This document shows positions 1 to 64,000 of a DNA stretch of 64,000 nucleotides, piece after piece. This stretch comes from Sinohyriopsis cumingii (lineage: Eukaryota; Mollusca; Bivalvia; Unionida; Unionidae): contig CM068839.1 in assembly GCA_028554795.2 (NCBI GenBank), positions 17,126,043-17,190,042 of the forward strand. The letters are read 5' to 3'. The notes beneath the pieces are model-generated. The model made no database searches, had not been told where the DNA came from, and saw nothing but the letters and a program-made list of their open reading frames with translations. Both the position numbers and the translations under genes were made by a program. The number at the start of each line of letters is the position of its first letter. The first letter of the stretch is position 1.

Positions 1-556
1 TGGAAATAATGAAAAGGACTATTAAGCCAGGTTCACGCAGATGGTTGATTGGTGAGGCATTTGTTCTTGTAGGTGTCACAATATCATCTTACTGTACTTT
101 CGAGTGTACCAAGAAAAGCTTGGGCTTGTCCAAAGACAAGTACTGTTTACGTGGTGGTTTATTTTTTTAATCTTTGTGGTTATTTCAAGTATATTTCCCA
201 ATTTAAGATGCGTGTTTGAACAATCGGGATGTAAATACCATTGTGAAAATTACAATCTTGTTTCAACATTACACACATTTGCATGGTAAATGGAAACAAA
301 TACATAGATGACAGGAACCCGGCCTGAAGATCATTTAACTCTAAGCTAGAGTCGGAGAAGAATTTCATCTCTCATTCAGTCAGCAACTAACTTTCAAAAG
401 TAACATCATTTATAGCTGGTCGACAGAAATGCCCATGCTCAAATTAAAGCCGAATCGTTCTATAGTTTCATTACTATAGACATGTGATTGTTACATTTTA
501 GCTCTGGATCAGGTTGTGAGTTTGTTAAATATCTGAGTCATGCGTTACAGTCTCAG
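1..556. other. Non-coding, no recognised feature
   Basis: AT-rich sequence with only short open frames (about 60 codons on each strand) that overlap each other and show no recognisable motif. I see no repeat structure until the array that starts at 557. Confidence 0.6.
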
Positions 557-850
557 TGATATATTACAGCCTGCATACACATTATTGGTAATGATATATT
601 ACAGCCTGCATACACTTTATTGGTAGTGATATATTACAGCCTGCATACACTTTATTGGTAATGATATATTACAACGTGCATACACTTTATTGGTAATGAT
701 ATATTACAGCCTGCATACACTTTATTGGTAATGATATATTAGAGCCTGCATACACTTTATTGGTAGTGATATATTACAGCCTGCATACAATTTTTTGGTA
801 GTGATATATTACAGCCTGCATACACTTTATTGGTAATGATATATTACAGC
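557..850. repeat. 35-bp minisatellite, about 8-9 copies
   Basis: Units begin at 557, 592, 627, 662, 697, 732, 767, 802 and 837, an exact 35-bp spacing. The unit core is TGATATATTACAGCCTGCAT followed by ACACTTTATTGGTAA. Copies differ by one to four substitutions and there are no length changes inside the block. This is the homogeneous end of a longer array that decays to the right. Confidence 0.95.
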
Positions 851-1275
851 CTTTGGTCATTTTATACTCTAGGATATATTGTACGCTTTATCCATTATAT
901 ACTCAATAATACATTACAGCTTCTATCTTATATACTTAAGGCCAGGGGGAACAAGCTTTATTCATTAAAAACTTGAGGATAGATTAGAGGCTTTATCCGT
1001 TATATACCCAAGGTAAGATTACAGCATTTATCCATTATATACGCAAAGATAGACTAAAGCCTTTATCCGTTATATACCCATTGAGTACAGGCTTTCTCCA
1101 TTGCATACTCAACGACAGATTAGAGGCTATATTCATTATATACGCAAGGTTAGATTACACACTTGATCCGTTATATACAAAAGGAACGAATACAGCCTTT
1201 TTCTATATATAATCAAGGACAGAGTACAAGCTTTATTATTTATATACGCAATTACAGGCTTAATCCATCATGTAC
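851..1275. repeat. Degenerate continuation of the 35-bp array, ~40-bp units
   Basis: Repeated landmarks such as CTTTATCC(G/A)TTATATAC recur about every 40 bp, each followed by CAAGG or similar and AGATTA(C/G)AG. The unit resembles the 35-bp repeat (GATATATT...TACAGC...CTTTATT), so it reads as older, diverged and length-drifted copies of the same ancestral monomer. Confidence 0.75.
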
Positions 1276-1336
1276 TAAGCCATGTGTTATGAATTAGGAG
1301 AAACTATATTATGCCACAGTTGGCTTGCTCCAGATT

Positions 1337-1545
1337 TTATCTCAGATGACGAGAACAAAGACAATGTAATCCGTGCTCCAATCTCAGATGAACAGACATC
1401 AAAGAACAGTGTAATCAGTGCTTAGATCTCAAATGACGAGACAAAAAAGCAATGCACTCAACGCTCAGATGACAAAGGACATACAATTATAATGCAATCA
1501 GAGCTAAGATCTCAGTTAATGAGGCACGAAGAGATTGTAACGTGT
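1337..1545. repeat. Degenerate ~43-bp minisatellite, ~5 copies
   Basis: Recurrent ATCTCAGATGA landmarks are followed by AGACA, then AATGTAATC and a GTGCT-like end. They recur about every 42-46 bp and diverge strongly towards the right end. Confidence 0.7.
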
Positions 1546-1740
1546 GCACACATATTTGAGTGACAGGTGATTCACATGTAACTATTTATCGAAGTTTTCT
1601 CACATATATGATAAATAAAGCATGCAGACATATTTGCAAAATCTTGCAATGCTATTTTGTTTGGCAACACTGTATTTGCATTAAACTATTTTCTATTTTA
1701 AGTTAAACTGGAAGACACAAGTGGGTAATTTTGAGTTCAA

Positions 1741-2143
1741 AACGTGCCTCTTTCGTTCTAACGTAGTGCATTTGAAGATACTTCTGTCATACTAAGGTAG
1801 TGGGTCGGAAGTGGTGTCTGTCGTACTCATCTAACGGATTGGAAAGAGCCTCTGTCGTAATGAGTTAGTGGTCTTGAAGAGGCCTCTTTCGTACTGAGTT
1901 AGTAGATTTGAAGAAGCCTCTGTCTTTCTGAGATATATTTGAAATGCCTCTGTCGTGCTAAGTTAAAGGATTTGAAGAGGCCCCTATAGTACTAGGATAT
2001 GATGAGGCCTTTCTTATAATGAGTGGCTCGGAAAAGGCCTATTTTGTACTAATTGGCTTGGAGGAGGCTTCTGTCGTACTGCGTTAGTGGATCGGATGAG
2101 GTCTCTGTCGTGCAGATTGGATTTGAAGAGGCCTCCATGTGAA
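1741..2143. repeat. ~35-bp minisatellite, ~11 copies
   Basis: The unit is approximately GCCTCTGTCGTACTGAGTTA then GTGGATTTGAAGAG. Copies vary from about 30 to 40 bp and carry many substitutions. A short minus-strand open frame across it (2014-2196) is a by-product of the repeat and not a gene. Confidence 0.85.
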
Positions 2144-5100
2144 TGTTCTACAGGAACTTTATGACAAAAAACGTGTTCAGATATTTTTGACTTCACAGCG
2201 TGTTAAATATGAAATGCAACTGGAATGATAATTATCATTATTTTCATTGAAAAAACTTTTGTGTCATTTTATATGCGTTCGAATGCAACAATTCCTGTAC
2301 GTCAATAGAATCCGATAGTAAATTGCCTGACAGTTGTCTATACACTAAGACGGTGAATAAAACATCTGCACGAAGAATCTTGTTTTCCACATTCAACACG
2401 AGTTTAATATTCATTCTTTTTTAATCTCTTGTGGAGTTGCTTTTTATTCTTTTCATGGTTTCGCTTTTTGATTTGTTTTTTTCATCTTGTTTACACGGTT
2501 GTGAATGTTGACGGGTTCCTTCACATTGTTTGCATGGTTTTTCCTTTCGAATCACCACCGTTACCCTCTTTATATATTTCAGAACATATCACCTCTATGG
2601 ATACAAGAGAAGGGAGAGAGTATTGTTTCAACGGGATTTATGTGATTTTATAAAATAAAGACGACCTTGGATATTCATAACAAGGCAAGTAAAGTAGTTA
2701 CTATAATTAGCTTCTGACAAATACAATATATTATTCTTAACTGGAAAGAAATTGTAATGGCCTAAATATATTTGAAATCAGGTTGAATTTAATTTTAGAC
2801 CCAGAACACGGCATGCAGGTTACATGATCTTGAATCAAGGACGAGCAAGACTTTCAAGCAGAAAGTCTAAACGCTTTTTGTGCTTATCAAGCCTTGGAAA
2901 TTAAATGATATATTTTAAAGTCAGAGGCAAATAACCATATTTCCATTCAATTGCAAACCATGCTTCTAAGTATACATTTTGAAGTCAGTTGCTAATGGTT
3001 TATGCATGCCCTTAACATCAACTAGTACACATTTCTTCTATTCATATGGTTTAATGTTAATTGCAAGACACACTCCTGTCCATACACTTTTAAATTCAAT
3101 AGCAGACTATACCTCTATGCATAGATTTCAGAAAATGACTGTCCTAGATGATGTCGTTTTTAAAATTACGTCAATATGACCATACATTTTGAATGTTGAT
3201 GAAAGTAAATAAAAGATGAATACTTTGGATCAGTATTTTCAAAACAAGTATAATATTAGTTATTACATCCTTGGCCATGAATTACATTGCCACTGTTGTT
3301 GTTTAGTTTTCATGTTTCATCTTTAATTTACATTTGATTTTAAGAGACCTTACATGGACGATTTATGATGTTTTATTAGATAATGTTTATGACTAGTTCT
3401 ATTTCGATACCATAAGGAGATAAATATGCCGAAATTAGACATCTCATAAGAGACTCGTGAGAGCTAATACATTGGCAATATAGTTTACGTAGATTAGAAA
3501 CAACAGAGTGGCTCACCAGCATATTAGTCGTTTCACATGAATAAGCATCGTTCAAAAGGACCATTTGTTTTCTAATAGTTAGATAATGTTCAAACCTTTC
3601 ATCAGATTACATGGGGCATCGTATTCATTCAGTTTAATAAATAAGCCCCTGTGGCATACCAGATCATTACTTTTTGATAGATCACAAAACACAACACAGG
3701 AATGGTGAGACTGATTAAGATATTTGCTTACCGTGTGTTACAGTTCAATAAGGTGAAGAACGTGCAGTGGCCGGAATGGAAACTTGATTATTACTTGCAG
3801 AAAAAGATATTTTCATGTTTAAAAATGCATCTTTCAAAACATATTTTGTGTGACCCTTCTTACGTCAGAGTAAACATATCGTCACTGATGCTTTAAATCA
3901 TTCTGAGACTTATGACATCAGACCCATTGATGTTTCTTTTAAATAAATGGCTTTAATACTATTTATAATCTCTTTTCAAACATTGTAATTTCATTAAGAA
4001 TCTCAAAGCATATTCTTTTGGAACGTAGGCAGCGAAACAATACTATAATCAACAATCGAAATCGAAGTTAAATGCTAATTTTGACATTAGTATTTACTTT
4101 TATATTATAAATGCAAAAAGGAAACCCATTGCTCTTTAGCATACTGTTCATGTTAATTGTGTTATTCCTCATATTTGTGTGTTCATTCCAATCGATTGGT
4201 CTACCATGATTGAAGGTAATTTTTGTGTGCTTTTTCCTCGTCCTTTATTTTAATTGGTAATTGAAAACCACGGTTTATAAATTGGTCGAATTATTATGGT
4301 TTTGAAGTAATATGCAAACCTGATATTTTTAATTAGGATGTTAATATATCAGTTGCTGCATCAATATGTCTTAGGTTAGCAAAATATGTACCCAGTTACT
4401 TTTTGCTATATGATTGTTTAATTTTGTTGAAATCAGCTATCTTAAATGTCTAGATGCCGTGCCTAAGGCCCTTTGGAGGTCCATATTAACACCAGCTGCT
4501 TTATTATGAGCATCATGGTCGATTTGTAAAATGTTAGTGTGAAGTAGAGTTATATAACAACTACTTAACAAATACTGGCTTAAGCAATGTTATGGTAGCA
4601 GAAGTAATTCGGATACGATTACTATTATATTTCTAGAATATATATTAATATACCGTCAATTAATTTTGCAGAACTGGAAGGTCTGAGTAAATCACTGTTA
4701 TTGTCCGCAATAATATGTTTATATGCGTCACTGATGATATCAATGAACACTTTCTCGGATATTGGTAGAAGAGCAGATTTATGTATACCCGACCCCTAGA
4801 CTGCTTTATCCGAGGATAACGTAATCTCGTTCCACACAAGGGTTCAATATCATGACCGAATGTTTTTAAATCGTTCTGACGCTAGCTTATTAATTTATTG
4901 GAAACGTATGTTATGATGTCGCCTGTAACAATGTCTGTCTTTTTTAAACGGATCTTTAAAGCCATCTAGTTTTAAACTATTCATATGGATGGAGGAATCT
5001 AAATGTGTTAACTAAAGCATACATGTGATAAAGCTTTAGCCATGCGTTGCAAATATTTACTGTTTAAGCAGATGCATCTAATACTTAATATAAGTCAAAG

Positions 5101-5160
5101 CATTTATCCTTGTTAGGTCCCTGGTTTATTTCAATTCCACCGCACTGATTTCGTAAGAGG
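2144..5160. other. Non-coding AT-rich stretch
   Basis: No gene, RNA or element recognised. Open frames of 62-74 codons occur but have no motif and no splice context. Between about 2905 and 3195 phrases like TACATTTTGAAGTCA and ATGCAT recur roughly every 60-70 bp, which may be a very old tandem repeat. I cannot align it well enough to annotate it separately. Confidence 0.5.
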
Positions 5161-5164
5161 GAAA

Positions 5165-5537
5165 TGAATAAAATGAATGAAGTATTCTTCATATGAGGCA
5201 ATCAAGCAACAAAAGGAATAGTGTATTCGTAAAGTGGGGAAATGCAACAATACAAGAAATGAAATATTCTTGATCAATGTCAATACGCCAATACAAGAAA
5301 TGAAAAAAAAATCTGAATGATAATGTAACAGTAAAACGAATGGAATATTTTGATCAATGGCAATACATCAATTAAACGAATGGAATATTCCTAATAAATA
5401 ACAAATATAGCAATAAAACGAATGCAATGATTTGATGACTGGCAACTACAGCAATAAAATGAAGGCAATATTCAATGAATGGCAGGCAATAAATCACTAA
5501 AACGAATGGCATATACTTGATGATTGAAAATACAGCA
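5165..5537. repeat. Degenerate ~43-bp minisatellite, ~8 copies
   Basis: Repeated phrases AATAAAACGAATGGAATATT and TTGATGAATGGCAATACA recur at roughly 40-50 bp intervals with many substitutions and small indels. Confidence 0.75.
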
Positions 5538-5869
5538 GCTGCATATGACTGCTTAGAAACTTATTTCTAGGCATACGTATGATGATCATTGTTTTGCCTT
5601 TGTCATTAAATTACAAGGTACGATTGATGTAGATCCCAGAGGAATTTCTGTACTGAAGCATAGGGTTATCCATTATCATTATAAATTTTCTGCTGTTTTC
5701 CATTGCGAAAGTTAGCTATGAAGACAAGATGTTGAAAATCATGTAAAAGTCTGATTGTACAATGATGTGGTATTAACATTGTGCCTGGATAAAAAGACGA
5801 AAATAACAGACTAAGCGAAACAATTGACGTGAACATGCTTACCAGTGTGTTTCATTCACATAATTAGCT

Positions 5870-5951
5870 GGATAATATGGCATACAAATGGGAAGCTGTG
5901 TCATCATTATGGATAATATGACATACAAATTGGAAGCTGTGTCAACTTTAA
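5870..5951. repeat. 41-bp tandem duplication
   Basis: GGATAATATGGCATACAAAT begins at 5870 and a near copy begins at 5911. Each continues into (G/T)GGAAGCTGTGTCA. Two copies only, just upstream of a SINE insertion. Confidence 0.85.
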
Positions 5952-5964
5952 AGTTTAAACAAAA

Positions 5965-6192
5965 GACCGGGGGGCTGAGTGGTTTAAGGCGCTCGCCTAA
6001 CATATCACTAGCATCTCATCTCTATCCGCATGGTTTCGAATCTTGGCTCGGCCAATGTGGGTATGTGGGAAAGTTCGCAAGTAGCTTCCTCGTAGGTAGG
6101 TCGTTCTTCCCATTGGTTTTCCAGTCTTCTCTTCCACCAGACCTTCTGGTCGCTATGTATTTTGTATTGAAAGTAATGGCGCTAAATCCACA
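5965..6192 (+). mobile_element. SINE-A copy (tRNA-derived), diverged
   Basis: The head has an A-box-like GCTGAGTGGTTTAAGGCGC and a B-box-like GGTTTCGAATCTTGG, as expected for a leucine/serine-type tRNA-derived SINE. The body matches the other SINE-A copies here: AATGTGGGTATGTGGGAAAG, then AGTAGCTTC and CTTCCACCA. The tail is short. A possible target-site duplication is TAAACAAAA at 5956-5964 and 6193-6201. The 105-codon open frame through it is not a gene. It is the most diverged of the five SINE-A copies, hence probably the oldest. Confidence 0.8.
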
Positions 6193-6783
6193 TAAACAAA
6201 ACTAATTCAACGATTGAACATGCTGCTATTGAACAAATAGTGTGTATCAAGATAATGAGGGTCCAGAGATAGAAAGGTGTAGTGTAGATTCACTCATATG
6301 TCTGTGTACATACATAGCCATACACACATGTAGTTATGCACATACATGCATTGTTCAGATTTTGTAGTAAAGCAAATCCCACGACGAGCAGTGCTTTGAG
6401 ACTAATATACCTTAAAACGTGATTGCTTTCTATTTTCAGAAACTGTATAAATGAATGTTGACGTCTTTGCTAGCGTCTTTACTATCATTAAAGAAGAAAA
6501 GTCATGAAAATAATGGCAACATGTAGAAAGCGTTGTCATATGTGTAATGGATTAGATTACTCCAATATTGAATGGTGTAATTAATTAGATCACTCCAAAA
6601 GTCAATAGTGTAATTGATTGGTTCAATGTGTAAAGGTACATCAATCGTACACCAGTAATTATAAAACCTTGAACAGATTTCGGAATGTAGATTGGATATT
6701 TTTTTGGATTTGATGTTATAAAGGCTGCCAATATAGCGTTAGAAAACCAAAATCATTACTGTTATCCTTAGTTAAGAAAGGAA

Positions 6784-6852
6784 TCGCATTGGCACAGTAG
6801 TTATCATAATAGTCTTCTCAGATAAAGGGTATGGGTTCGAATCCTATCAGCT
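6784..6852 (+). mobile_element. tRNA-like sequence, probable SINE head or tRNA pseudogene
   Basis: TGGCACAGTAGTTA resembles an A box and GGGTTCGAATCCTAT is a good B box, at tRNA-like spacing. I cannot draw a convincing acceptor stem or anticodon arm, and the sequence runs on without a terminator-like T tract. A third, degenerate SINE family or a decayed tRNA is more likely than a working tRNA gene. Confidence 0.45.
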
Positions 6853-7486
6853 TAAAACTATAGTGGTGTGTGCTTGAATAAATCACTTGAATCGAACATC
6901 CTTCGCACTAAATAATCTACTATAGTTCCTTTCTGTAAAGCCACTAAAACCAAGGCAAATCGTAACTAAGGCAATTGCGTGTTTTATATAGTTACAGCGG
7001 TAAACATAGCACAACATACCGGCGGTTTTATTACGTCTGCCTTACAGATTACTGGCATAGCACCGCTCCGAGCGTAACTTCTAATCTTGGCTTGGCCATC
7101 GTTGATATACTTTAATTATTTTTGTCTTGTAATACATGCCTCCTGTTTGCAATAGTTTAAATACCAAAGACAGTTGACACTAAAGTAGCGCGGTTGGTAT
7201 ATATGCTTAAAAATATAGTCTGTTTAAAAATGTAAATTTCGATAATTCGAAATTTCGCAATTTTGTCTCATCGGTATGTATATCTGCGACTAAGAAGAAC
7301 CATCCGCATAGTGGAGAAAAATCTGAACACGTGACTATCATTTGAATGTCAATCACAGTAAGATAACAACACTTATTTTAAATCTTGATGTCTTTTATTT
7401 TTGGTAGCTACAAGTGTGTGATTTTAAGTTAATGATACTGAATTAAAGTTGAAGTGGTTCAAACGTTCGATCAGACTCCTGTTTGA
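6853..7486. other. Non-coding, no recognised feature
   Basis: No open frame of note and no repeat that I can define. A phrase near 7070-7100 (ACCGCTCCGAGCGTAAC, then CTTGGCTTGGCC) hints at more SINE-derived sequence but is too short to call. Confidence 0.4.
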
Positions 7487-7555
7487 CGCTGTTGGGTATG
7501 TGCCATTGGTCCATTGATGTCAACCAATCACAGTCATGTTTTGAAACCGTTGGAG

Positions 7556-7556
<1 letters not shown>

Positions 7557-7598
<42 letters not shown>

Positions 7599-8043
7599 GA
7601 CTTTGTATAGAGCCTAATCTTTAGACGCTCTAAGCGCTTTACAACATTAGACAACACCTATAAGATAAGAAACAATAATATTATTACAAAAACAAACAAC
7701 ATGAAATTAGAAAAACATTAAAAAATAATATTAAAAAAACATGCTGAGAATATATCAGGTAGGAAACGCTATTAGGTCTTTAAGTTTGTTCTTGCAGTCG
7801 AAATAAGTGAGTTTTGAGAGCCCTCTTGAATGTGATCACTGTGTCTTTGTGTCTAAGTTCAGTAGGTAATTCATTCCACATTGCTGGACCCTGATACGCA
7901 AAAGAACGCTGTCCATATGACTTTGTTTTCATAGTGGGAATAATGAGTATACGATTGTCAGAAGAGGAGCTTAAGTATCTTGCTGGTGTGTACACATGGG
8001 TGAGGTCAGATAGGTATGTTGGACTAGAGTCCGACAGTGAAAT
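7557..8043 (-). mobile_element. LINE 3' end, CR1/L2/Rex1 type, 5'-truncated
   Basis: Reads right to left. The element enters at its 5'-truncated side near 8043, carries the end of the reverse-transcriptase ORF, then a 3' UTR with TTGTAAAGCGCTTAGAGCGT. It ends in an (ATT)n tail, seen on the plus strand as (AAT)n at 7561-7595. The same 3' region is present at 36.9-37.6 kb. Such 3' fragments with simple-repeat tails are characteristic of CR1/L2-group LINEs. No clear target-site duplication is visible, which is common in this group. Confidence 0.85.
7780..7995 (-). pseudogene. C-terminal end of LINE ORF2 (reverse transcriptase)
   Basis: A 71-codon open frame carries the conserved C-terminal block of CR1/L2/Rex1-group polymerases: YTPARYLSSSSD, then RSFAYQGPAMWNELPTELR, then FKRALKTHLF. 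This block follows the polymerase domain and contains no catalytic residues. The rest of ORF2 and any endonuclease are missing because of 5' truncation. The ATG is an internal methionine and not a real start. Confidence 0.85.
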
Positions 8044-8558
8044 GTATGCCGTTGGTCCATTGACAACAAAAAATCACAGTCATGTTTGACGCCATAGATA
8101 TGTGTCATTGGTCCATTGACGACAACCAATCACATTCTTGTTTGAAGCCGTTGGATGTATGCAATAGATTCATTGATGTCTTCAACCGTGGCCACGTCTG
8201 AATTTGTATCACCATAAGTCTAAAGTTAAATCGGGCTTCAAATGTTTACCTGATCAATTTAAATTTGACCTTTATTTAAGCCAATCAGATAGTTTTAGGA
8301 CGAAAACATCACTTTGGCCTTTTGTTTTGTTCTATAGACCATACTTGCTAGTCATACAGTACTTTCATGAACTATGGCGACAGAGGACGCAGAACACTCT
8401 CCTTGTGCAATCTGTCTGTCATTCTTGACTTTAGGATCAGTCTGCAAAACAAATCTTCACACTGAACATATTTTTCACCTTCAACATGGCAGCTTTCGAA
8501 CGGATTTCTTCGTGATTCAGCAGTAGCATCGAGAGTTAGATTATGCTTAACTACTGAA

Positions 8559-8672
8559 GTCATCCAAATCATGCATAGAATCTACCTGTCATCCAAATCA
8601 TTCATCAAACCAAACAAAGTCATCCAAATCACTCATTGAGCCTACCAAAGTCATGCAAATCACGCAATGTGC
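8559..8672. repeat. ~31-bp minisatellite, 3.7 copies
   Basis: GTCATCCAAATCA begins at 8559, 8588 and 8619, and GTCATGCAAATCA at 8650. Spacing is 29-31 bp and the second half of each unit has diverged. Confidence 0.85.
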
Positions 8673-9364
8673 TCATGAAAAGCCTCCCATACGAATTAGT
8701 GTTAAATGAGTTATTAAGGCGCATATGTCTTGTATTTTAAACGATATTGAGCATCTGTATACTGCATTCTGCTTCTCTTCCAAGATTGTGCATAATGTGT
8801 ATATTTTGTAACATACAATTGGTGTTTTAGTATGACACATTATTTTTATACAGTGTAGCCCGTAACTGATATCCTGAGTATTGCACAATATCATTATATT
8901 CTTCTCAGGAACAAAATGACTTTTGCCATTTATTACTACCTTTGCATTTTGCAGTAATATAATGTCATGTCTTACAAATGTATGCCCAAATACGTAAATT
9001 GATATTACTTCCAGCCTGAACCAATCAAAAGCAAAAGTGTAGTAGATACAATTTGAATATACCGATCAACTTTTAAACAGAAATTGGCATGAACTATATC
9101 ACCCAATGAAAATTGAAAGTGAAAAAAATGAATATATTTTTCCCGGAGAGGATAAAACATTTTATAATAATTTATAACCTGTATGCATTGTTTTACTCTT
9201 ACACCTGTACTATTTCTCTCACAATATACCACAAGCCCTAAATCATTATTTGTGCCATACCCCTATTAGTGACATATCAACCAAACACCAAAAGCACAAG
9301 TTTCGATTCGAAATAAAATTTATCTTAGTCAAGGATCAGCTACCATTCGCACTGAGAGCGTGTT
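8673..9364. other. Non-coding, no recognised feature
   Basis: Only short open frames (63-75 codons) with no motif. No repeat seen. Confidence 0.5.
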
Positions 9365-9550
9365 CATTATTTATGGGGATGAGCTCCTCGTGTACTAAAT
9401 TTAAATGTTTTTGGGGATTAGCAAAACGTATACTAAATTAAATTGTTTTTGGTAATGAGTACCGCGTGCACTAAATTTAAAAGCGTAATGCGTATACTAC
9501 ATTCAAATGCTTTTGGAGCTGTTTGCCTCGTCTGCTTAATTTAAGGTTGA
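9365..9550. repeat. Degenerate ~38-bp minisatellite, ~4-5 copies
   Basis: Repeated GTGTACTAAATTTAAATG and TTTTTGG(G)GAT phrases at 36-40 bp spacing, interspersed with GAGCTCCTCG or GAGTACCGCG. Confidence 0.7.
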
Positions 9551-11139
9551 CACCCAAATAATACAGTTATTATATTATTATCATTAAATAAATCAGATTC
9601 TGTATTTTCCAAGATAACACCTATGAATGTCGAGTAATTATTTCAAAGAAAGAAATTACACAAAGATTTTATGGTTTAATTAAAAATTTAAAAATCTGGT
9701 GAAATAATCCAGTCATTTTGCCTATGAACAAAAACTCTAATTTCCTTAATTAGTATTTTGTCTCACTAAGTACATGCCATAATTTTCTCATGATCTAACA
9801 CCATTCTTTTAAACAACAACAAAATAACATTCAAGATGTTTCCCAGCAGTTGATTCATGGAACCAAGTTCCCAACGATATTGAGTTATCCTGGATTTAAA
9901 GTAGCAAAAAAGACAACAACATATTTATTACAATAGTATGATCATCATCTTTCGCTGTTAGCATCGAAAATGATGCACCGAATCAAGAGTATATATAAAT
10001 GGTGCGGCATGATATTAAGGCGTCATCCGGTACAGAACTTCAAAAATAACGCCGATACTTGTTGGACAAGATTTAATGTCATGGCTATCATATTTGTTTG
10101 TTTTGCTTCATTTTTTTGTTTTAGTTTATATTAATATCAGGTGGTGATGGGGAGAAGGGATTTTAAAGAAAAGGACATAGATAAATCCTATGAAGATAAT
10201 ACAATTACGTAAGGTAGGACTTGAACACCTTGATGTGCATTGGGACCAGAATTTCCATTTGAGTTTCCCGTTTATGTCGATTCCTCTTAGCACGCAGAGA
10301 AAAGATTGTTCTACACTGTACTGAACACGTTTTTCAAGTGCGGCCAGATATTCAGGTGACTGATGTCTTTTTTACTGCATGTCGATATAGGAAAATTAAG
10401 AACAAATATCGTTTGACATCCTTGAACTTTCTGTCTGCTAATAAAGGTTTATATTTATGCGGATCATAAACTGTGCAGGTTTGATGGTATTGACATCATG
10501 AAAGTAAGAGTAACTTATGTTACGTTCTTTACAACATTTGTCGCAGTTTTACCGTCACCCGGTGTTACCAGGGTAACAAGATGCTTGAATTTTAAAGCAT
10601 TAAACGGCCTATAAGGACCGAGTTGCCAGTGGAAGTATTGATTAATGCTGGGATAGTAACGTTGACGGATATTGATTGTTTTCATGGACTTTGTTTAGTT
10701 CTGACGATGACGTTTATGACCAGTTAGAGATGTAACTGATTTGTCCTTAAATGGAGAACGATTATCAATATAATTTGTTCTTTACATTAATGTTAATCAA
10801 GAGAGAGAGACTTATTATTCTTAGCTACGAAACATTTCCTGTCTCACAACTTGATTCAAATTAATTACAAAAGACCTAACGCAATTAGTGCCTCGTTACT
10901 GTGCGTGGAAGGAAATTAAATCATTGAACCATATTGACACTTATTTTGATTCTTTTTTATGTACAATATTTGTGTATAATTTACGTTTATTTATAATTTA
11001 AAAACGAATCTTAAATACGTGTTCAGAACAAGAGCAAGAGATAAGAAATAATCTCAGGACAGTTTGGTTTAACAGCGCCAGGCAAATGTGTGAAGTACAC
11101 AATCGTTTAGTGTATCTTGGAACACATTGTGATTAGTCT
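9551..11139. other. Non-coding stretch
   Basis: No gene recognised. It contains a locally GC-richer patch around 10540-10660 that holds the X-box listed separately. Otherwise it is AT-rich unique sequence. Confidence 0.5.
10564..10577. promoter_or_regulatory. Palindromic X-box (RFX-type binding site)
   Basis: GTTACCAGGGTAAC consists of two perfect inverted half-sites, GTTACC and GGTAAC, separated by two bases. This fits the RFX consensus GTNRCC-N(0-3)-RGYAAC exactly. RFX factors bind such sites in promoters of ciliary and other genes. I see no neighbouring exon, so a function here is inference. Confidence 0.4.
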
Positions 11140-11700
11140 ATGCTCTAAAAATAAATAACAGAAAAGTGTTTAAAGCAACAACTTATATAAAACTCAATAA
11201 ATAATGTATTTCCTTGGATGACAAAGTGAAAATAAAAAAAGAACTTTTCGTATTGCGAAATAAATCCCAGAATAATCATAGAACTACAGACACAAGTCCT
11301 AACGAATGAAAGTTTGGAATAAACTTAGGTATAAATCTAAATTAAATCCAATGATACAATGTTGATGTGTTTGTGATGACCTATATAATGCAGATGTGTC
11401 AACAGTCTTTTCCGGAAACACACTAATATAAATCCATTTTTGAATTTGCTATAAATCCCATTGAATGTTGCTGTCAAGAGAATATTACGTTTTATGAGCA
11501 ATCTGTATTTTAAGAGAAAAATATCACTGACAGAGTTAAACAATTTCAAGAAATAAATTCCAGAGAAATACGGACTTTTTCCGCTAGATCTTAAGCACGA
11601 ATGATTAATCTTTCCAATGATAACATTATATAGGTCTCTACCTGACCTCAGGTCACGATTATCATTTTCTAATAATGAAAAACGCATTGTCTACTGAAAC
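11140..11700. repeat. Old dispersed repeat 'D', copy 1
   Basis: Shares an ordered series of phrases with copies at 13.44, 24.14 and 38.38 kb: AAATAATGTATTTCCTTGGA, then AAAGTGAAAATAAAAAAAGA, then GCGAAATAAATCCCA, and about 300 bp further a phrase like AAATTCCAGAGAAAT. All copies are in the same orientation and heavily diverged. The 116-codon minus-strand open frame at 11337-11687 lies inside it. It does not line up convincingly with the frame in copy 2, so I do not call it a gene. Confidence 0.4.
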
Positions 11701-12079
11701 TAACCTTCTAGAAATTTCATAATGCATAAAAAATAAAATGTTAGCTATTATGAGAACGTCTGTTACTAAACGTATGATAAAAAATCTGAAAAATATCGGT
11801 TACATCATGTAAAATATAGGGTATTTTGATAACTTTGACCCAGACCCAAATAAACATATATACATCTTCTATTATGACCGTGATAATAAACAATTTCAAA
11901 TAGATAATATTTTAAAAGTAATAACTCAGGTGCATTAGAAGAAAAAAATACCTAATTTTGAACAAGGTTTGTCCAATTTGTCCAACATCTAATATTACAT
12001 TATAATAGCATATAATGAATTTTAAACTATTAACTAACAGTCAATACACATTTGAAAAGTAACTAAAAAGTAATGCAAA

Positions 12080-13439
<1,360 letters not shown>

Positions 13440-14215
13440 TTTTCCAGAGGACAGTGTTAAGACTCTGTGTTCTTAAACTATGTAACGAAAAAGAGCGAAA
13501 ACCAATACGTTTAATAAAATTAAACAATTATTTTATTTTCCTAGAATATGAAGTGAAAATTGAAAAAAGAACTTACACTCGTGCGAAATAAAACCCAAAT
13601 AGTCCTTACAGATTTATCTCAAATCTAAATATATAACGTTCTTACTGAATTGCAGTGTTTTTCAAAATAAGTTCAAATATTGAATGTGCTGATGTGACTG
13701 TAGTCTCTAATATGATAAAGTACTAGTAAACTGTAGTGTGGCAATGTGTTAACATCTTTGGATGTATAACAATATTACATTCCAAAAATGTACTTTCTGA
13801 ATTTACAATAATGCCTAATTGATATTATAGTCCATTAATATTATTTATGAACACTTTGTATTTCCCGTGAATGATAATATGAATTAAAAATTCCTCCCAA
13901 ATGAAAATCTGAGCACCATAATAAGACAGAATCTGATAAAGATGTTAATTCCAGAATGCAATTTCCCAAGTTCCCAAGGAAAAGCATATATAAAAAGTAA
14001 GACACAAATATAATTAGGATGACTGTCAATAGTTCATTTCTGGAACATTCTAAATTCTCAACAATACACAGTCTAATAATAACATTAGAACAAACAGCAT
14101 GATAAACATCAGGTACGCCGTGTATTTCCATGGAAGAATAAAAATTTCCTAGACTCAGATTAAGAAAAACACGTTTACTTCCGCTCATAATGATTCTAAA
14201 ATGTAATATATTCCA
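13440..14215. repeat. Old dispersed repeat 'D', copy 2
   Basis: Carries the shared series: AATTATTTTATTTTCCTAGA, then GAAGTGAAAATTGAAAAAAG, then AACTTACACTCGTGCGAAAT. Further right are TTAATTCCAGAATGCAATTT and AGTTCATTTCTGGAACATTC. The 115-codon minus-strand open frame at 13841-14188 is hydrophobic in part but matches nothing I know. It could be a decayed coding region if D is an old gene duplicate rather than a transposon. Confidence 0.4.
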
Positions 14216-16530
14216 AGAGAGAAATATTAGCTATGCAGTATGTTGTTTACATAATCAATGGCCCTAGTCAGGTACACAGTGTACTCGATTTTGACGAGGA
14301 CAATTAGTTTTAAAACATCATATCAATTAAGGCAGTCTTGAACGTAACACATTATACGTAAATGTACTAAAAAAATGTATGAAAAAAATAAATTCAAAAA
14401 CTCTTTCCCTTTTCTCAATCACTAAAATATTTGAATAGATGGCGTGTCAAGATTTTCCTTTACTCAAAGTATTTTTGCCAAACATAATTCATCTGAGATA
14501 TATTTACAGATATTTGAAAATTAATATTCATTGAGCAAACATTCTACTTGAACAGTCTGTTCAGTTTGTAATGTTTTTGCCTCCTGGGATGTCACTATGG
14601 TATTTGGATTTATATTAATGTGTCTGTTAAAAACTAATGATCAATTTTGAAACATTTTATTACGAACTCTTTTGTAAGTAGGTGATGTGCTGCTGAGCTG
14701 AGATTAATTAATTCTCTTGTCGACTCAAGTTTTCGTTTTAAATTTAGTGTTTTCGGCCAGGGTAGCCAATGAACCTGACAACAGTTCATGTATGTTTTGT
14801 TCAAGGAGAAAAAAGAATATCTAGATGTAAATGTAAAAAAATACGGAACTGCCAACTCTCTTTCCTTGCTCTTAAAAAAATCAACAAGACATTTGGAGAA
14901 AGCAAATACGCACTTGAACCAAGTTCCTTGAAATAATTGACATCTGACATTAAGAAAATGCTTTCATTGCAAGACATTTATAATCATTACTTCTATTCCT
15001 GGTACAAAGTTATCCGATATAAACAATCAGCATTGTATCAACAGAAATAATGACAATGTAATGGATATATATTATAATCCGAGCCACTGAAATCATTCAT
15101 CATATGTTGAGACTTTAAATCAGTCTAGCGGTACCTGCAAAATTAGAAAAAGGCCAAATACTCTCTCGCCCACATTATATAGCAGAGATCGGCTGTACTG
15201 AAAATCTAGGCATATTTCCATGCCTTGTCATCATTTATTTCTTATGAAATGACATCATATAATCAGACCTGATTAACTAAGGCAACATTGTAAAGACATG
15301 TCCATCTTAAAGCAATTTTAGGATATTTTCTGTTCATCAGGCACAATTAGCAAATTGATTTCTAATAATTGTATTCCTAGAGAGTTTTATTTGTTTGTTG
15401 ATATAAAAATTTCAAGCATTTAACCTAAATTCAACTTGAAATCGCATGAACTATTTTTAAGCTTCACCTTTCTCTGTCTTCATTAGAACTAAAACTAATG
15501 AGTGCCGATGTTTTGTCAGATCTGATTCATTTGTTAATGAATCTAAATTTGATTGGACGTCCAAATTATATCAGTTCCAGAAGAAACACATCATACATGT
15601 CAATCATATTCTTTTCACAGTGTCTATGGCAACTGCAACAACCTTGAATAATCTAATTAATTTTGCTCGTTTAAGATCGGGTATAATTTGGGAGCTTCTG
15701 GTATAAAAAATGTATGTCGATAACGATTTGTTTTCATTTAAGAAATACAATGACTTGTAGCAATTATGTTTTAGTCTCCTTCTAGAAATGCATTTAATCT
15801 CTCCAAGTGGGCAACAGGAGTAATAATGCAAAAGGATAGACTAATGATGGGAAGATTTATAGATGCCAAGGGAATTTTAGGCTTATTTGTTGATGTAGGT
15901 TACCGATCCCGAGGTGCCCATCTTCTATTACTATATCAATTTTGGATAATGATCCTTTGCAGAAATAGTTCAATTGGTGTTATAAGAGAGATGTTATTGC
16001 ATAGTTTCATGTAAAGTTACCGCGTTTCACTGAGTCAATTATGCTGCATACGTTTACTCTTAGTCATTATCTAATTGTAGAAACTTTTCAAATTGTTTGC
16101 AAACTTATTCTAAGTTAAATATGTCGTTGACGGAGATTATGATAAGGGTCATATTGATACCTGTTACGATCATAATGATTATAGTGAAGAAGCCGTGTTT
16201 GATGACACAGAATACCCAGTTGTAAGCATCGTGTTTAAAACAACTATCGGCGATGAACCAAACACTGCATGGCGATGATTGGCCCTCATTAATAACTACA
16301 ATGACCATACTGCTAATCATGAATATGAAGAGGCAACTTGGACCATGTACTGGATACTCTGCGATTGTATCAAATGTAAGCATAATTATTTTCTTCAGCA
16401 ATACAATACTTATTTAGTACACTGTGTGCACAACATTTAGTACCGTTTAATTTTCCAATCGGAACAATCCATCGACATACTATCAATATATTGCAGTTTT
16501 CTTACTTTCTCTGCCGTTATTTACTGCTCT
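14216..16530. other. Non-coding AT-rich stretch
   Basis: Open frames of 62-98 codons on both strands overlap one another and carry no motif. The longest is 16105-16401 on the minus strand, rich in I, V and M as expected for AT-rich sequence. No repeat recognised. Confidence 0.5.
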
Positions 16531-16866
16531 CTGTGTGTGCGTGTGTACGTGTAAGTGTATGTGCGGTTTTAATTTTTACGTGGTTTTGACAATTTCAGTC
16601 ATATCTCTACAGTGTAGCAGTTTATAGTGATAACAAGCACGGGTGCGTCAATATTTCGGTGGCATGTAGCATGATGTCCCACCTAGTCACTATATCCTGA
16701 TGCCAGGTCAACCAGTCCCAACACTAATCTCTTATTTCTAAGCAGCAAGCGAAGCGGCTGCAAGTAACATTCTTATAAATCTTTGGAAAGACTCGACCGG
16801 ATTTCGAACCCGCGACCTCCATCATCTGAAGCATACGCTCTAACCACTTAGGACACAAGAGCGGTC
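16531..16866 (-). mobile_element. SINE-B copy (tRNA-derived), minus strand
   Basis: Read on the minus strand it starts with a tRNA-like head (GACCGCTCTTG, an A box with a TTAGAGCG-like end, and a GGTTCGAA-type B box). It continues through the body shared by six copies here (GTTAGTGTTGGGACTGGT; ACATCATGCTACATG). It ends in an imperfect CA-rich tail, seen as TGTGTGTGCGTGTG at the left. A clear target-site duplication was not found. Confidence 0.85.
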
Positions 16867-16924
16867 TTACCGTTTTGTTTCCTACCAACTGCATACAGGT
16901 TTGAATCGTTCAATTAACGTACCG

Positions 16925-17265
16925 TGTCTTCCACGACCTTATTGAAAGACATTTGAAACCATATTGAAATGCCCCATACGACCTCATTGAAATATTCCAT
17001 TCGACCTTATTGAAATGCCTAATACCATCTTGTTGAAATACCCCATACGATCTCATTGAAATATTCCATAAGACCGTATTGAGAAAAATTCATATGACCA
17101 AAATTATATACCCCATACAACCTCGTGTAAATACCCCATACGACTATATTCAAATTCTCCATACGACATACGACTGTATTAAAATAACCCACACAACCAC
17201 ATTGAAATCTCCGTACAACATTATTTCATAAAACCTTATTGAAATACTCCCATAAGACATTTTTG
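16925..17265. repeat. 23-bp minisatellite, ~14 copies
   Basis: The unit is about ATTGAAATGCCCCATACGAC plus CTC or CTT, repeating every 23-24 bp with frequent substitutions and a few larger indels. It abuts the SINE-B copy on its left. Confidence 0.85.
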
Positions 17266-20200
17266 AAAGCTAAAATGTAAGACCTTCACTTTTGTTTTAT
17301 TACTTGTGACAAATATACATTGAAATTTAGAACCGTTTTTAAAACTGACAAAATCGAGACAAATTGCTGTATTTTAAAGGTACAAGTTCTAAAATAGCAA
17401 GTTGTACAAATGAATCGACTGGCAGCAATAACTTTTTTGATATAAAAAACAATGGCTTAGCAGAAGCTATATCGAGAATAAACCTCAAGTGTAAAATATA
17501 CTCTATTACGCAGTCTGTTTCCACTGTTAAAGACACTGACTGAAAGAAAATTAAATTTAGGTGAGCAATTCAAAGCTTAAAAACATCACAGTAAAATTTC
17601 AGGATTATAACATGTTAAAATATTTGACTAAAATATGATGATGGTGATGAAGATATATGTTTCTTTTCTAGTGACATGTTGATAAAAATGGCGACATTAT
17701 TGGATACAACAACATTTGTAAAAGTCATCCGATACGCTTAATATTGGTAACTTACTGCTTTAGATGCAGACATAGTAATGACTATATTACCAACAACTGA
17801 TACGTACTGCTAACATTTGTCAAAACATAGAGAACGAAATAAAGACCGAAACGTGTGCAAGACAAAAGGAACAATAAAGACAAAAATGTCGTGACTCTTG
17901 TTATACCTACAATTGAACCAACTCCCGATTTAAAAGACATATATCAAAAACTTGTTTGTGTCTCTCACGAAACAAATAAGCAATTCTTATCGTTATAATT
18001 ATAGTACTAGGGGCCGGGTTAATTTTCATTTCTGAAGTGTATTATTATTCTACCCTTATCGATCTTTCTATTCGCAATCGTTTTATTGTCAAATATAAAC
18101 CTTCTCCAATAACCTCAAAAGAAACTAATAAATGAACAAAAATAAGCCAGATTATGTGTTCAGGTATTAAGGAAAATATATGTGGCAAGCTGCTTTTAAA
18201 CGCCAGATTATTGCCAAAGATATCAGGCAGTGCTGATTTAGCTAACGCAAACCAACAGATTGCAATCATTATAATTAATTGTATAACTGTGTCATTAAAC
18301 GACAACGTGTTACCTTATGGCAGTCACATCTTTGATCCTTTGCCGCCACCCGTTAAACTCTGAAAAACTGTACTACGAACAGAAAAAAGGTGTTATTATA
18401 TTACCTATAGTGTATGAATAGTGGTAATTATAATACTTTTATCGTTCATTTTATTTTTACCATTTGTTTGTCGGTAACATTTCTTTAACAATAAAATTTT
18501 TCTTACTTATATTTTCTCTAATGTTAGTTTCTACCGGTTTTAATCATGCTGCATCAAAGAATAGCTAATAAAATCATGAGCAATGCATTTTGTCAACAGT
18601 GCTATTAATAATACATGTCCTCCAAATTTGTCTGTCATAAATTCGAGCACATATATGTTGTTATGTATATTTTATGTTTCGTTGGTACATCATTACATCA
18701 CAGGCTACCATTTTTTAAAACATTTGAAACTCATTATGTTTGCTGGAAACGTTTGGAATTGATGGAATATTTAAGACTTTAAGAAAACATTCATCATACC
18801 GTTATTTATTTATAATTTTTCGATTTTGCATTTTATACTTTGTATTTCGTATTTTATTTTCTATTTGCAATTATAAGAAGCGTGTTGGTCTTGCTTCTTA
18901 TTATTAATTTTATTAGACCATAGAGTCGGAGCAATGAATGATTTATAATTCTTTATTTCCCTGAGTGGAACTATACGATTGCTTTTATTAAAGTTTCGAG
19001 ATAAAAGAATGCACAGCTTTTATACTAATGTTTTGTAAAAATGATGCATTATCTCTACTTTTTCAAAGCCTTTCTGTATTAAGCTGACCAATAAACTTTA
19101 CGTGATCACCATCTATTGAGTTTCGTTCTATGTTTATATAATTATCAAGCTATTTATGAAGAAAGTCATTTCCATACTTTCATCAGTTTGGGTTCTCAGA
19201 GGTTGTGAAAATTGAATTACATGAAGAAGGGGAAGTAGGTTTAAAGACTTACTTCCTTTTCTATGGCAATACAAGCACACCTTTCGTGTCATCATTTGCC
19301 AGACAAGCCCCTCTATTGGAAGAAAGAACATAATACCGATTTTATACAAGCACATTCAATTATGTTGAGTAATGTGTTGGAAGATTTTAAATCGACTGTG
19401 ATCCTATATAACGATATTGGTTGTACATCCTAGTTGTAGAGTCGTGTTTGGAATCCAGTAATTCTTGCAATTCTTCTTGTACATTTTAATACTTTTCAGA
19501 ATAAAACTTGAACTATTTTGTGGAACATTTTATCGTCTCAAACTGAACAAGATTCCTCATTGTCTTCAAACCAATGAATACAAGACAAGTGTTTCTTTGC
19601 ATGAGTTTTCATAAAAAACTGACTATGAATCATTATCATTAAAGTAAAACTGTTTTGCACACACGAAACCAAGTATTGTATGAACTACGGAGCCAAATCT
19701 TTGTTCGCCACTCCAAGACATCAAATTTGTTCGGTGCTTTGTTATATCGACGCTAATACAGCAATCTTGACATGTATTAATGTCACAATCATATACATTG
19801 TTCGTTTCTAACTACATAATGTATTAATTTAATTTTAACTTACTATAGTCTCCCTCAGTTTTTCGTAGGTTGTTATAATACTCATGATCAGCTTCCGATA
19901 TAGTGTTGCTTCAAACAAAAGAAACATAGCTTATTATACAGTACTACTTTTCCATTGACAGTTAGAGTCTGTCCAGTTGCACCCAGAAAATGTGCAGGAC
20001 CAAGTTTATGATTATTCATTCATAAATTTATAAACTGTTAAAAGATGTCTCATAAGATTCATACATCTTTCTTCCTTGATGTAGTAGTGATTTGATTCAT
20101 CAACAGTTGTTAAACTAGTTTTGTTACAATTTATTTAAATACGTGTATTTACAAATGTTTTTCCCTTGGTCTCTGAAACTTGGTAGCAAGTCACTTTACT

Positions 20201-21706
20201 TATACCTTACAATCAACAATGTTACGAGTGAATAAATATATTTCAAATGTATGATTCGTTTCATTTTGCCACCCCACCCCACCCCACCCAAAAAGAAGGA
20301 AGTACTTCTTGATTTTCATATGATTGTGCCTTGATCCCTTTGACACAGTGTGTTTTCCGCACTCACAATTATTTTCTTTCGGATTTGTTCTCTGATAGTA
20401 GTATTTCCTCTACTTCAATACAAGTTTGTATCATAAAGTGAGCGCACTGATTCAACCATTGGTATAGTGTGCTTCTTTGAACGATCGGGCCTAAGGCCTT
20501 TCTACTACATTGAAAATATATATATTTCTACCATTTATATTACCTGACTTTCCTACAAATGAAACTTATGTCATTATTGTTTTCTAATCAATTTTACTTT
20601 GTGCTCTCTAACCAACTGTATATGATCTATTAATGTATGAATACAATATTTCCAGCGGGCTCCAAACTATTGAAACACCGATCCTGGTGTTTTCATTTTA
20701 GTGGCACACATGTCTTTCGACAATATTTAAATACTTTGTGTAATTTTTTCCCTTTATCTAACTGTAATTGTTCTAGCTTTCACCCTGTTAAGATTTATCT
20801 GAAAGCGTCATTTATGTCCTATCCACTTGTTATCACTTTCCTAGCAAAACCGGTTTAGAAAATACATGTAACTTTTGAAATTGCATTTGAACACCATTAA
20901 TGTATTTTTCGAATGCCTTCATGTCAACAATTTATTTCCGCCACAGGTAAGACATGTACTAATGTATAAATCATTTTGTACAAGATATGTTTTTTTATTT
21001 CCTTTTAAAATGTACTGATAGGCAGTTCTTTTAGCCATTGTTTCAACGGATGCGTTTTACTTTGTGAGTTACGTATGACTTTTTCCACAATTGATCGCTA
21101 TTTGTGCAAACAACTTAACTTTTAGGATTCTGGTACATTTGTCTTAAATACAATTTGTTGTCTTGTTCCGCGCCACCACTAGTAATTTCCTATTAACTTT
21201 ATTTTGAATTTTAAATATGTTCCATCATAATCAGTCTAAGTTATTTGAAGAACTAGTATGCATTTGGTCTGACCTATTATTACGCCAGTGATGAAAATAA
21301 TGTTTGTTTATTTTCAAGTTCGGTTAATGTACAAGTGTAATCTGACCTGGTTGCTTAGAAAATAGTACGTACCATGATACTAATCTGCCCAACGATTTCT
21401 ACTTTTGACCTTTACCAATGATCCTATTTTATAATCAAATGATCATCGCTGAACATGTATTCTAGTGCAATGATATACTTCATGCAATAAATGTTCCAAC
21501 GTAACAAAAGATACAAACGTACACTGCTGGAGTAGTCGAGATCTAAAGTCCATACATTTTCCAGTATGCCATGAACTTAGATCAGGCAAGGTATCAAATA
21601 GGAAATTAAAGCTTAAAACTCGATATACTAAGTTATATAATCTAATGAATTTTTCACGAAAGTAAATACTATTATAATCATAAATTTCCTTATTTTATTT
21701 CTACAC
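17266..21706. other. Long non-coding stretch
   Basis: AT-rich sequence with no recognisable exon, RNA or element over more than 4 kb. A short C-rich run (CCACCCCACCCCACCCCACC) lies at about 20270-20289. Open frames of 63-86 codons occur on both strands without motifs. The one at 18045-18305 on the minus strand is hydrophobic but overlaps a plus-strand frame of similar size. Confidence 0.5.
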
Positions 21707-21722
21707 TTAACTTACACAATGC

Positions 21723-21973
21723 GGGGCCCCGAGTGGCCGAGTGGTTTAAAGCGCTCTCCGTTACGGATCACTGCCATCTCACCTCTGTCTGCGTGGGTTC
21801 GAGTCTTGGATTCAGCAAATGTGGGTATGTGAGAAAGCTTGCCAGTAGCTTCTCGTGGGTCGGTGGTTCTTTCCGGGGTTTTCTCAGGTTCTTCCTCCAC
21901 CATTAATACTGGCCGCCATGTATAGCCTATCGTGTGCTGAAAAATGTCGTTAAACCCTACAACAACAACAACA
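21723..21973 (+). mobile_element. SINE-A copy with target-site duplication
   Basis: The best-preserved SINE-A. The head reads GGGGCCCCGAGTGGCCGAGT with a B box GGGTTCGAGTCTT. The body runs AATGTGGGTATGTGAGAAAG to CCGCCATGTATAGCCTATCG and GTTAAACCC. The tail is (CAA)n. It is flanked by 16-bp duplications at 21707-21722 (TTAACTTACACAATGC) and 21974-21989 with one mismatch. The low divergence of the duplication suggests a fairly recent insertion. The minus-strand open frame through it is spurious. Confidence 0.95.
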
Positions 21974-22454
21974 TTAACTTACACATTGCAGAGAGCATGT
22001 TCATTTAATAATAATGAAGCACGTATTTATCGATTAATTGTAACATATATAGCCATATGACAAATATATGTAACGTAATAGAGATTACTTCTTTTGTATA
22101 TTATGAAAACATTTCACCTTTAGACAAGTATCACACGTATGAACACGTAAGTACTCTTTAGCTTGTATAATAAATAAACTTCCATGTTTATAAATTTTAA
22201 TATTCTTGTGTATATATAAATATAATTCTATATTTTAAATCCATCCACATACATTATGTAATCTCCATTAGCATGACCATGCAAGAGAACAATAACAGAA
22301 GACACTGGCATACTTACACCGACAGAATATTAAAAAAAAAAACACACAACAAATCAGGATTAAAACCTGTATTAAACCATCTGTTTATTGGAACAATCAA
22401 GTAAATTGATTGCCTCTAATAATATAGCATAGGTGTAGAACAGCATACGAGTAT

Positions 22455-23195
22455 TACTCAGGGACATTCGTTATAGCTTTATGCAATAGGACATGATGTC
22501 TTTTGTAAGAACGCATTAGGTGCAATAACATAGTGTGGCGTTTGTAAAATTGCTGCGTGAGGTGTAATACCTTTTGTCAAAAGAATTAATTAGGGGGTAA
22601 TAACATAATATGGTGTTTGTAAAAGGAATACATTAGGTACAAATAACAGCGATTTGATTTAAAAAACAAAAGAATCCATTAGATGCAATAACGGTGCCTT
22701 GATCGTAAAATGAATGCATTAGGTGCAACAACATAGAGATTTTGTACAAAAGATGCATTATGCGCAAATAACAGTGGGAGGTTTGTACAATGAATGCATT
22801 AGATATAATGACAAAGGGTTTTCTTTGCATAAAGATTGCATTAGATGCAAATAACAGTGCATTAGATACAATAACATAAGGTGTTGATTGTTGAAAAATG
22901 AAATTAATTGCAATAAAGTTGGGCGCTTTAATAAATGTATTGCATTAAGTGCAAACAACAATACACTTTTTGTTTGGGTTTTTATATATGAAAACCCCAT
23001 TGGATGCATTAACATTTTTTTGGTTGTAAAATGAATGCATTAGATGAAATATAGAGCGTTCTTCTACAAATAATGGATTAGGTGCAAATAACAGTCGGTC
23101 CTCTGCAAAAGAAGTGCATTAGATACAATAATAAAGTGTTCAGTTTGTACAAAGAATGCATTAGCTGCAATTAACATAGTGGTATTTGTATTAAA
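22455..23195. repeat. Degenerate ~40-45-bp minisatellite, ~15 copies
   Basis: Phrases AATGCATTAGGTGCAATAAC and GTTTGTA(C/A)AA recur throughout with much substitution and length change. Copies in the middle and right (22700-23195) are clearer than those at the left. Minus-strand open frames of 65 and 85 codons here repeat the same words and are by-products. Confidence 0.85.
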
Positions 23196-24139
23196 ACAAA
23201 TATGGGGGTACGGAAATTTGAATAAAACGCTCTGTGCAGTAGCAATGTGTTCTATAAGTTTATATATTGTATTTGAACCTGGATCAATTTCATGGGGGTT
23301 CAGATTCTGTGACTGGGAATGTATTGCAAAAAGCTTTGGTGGAGGGAAGATAGAGTTAAACTATTATTATTCCTCTTCTTCGGGAGGATGAGGACATATT
23401 TGGATTAAATAGCTATCATTTAGACAGTTATGGGAATTTAATCGGAGGTGAGGCGAAGATTTAGTAAGAGAATGTTCTTTGTTTTTTAAATCTTCCAAAG
23501 AATCAGATATAAATAGTCAGAAATACATTACTACCCATGGATGATAAATTCTTTGAACCGCTCTTGATTGACAATACAAGCGAAATATTGAGCGATGCTG
23601 TTTCTCACGAGTGTTATTTCAGATCTATGTTTTATAAAAAATACGTCTTGTCGTGCTTCTTTTTTTATCTTTAACGTTAATAGTTACTTTTAAATGTCAC
23701 CAGATTGATTTGCGTTTATATTGACACATGTGTCAGAATAAGCTGAAGAGTAAGCCATTGATAACTTGTTATAACTTTTGCAACATTGGAGCTTTTGGAA
23801 AATATTACCCTCCTTATGCATTCAACGGAATGGAAAGTAGACAATCAGAACCATTTAGTCGGGAATAGCACATTCAACAGTAGTTTGTAATGTTTGTTTG
23901 AAGTTCGTTTTTGAATAATTGTATTATCTTAGTAAATACAGAAGAAATTCGTGTCATGTGAACACGATATTTTATAATGGGTATATGTAAGAAGGAAACT
24001 CATAGTTGTTTCACTTGTTAACACATTCAGTGGATGATGAGCATGATGGAAAAGTACACATTCTTAAATATATATAATGTTCCAAACATTTACGAGACGA
24101 ATCATCTTCTTTGGTAAAATCATAACACCTTGCAAAAAT
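23196..24139. other. Non-coding, no recognised feature
   Basis: Unique AT-rich sequence. The 70-codon frame starting in the repeat at 23179 has no motif. Confidence 0.5.
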
Positions 24140-24780
24140 GCTACACTGATGATTTGGTCTTAAATTAAGTAAAAGAAAATAGCAAAAGCCAACAGTTTTT
24201 ATTGAAATTCAACAAATAATTTAATTTCATGGAATACAAAGTGAACATTTTAAAGGAACTTACATTAATGTGAATTAAATATTAAATTGTTATAAAAGTT
24301 ATAGTGCAATCATCAAACAAATAGAGAAGTTCCGAATGAATTACAATCTTGAATATAGTGCTGTGCCATTAGTTTTAAATGTGTTAATATGCAAACAATC
24401 TCAATGTATTCCCAATGAGATAATCCACATCAATTTTAAACTAACGATTAAGTCCTAAAGTCAATGAGTACTTGTAATTCCAATGAATAATTTGAGTAAG
24501 TAAATCCTCTCAAATTGTAACTGAACAAAAATAACAGATTGATTCCTATACAACTGTCAAGATAGGGATTGGTATTTCTGACGTAAACAATCGTAATATA
24601 AAAACCCAAGACACACAAAAAGGACCGGGATGAAGGTTAAAAGTTCATTTCTACGACATTCAAAGTAGTAATAAAGTCATGGCTTATGTTAAATGTTTAA
24701 GCGAATCAAATTAAAGTATCAGATAGACCATGAATTTCCAATGAAAATGTCAATATCCTCTACTTACATCCAATTAAATA
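24140..24780. repeat. Old dispersed repeat 'D', copy 3
   Basis: Shares AATAATTTAATTTCATGGAA, ACAAAGTGAACATTTT and AAGGAACTTACATTAATGTG with copies 1 and 2. It also shares AATTCCAATGAATAATTTGA and TCCTCTCAAATTGTAAC with copy 4, and AGTTCATTTCTACGACATTC with copy 2. The order is the same in all copies. Confidence 0.45.
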
Positions 24781-24841
24781 TATTTACCTACACTATAAAT
24801 ATAATCACTTATCATAGAAAAAGATACCTATATAATATGTT

Positions 24842-24843
<2 letters not shown>

Positions 24844-24906
<63 letters not shown>
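24844..24906. repeat. (TA)n microsatellite
   Basis: About 60 bp of pure TA. A plus-strand open frame of 80 codons with an alternating Y-I run is produced by it. Confidence 0.98.
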
Positions 24907-24908
<2 letters not shown>

Positions 24909-25785
24909 AGACAAAACGGAAAATGCTATCCCTGAATTCTACTTTAAAAATGCTTGATAATAGGAGGCAGAATTAATAAATTAATATTTTAATACGAATA
25001 ATACTATCATTGAGGCTTAACAATTTTTAAATCGTACTCTACGGATATTCGAATAAAGGTCCGTGGGTAAATGGCATGAATCGCCTTGCCTGCACCCACG
25101 AGCCCATATTCCCTCACTACTAAGCATACATAACAAAAATTATTGTTTTAATAACGGTACTACCAGCCTTTTTCTCGTTTTATTTTTTTTCTACACACTG
25201 AATAAATCAAAATAATACACACTTACGATTTAAACGTGAAATACGGATGTAATGGAGAAAGTAGAGCACTATAAACACTTGGTTAGCTACGCCATTCGCA
25301 CGAACGCTAAGCCATTCACGTACCGGCGCATGGAAATTAATGTGGAATAGAAACTGAGCCGAATGATGAACCAAGAAGAGGCTATTAAACTACTTTAATA
25401 TATTTACAGTTAATCTAAGTCATTATGCTGCTTTAATAACATTGTAACCATTCCTCTACGCTATTCTTTTCCAAAATTTTCGAGCGTATTGTGCTACGAT
25501 GGTCTAGTCCAAAGAGAGAGATAGTCAGAAAGAGACAAAGACAGAGAAGAGAGAGAGAGAGAGCAGAGAGATTATTTTTTTTCCTATATTTTCTGAAGAT
25601 TTTAAGACAGAGTGCAATGTAATACATAGAATCACCAAATTAGTGGATTCGTTACTTATGAAGTCCTCTGAATTACTTGCAATAGCTAACTAATAAATAA
25701 ATTAATATTATTACTTAAATAGATCGATTATAATATGTTTCTGCGTTTACAAATAATAAGTACAGATTATTATTTACTCTATGGA
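24907..25785. other. Non-coding; purine-rich tract at 25505-25572
   Basis: No gene recognised. An imperfect GA-rich tract is present. The sequence around 25270-25370 is less AT-rich but has no coding signal that I can support. Confidence 0.5.
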
Positions 25786-26060
25786 GACCGCTCCGGTGAC
25801 CTAGTGGTTAAAGCGTCCGCATTGCACGAGGGAGGTCGTGTGTTCAATCCCCGGACGAGTCATACAAAAGACATACAAAAATAGTACTAAAAGCTGCCTC
25901 GCTTGGCGTTCAGCATTCTTGGGGTTCAGCATTAAGAGGTTAGTGCTAGAAATGGTGGGCCTGGTGTCTGAATTATGTGAATGGGTGGGACATCATTCTA
26001 TGTCTTCGGCATGATGCACCAGTGCTAGACATCACTATAAACTGCTGCACTACTCACATT
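25786..26060 (+). mobile_element. SINE-B copy, 3' end missing or diverged
   Basis: The head GACCGCTCCGGTGACCTAGT, GGTTAAAGCGTCCGC and the B-box region GTGTTCAATCCCCGG are clear. The body runs GCCTCGCTTGGCGTTCAGCA to GTGCTAGACATCACTATAAA. A short internal duplication (TTCAGCATT twice near 25910-25935) is present. The last ~60 bp of the family (GCAGACATCGTAGCGATATG onward) and the CA tail are absent. Confidence 0.9.
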
Positions 26061-26801
26061 CAACTTCAATTTTTGTTCATATTGTTTAACTAAGTATAAG
26101 ATATACTTATGATTGAAACAAAACAGATGGGTTAAATAAAGAAGATAGAAGATAGAGCACTGCGAATACAGCAAGAGACATATCAAACATATACATGTAT
26201 CTACATTTCATCGGAGTCTTTATTATAATTTAATTAACATTGCTACCAACCATACAATTGTTTTAATCCTCCATTTCTGACTTTCCCCTTTCCTTTGCTT
26301 TCAATGACTACATTTTCCATCATTCGTAGGTCAAGAAACAACCTCGTATAGCACATACGAAAATCCGACACGCTCGTTTTTAACGGATTTTCGCTGGTAT
26401 CTTTCTACGAAGAATGGTCGATTAGTCTAATACCTTACCTTACCAACATACAAGATGAAAAAGAATGACCTAGGATGGTAAAGTGGCCTTCCGACATTGT
26501 ATTTTCAGTATGTTTTAAACCCATATTAATAGGTTTTATAACACATGGAAAAAAGAAAAAAAAATAGACAAAACGTTAAATAGATTACACTATGTGCTTG
26601 CCTTCTTTCATATAAATGTACCGGATATATCTTGACAGGCTATTGCAACTTTGTATTATTGGTACTGTGAACACTGCCTTAGAATCACATGGACAGATTG
26701 CACCTAACCGTTTTGAAGTCCCATGCTCTTGTAGGTTACCTGTTGCAAGTTCAGCTTTTTATTTTCTCTCACTCCACATCCCCGTATTGTCTCCATTATG
26801 C

Positions 26802-26838
<37 letters not shown>

Positions 26839-27368
26839 AAGAAATACGGGAGTATCTCGATGAAATTGTTTGCCATGTTTAATTCATTTAGAAGTCGGGG
26901 ATTTTTGTTGTTGTTCTGTTACAAAGCTAATGATTAATAAGTGGAAATTCATCACAGATTCAAAGAATATCGAATCGATAGTCTACTGTTGAATTAACAT
27001 TTACATTCTTGTGCTATGAGCGGACACAACGTGATATATCAGTAGTGTTGGCATAGCAAACTGCTTTAAATCAGCACCTTAAAAGCTATTTTATTTTGAA
27101 TGCATGTGGTATCACTACATCGTTAAATTTGTCACTTTGATAAACATGATGTTATTTGTTATCTCTTACATATCATATATTGGTCTTATTCTTGGAGTTC
27201 ATCTGAGAGATCTCGCGTGCCCATATACCACTGAAATAAACCTAGGGTATATACTATTTGCATTAAACTCTCTGTTTATAGCTTAGTTAGATGTTAGTAA
27301 ATATTTGATGATTATGGTGATTCTGTGTTTTGTATCGTTTGCAAACAGTTTAATTGAAACGACATTTG
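26061..27368. other. Non-coding; (AG)n at 26803-26835
   Basis: No gene recognised. A pure (AG)n run of ~33 bp lies near the middle and creates an open frame with an alternating R-E run. An inverted repeat at 26358-26393 is discussed under rejected items. Confidence 0.5.
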
Positions 27369-27381
27369 TCTTGAGGTCTTT

Positions 27382-27632
27382 GTTGTTGTCGTTGTTGGGT
27401 TTAACGCCATTTTTCAGCACACGATAGGCTATACATGGCGGCCAGTATTAATGGTGGAGCAAGAACCCAGGAAATCCCCTGAAAGAACCACCGACCCTCG
27501 AGAAGCTACTGGCAATTTTTTTCACATACCCACATTGGCTGAATCCGAGCCTCGAACCGACGTAGACAGAGGTGAGATGGCAGTGATCCGTAACGGAGAG
27601 CGCTTTAGACCACTCGGCCACTCGCGGCCCCT
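27382..27632 (-). mobile_element. SINE-A copy with target-site duplication, minus strand
   Basis: Starts at the left with the complement of the (CAA)n tail (TTGTTGTTGTCGTTGTTG), then GGGTTTAACGCCATTTTTCA. It ends at the right in the tRNA-like head (CCACTCGGCCACTCGCGGCC). It is flanked by 13-bp exact duplications TCTTGAGGTCTTT at 27369-27381 and 27633-27645. Open frames on both strands (121 and 68 codons) run through it and are not genes. Confidence 0.95.
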
Positions 27633-27645
27633 TCTTGAGGTCTTT

Positions 27646-29002
27646 AGAATAGGGAAAACAACTGGCCTAAAGTCTAACTCGCGCCTAAGATTGATTCGCT
27701 CGACAGTGAGACCCGTTGCGTATGACAAGAAAAATTTTATGGTGATAGCGATGGGATGTTCAATAGCTTTATATATTGATTTTTCTGGTGACAGCGACGG
27801 GATGTTCGATAGTTGATAATATTGATCTTTTCGACATTTATTAAATAGAATACTAAAGATAGACCATTTTTCATCCTCTAAGAAGTTAAAAGCATCTTGG
27901 AAATTCGCATCGGGCCTCGGGACATTGCTTGAAACACGATATATGTCTCTGTTCTAATTTTCATTTAAATGTGAGCAAATTTAGTTGTATTGAGCCATTG
28001 CTGTTACGGATGGTAAATAATTTGATGGTAGAACAGAGTGTATTTTTACACGTAGAAGGTAACTCTACTTCCGACACTTGGGTCAATGACAAGCATTTCG
28101 TTCAGGACTAGACAAGACGCTCGTTGACCATTGATTTCAGTCAGAAAAAAAAAACAGATTGAAATCTCAGTCTCTGACGGGTGCACAAAAATGACCAAAA
28201 TTATCTTGAAATGAGTTAATTCCCATTTGCGGTTGTGAATATATTGTGTAGTTTGTTTGATACATTAACAACTATCTGACAGACCGATTCACACACACAC
28301 ACACACACACACACACTTTCCCTCACTAGTTCTCATTAAGCATAAGAGTTGGCAATGCTTGTGTCGCTGTGACTGTTCAAAAGTTGTGTTATATCAACTT
28401 TGAATAAACAGAACCGCATGGGAAGCTTAGTGTACTGCAGTTTTGTTATTTAATGTGATATTAGTGCGGGAAGGCAAATGTCTCATTTCATGATGGTTTC
28501 AACCGTCAGGTTTTACAGTTTTGTTCCTTCTTGTAATCATTTTCACAAGCATCTATCACAACTGTATGTAGGCACTACATGATCTGCCAACAGGAATCGT
28601 CACCCATCTCTAATAATAGTAGAAGCTTGAGTGCACGAGGGAAATTAATGCAGTTGCTAGGGCTGTAATTACAATCGCACGCACCTCCTAACATATTAAT
28701 CTTTGATAACCAGCTAACATTGGAGTTAGGCTATTAAATTTAATCTGTAATATTTGTGTGGTAATTCCTCAAAACTAAAATGCATGTTTATGAACCAGTA
28801 CAGTATTTGGTAGAAATTTTAAATAATACTAAATAATTACATAAAATTATACATCAGTAAGTCCAATAGTTTTGTTTTGAATATTATTTGGGCCCACAAT
28901 TATCTCAAAATTAAAAAAAATTATGCATTTTTTATAAAATGCTTAACAGCAAACATGTCACATATTCTGCGTTGTTTCTGTCATAACGGCAGAGGAAAGA
29001 AA
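27646..29002. other. Non-coding; (CA)n at 28290-28316
   Basis: No gene recognised. The (CA)n is about 27 bp. A repeat-free, less AT-rich patch at about 28560-28700 contains homeodomain-type TAATTA and ATTAAT cores (see findings). Confidence 0.5.
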
Positions 29003-29010
29003 GATAACTC

Positions 29011-29013
29011 ATG

Positions 29014-29055
<42 letters not shown>

Positions 29056-29363
29056 TCTGGATGTTTGATGTAGCTTTAACAAAATTTCAGTCATATCGCT
29101 ACCATGTATGCAGTCTGGCAAGTTATAATGATGTCTAGCACTGGGGCATCATGCCTCAGAAATGTAGCATGATGTCTCTCCCAGTCACATTATCCTGACA
29201 CCAGACCGACCATTCCTAACAATAACCACTTAACGCTGAACGCCAAGTGAGGCACCTGTTAGTAGCATTTTTGTAAGTCTTTGGTATGACTCGGCCGGGG
29301 AACGAATCCACGACCTCCCGCATGATACGCGGACGCTCTAACTAATAGGCCACCAGAGCGGTT
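29011..29363 (-). mobile_element. SINE-B copy whose tail is a (TG)n microsatellite
   Basis: Minus-strand SINE-B. From the left: (TG)n at about 29014-29053, then GTAGCTTTAACAAAATTTCA, the shared body, and the tRNA-like head ending CACCAGAGCGGT. An exact 8-bp duplication GATAACTC lies at 29003-29010 and 29364-29371. It encloses the (TG)n, so the microsatellite belongs to the element as its CA-type tail. Confidence 0.95.
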
Positions 29364-29660
29364 GATAACTCTTTGACATACCAAATAAAAATTATCATTT
29401 CGCTTCAGTTCTAAAGGAAGCAGAAATATAAAACGCCTTTAGTGAATAATAAAAGATCATGCAAGCTCAGTGGCATGTATGTTATCATTTGCCACTGACG
29501 CTAAGGAGCACTTTTAATGATATATTCATTCAACTCGACAAGGTTAACCACTTGGCTGTGTTTATGTCAAAACTGCAATGATGATTTAGAGAACGAAGCA
29601 CAAACTTAAAATTTCATTTGTTGCGAAACATGATTCGGAGATAATCTGTTCTATTGTTAA

Positions 29661-30072
29661 TAAAATATGTCAAATAGTCTCATCTGCAAACATTTTATAA
29701 TAGAATATGTCAAATAGGCTCATTTGCAAACATTTTATAATAGAATATGTCAAATAGTCTCATTTGCAAACATTTTATAAAAGAATATGTCAAATAGTCT
29801 CCTCTGCAAACATTTTATAATAGATTATGTCAAATAGTCTCATCTGCAAACATTTTATAATAGAATATGTCAAATAGTCTCATCTGCAAACATTTTATAA
29901 AAGAATATGTCAAATAGCCTCCTCTGCAAACATTTTATAATAGAATATGTCAAATAGTCTCATTTACAAACATTTTATAAAAGAATATGTCAAATAGTCT
30001 CATTTGCAAACATTTTATAATAGAATATGTCAAATAGTCTCATCTGCAAACATTTTATAATAGAATATGTCA
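29661..30072. repeat. 40-bp minisatellite, 10.3 copies
   Basis: Unit TAGAATATGTCAAATAGTCT plus CATCTGCAAACATTTTATAA, in exact 40-bp register from 29661 to 30060, followed by a 13-bp partial unit. Copies differ at about one to three sites. Units 4 and 7 share two linked variants (AAG start and CCTCTGC), so blocks of units have been copied together. There are no distinct spacers, so this is not a CRISPR array. Confidence 0.97.
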
Positions 30073-31811
30073 CTCCTCTTCAGAAAAAATATAGTTAGGC
30101 CCATCGATACAGGAGTCTTATTAAAGAGACTGTGAGATTTTACATTTAATGAAAGTGTCTTTCACTTATGTTAATCATAAGCGACATAAATGTAAACTAT
30201 TACTTTTATAGATTTATCGTGCTTCTGATAAATCTGTATGTTATGGCGGCCAAATGCACGTGTTTAAGGATTATACAGTCTAACTTAGCGGGTAATGTAA
30301 TATTATTTTGTTTTTAATTTCGTGCTTGTTTGTGTCAAATTTTGATGTACCATTACTCTGTATTACTATCACTCCTCTTATCAAAGGAGTACCGCCACTG
30401 AGCACTTAGAATATTGCCTGAGTTAATCACCGTAAGGTTAAACTTCATCCTCATAAGCTTTCTTCAAAGAAGGCGCAAACTACCACGTATACTGTTGGCT
30501 ACCTACACGAAGGGAGCTCTCCAAAGAGACGGTTAATTCTCTTTCCTAATAAGTTCGTGTTGAATTAAGCACATGTGCGGTCCATTTTTCAGACTGGTGT
30601 AACAAACGAAGTACTAACGAGACACAAAAGGTACGGTTATTAGTTCCCAAACACTAATGTTGTTCTATGTACGTTTTATAGGTCACTTTCGTCTCTCTGA
30701 GAATGCTGCAAATGGGACACCTACGCTCAGCACTGGATATTTCTACCACTAACCGTCTCCAGAAAATGCGAATGGAAGCGCTTATTGGAGCACATGACAT
30801 AAAAACATCGAATATGGTATCTACAAAAGAAAGACAAATAACACTATCCTTTCTTGTCAGGTACTAAAACAAGCATTGTAACTAGGCTCCTGATTTTGTA
30901 AGAAAGGACTAGTATATAATACAGACAAATAAACGTACTTTATTCAAAAGAATCGATTAAAGATCATGCCCACGTCTGTATGTAGATTTACTAGTGTGTT
31001 GTCTGTGTAGATGGAGAAATTGGTAGACACGGACGTTTATGCAGACATGGAGAGAATAAAATATGCAAGCTTTTATGTCTAAGACCTGGGTTATTCAAAC
31101 GCTTTGTTCATTGGGTGACAATGGCTACATACATTTATCAACATGTCTTGATGAAATCCTATGGTGCATTGATCTGAGTCGTTAATTAAAGAGCGTGATA
31201 GTAAATGAGAGCTTCTGATTAGCAGTGAAGGATATATCGTCACTTGCTAAAGCTACTGCTGGCCAGTCATTAGCAAAAATTGCAACAGATTATCGTATAC
31301 GAATATTTCCAGCGCAACCTTGAACAAGAACAAATGGTGGTTTATTTATAGTTTTTGTTGCAACGATAATGTTTATTTATACTGTCAGTAGATGAAGTCA
31401 ACAGTTGGTGTGAATCATCTATTGAATCTTAGACACAATGATGCATATATATTCAGGTTTCTTAGGCAACATATATGAGCAATGATAAAACACTTCGCTT
31501 GAGATAAAGCACCTTTTTATCTTCCCTAGAATTGCAATGTTGTATAGAAAGGTGTAGGAAACAAGCGGCCGTGTCGAGACGGTGTCTAAAACAGAATAAG
31601 CAGCTACGGCCTTTGATCAGAAGGATTCATATAGCATTTCACAGTGAATGCTGTCGCATTCAACTGCATTTTTAAATATACCTATTGCAGTTTTAGGGCA
31701 TAACCTTCATCAATACTATATCACTCCAAAACAATAATTTATTTCCAGTAAACGCAAATAAACCACGAGGATTTGTCTAATTTGAATTAATCATGCACTT
31801 GAAATATATGC
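30073..31811. other. Non-coding stretch with a GC-richer patch at 30380-30800
   Basis: No gene that I can support. A 61-codon stop-free run follows an acceptor-like TTTTATAG at 30682 on the plus strand but shows no recognisable protein. The remainder is AT-rich unique sequence. Confidence 0.45.
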
Positions 31812-31975
31812 ATTTTAGAGAACATCATTTGATTCCAATAGCCCATTAAATTTGTCTGCAATGGACTATTCTCTACCTGACATACCTTCTTGTTAGAGAA
31901 ATTTGTCTCAAATGCATTTTTCTCTACTGGACATACATTCATAATAGAATTCTCTAAGACAAATATCTGCTTTCA
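31812..31975. repeat. Degenerate ~54-bp minisatellite, ~3 copies
   Basis: TTCTCTAC(C)TGACATAC, TTAGAGAA and AATTTGTCT(C/G)AA recur in order with about 50-60 bp spacing. Confidence 0.65.
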
Positions 31976-32873
31976 ATATGCCAATACAAGTTTTCTCTGG
32001 TGGAGTTTTCCTCAATTTAACATACTGTAAAATAAATATACTGCGAAACCTCCAATTATACATGTCTCTATATAATGGTTTGTCCCCTAAGATTTACTTT
32101 ATCCATATTAGCTACTCCTGTATAACGGATGTACATATAACACGTAAATCAACCACTAGACAAACTACAATTGCGCAATAATTGTTATTTAAGTTTACAC
32201 AATGTTCGTTCATTTGTGTACAGCGAGGTAAAAAAGCAAAATCTGATAAACTGTAAATACTAGTTTTGCTCATACCTTGTAATGGTATCCTTCATATAAC
32301 GCGCAGCGAGACAAAATACTATGTTGTTTGCACCAGCTTATGTGGTAAAAGAATGCAACGCTTTACGAATTGCTACGATCATATAAATGTTTTTTTCTTC
32401 AGTTTACACAATACAATGAAATTTTGTGACTGTAATGGACCTTTACTTCAAATCTTTGTTCATGACATGTCCATAACATAGATGAAATGTGGACCGCCAT
32501 GATGGCATTCTGTGTTGATATTAAAGTGCAATTTATAATTATATAGCTTAATATCAATGCTAACCTCCATCATCACACATTTGAGACCCAATAGCTATAC
32601 TAGTCATTAACTATTTATAAACAATCGCATCATTTGCACGGAATGGACACGAACATGGTTAAGAACGTAAAGTCACAATAGGTTGCTTGGCGAGGTTTAT
32701 CTTTATACATGCATATACATGTTAAAGCATTTTGACAACAGATCAACACAGTTGCACACACACGTTTTTAATCTGAATTGTCGGAAAATTGTTAAGTTGG
32801 TATAATTTTTGAAGAATACTAAAACACCTTCTACATGACTTATACTGGAAATCAACCCACTTGATTAAATCAT

Positions 32874-32877
<4 letters not shown>
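31976..32877. other. Non-coding, no recognised feature
   Basis: AT-rich sequence. Open frames of 67-71 codons have no motif. Confidence 0.5.
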
Positions 32878-32924
<47 letters not shown>

Positions 32925-33228
32925 TTTATATTTTTAGCGTAGCTTTTAACAATTTTCCAGTCATGTCGCTACGATGTCTGCAGTGTGGCAGTTTAAAGTG
33001 ATATCTAGCACTGGGGTATCATGCCGCAGAGTTGTACATTGATGTCCCACCCAGTCACATTATCCTCACACCAGGCCAATCAGTCATAACACTAATTTCT
33101 TAATGATAAGCGCCTAGCGAGGCAGCTGTTAGTACCATTTTTAGAAGTCTTTGTTATGACTCAGCCGGGATTCGAACCCATGACCTCCAGCATCCGGGAC
33201 GGACGCTCTAACTACTAGGCCATCCGAA
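32878..33228 (-). mobile_element. SINE-B copy with (TG)n tail, minus strand
   Basis: (TG)n at 32878-32923 is followed by GCGTAGCTTTTAACAATTTT, the shared SINE-B body (CTAGCACTGGGGTATCATGC) and the tRNA-like head with B-box complement GGATTCGAACCCA. A possible short duplication is CATTCAA at 32871-32877 against CATTTCAA at the right, which differs by one base. Confidence 0.92.
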
Positions 33229-33587
33229 GCATTTCAACGGGAAATTGCTACAAACTTGTCAACAGGTACAATATATAGAACTTGAAAACCAATGCATACT
33301 TTATTTATAGCTCATTGCAATGTACAGTCATAGACCAACATTTAAGAGATATACATAACGTATCATATATAGTAGGTTTCTGTCATATGATGAGTTATGT
33401 GGTGTCGTAGTATTCGATTTTTTTAGCATTTTCGACTGCACAGTGCCATCTATCGTGCACTATCTTGTATAGATTACATAACCATTAAGTTAGCAGTTCT
33501 GCATCCCAGCTGATTTCGGTAAAATATTGGGATTGCTGACGATTATATTATTTCAAAAATGCACCCATGAATATCACTGTTTCTAAA

Positions 33588-33806
33588 TAATATCAGTACC
33601 ACAAGGTCTATGATAGAAGCTATACCTTCTTAAAATCGCTATCACTGTAACCAGTTTCCAAATAATATCAGTACCACAAGGTCTCTGATAGAAGCTATAC
33701 CTTCTTAAAATCGCTATCACTGTAACCAGTTTCCAAATAATATCAGTACCACAAGGTCTCTGATAGAAGCTATACCTTCTTAAAATCGCTATCACTGTAA
33801 CCATTT
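33588..33806. repeat. 75-bp near-perfect triplication
   Basis: Units start at 33588, 33663 and 33738, each beginning TAATATCAGTACCACAAGGT and ending with TAACCAGTTTCCAAA (the third is slightly cut). Only a few substitutions separate them. Because 75 is a multiple of three, the minus strand stays open for 73 codons as a 25-residue repeat. I see no reason to think it is translated. Confidence 0.97.
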
Positions 33807-35080
33807 TGTCTTCTAATAATGCACGGTTATGCTTTGCAAGAATTAGTCACATGATTATCGAATTTATCTAGAAACAAGAGATCGAATCTAGGGTAAACAA
33901 AATAAGAGTCAAAATGTAAAGCATTGACTGTTATTGTTTTATTGTGGCTTTAGCACTTGACCGGTGGTAATGTTTAAGCTTTGTTGTACACGATTTATTA
34001 ATTTTCACTGGAACACCGGGAGTTGCTTAAACAATCTAATGTCGACTTGTACTTTCATGATAATGTTGGTCGTCCATTCTCAACTACAATCACAGCACTA
34101 CTCCCCTTACACGGGTGGTTACAGATGCAGTTATATCATTCTCTCAAACAAGATTATGTTTAACGACATAGATGGTAGAATGAGTACCATGGAAAAGTGC
34201 ATTTCTCAAGTTGATTTACACCTTGTACAGCATTTACATCAACTTCCAAGCATTAGGACAAGCATGTGCCATCGTAACACTATTTGTTCAGTATTACCAC
34301 CTTATCAAAGTAATTCACCTTGCATAACACGGAATATAAATGGCGTCTGTTTATCGATCATTTTACACAGTCATCTGATTTTATCTGGAAAATGAATGCA
34401 TTTTAATATAAAACAGATTACATATGTAATATATTAAAGGTCAATATTTTTATTTACTTATTTGCCTATCACAAATTTTGAGACCCACAATACTATAGCA
34501 CCCTAGTAAAAGTACACAAAAGTAATAACCGTGAGTAAAGAGGGTTTCTATTTTGATCATGTTCTGCTTAAACCTGATCTCTATCAGTGTATAAAATAAG
34601 TAGTGAATGTGAACAATTTACATTGCGAAAGACTGGTTGGATACAAAGCCATAAATATATGGTATACCGCGACGTATTTGTTTTCGGTGGTGCGTACCAC
34701 GGTACTTTTTCTCTCTATGGGTACTTCGGTAGTTTCCGTAAGTAAGGAATGTGCAAAACCTCCCGAGGAATCTTCTTTTCATAAAATGGTTGTATCTGTC
34801 AAAACTTAAAGGTGAATATTACAAATAATATTTTGTATATGCAAATGTCATCTTTCATGGCTTATCTATCGTGCTGTACAAATTTTCAATTTGTGACCAT
34901 GTATCACACTTCTAAAATAATTCCGTATCGTACACTCATCCTGGACATACTTGTACAACTTTAAATATTAAATTAAGGTCCAATAGTAAAATATCTGGAA
35001 TGCTTTATTGTTATACATTTTAACATTCAAATTTAATTTCATGCACAGAATATCTGTGAATTTATTTTCAGACGCAGGTT
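33807..35080. other. Non-coding; holds the longest non-repeat open frame (33964-34395, +)
   Basis: The 143-codon plus-strand frame has no repeat in it, no recognisable domain, no signal peptide and no splice or poly(A) context. In sequence this AT-rich, one such frame per window is not very surprising. Near 34655-34740 there is a cluster of GGTATACCGCG and GTACCACGGTAC motifs similar to the possible transposon end at 36.75 kb. Confidence 0.4.
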
Positions 35081-35331
35081 TGTTGTTGTTGTTGTTGATG
35101 TGGGGTTTAACGCCATTTTTCAGCACACGATAGGCTATACATGGCGGCCAGTATTAATGGTGGAGGAAGAACCCGGGAAAACCCCGGAAAGAACCACCGA
35201 CCCACGAGAAGCTACTGGCAAACTTTCACACATATCCACATTGGCTGAATCGAGACTCGAACCTGCGCAGACAGAGGTGGCTGTGATCCGTAACGGGGAG
35301 CGCTTTAGACCACTCGGCCACTCGGGGCTCC
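35081..35331 (-). mobile_element. SINE-A copy, minus strand
   Basis: Starts with TTGTTGTTGTTGTTGATG (tail complement), then GGGGTTTAACGCCATTTTTC and GCTATACATGGCGGCCAGTA, and ends CCACTCGGCCACTCGGGGCT. About 8 bp is missing near the B box relative to the other copies. The flanks CAGGTTTGT and CATGTTTGT may be a diverged duplication. Open frames on both strands through it are spurious. Confidence 0.93.
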
Positions 35332-35361
35332 CAGTCTCATGTTTGTAAATTGTCATCAAAC

Positions 35362-35362
<1 letters not shown>

Positions 35363-35395
<33 letters not shown>

Positions 35396-35500
35396 TGACA
35401 GACATAGAGACAGATATAGGGCGACAGACAGAGCGAGAGCGAGACACACACTGAGAGGGAGAAAGACAGACAGATTGACAGAGAGTGATAGACAGAGAAT
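35363..35500. repeat. (GA)n and GACA-rich purine tract
   Basis: Pure (GA)n at 35363-35392, followed by about 100 bp of imperfect GACAGA/GAGA words. It lies about 30 bp past the head of the SINE-A copy. Confidence 0.9.
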
Positions 35501-36719
35501 ACTTTGCTGTTGAAATATATTTTTGAAAGTTTCAAAAACTCTAAAGTAAGAAAGAGTCGGGACTCATTTCATGATTTAAGGCATGGTTAGAAATTCCCCA
35601 CGTTCGAGAAAGCTTTAGCCCGCTTTTAATTCTCAAGAGACATTCAACAATATAAAAAATCTAAAATACCAAATTTAGCAAAAATCCATTTCAGCATTAG
35701 TTTAACAAATATGGCCTACTGAATTCTATTTTTAAAAAGCACGTTTAAGAGGAGGCACTTCCAATTTATCTATTAAAATTACAGAGTAATCGAATTTATT
35801 TAGCACATCTGGCGATTAAATTAAGAAACATTTGCAACATAAATGTAGACGTAGCACAGACAGCAGCATATGTTTTCATGGGAACCGGACCCCCATAAAT
35901 CACATCTAGACGTGTTTAGGTTTACATCCATAATACGTAATGGCTGACCAGACCATGTCCTCAACCCTGAAATAATTATGCGGACGCCTCTTTGTGATGC
36001 AAAGTTATAATTTGTTACAATATTGCTGTAGGGCTTTTAATTACTGTGACACATGTTGGAAATAAATGGGGTTTTTGCATCTTAAATTCTTGCTACTATT
36101 TAATTAGAAAATAAATACATGAAAACAGAACAATATTGTTTACAGTTTTATTGTTAAAAATATACAGATGGTTCTTCCGTTAAAATATATGCACAATTTA
36201 AGTTCAATGCGTCAATAATTTCTTCTAATAAAAACAATAAAATAGAGCTTTAAATTATTGCAAATTAATGAGCTTTGCGCACACAGGTAAGTAAGTATTG
36301 TAATTCTGTGAAACTTACCCTGAAGTACGTATATTACTTTCGTAGGCTGTGATCATCCTATGATTTTCAGCTGCGTATTTGTTTCCTATCAGAACTTTTC
36401 CAAATTTTATCAAGTCCACTAAATCTTTTCTTGTTTTTATGCAAATGTGCTGCATGTCTATTGGTTTGTCCCTATTTTACCAAGAGAGTCGCTAGTTCGC
36501 CATTTAATTTTCGATGTGGATGGGTGGAAACAGGATTTTCTTCTGAGCTGAAATATTTTCTTTTATCTCCCGGTAATTACCATTCTTCCCAAATAATCTC
36601 ATGAACAGATCGTGTTGTTTGTTTGCTATACTTCAGGGCAAGATTTATTTCCAAGTATTGACTGACAGTAATTTTAAACAAAAATATGTCCGGACCTGCT
36701 ACACAATATTGAAATGTTG
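35501..36719. other. Non-coding; repeat-free patch at 35880-36060
   Basis: No gene recognised. The patch is less AT-rich and contains AATAATTATG and TTTTAATTACTG homeodomain-like words (see findings). Confidence 0.45.

Positions 36720-37578
<859 letters not shown>

Positions 37579-37610
<32 letters not shown>
37579..37610. repeat. (TG)n microsatellite
   Basis: About 32 bp of pure TG at the 5'-truncated edge of the LINE. Confidence 0.97.
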
Positions 37611-37611
<1 letters not shown>

Positions 37612-37918
37612 AATGTACATGTAATCAGTAAGGTGCACTTATCTGAAGTTGCTTTGTAAGTCACGTTTTTTTAGTTGAATCTGTTTGATGTATTAAATAG
37701 TACGCACAATAAAACACATGCATAATTATTTTGGGGGGATTAATAACTTTCAGACTGTATTGTTACTGGATAATAAGCTAGTTGAATTATTGATTAGTTA
37801 GTTCCTAGAAATTGAATAAAATATAGGAGCTTAATTGGATGTACTGACATAATACAGGACAGTCAATTTCATAGTGACGTGAACTAAACGATCGGGAATA
37901 CATTTAAATCGCTATGTA

Positions 37919-37921
<3 letters not shown>

Positions 37922-37993
<72 letters not shown>
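37922..37993. repeat. (TA)n microsatellite, ~72 bp
   Basis: Pure TA run in otherwise unique AT-rich sequence (37611-38379), where I recognise nothing else. Confidence 0.97.
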
Positions 37994-37994
<1 letters not shown>

Positions 37995-38379
37995 CTTTCA
38001 AGTTATAAATATAGTTTAGTGTTATATTGCGATGTTCAGAATACCGATGCTACTAATTAAGTAATATTAGGATATCTTACATTGCATAAAACTCTAATAA
38101 AGGTAAACAATCAACTAGCCTGATAATAAAGGAAACTTTCCAACGTAAAATCAGCTCTAAGATAGTGATAAGGCAGAGCTGGATTTCGGATTTTGCGTCT
38201 ATCCAAATGGCTAAAATTGAAACCCATTTTGTAAGTATATACACCATAGTCAGGGAGAATCTTTGGTGTCCAACTGTAATTGTGGAATGATATATGAACC
38301 TAATTTCCGGTACCTCATATGTAAACAAACCGCTGAAACATGTACATAGTGTTACGACTCCTGGACTTGAAACAAGTAA

Positions 38380-38900
38380 ACAAAAGAAACTGAAGCCATC
38401 AATTTAAGCAAAATTAACAAACATTATATTTATATTTGTTAGCAAGTGAAAAGTTAATAAGCACAGTAATGTGCATTAAATCACGAATAATCATAGATGT
38501 CCCATTTCAGGTCTAATAGTGTAGAATGTCCCCAATGCTTTCGAACAGTTTTGAAGGGCTGATGTACCACATTGATATAATCCACAATAATATTCATTCC
38601 AGTGAATGATTTAAATAATTCCTCTCGAATTATATCTGAACACAACTGCAAATTCTGATCATGCATTTTTCACTTGGCCTAAGATGCAATAAATTTTTCA
38701 ATGCAAAATTTCATCAAAATATAAACAAGCTGGCTTCTAGAATATTCTAAACTCAAAACAACTATTTTATCACGATGATTACCAATATCCATTATCTACA
38801 ATCATAGACATGCGTTTAGCTCATGGCATTGATTTTCATAACAATAGGAGACTAATAATTAATTCTGTGGTTCAGAAATTCCCGTGTACGGGATGTGGTC
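38380..38900. repeat. Old dispersed repeat 'D', copy 4
   Basis: ATTCCAGTGAATGATTTAAA with AATTCCTCTCGAATTATATC (38574-38635) matches copy 3 closely. GGCTTCTAGAATATTCTAAA corresponds to the TTCATTTCTGGAACATTCTA region of copy 2. The left part (AGCAAGTGAAAAGTTAATAA) corresponds weakly to the AAGTGAAAATT block. Confidence 0.4.
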
Positions 38901-39683
38901 TCGCTGTTCTATTTTCACAACAGACCATTTTTGCGTCAAATGACAGCTGCTCTAGTTCAGACGTATAATAGGACCTAAAGAAAACTTAAAAGTAACTCAT
39001 CTGAATACAGCATGTGTTTACAATCTGCGAAAGCTAGTCTCAGTTTCATTACGTTACACTGATCCAAGACAAAAACAGTCGATTAGTCAAGGCGAGAGAA
39101 TAATGTAATGTATTGTTAAAAAAAACTGGATTTAGGAGGCAAATGATATTTGTTAATCTACAACTGTTTTTGCCTTAAAAAGTGATTCAGGAGGGTTGTA
39201 TGAAGCTTTTGGCGTAACTAAGTAGATACACCTAAGCTAAATATTAACCTTTGTTCTACATTGTCAATTAGTATACAGTATCCGGTATACAGTGTCAATT
39301 AGTAACGTACTTGTTATATATTACCATGGTTTAGGATGAGAATTAACTGATAGTTTCGGTGTAATGCACAAAATATGTTTTGGGATTTGACCAAAGGTTT
39401 ATGTTGCTACAGGTATCTGAAACTTAGTCAAGCTCACGAGATAACACGTGAAGCGTAGGAACAAAGCTAACGGCCTCTTTTCCACCATTATGATTCAGTG
39501 TATAAACTATGGCAAACGCAGCGAAACTGTGTCCGACATTTGTCTGTTGTTAAACCTAATATTATTATCGATGTTAAGCATTATACCAATAGCTAAGTGC
39601 AGGCCTAGCCTGAACAACGATGTGAGGCATTATGCTAATATTTGAAGCATCATTTTCGAATTTGAATTTGCAGAAGTAATAAT
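38901..39683. other. Non-coding, no recognised feature
   Basis: Unique sequence. A 65-codon frame at 39448-39645 has no motif. Confidence 0.5.
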
Positions 39684-39776
39684 CGGTATTCTTGGGATTT
39701 TACGTCCTCACTCGGTATTCTTGGGATTTTACGTCCTCACTCGGTATTCTTGGGATTTTACGTCCTCACTCGGTAT
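39684..39776. repeat. 29-bp perfect triplication
   Basis: CGGTATTCTTGGGATTTTAC plus GTCCTCACT repeats exactly at 39684, 39713 and 39742, with a 6-bp start of a fourth copy. No difference between copies, so it is recent or recently homogenised. Confidence 0.98.
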
Positions 39777-40592
39777 GTTGTTGTTAATGATTAATATAAA
39801 TGGCACTGGCATAACTTTTTATCAGCCTAACTGCATTGCGTATATGACTTGTGGCCTGTCAGGATCAGGAATCATAAATTGTTTGTAATTTATGCATTTG
39901 TTAAACCAAAACTATATTTTCTGCGTCAACATTCCTTATAAACTTAAACAGTTAACATTTTCCTAATTTACTGATTACACACTAATCCTTGCAGAAGTGG
40001 TGTGTAGGTTCCGAGTTCCACGATATCAAAGACAAGTGAGAGCTATCATCAGTAATTCAATTAGTAAAATGACTTTTCATTTACTATTCATCATTTTCCA
40101 AATGCGTGGAGGCGTTGAGTACATCTACACATTTTTAGACTTTTTGATCAAATGGCTTAGAAAATGTTCATACGATTTCATTAGCTATTGTTTCTCGCAT
40201 AATGGGTCCTCTTGAATAGTATTTATGCCTCGCTGCTTTGTGACACTTTTGCTTTGAGTGGTTTTTAGCGTTTTGTAGAAAGAGCATATTCCTTTTCACT
40301 CTGGTCCAGGAAGCAAGCATTCTGGCACTTTCATAATGTTAGACTCTAATTGCACATGACGTTGCCCTTCATGTGTATCAAACCAACATGACTAATAAAT
40401 CTGCCTTGATTGTGCATCATGCAGCCTTTAGAAACTCCATGTTTCCGTGATGCCTCTACGTTTTAATTGCTACTTTGTAATAAAGTAGTTTTTTTGCATA
40501 CGTTACATCTCTATGAATATTTTATGCTACTTTCACATTTCACAAATGTAAAAACAAAGTGGAATAACGTTTGGTTCGTTAAGAATTCAAAA
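39777..40592. other. Non-coding, no recognised feature
   Basis: Unique AT-rich sequence. A 72-codon frame at 39997-40215 has no motif or supporting context. Confidence 0.5.
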
Positions 40593-40672
40593 TTCCATCC
40601 ATATAGTGTTGTGTTTCATTATGACTATCTGAGTAGTACATTCCATCCATATATTTGTGTGCTTCATTATCA
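40593..40672. repeat. 48-bp tandem duplication
   Basis: TTCCATCCATATAGTGTTGT starts at 40593 and a near copy TTCCATCCATATATTTGTGT at 40641, both followed by TTCATTAT. Directly upstream of a SINE-B. Confidence 0.8.
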
Positions 40673-40680
40673 AGATCGGA

Positions 40681-41012
40681 ACCGCTTCGGTGGCCTAGTG
40701 GTTAGAGCGTCCGCCTCGGATGCAGGAGGTCGTGGATTCCATCTCCGGTCGAGTCATACCAGAGACTTACAAAACTCGTACTCGCTTGGCTTTCAGCATT
40801 AATAGGTTAGTGTTAGGACTGGTCAACCTGGTGTCAGGATAATGTGACTGGGTGGTACCTCATGCTACATGTCTGCGGCATGATGCCCCAGTGCTAGACA
40901 TCACTATAAACTGCCACATTGCAGACATCGTAGCGATATGACTGAAAAATTGTTAAAGCTACGTTAAAAATCAAAATCACATCACACATCACATCACATC
41001 ACATCGCATCAT
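40681..41012 (+). mobile_element. SINE-B copy, full length
   Basis: The most complete SINE-B. The head reads CGCTTCGGTGGCCTAGTGGT then TAGAGCGTCCGCC, with the B-box region GTGGATTCCATCTCCGG. The body reaches GCAGACATCGTAGCGATATG and GTTAAAGCTACGTTAAAAAT. The tail is CATCACATCACAT, a CA-rich repeat. The 7-bp GATCGGA occurs at 40674-40680 and 41013-41019. The open frame across the head (GGLVVRASASDAGGRGF) is a well-known spurious translation of tRNA-derived repeats. Confidence 0.95.
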
Positions 41013-43482
41013 GATCGGAGTAGCATATGTCAGTACAGAAATATTTCCTGCCCTGCAAACATTAGCCAACAAGTGTTATGAAGACGTTTATTAAATTCAA
41101 AATATATTCCTTTTGAAATGTGTTGAAATATGTTTGCTAATTCCGTATATAATTAGATGACACCCCATCAAACCTTTCACAATAATGATGAACTAAACAA
41201 GTGTTACGTTGAGATGAAATATAAAAGAATGTATCGTGTAAACAAAATTGTTACCTATGTAGTGCCATACAAAAATGCCTACGTCTTTTGCTTCTAGCCA
41301 ACAGAAAGAGAGTGTAAATGGTGTAGATATAGGTCAAGGTACAGACCTAAGCACTTATGCGGTCGTATGTTCGTTACACACTTCTACCGTTGCACATTTT
41401 AACAAGTTAGCCCTATAATGCACGTTGAATATAAAGCAAACAGGGATTTATAAGCATCCGTTCCTATACATCAAAGAATATCCATATGCGGATGTCAGTA
41501 TAAAGTAAGAATAAATAACTCCGGTCTATGCGTTAACGGGAAATGATAAATGAACATCTATATGAACACTAGAACTATCACATATTACTAACTGGGTCTG
41601 TATAAAACTATGTCTTGCACAAAAGGCACTGCATGCATATGAGGCATTTTTCGACATTATTGCAGCATGTTTCTTCGATACATAAGAAAATATTCACATA
41701 ATAAGATCTGCTTTACAATTTGGAAACTTGTAAGCTGATCTAAAACATTGAAATCTCCAGATAATTTTAAAACGTAGCTTGTCTTCTTTATCTGAATGAC
41801 AACCGTCTTTCAAAATGTAGCTGGCAATCACGAACTTTGCCTCAGGGTGTTTATATTTTGTATCTCAGAAAAGGGGACAGGATTACGTCATCAGCGATGG
41901 ATGCTGACGTTAAGAAACGTTTGGAATTATGACATTTTTTTAAGATAACTTAAGAATGAGTATCTCTAACAACTAATGTGTGGAAATCGCTTCGAACATG
42001 TGACTTGCTAGTATGTGGCGAAGGTGCACTCTCCATCCACGGACTCCAGTGATTACATATATATATATATTCAACTGCAACATCACAGCTATGATGTAGT
42101 GATCGCTCGGGCACGACATGTATACTCCAGATATTATATAATTATCATAATGGAAGCGTTTCATTAATCTTTTATTTAGTCCAATATGCTAATTGATTTG
42201 TTCTATCTATTTCCTCAATGTGTTTCTTCAAATATGTTCTAATACATAATCTTACCCATGTGTTGCACTATACCAGTAGTTTTAGCCATTAAAATGTTCA
42301 TCTAATTCAATATAATCAACATTCGACTATTTGTTTCTGCATAACCATGTAAGACATACATCATCACGAAATCTCTTCATCCGTATTGACGTGGGCTATA
42401 CGTTGGGCATGAATAACCAAATGAAGATGCCTGCAGAGCAGAAAACAAGAGGTCATATTTTATTTTGCATCAGCTTATGTTCCAAAAGTTCAATTACCGC
42501 TCCATTCATTCTGTCATGTGCAATTGTTGTTGGATGTGTTATCTCCTATATCGGTGTGACGTATATGCAATGTAAGGAAATTTATTTCCTGTGTTTACCA
42601 TTTAATTATGACTTTTCAGCCATAATGTAATATGCGTGGATCAGTGCATGATCATCCCATGGTTTCCACAACTATACCTACTATTATGTTTTGCAATTGA
42701 TCATTAAATAGTGTGACTCTTTTTGAAGTAAAACTGATGACAAAGGCCGATACAATATCTTCAGTTTATAATTATCTTATATAAACTGCAATAACCAAAA
42801 GGTGGCTTTGGCATTGAGTTGAAATTAAATAGTAATCACAAGATAAAATCAAATGCTAGTTGTTAAGATCAATTATAGTAGTAAATACTCGCTAATGCAT
42901 TAGAGATTGATAGATATATTGACATACTAATAGACAGACAGATCGATAGATAGATGTGCACTTAGAAATACATAAAAATGATTGATGAATATATGATTTT
43001 ATGTGTGGATTCTCATGAAATAATATCCACAAAAAAAATTACTTACACTTAACTATTAGACATGTTAGACAACCACTTATGTTTGTTCAGTATAGTACTA
43101 AAGTTGACGTGAACTCTTCATATTAAAAGCTTTCAAAATCTATGGTTGTTAATTAGGGTCATGTCAATAGTAATTATCAAGGATACATCGTCCATCCAAT
43201 TTAGTCTTTCTATTGGAAATTATTTCATGCTGATCAGGGTAGGATACAGTGACATAACAGCACTATTGGCATTTCTTATTTCATTAGAGTGTCCTAAAAT
43301 GTCATATCTTGGTAAGAGGATGAATGAGCTTTAAGACAATTTGTCTTTTCTTTGAAAGAAAATACGATTTTAAAAGCAACATAAGCTTTTCCCAAGCTAT
43401 ATAATTTTCACGTCATAACAATCTATTTTAAAACTCCATTTACGACTCGAACGTATTAGTCTTTAATATTTATATTTAATAG
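41013..43482. other. Non-coding stretch
   Basis: No gene, RNA or element recognised. A short (AT)n of ~16 bp lies at 42056-42071 and loose GATA words at about 42900-42955. The 99-codon frame at 42331-42630 has a hydrophobic stretch but no recognisable family. Confidence 0.5.
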
Positions 43483-46400
43483 GTTAATATTTTATTAAGA
43501 TGGTCTTAGAGGAAAACGAATCTTCATGTTGACCAAGTTAATATTTTATTAAAATGGTCTTTGAGGAAATCAAGTATTCTTGTTGACCAAGTTTTTATTA
43601 TATCAATCCGGTTAATATTTTATTGATACGGTCTAGGAGGAAAGTGTCTTCATAATTGCCAAGTTATGACTTATTAAGGCGGTCTTGAAGGAAAATGAGA
43701 CTTCTTGTTGACCATGTTAATATTTTATTGATACGGTCTAGGAGGAAAGTGGCTTCATAACTACCACGTTATGACATATTAAGAGGGTCTTGAAGGAAAA
43801 TGAGACTTCTTGTTGACCATGTTAATATTTTATTCAAACTGTCCTGGAGGAAACTCTCTTCATAATTACCAAGCTATGACTTATTAATACGGTCTAAGAA
43901 GAAAGAGTCTTCATAATTACCAAGTTATAACATCGTAAGAGGATCGTGGAGGAAAGCGAGACTTTTTGTTGACCATGTTAATATTTTATTTATACGGTCT
44001 AGGAGGAAAGTGTCCTCATAATTACCAAGTTATGACGTATTAAGAGGGTCATGGAGGAAAACGAGACATCTTGTTGACCATGTTAATATTTTATTCAAAC
44101 TGTCATGGAGGAAAACAAAACTTCTTGTTTACCATGTTAATATTTTATTACTACGGTCTAGGAGGAACGTCTCATCATAATTATCAAGTTATGACGTATT
44201 AAGAGGGTCATGGAGGAAAACGAGACATCTTGTTGACCATGTTAATATTTTACGAATACGGTCTAGGAGGAAAGTGCCTTCATAATTACCAAGTAATGAC
44301 TTTTTAAGAGGATCTTGGATGAAAACTAGACTTCTTGTTGACCATGTTAATACTTTATTTAAACTGTCCTGGAGGAAAACGAGATTTCTTGTTGATCATG
44401 TTAATATTTTATTCAAACTGTCCTGGAGGAAAGTCTGTTCATACTTACCAAGTTATGACTTTTTAATACGGTCTAGGAGGAAGATGTCTTCATAATTTCT
44501 AAGTTATGACTTATTAAGCGGGTCTTGGATTTAAACGAGAGTTCTTTCTTGTTAACGATGTTAATATTTCATTCAAACTGTCCAGGAGGTAAACAAGACT
44601 TCTTGTTGACCATGTTGTTTTTGTTGTTGTTGTTGTTGTTGTTGTTCTAGGGTTTAACGCCATTTCTCAGCACAAGATAGGCTATACATGGCGGCCAGTA
44701 TAACTGGTGGAGGAAGAATCCTGGAAAACCCAGGGAAGAACCAACAACCCACGAGAAGCTACTGCCAGGCTTTCCCACGTACCCACGCTAGCCGAGCCTT
44801 GGACTCGAACACACGCAGACAGAGGTGAGATGGCAGTGATCCGGAACGGTGAGCGCATTAGACCACTCGGCCACACAGAGCCCCTATTGACCATGTTAAT
44901 ATTTTATTCAAACTGTCCTGGAGGAAAACCACACTTCTTGATGACCATGTTAATAATTCATTCAAACTGTCCAGGAGGTAAACGAGACTTCTTATTGAAC
45001 ATGTTAATATTTTATTGACACGGTGTATGAGGAAAGTGTCTTCATAATTACCAAGTTATGACTTATTAAGAGGGTCTTGGAGAAAAACGAGACTTCTTGT
45101 TGACCATGTTTATATTTAAGTCAAACTGTCCTGGATGTAAACAAGACTTCTTGTTGATCATGTTAATATTTTATTACTACGGTCTAGGAGGAAAATCTCT
45201 TCATAATTACCAAGTTATAAGTGATTAAGAGGGTCTTGGACGAACACAATACTTCTTGTTGACCATGTTAATATTTTATTAATACGGTCTTTGAGGAAAG
45301 TGTCTTCATAATTACCAAGTTATGACTTTTTAAGAGGATCTCGGAGGAAAACGAGACTTCTTGTTGACCATGTTAATATTTTATTCAGACTGTCCTGGAG
45401 GTAAACGAGATTTCTTGTTAACCATGTTAATATTTAATTCAAACTGTCCTGGAGGAAAGTCTCATCATAATTATCAAGTAAAGACTTTTTAATACGGTCT
45501 AGGAGGAAATTGTCTTCATAATCACTTATGACTTATTAAGAGTCTTGGAGGAAAACGAGACTTCTTGTTGACCATGTTAATATTTTTTATACGGTCTAAG
45601 AGGAAAGTGTTTTCAATATTTCTAAGTTATGACTTATTAAGCGGGTCTTGGATGAAAACGAGAGTTATTTCTTGTTGACCATGTTAATATTTTATTCAAA
45701 CTGTCTTGGAGGAAAACAAGACTTCTTGTTGACCATGTTAATATTTCATTCAAACTGTCCTGGAGGAAAACAAGACTTCTTGTTGACCATGTTAATATTT
45801 CATTCAAACTGTCCTGGAGGAAAACAAGACTTCTTGTTGACCATGTTAATATTTTATTACTACGGTCTAGGAGGAAAGTCTCTTCATAATTACCAAGTTA
45901 TGACTTTTTAATACGGTCTAGGAGGAAAGTGTCTTCATAATCACCAAGTTATGACATATTAAGAGGGTCTTGGAGGAAAACAAGACTTCTTGTTGACCAT
46001 GTTAATATTTTATTGATACTGTCAGGAGTAAAGTGTCTTCATAATTACCAAGTTATTACTTATTAAGAGGTATTGGAGTAAAACGAGAATTCTTGTTGAC
46101 CATGTTAACATTTTATTGATAAGGTCTAGGAGGAAAGTTTCTTCATAATTACCAAGTTATGACTTATTAAGAGGATCTTGGAGGACAACGAGACTTCTTG
46201 TTGACCATGTTAATATTTTATTACTACGGTCTAGGAGGAAAGTGTCTTCATAATTACTAAGTTATGAATTATTAAGAGGGTCTTGGAGGAAATGAGACTT
46301 CTTGTTGGTTAAGTTTATATTTTATTAAGACGGTCTTGGAGAAAACGAGACTTCATGTTAACCAAGTTAATATTATATTAATCGGGTTTTGAAGGAAAAT

Positions 46401-46488
46401 ATGTTTCCATTTTGGCCACGTTAATATTTTATTAAGACGGTCTTGGAGGAAAAGAAGTTTTCATTTTAACCAAGTTAATATTTTAATA
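43483..46488. repeat. ~3 kb satellite-like array with higher-order A/B structure
   Basis: Monomers of ~52 bp share GGTCT(A/T)GGAGGAAA. Type A continues TCTTCATAATTACCAAGTTA then TGACTTATTAAGAG. Type B continues ACTTCTTGTTGACCATGTTA then ATATTTTATTGATAC. Type C is B-like but has CAAACTGTCCTGGAGGAAAA at the junction. Across most of the array A and B alternate as a ~104-bp dimer. Runs of near-identical C monomers (~54 bp, about 45690-45850) are mixed in. The first two or three and last three monomers are simple forms combining A and B features (CCAAGTTAATATTTTATTAA). Open frames of 87 and 103 codons inside are products of the 54-bp register. A SINE-A interrupts the array. Confidence 0.97.
44617..44886 (-). 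mobile_element. SINE-A copy inserted in the satellite array
   Basis: Starts with the tail complement (TTG)n at about 44621-44645, then GGGTTTAACGCCATTTCTCA and GCTATACATGGCGGCCAGTA, and ends with CCACTCGGCCACACAGAGCC. It is flanked by exact 11-bp copies of TTGACCATGTT at 44606-44616 and 44887-44897. That word is normally single per type B/C monomer, so this is a true target-site duplication in a monomer. Frames on both strands (103 and 70 codons) are spurious. Confidence 0.97.
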
Positions 46489-47600
46489 GAAAACAAATCG
46501 AGAAAAATTAAGGTTTGCTTTTATGAAATAATTTACAGACAAATATACGAATGCCATAAACATGGAAAAAAAACTACCAATTTGCTTTTACGAAATGTTT
46601 TATGGACATACATTAACGATTGCTACAAATGTTTTTTTTTAACAGTGCCTAATAATATGTTACTTGTAAGAACTGAGATTAAAATACACAAATAATACCA
46701 TTCATATGTCCAAAGCCTACTATGTCATATCATCCAGGTAATACTTGATTGAATGATTGTAATTAAGGATCGTCCATGTATTATGAGAACAATCATTGTA
46801 ACACTTCACGTATAACTGTTTTCAGTATTTGATATCTAAGGATTTCTACCTTGAAACAATTGAAGTTTTTATAATGGGTGTTTTTATAAATCTTTATGTT
46901 AGTTTTACATAGTTGTTTTTCATAAATCTCTTTACTTAGGTGTTTCATGGTTGTTATTTGTTCTGGGATTGTGTTGGAACAGTTTTAAAACATATTGATA
47001 TTTGATAATATTTACCCGGGCCAAATCAAAATTGCACTATAAATTAAAAATGTTCAAATTTCGCCAAAGCACTGACGGTATGCATGCGGTTCACATTCGT
47101 CATCAGTATTGTGTGTCGACTTCATTTTCAACACAATAGCCTAAACCCCAGGTGTTCTACAACATTAGGTCGATAACTATAGATTCATATGGATTGAGAA
47201 TGTGAGCTTCAGCTCTACCTGACGGATTGATATTTCTCATTATTACTGTTACAACTGAGTTCCGTGAAACATTTCCTTGGTAAGATGCAGCTTTGGAAAA
47301 TGCATTGATTTATGTAACATTCATCCAGGATAGATGTTTTCTCTTCTGATACAATTTCTTAAGAAATTCATATATACAATAAGAAACTAGTACAAGTAAC
47401 TTGATCAGTGTATGTAGATATCTGACTGATTAATCCATGACAAAGTGAACAGCTTGCGTTGTGACAAAGAAACTGAAGAACGATTTTCGGTCATACAATT
47501 AATAAAGTATTGACTGGTACGCCGAATAAGCACATTGACTCTAATGTACACACGGTTCATTTGTGGATGTGGAAGCCGACTAGCTTAGTATAGTAGTGAA
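46489..47600. other. Non-coding, no recognised feature
   Basis: Unique AT-rich sequence between the satellite array and a promoter-like patch. No open frame or repeat of note. Confidence 0.5.
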
Positions 47601-47637
47601 ACCAATGATTTTGCGCAAAGGCCTAGCTATCATTGGT
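47601..47637. promoter_or_regulatory. Convergent CCAAT boxes around a C/EBP-type palindrome
   Basis: ACCAATGAT at 47601-47609 and its exact inverse ATCATTGGT at 47629-47637 flank TTGCGCAA (47611-47618), a perfect C/EBP-type palindrome, and an AGGCCT palindrome. CCAAT boxes within ~150 bp upstream of a start are typical of animal promoters. The nearest ATGs are at 47724 and 47754. No CpG island is evident. Confidence 0.35.
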
Positions 47638-47723
47638 CGTTATGGGAATATTCGAGGATTACTTCCATGATAGTTGGTGTTAATTTGGAAATCAATATCA
47701 CTATCAGAGTTTACATGTGACTC

Positions 47724-47829
47724 ATGCAGATAAAAAATTCGGAAGCCGCTAACATGAATGGGGGTTATTGCTATAGCCCTAGTGACACTCCGGAAAGTAA
47801 TGACGACAGTCCCGACTTGGAATGTTCAT
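47724..47829 (+). CDS. Candidate first coding exon, unknown protein
   Basis: After an in-frame stop at 47718, an open frame starts at ATG 47724 (weak context) with a second ATG at 47754 in good context (AACATGA). It encodes a serine-, aspartate- and proline-rich peptide including SPSDTPESNDDSPDLE, then reaches a strong splice donor at 47829/47830 (TCAT|GTAAGT), phase 1. The composition is about half G+C against an AT-rich background. Such acidic Ser/Pro-rich N-termini are common in transcription regulators, but I recognise no family and cannot identify a second exon. A chance frame is the main alternative. The longer frame starting at 47758 is in another register. Confidence 0.3.
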
Positions 47830-49362
47830 GTAAGTTTACCTTGTATTTACAAATTTCCTTTTAAACGTCGTTTCCTTGTATTTCAATTTCACAAACATAC
47901 TTTTCTTCACTTTTCTTTTATTTATTCGTTAAACATGTATAAACTGTTAGAATGAATTTTTGATCAGTCTTCTATTATATTTTCGTAATTCTTTAAAAAC
48001 TCAAGTTCAAGAGATGCACCTGTATAAATCAAGATGGAGACGGATTCGCGTTTATGCATACCAACTTTTGTGAGTGTTTCGCATATTCATTCAAACGTTA
48101 ATACGGATGACTCGCGTCAATAATTTCTATTTCCGATCAAATATATTAGTATTGTAAATCCCTGGCACTGCCTTCTTCATGCAATGAGAATTTGTATATT
48201 TTACACCTGCTTACAAAGAAAATGTTGTAAAGGTGATAAGTAATTTATCTGACACATACGATAGAACATATACCATCCATAAAATACTTCAAGATTAATC
48301 AAGGCTGCATATAAATAAAATAGAAAATGCAACACTGACAGCGGATTACAACATTAACAATGACTGCATAAAAATAAATTATAAAATCAGTATCCATAGT
48401 GTACTACAGTATTAATCCTGAATACGCACAGTAGCGATTTGTCTTGTCCACATATATAAATCGTGTACTTTGACTTAGCAGTTTTTTAACATATGTATTT
48501 ATATGTTCTAAAAGATATGCTTGACTTGATGTCCAAATGTTCATTACGCCACGTTGGAGATATATAACATATTTTGTAACACAAAGGCAAGAAAATATAA
48601 AATTTTCATATCAAATTATGCATTATTAAAATACAGGATAAGGAAGGATTTATTGCTTAGCATAAATAACTGTATTTTCATAAGATATCAAAACCATTTA
48701 CAATAATACAGTACGAAAGTTCCCAAAAATGTGATCTAGAGAGTGTACCAGTCTTTGTCTTTCTCGCCTACGTCCAGCTAAAGGATTTTCTTAATCTTCC
48801 AAGGGTGTGTGAATGCAAGTTATCGTCCATTATCATGCTAATATATCACATCATTATTCACTACACAATTATGGCAAAATTATGTTATTCCTTTGATTAT
48901 CCTTCAGGCGGCACATTTTAAGTAATAAACAGTATAATCATGTCAAGTGCTATTGGCTGTTGTCGGATAACAAAGAGATAGCCTATGCAAGACACATTAT
49001 TATCTCTATATCTTCCTTTTAATATTCTAGGAATAACCGCTAACCTAAGAGCTATAATACGATGGGAAAGTATTGTGTAAACACAATAGACATACATAAA
49101 ACTATCCCATGATTGCAGTTGTATTTGTTTAGTTATATTTTTGCACACGAACTAAACCTACTTGACTTTCGTGAGATCAAATATATAATGAGATTGGATG
49201 AGCTTGATGACAGTGTTGCATGAGCTTGTGTTTTGTGTTAGCCAATCACATCAGAGAACAGAAACAAAGTCGTAAGTTACATTTCAAGCTGAGGCATATA
49301 ACAAACATAATTAGCAAATGGTGATAACCAATCAGCACATACTTTACCATTAATATACATTT
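47830..49362. other. Non-coding, no recognised feature
   Basis: Unique AT-rich sequence. If the preceding exon is real this would be intron. A 76-codon minus-strand frame at 48918-49148 has no motif. Confidence 0.45.
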
Positions 49363-49650
49363 GTGTTAACTATCTCAGAATTTACTACTAAATATACATC
49401 GAGTTAAATAAACTCAGAATTTTCTATTAAATAGACATGTATGAATGGCTAAAAATGAAATTTCTATTTCACAATAAAGTTCAGTTATATGGATTGCCAG
49501 TACAGAGCTTTTGGTTGACCATTTATTTCAAACTAAAGCTCAATGTCATACGGATCGCCAGTACATAGCCCGTGATTGACTATTTCCCACTGACGCCAAG
49601 ACTGTCCATAAACATCATGTGATATTGCCAGTAATAATTAATCACCCATT
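49363..49650. repeat. Two small degenerate tandem repeats (40 bp x2, ~61 bp x3)
   Basis: GTTAA(C/A)TA then CTCAGAATTT and ACTAAATA-like words repeat at 49363 and 49402. Then ~61-bp units start at about 49461, 49521 and 49582, with (G/A)TTGCCAGTA(C)A and TTGAC(C/T)AT as landmarks. The third unit is very diverged. Confidence 0.65.
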
Positions 49651-51890
<2,240 letters not shown>

Positions 51891-51956
51891 GGAATTATAC
51901 AAATGATAATGTTCATCTAAGTAAACTGCGTTGTATTTTATCATGTAAAATGAACA

Positions 51957-52383
51957 CAGCTACAAGTAGATAATCTGTTTAACAAAACGATACAAAGCGG
52001 GACGAAACGCTTATCACTGTTACACGTAGATAATCTGTGTAACAAGACGAGACCATGTGGGAAAACGCTTAGCACAGTTACAAGTAGATACTCTGTGTAA
52101 CAAGACGAGACCGCGTGGGATGAAACGCTTAGCACTGTTACAAGTAGATACTCTGTGTAACAAGACGAGACCAAGTGGGATGAAACGCTTAGCACTGTTA
52201 CAAGTAGATACTCTGTGTAACAAGACGAGACCAAGTGGGATGAAACGCTTAGCACTGTTACAAGTAGATACTCTGTGTAACAAGACAAGACCAAGTGGGA
52301 TGAAACGCTTAGCACTGTTACAAGTAGATACTCTGTGTAACAAGACGAGACCAAGTGGAATGAAACGTTTAGCACAGTGACGT
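51957..52383. repeat. 60-bp minisatellite, ~7 copies, open in several frames
   Basis: The unit contains TACAAGTAGATACTCTGTGT, AACAAGACGAGACCAAGTGG and GATGAAACGCTTAGCACTGT, in exact 60-bp register. The middle four or five copies differ by only one to three bases and the edge copies are more diverged. Since 60 is a multiple of three and the unit has no stop in three of the frames, frames of 107, 107 and 148 codons exist on both strands. Three mutually exclusive frames argue for none being selected. Confidence 0.97.
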
Positions 52384-52509
52384 GCATTCGATATTTATTT
52401 CTAATAGCAATATATATTGAACTATTTGCACACCTTGCTCTAGTGAATACAATTCAAAACAAATATAATGAAATGATAACGTTCGTCAATGAAAACCATC
52501 AAAACATGG

Positions 52510-52745
52510 ATTTTTAACAAATATGACTTGTACATCGATCTATAAAATAAATCTGATAATTGTATGGAATTATTAATACGCATAATTTATGCATGGATCT
52601 ATCAACAGATCAGATCGGTGTATGAAATTATCACAAAATGATTGATATTGATCTGTCGGCAGATATGATCAGTGTACGGAATTAACAGCAAATATGATTG
52701 TGTATGGATCTATCACCAAGCATGATGAATGTATGTAATTTGTGA
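52510..52745. repeat. Degenerate ~61-bp minisatellite, ~4 copies
   Basis: ATGGATCTATCA(A/C)CA, GATATGATCAGTGTA and GGAATTA recur in order with about 58-63 bp spacing. Confidence 0.75.
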
Positions 52746-55131
52746 AAGTACGCACAACGTATGTTTCATCAAGAAATATTGATAGATGTATAATCAGTTC
52801 AGACACATTTAGTAACACTCAACTTGATTGATTAACAGACATATAGTGACATTGAAATTTTGGATCTAAACTTATTATAGGATGCAATTTATCTCGTAGC
52901 ATTCAGTCGACGAGCATCTGATATTTCCTATTCTTCAGTTGACGTGAATTATTGTTATTATTATTATTATTATTATAATCACGTTCATTCATGTATATAT
53001 ATCCGACAATAATAATTGCGTTTGATTATAATATATGGAACGTTCCTCGTCATTTAATCATACAACAAATTTAAATTTGTCTTATTTGTTCTGCAATAAA
53101 AGTATAACTCGGAAAAGACTATAGTCTATCCGATAGCATGGCGTTAGTGTGGTATAGGCTTTAGTGTCTAGCAAATTTTAGAATAACTTCCCAAACGTCC
53201 TGCGTATGAAACAGTTATATCACATGAAAAAGATCGAATACATTTTCATTTTTATACACTTCTCCAATTAGGGATTGCTTTCACAATATAGACAGTTGTC
53301 TGACAAAACTCATCTGTATTATGACTAAACAGAAAGATATTTTGGGCTAGAAGTACTCTAATCGTCGATGGATCTATTGACAGAAATCCCATGTAACACA
53401 GGTTCCACACCTCTGGCTCTTTGTGCGGGCATAGGTGAGCTAACAAATAGCAGTATTTCTAAATCTCCAAGGCTAAAAATAACAACCTTATGTAAGACTG
53501 CACTAGGCAACGAAACTCGTCCAAATTTACGATCTTTTGTAATTCATATGTATTTTTGTACCCACAATTCCGTGACACTTTGAGGTATTTTACCTTCAAC
53601 GGCATGCATACATCTGCGTACAATATTTGATGTATAGTGTACGGAAATATTGTCTAGTACTATTGTGTTTTCAGAACCGCACAACCAGTCATACTTCTCT
53701 TACAATTTGCTGATCAACTACCATGACTTTGATAAGCGAGAGTGATATTTTGTATCATCCGTCAGTGTGGTTTTATGGTTTATCTCTTTGCGTTTTGTCT
53801 CTGTACTAACATGATTTAGAAGAACGGTTATAAACGAAAAGGTTTCGAGATCACGAAACTCTCGACCTAAATGTACAATTTGATTTCAAGTACATCCCAA
53901 ACCAAATATAGCTTAAAGTAAAGAGTTTCCTGATTTGCTATAACTAGACTTAGATTCATGAAGATTCATATCACTAGGCTATATTATTACCTGTCTGAAG
54001 TTATCTTTCAAATATGAACTTGAACCGTTTTTTTTTCTTCTTTCTTCTAACCAAACAATTTCAATAATACCCCGATGGCAAACATGCTGAAAAGATTGTC
54101 ATTGGATCGTAGCCTCGAAATACAAACATCTCATATGTACCCGTTCTCCTTATCAGCCGATATAAGTATCATATGGACGTTGCAGATTTTTTAAGGAATA
54201 GCTTTAATATATATAGATCTATAGAAACATCAATGTTAATGTAATGAAACGCGTAGATCCACGAGCAGTGGGAGGTCATATAACGTTTGATTATGTTTGT
54301 TCAGTTCTCTGTGTCCATGTGGATTCATTACTTAGTGCATCCTTAGTAAAAATTTAAAATTGAACCAATGGGTTGGTGAAAACTAATTAAAACCTAACCT
54401 TATAAGACCAGAGGTTCTCATTTAATGGTTTCGTTGCTTGAAGTTAAATATGAACCTGTGTGGCTCCCATGTGAGTAGGATTGTTGTTTTGACTACTGTG
54501 AGGAAAAGGTGAATGCCATATATTGTTCCAACAATAAAAGCAAGAACCATTTACCCGACGCCGCGGGTTAAGGGTGGTTTGGAATATCCTTTTACTTGTG
54601 AGCTAAACACATCAGTCAGCACTACAAACCTGAAGAATAAACAAGGGAATTGTTTGCAATAATGGGAAAAGATCAAAAAGATTTTGTGAGTAACAAGGAT
54701 TGTTGTCAATGCATTGACCCCATTACAGACGTTACACAGATTAATGGTTTAATCAGTTTATTGATTGGTTGAGGAGGGAGAAATAGACGAAAAAGGTCCA
54801 ACACAAATACAGATACGCCTAAAAAAATCAGTGTAATTTGTTTATATTTATTATCCCTAAGTGAATTTGGTAAGCTCTTTGCAAAATGAACTCAATCAGA
54901 TTAACCCTCTAATTAATGCCGGAAACAGAACTTGTTGATAGATAATTAGTGATAAAGATGAGGAGGTCCCTTAAGGCAATTTCGAAAGTGTGAGGCTCCA
55001 GGGACCTGGTTATACTTAAATTTAGAAAATTAATCGAATGCCGAAACATGCCCAAATAATTTCCTAAATAAAATGTTTAAAGGCATCCTCATACAGAACG
55101 AAGTATATTTATTACTTTCAAAACTGCGTAT
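52746..55131. other. Non-coding; (TTA)n at 52952-52976
   Basis: No gene recognised. Frames at 53252-53446 (minus) and 53368-53583 (plus) overlap and have no motif. The 54880-55030 part is repeat-free with homeodomain-like CTAATTAATG and ATAATTAGTG words (see findings). Confidence 0.45.
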
Positions 55132-55283
55132 TTAATACAAAGTACTATTCGAAGCCCTTAGAGTGATGAGGTCAGAGACAAATGCCCCTTCCCCAGCGCC
55201 TCTGACTGGACTTGATAATGAGCCAGTCTTTGTTGTCATAATGTCATCATCTGGGTTTGGGGAGGCATACAGATGACATTGTT
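55132..55283 (-). CDS. Candidate terminal exon, unknown protein
   Basis: On the minus strand a plausible splice acceptor (TTACCTTTAACGCAG, junction at 55283/55284) opens a frame of 49 codons from 55281 to a TAA at 55132-55134. The peptide includes YASPNPDDDIMTTKTGSL and then SPVRGAGEGAFVSDLITL. An AATAAA poly(A) signal lies about 20 bases past the stop (55113-55108, minus). The frame covers a local G+C peak in AT-rich DNA. The peptide looks protein-like (few I/K/N runs) but I recognise no family. The plus strand is also open here (47 codons), so the strand is uncertain. It could also be a fragment of a mobile-element gene. Confidence 0.3.
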
Positions 55284-56101
55284 CTGCGTTAAAGGTAACA
55301 ATACTTACCTTATATATAACACTTTAAAAGAATGCAAATAAAGCCGAGTGTAAAGTAAGAATCCAATGTCAGTAATAGTCGTAAACATAGTTGAGAGAAT
55401 TCACGTATGTGCAACCCACCATTATCATTACTTTTAATCGTAGCTTTAAGGTTGTTGTCGTCATTATGCAATTTCTTGACTTCAGTACTTATATTCCTAA
55501 ATTAAAGGCGGTTTCATTGCATCAAATGTACATTCAAGTAGTTAACATGCTCAGAGAATTTAAGTCCATAGCAGTGGTAAAGGTACATGCGCACATTGCA
55601 AGTTCACGTATTAAGTTAGCACTACTATTTAGTAAGAGTTCTCTATCTCTCTCTCAACTAATTGCAAATACCAGTTGCTGACCTCAGTGTATAAACTGTT
55701 TACACTATGGATGTATCCTGTGTAATTTTTTGACGTTATTCTCTTTATTAACCATAACTGAAGTATTCAAGAAACTTAAAACTAAACTCAATTCAATGCT
55801 AGCACAAACGTTTAATAGCTTTATCATGGACATTATGCTGTATTATTGTACGATATGACACCAGGAATAGTAATGTATAATTATTGTATGCGAATACACA
55901 ATTTATGGGGCAATATTGGTAGGATATGTGTTAAAATACAAGTTTACTACACCGTCCGGACCAAAATGGCTGCTCCAATTAGGTAGAAAAATCAGCATGT
56001 ATTTGTCAAAAGTATACGAACTTTCAGCAATTATTAAGATTATGAAATTGAAATTGACCAGAGTAGACTATACCAGGTTCTGTACATGCACTGATTCATT
56101 T

Positions 56102-56104
<3 letters not shown>
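55284..56104. other. Non-coding, no recognised feature
   Basis: AT-rich unique sequence. A 96-codon plus-strand frame at 55391-55681 has no recognisable motif. Confidence 0.45.

Positions 56105-56173
<69 letters not shown>
56105..56173. repeat. (AT)n microsatellite, ~70 bp
   Basis: Pure AT run that generates alternating Y-I open frames on both strands. Confidence 0.98.
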
Positions 56174-56175
<2 letters not shown>

Positions 56176-58266
56176 TATTTATAAAACGTTGTGACTCGTT
56201 TATTTCTAATTTATCTTTCAACCTTATGAAGCAAAATTGACCAAGATGAGCTAGCAGTTTATCCAAGATAAGACCAAGCTGTAAATATGTAACCAAAATT
56301 ACATCCATCAAATACTACTACATCCACCAACATAAAGGGGTTTGAACGTTCTTTTAGTAATATTGAAAATCTTAGAAATTCTTTTTCTTTAAACATGTAA
56401 CCATATATAAAATATTAAAGTAGAGGGCGCCACAAATGTAATCGTATGGAACGTAACCCGCGTCCATTTTAGGACACTGTTCATTAAACTCATTTGACAT
56501 TAGTAACAACATTTGAAAGACGATATTGTACATTACAAACATTGGTAGCAGAAGTTCCTTTATATTATTATGGTTCATTGCTTTACCAAGTGCAGCATTA
56601 CCTGAAATGAGACATAAGAACCAATTTCAAATAAAGGAAAATGGCAGATTTTCCCAGGACATATAAATGTTAATTTTGATTTCAACGAAATAAGCCTTTC
56701 TATAGACAGAGGACTTAAACTAGAAACTAGGCCACCAAAGTGACAATGAAAGGAAATGCGTCTGTGATAACACGAATATTGCACGTTTTTCTCTTAGATG
56801 TTATCAATTATTTACCAAACGCTCTAAAACCCAAAAGACTCGATTGATAATTAGAAAGCTCAAGTAGATTATGGAAAATCCCTAGGTACCTTGTAACCTT
56901 GCTGTGCATCAATTTCCAAACAATAATTACAGCGAGGACGAACTACATCCAATTGTGATAAATCCCTTTCATTTTGGCCCTAATAACCTGAGCTAATTTC
57001 CGGAATCAATGTCCGTGCTCTTGTACTATTCTTTCGTGCATTACGGCCAGTCCACAGGGTCTCGTATGAGAAGATTCGTTCCTCATCTCAGCGTGCTACT
57101 TACTTTCTCATTGTATTTCAAGTGAGTGGAGATAGATGATATCGTAAGATGAGCGAACCTTTATCCTATTTTCAATTTTATCCTGTTTGGCAACAAAATA
57201 TGTTTAGGCTAATTCGGCATTGTACAGCAGTTCAAACAATAATGAGTATATATAATTTGAAAGAGTTGATGAAATCAGTCTGTGAAAAACAACTAACGCA
57301 AAACCCACGGTACGACTAATGCCTCCGACTGTTCACATATGATGGCATTTTCCTTCAGCAATGACGCTTACTTTAAGAGTTATTTTGCTCTTTGTACACT
57401 CTATATCATTTCATACATAACAACGATGAACATAACATAGCACACATGGGTGTTATACGAGGTTTAATCCGAATAGGTTGTAACGAGTTTAACTGTATAT
57501 TTTATTGTATAATACTAAAATACGATTTTATTAAATAGAACTTGAGCTTTATTATGGGAGATAATATATCTATGTAAAGACTTAATGCATTCGTTATGTG
57601 TGCGTGTGTGCAAGTGTGTGTCTGTGTATGTTCTCTAAGGATGATTGGAGTTAACAACAAACATCAATCAATCAATCAATCAATCAATCAACAATAAACA
57701 TAATGACCTAACGAATTCATCGATCGTCATCACGGAAATTATTATACAGTCGTTGAACATTCAAATTCAAACAGTACCTTCTTTCTTCTTCTTTACTGTA
57801 TGATTTGTCTTTCTGTACGTGTAACTTATGTTATGTCCAAAGCCATTTTGATTATTATGCTAAAAGATGTTACTGCTTACAATTATCGTTAATGTGTCAT
57901 TTGAATGTGGTTTTGACACCACATGGTGTGCTTATTATTGTTCATATACAGTGATCCAAAATCTGGAGAGCAGCTAAATATATATGAATTTTAAACATTA
58001 AACACTGCGACCCATAGGAACCAACACTTCCTTTATCCTGTAATTTAGAGTAATTTTAGTCTTATTAGCGGCAAAAGAAAAGAGATAGCGCTAAAAGAAC
58101 ATTAGGAAATAAACTGAACCTAATACTCAAGAACTTTGTTAAATTGATTTTTTGTGTATTTGTTTTATGGATTGCCGTTTTTTCGTGTGTAGTTCAGGAC
58201 CATGTCTCCCACCATACTTGCAGGATCATTCGTCCATTAGATCGATAGAATATAGGCCCACCTTAT
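56174..58266. other. Non-coding; (CAAT)n at 57663-57691
   Basis: No gene supported. The 56880-57180 part is less AT-rich and open in two overlapping frames for about 40-50 codons. Competing frames and the absence of an acceptor make a coding role unlikely. The (CAAT)n has about seven perfect units. Confidence 0.45.
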
Positions 58267-58362
58267 GCGAGGGTCAAGTAAAACGGGGTATTTTTAAAAT
58301 ATGAGGGTCAGGTAAAACGGGGTATTGTAAAGATGTGAGGGTGAAGTACAATGGGTATTCTT
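58267..58362. repeat. 34-bp minisatellite, 3 copies
   Basis: GAGGGTCA(A/G)GTAAAACGGG starts at 58269 and 58303, with a diverged third copy at 58337. Confidence 0.9.
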
Positions 58363-58439
58363 CGTTTAGTTTTAGTATGAACCTTTACTCGTTTCTTTAA
58401 TTTCTACGTGAAGATTCAAATATACACAGTAGATTGATA

Positions 58440-58925
58440 TCTTATTTAATCTCTAGTGTGAGGATTGAAAACAGATACCATCTAATCTCTGTTTAGACGA
58501 TTTCATTACACACTGTATAGAGATACCTTTAATCTCTAGTGAGATGGTTCACGTTCACCCTGAAAAGAGATATTCTTTAATCTCTAGTGAAATGGTTCAT
58601 GTACACACTGTAAAGAGATAATCTTTAATCTCAAGTGAGATGGCTCAAGGCTTCCCTGTAACGAGATAATATTTAATCTCTAGTGAGATGGCTCAAGGCC
58701 TCCCTGTAACGAGATACTATGTAATCTCTAGTGAGATGGCTCAAGGCCTCCCTGTAACGAGATACTCTTTTCTCTATAGTGAGATGGTTCAAGGCCTCCC
58801 TGTAACTAGATACTATTTAATCTCTAGTGAGGTGGTCGAAGTACACCCTGCAGATGCCCTTCACTCTCTAATGAGATGGTCAAAGTACACCCTGTAGAGA
58901 TATAAGCTTTAACCTCTAGTGTGTA
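58440..58925. repeat. 48-bp minisatellite, ~10 copies
   Basis: The unit contains AATCTCTAGTGAGATGGCTC then AAGGCCTCCCTGTAACGAGA and TACT. The landmark falls at 58531, 58579, 58627, 58675 and 58723, an exact 48-bp period. The central copies are most alike and the flanks are diverged. Confidence 0.95.
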
Positions 58926-58998
58926 AACCAGGTATAATTTTCATTATTTGCAATTGTCAGAGTCACTAAATTTTAAATACGTCTGCAGCCTCTTCAAT

Positions 58999-59321
58999 CG
59001 GGCCTCTCTGGTGGCCTAAGTGGCTAGAGCGGGATGTCTCGAGGCATCAGACCCTGACCGAGTCATAACAAAGACTTATTAAAATGGTAATAGCTGCTGT
59101 ATCGCTTGGCACTCGGCATTAAGAAGTTAGTGTTATGACTTGTTGGCCTGGTGTCAGAATAATATGACTGGTAGGGACATCATGCTACATGTCTGCGACA
59201 TAATGCCCCATTACTAGATATCATTACAAACTGTCACACTGCAGACATCGTAGTGATATGATTGGAAAATTGTTAAAGCTTCGTTAAAAATCCAAATTTC
59301 TCTCTCACACACACACGCGAA
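58999..59321 (+). mobile_element. SINE-B copy with CA tail and target-site duplication
   Basis: Head GGGCCTCTCTGGTGGCCTAA with TGGCTAGAGCG. About 15 bp is missing in the B-box region. The body is complete to GCAGACATCGTAGTGATATG and GTTAAAGCTTCGTTAAAAAT, and the tail is CTCTCTCACACACACACGCG. Exact 8-bp TCTTCAAT copies lie at 58991-58998 and 59322-59329. Confidence 0.95.
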
Positions 59322-59329
59322 TCTTCAAT

Positions 59330-62506
<3,177 letters not shown>

Positions 62507-62546
62507 TGTGACGCCAGTAGCGATTGGTCGTCACTATGACGTCACA
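62507..62546 (+). promoter_or_regulatory. Inverted CCAAT box and CRE, possible promoter or LTR start
   Basis: An inverted CCAAT (ATTGG, 62523-62527) and a perfect CRE (TGACGTCA, 62537-62544) sit within 40 bp that begin TGTGACG and end CGTCACA, inverse copies of each other. Downstream lies T- and G-rich sequence with internal repeats and a 17-codon ATG frame at about 62665-62718. Either a host promoter or the 5' edge of an LTR-type fossil (many LTRs start TGTGACG) would fit. The window ends before this can be decided. Confidence 0.3.
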
Positions 62547-62929
62547 TCGGGACACAGGTTTTTATTTTTCATGTGGACGGTTAATTAATTGTTCATGAAA
62601 ATAGGGAAATGTGCCTCTCCCTTCGTGTATTTAATATGTGCTATGCACGTTTATTAATTTAATGTCCGGCAGTGGCGAGGAGGAAGGTTCGGTCAGGGAG
62701 GAGCCTGCTCACTAGAAAGGCAACTTTGTTTATCCAGGGTATAAATGTTTTGACTCCCTTGCCAAAAGGTTATGGAATTGTCGTCTTGACGAATTTTTTA
62801 GATGTATTCTGTGTCATTTTTTTAAAGATAGTAATGCACCATTGACCGCTTAGTGATAGTCTGTAGGGTTATTTAAACTGTATCTAATGAGTCTGATTTG
62901 GGTGGGGTGGTTCTTGGTTTGGGTTCACC

Positions 62930-63300
62930 CTTCTGTGCATGGTTATTTAAACTTTCCAAGGCTTAATGGTGCTACGCTTTGTGCAGCTGGGCCTGATGGT
63001 CCTTGGGGTTTGGATCGCCTCATACATTCTTAAGCTTAGGTTCCTAAATAGTTTCACTTTGTATTTGGTTACCGCATTGTGCAGCCGGGCATGATTGTCC
63101 TTGCGGTTTAGACCACCTTATAGGTATTAATTTTGGGGTCATATTAAGTTTTCCTTTCTTGATAGACTTTGCCGTACTGGCAGTGGGGCCTGATGGCCTT
63201 GAGCTTTTTTGACCATCTTATATATTCTAGCTTTTTTGGTCTTATCTAGGTGTTCTAATTGTATTTAATGCCTCGAGGAGAGCCTGTGCCTTAATGCAGT
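62930..63300 (+). repeat. Degenerate ~99-bp tandem repeat, 3-4 copies
   Basis: GTGCAGCTGGGCCTGATGGT with CCTTGGGGTTTGGATCGCC at 62981 recurs at 63079 and about 63179 in diverged form (GGGC(A/C)TGAT(T/G)G(T)CCTTG, then GACCA(C/T)CTTATA). The strand is rich in T and G. Confidence 0.75.
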
Positions 63301-63544
63301 TGCGTTTGTTGTACTACATATAATCTGCGGTCACCTTGCGGTAGGAAAAGATGAGTGTCCTTAATTCCATGTTGTAGGATTGTGGTGCCCTAGAATAATA
63401 ATTAATTAATTGTCTTTTAAAGTAAGAAAAAATGCCAAAAAAATTATATTTTTTTAAAATTTAGATTATGGGTTATTGCAGTTTTATTTGTTTCCATATG
63501 CGTGGGAATAGGGTTGGGCTAAGTACTTGATAATATATCTTTAT

Positions 63545-63935
63545 GTTTGATTTATTTTCCTAGTTTTTTGGATGAAGCTATTAGTATGTTGTTATGTTAT
63601 ATTCAGGCTAAGTCTGTTTGATTAAGACATATATCTTTGCCGAATATGCTGGTCGCTAAGACTTGTCAAAGACATCTGTTCTTATTTATGCCCTAATTTT
63701 AAATTTGTTAGTCTGTCTACTAGTTTTGGTAGATTTGGGCGTATTTTGTTTTGATTACTACCTTAGCTTGTGGATAGAGTTATTTATGTGATGTTATTTT
63801 CAGGCTAAATCTATTTTGTTAAGACAGATATCTTTGCCGAATACTCGGGTCGCTAAGACATATCAAAGACATATGGTCTTGTTGTTCTTTACATTTATTT
63901 TCTTAGCCTGTCCCCTATTTGTAATTAATTGAATG
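63545..63935 (+). repeat. 197-bp tandem duplication
   Basis: TTCAGGCTAAGTCTGTTTGA with ATCTTTGCCGAATATGCTGG and GTCGCTAAGACTTGTCAAAG is repeated 197 bp later (AGGCTA at 63605 and 63802). Another weak copy may precede it near 63515. Confidence 0.85.
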
Positions 63936-63978
63936 GTATTTATTTATTTTTGTAGCGGGTCATACACTTTTGTTTAAC

Positions 63979-64000
63979 CCCCCCACACACACACACACAC
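63979..64000. repeat. C run and (CA)n at window edge
   Basis: CCCCCC followed by ACAC repeats continuing past the end of the window. Confidence 0.9.

Follow-up and report, generated by a model that had tools for sequence, protein, structure and literature searches.

Tandem arrays have well-described relatives. For satellites, a review describes array centres as better homogenised than array ends (PMC5615363). A second review, PMC8122249, names Smith's model of unequal exchange and places monomeric alpha-satellite at the edges of centromeres. In a mollusc, the Pacific oyster, dispersed satellite-like arrays are carried by Cg_HINE elements; according to PMC7492417, their monomers measure 138-181 bp, in a screen of 100-500 bp units only.

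Here we analyse an array of ~52-bp monomers within a window of 64,000 nucleotides from Sinohyriopsis cumingii, the window being the whole stretch of DNA studied. The array resembles minisatellites and short satellite-like arrays in (i) its head-to-tail units of tens of bases, (ii) the apparent local spread of a variant, (iii) its hybrid monomers and (iv) its less homogenised ends. It differs from them in nothing basic, the loose alternation of two unit types being a detail of this locus. With alpha-satellite higher-order repeats, as presented in PMC8122249, it shares alternating unit types inside and less ordered edge units, whereas the present array is 3 kb long, has units of 51-54 bp in loose order and contains repeated blocks that are no more alike than other copies of the same type. 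Like the Cg_HINE arrays, it is a short satellite-like array among other DNA. A Helentron-type element would carry subterminal inverted repeats and a 3′ palindrome at fixed flanks, and would recur in many copies with the same flanks; here, no inverted repeat in the flanks exceeds resampled sequence, and the window holds one copy. We consider it likely that the locus is a local non-coding minisatellite in which unequal exchange spread one unit type, X, beside another, Y, in the interior and left old units at the ends.

Extent and context of the array

TRF and monomer cutting delimit a non-coding array of ~3.0 kb at 43483-46490, with 51 full and 2 partial monomers of 47-57 bp arranged head to tail, as expected of a tandem array with units of ten to a hundred bases. 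The ~52-bp monomer array of ~3 kb reported by the first-pass annotation is real. Its parts are as follows, with unit types X and Y as defined below.

43483..46490, + strand (as read in the first pass, without coding sense): whole tandem array, from TRF, monomer cutting and monomer profile
43483..43610, +: left edge, m01 and m02 (full edge monomers, 54 bp) and m03 (20 bp, truncated), from monomer cutting and trees
43611..46312, +: interior, 46 monomers with X and Y loosely alternating (20 X, 26 Y) and the SINE-like insert within
44606..44616, +: left copy of the target-site duplication TTGACCATGTT, 11 bp, read from the sequence
44617..44886, −: SINE-like repeat, 270 bp, tRNA-like head near 44885 and (AAC)n tail at 44617
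44887..44897, +: right copy of the target-site duplication TTGACCATGTT, 11 bp, read from the sequence
46261..46312, +: m49, the final Y monomer, whose unit joins edge units m02 and m50 in an open fork
46313..46490, +: right edge, m50-m52 (full edge monomers) and m53 (17 bp, partial), from monomer cutting and trees

The window has an A+T content of 66% and contains many tandem repeats (58 TRF rows, in part overlapping one another), a feature that the first pass did not mention. The monomer profile has no credible match elsewhere in the window (four matches, E 1.2-7), and within the window we found no second copy of the array or of its flanks. In public prokaryote collections there was one 22-base match to a bacterial contig, a match by chance, and the BLAST matches listed give no further place on that contig; two patterns tried against viral contigs gave no match. 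Neither collection is of animals, so the absence of copies there says little. Two pairs of monomers are identical (m39 and m40; m12 and m15). Directly right of the array, at 46513-46640, lies a degenerate direct repeat of ~65 bp whose two copies begin TTTGCTTTTA. A dispersed repeat of ~440 bp occurs at 7602-8046 and 36908-37342 (87% identical), with a microsatellite close to or touching each copy.

The window contains 25 stop-to-stop ORFs of at least 100 aa, none of them confined to the repeats. Two touch the array, one running through the insert (44704-45018) and the other over the right edge (46393-46695). Because the repeats alone hold no such frame, though 51 and 54 are multiples of three, we regard the array as not coding. 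A structured RNA or tRNA reading was rejected, since no Rfam family at gathering score and no ARAGORN tRNA (bacterial code) is present in the window. The core GGTCTxGGAGGAAA recurs in most units, as it would in an element under selection, e.g., a non-coding array with a regulatory or structural role. We find such an element hardly credible: the array is neither coding nor matched by an Rfam family at gathering score, it has tolerated an insert inside and indels in several monomers, and the location of exchange could explain why the core is kept. Most likely, the array has no function of its own.

Monomer types in the initial cut

The first-pass annotation had cut the array into units beginning GTTA and had distinguished types A, B and C. 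In this cut, types assigned by hand comprise 13 A, 16 B, 10 C, 5 edge, 4 D and 3 F monomers, where D and F are recombinant-looking sets. A first tree of all 51 rows requires two changes for A, with D and F nested inside the A clade. In a second tree, from which D and F were dropped (44/51 rows), A, B and C each form one side of a branch (96/97, 97/90 and 96/90), and the five edge monomers fall outside the A, B and C clades, m50 being weakly placed with B+C (80/77). The edge rows of this cut are not proven to be one clade (AU p 0.456). Monomer m22 was cut one base too long at its end, in a column that the trees omit. Identity between types amounts to 0.587 for A-B, 0.662 for A-C and 0.718 for B-C; edge monomers are 0.728 identical to A, 0.692 to B, 0.735 to C and 0.789 to each other. 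The consensus sequences of A and B are unlike at 17 columns; of these, the edge consensus matches A at 8, B at 8 and neither at 1.

Re-cutting within the conserved core

Linkage analysis of the cut points, carried out with no shuffle control, gives 0.43 bit between the tail of one monomer and the head of the next vs 0.16 bit from head to tail within one monomer. Mean within-unit linkage peaks at 0.329 bit with a cut in column 24, vs 0.251 bit with the first-pass cut, and the twelve best cuts (columns 20-28 and 31-33; 0.315-0.329 bit) coincide with the conserved core. We cut at column 26, which reduces the units to two types, X with 51 bp (20 copies) and Y with 54 bp (26 copies). Types A, B, C and D are the junctions YX, XY, YY and XX, respectively, and F is a Y>X junction with a C-type middle.

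A tree of 50 of the 51 units (incomplete m52 dropped, incomplete m02 retained) separates X from Y plus edge with support of 98/95; neither Y by itself (56/54) nor the edge units (AU p 0.249) are supported as a clade. Identity is 0.84 for both X-X and Y-Y and 0.594 for X-Y. Complete edge units are 0.709-0.788 identical to Y, 0.646-0.676 to X and 0.67-0.80 among themselves, and at the 19 columns where X and Y differ, their consensus follows Y in 12 and X in 6. Compared with X and with Y, the edge units look less derived; they nevertheless lie on the Y side.

The re-cut changes how the trees are to be read. The separation of A from B with the edges outside, as the first pass had expected, is recovered in its own cut without D and F; the position of the edges as basal to both types is true in that cut only, and we rejected it because the core cut joins them to Y. 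Likewise, A, B and C are supported clades in the first cut without D and F, and reduce to two types in the second. The mixture of A and B features ascribed to the outermost monomers is visible in the 17 columns above and gives way to Y-likeness after the core cut: 'combining A and B features' means Y beside Y, without X. Because units were cut at a conspicuous motif and not at the best linkage, two unit types were seen as five and the edges as ancestral hybrids.

Order of units in the interior

The runs test, the comparison of arrays and the inverted-repeat test of the flanks used a copy of the array without the insert and also without five junction bases (ACCAT). The 46 interior units follow the order XYXYXXYXYYXYXYYXXYYYYXYYXYXYYXXYXYYYYXXYXYXYXY, with 31 switches, 10 YY and 4 XX. 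This order is non-random: we observed 32 X/Y runs vs 23.6 ± 3.3 expected (20,000 shuffles, p = 0.0071), and identity at lags 5, 14 and 16 exceeds that in shuffles (reached by 26, 2 and 73 of 5000). At lag 2, mean identity does not clearly exceed that of shuffles, 862/5000 of which reach it. The alternation of A and B as a ~104-bp unit, as first described, is confirmed in so far as X and Y alternate above chance (p = 0.007); a strict AB dimer is rejected on the 10 YY and 4 XX and on the result at lag 2.

In shuffles that preserve neighbour pairs, the type word ABAB(C)FDB, picked after seeing it, is found three times (p = 0.011), the longest type word that recurs has a length of 11 (p = 0.039), and type matching over lags 6-24 is unexceptional even at its best (p = 0.15). 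Type-preserving shuffles yield no clear identity excess at any of 30 lags (lowest count 528/3000, at lag 20). Paired blocks show identities of 0.864, 0.843 and 0.847 vs 0.867, 0.864 and 0.864 for same-type pairs, i.e., no excess in bases. Successive blocks are therefore no more alike than same-type monomers elsewhere, whereas in a true higher-order repeat they would have to be more alike, and higher-order blocks as recent duplications are rejected for the same lack of excess identity. The clean higher-order dimer of the first-pass annotation is not supported, given this loose order and the absence of a clear identity excess in blocks or at the 30 lags.

Edges versus interior

The 5 full edge monomers have a nearest-relative identity of 0.844, the 46 interior monomers one of 0.928 (p = 0.0001 in 20,000 random draws); having few relatives of their own type by itself lowers the value for edge monomers. 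Y units increasingly resemble the edge consensus (from m01, m50 and m51) as the ends are approached (Spearman -0.47, p = 0.011), and X units show no gradient towards the edge consensus (Spearman -0.03, p = 0.46). The interior is thus better homogenised than the ends, in line with the first pass. The truncated m03 on the left (43591-43610) and m51 on the right (46366-46385) have three uncommon bases of 20 in common, hinting that both edges stem from one ancestral unit order.

For comparison, six other arrays of the window were hand-picked from the TRF list and scored against the TRF consensus, a reference biased towards the most frequent copies. Two of the six show clear edge decay and two weak decay; in one it is unclear and in one absent:

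557-1276: 35-bp unit, clear one-sided decay (0.91-1.00, then 0.41-0.69)
58466-58921: clear two-sided edge decay
51955-52381: weak edge decay
33556-33807: weak edge decay
16933-17225: edge decay unclear
29653-30072: no edge decay

In the array at 557-1276, eight nearly identical copies are followed by about a dozen strongly diverged ones.

An X-Y identity of 0.59 between types that are each 0.84 identical internally, together with less homogenised edge units, could also mean that a satellite family abundant at other sites, e.g., at centromeres, has a copy or remnant here, the XY interior having come from that family and recombined into a small Y-type array. This origin seems to us decidedly improbable: the interior keeps the register of the edges, Y units pass gradually into edge units (m49 included), nothing related occurs in the rest of the window, and the CENP-B-box-like sites with at most 2 mismatches (5 on the + strand, 0 on the − strand) are counts with no chance expectation beside them.

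Insert, age and neighbouring repeats

The insert, which the first pass did not mention, splits the array and is flanked by a target-site duplication. Its tRNA-like head, its simple tail and the duplication lead us to call it a SINE, a name given by our own reading and not by a repeat library. Its family has 5 copies in the window. The insert is 82.6-86.9% identical to three of them, which are 89.3-92.0% identical to each other; the fifth copy, at 5967, is more diverged still (72.8-76.7% to two of the three). The divergence of the insert could stem from subfamilies and gives no date. The identity of 0.84 within X and within Y speaks against a young array. The suggestion of a 'young' satellite is accordingly disfavoured by within-type identity and by the divergence of the insert from three relatives, the latter being open to explanation by subfamilies.

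A second SINE-like family has six copies in the window, most with TG-rich ends:

16532-16867
25787-26059
29015-29363
32884-33230
40680-41003
59052-59316

Four of the six tRNA-like ends lie at most 350 bp from a minisatellite (66, 290, 326 and 131 bp; the others 904 and 8560), a proximity reached in 0/20,000 random placements in a test conceived after seeing the pattern. Among the 6 copies, no match extends beyond the SINE, and a composite element of this family with a minisatellite was rejected on that account.

The array could further belong to a non-autonomous mobile element, Helentron-type and Cg_HINE-like, as its central repeat block, with ends and interior copied from elsewhere. The dispersed oyster arrays offer a molluscan precedent, and according to PMC7492417 the first repeat of Cg_HINE is preceded, at a distance of 10-500 bp in the left flank, by a microsatellite-like segment; here a GATA/GACA-rich stretch, degenerate in sequence, is present ~530 bp to the left of the array. 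The difference in unit length says little, since the Cg_HINE screen was limited to 100-500 bp. The best inverted repeats, however, are not above those of resampled sequence: fractions of 0.09 (left flank, 600 bp), 0.24 (between flanks) and 0.63 (right flank, 200 bp) of 100 resamples reached the observed best, in a single copy from which element ends cannot be defined. Together with the lack of a second copy of array or flanks within the window, this makes a mobile element unlikely.

Discussion

We infer that the minisatellite formed by local exchange. An ancestral Y-like unit of ~54 bp would have been tandemly repeated, and variant X (51 bp), whose changes extend from a monomer's tail into the following monomer's head, would have arisen. 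Out-of-register exchange, by unequal crossing-over or gene conversion between sister copies, may then have amplified X-next-to-Y blocks in the interior, with some XX and YY junctions remaining. Exchange would be weakest at the ends and reach them least, so that the two or three terminal units at either end have remained X-free, Y-like and poorly homogenised. The SINE-like repeat presumably inserted later, at a YY junction. Out-of-register exchange accounts for the type structure, the loose alternation, the hybrid monomers (D and F) and the gradient.

We simulated exchange under a clocklike model with substitutions only, in the first-pass phase only, at 8 parameter sets (480 runs started, 463 kept). 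The observed excess of left-right over edge-interior identity in that phase, 0.078, was reached in 0/463 simulated runs, which is evidence against the simplest form of unequal exchange. In the unit phase, edge-edge identity is similar to edge-Y identity, so the left-right excess mostly goes. The repeated type blocks have no excess base identity and do not show block duplication directly, and unequal crossing-over is indistinguishable here from slippage or conversion.

A half-finished replacement, in which X invaded an old Y array from its middle through recombination with some other array or element and halted with the old ends intact, appears improbable. If it were true, one short locus would display the first step from a monomeric array to a dimeric satellite.

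The locus is a real but ordinary minisatellite, partly misread owing to the cut. It exposes a practical trap, in which cutting at a conspicuous motif made plain edge copies resemble ancestral hybrids. It also offers a small, fully readable example of how a variant can extend through a tandem array while the ends are spared.
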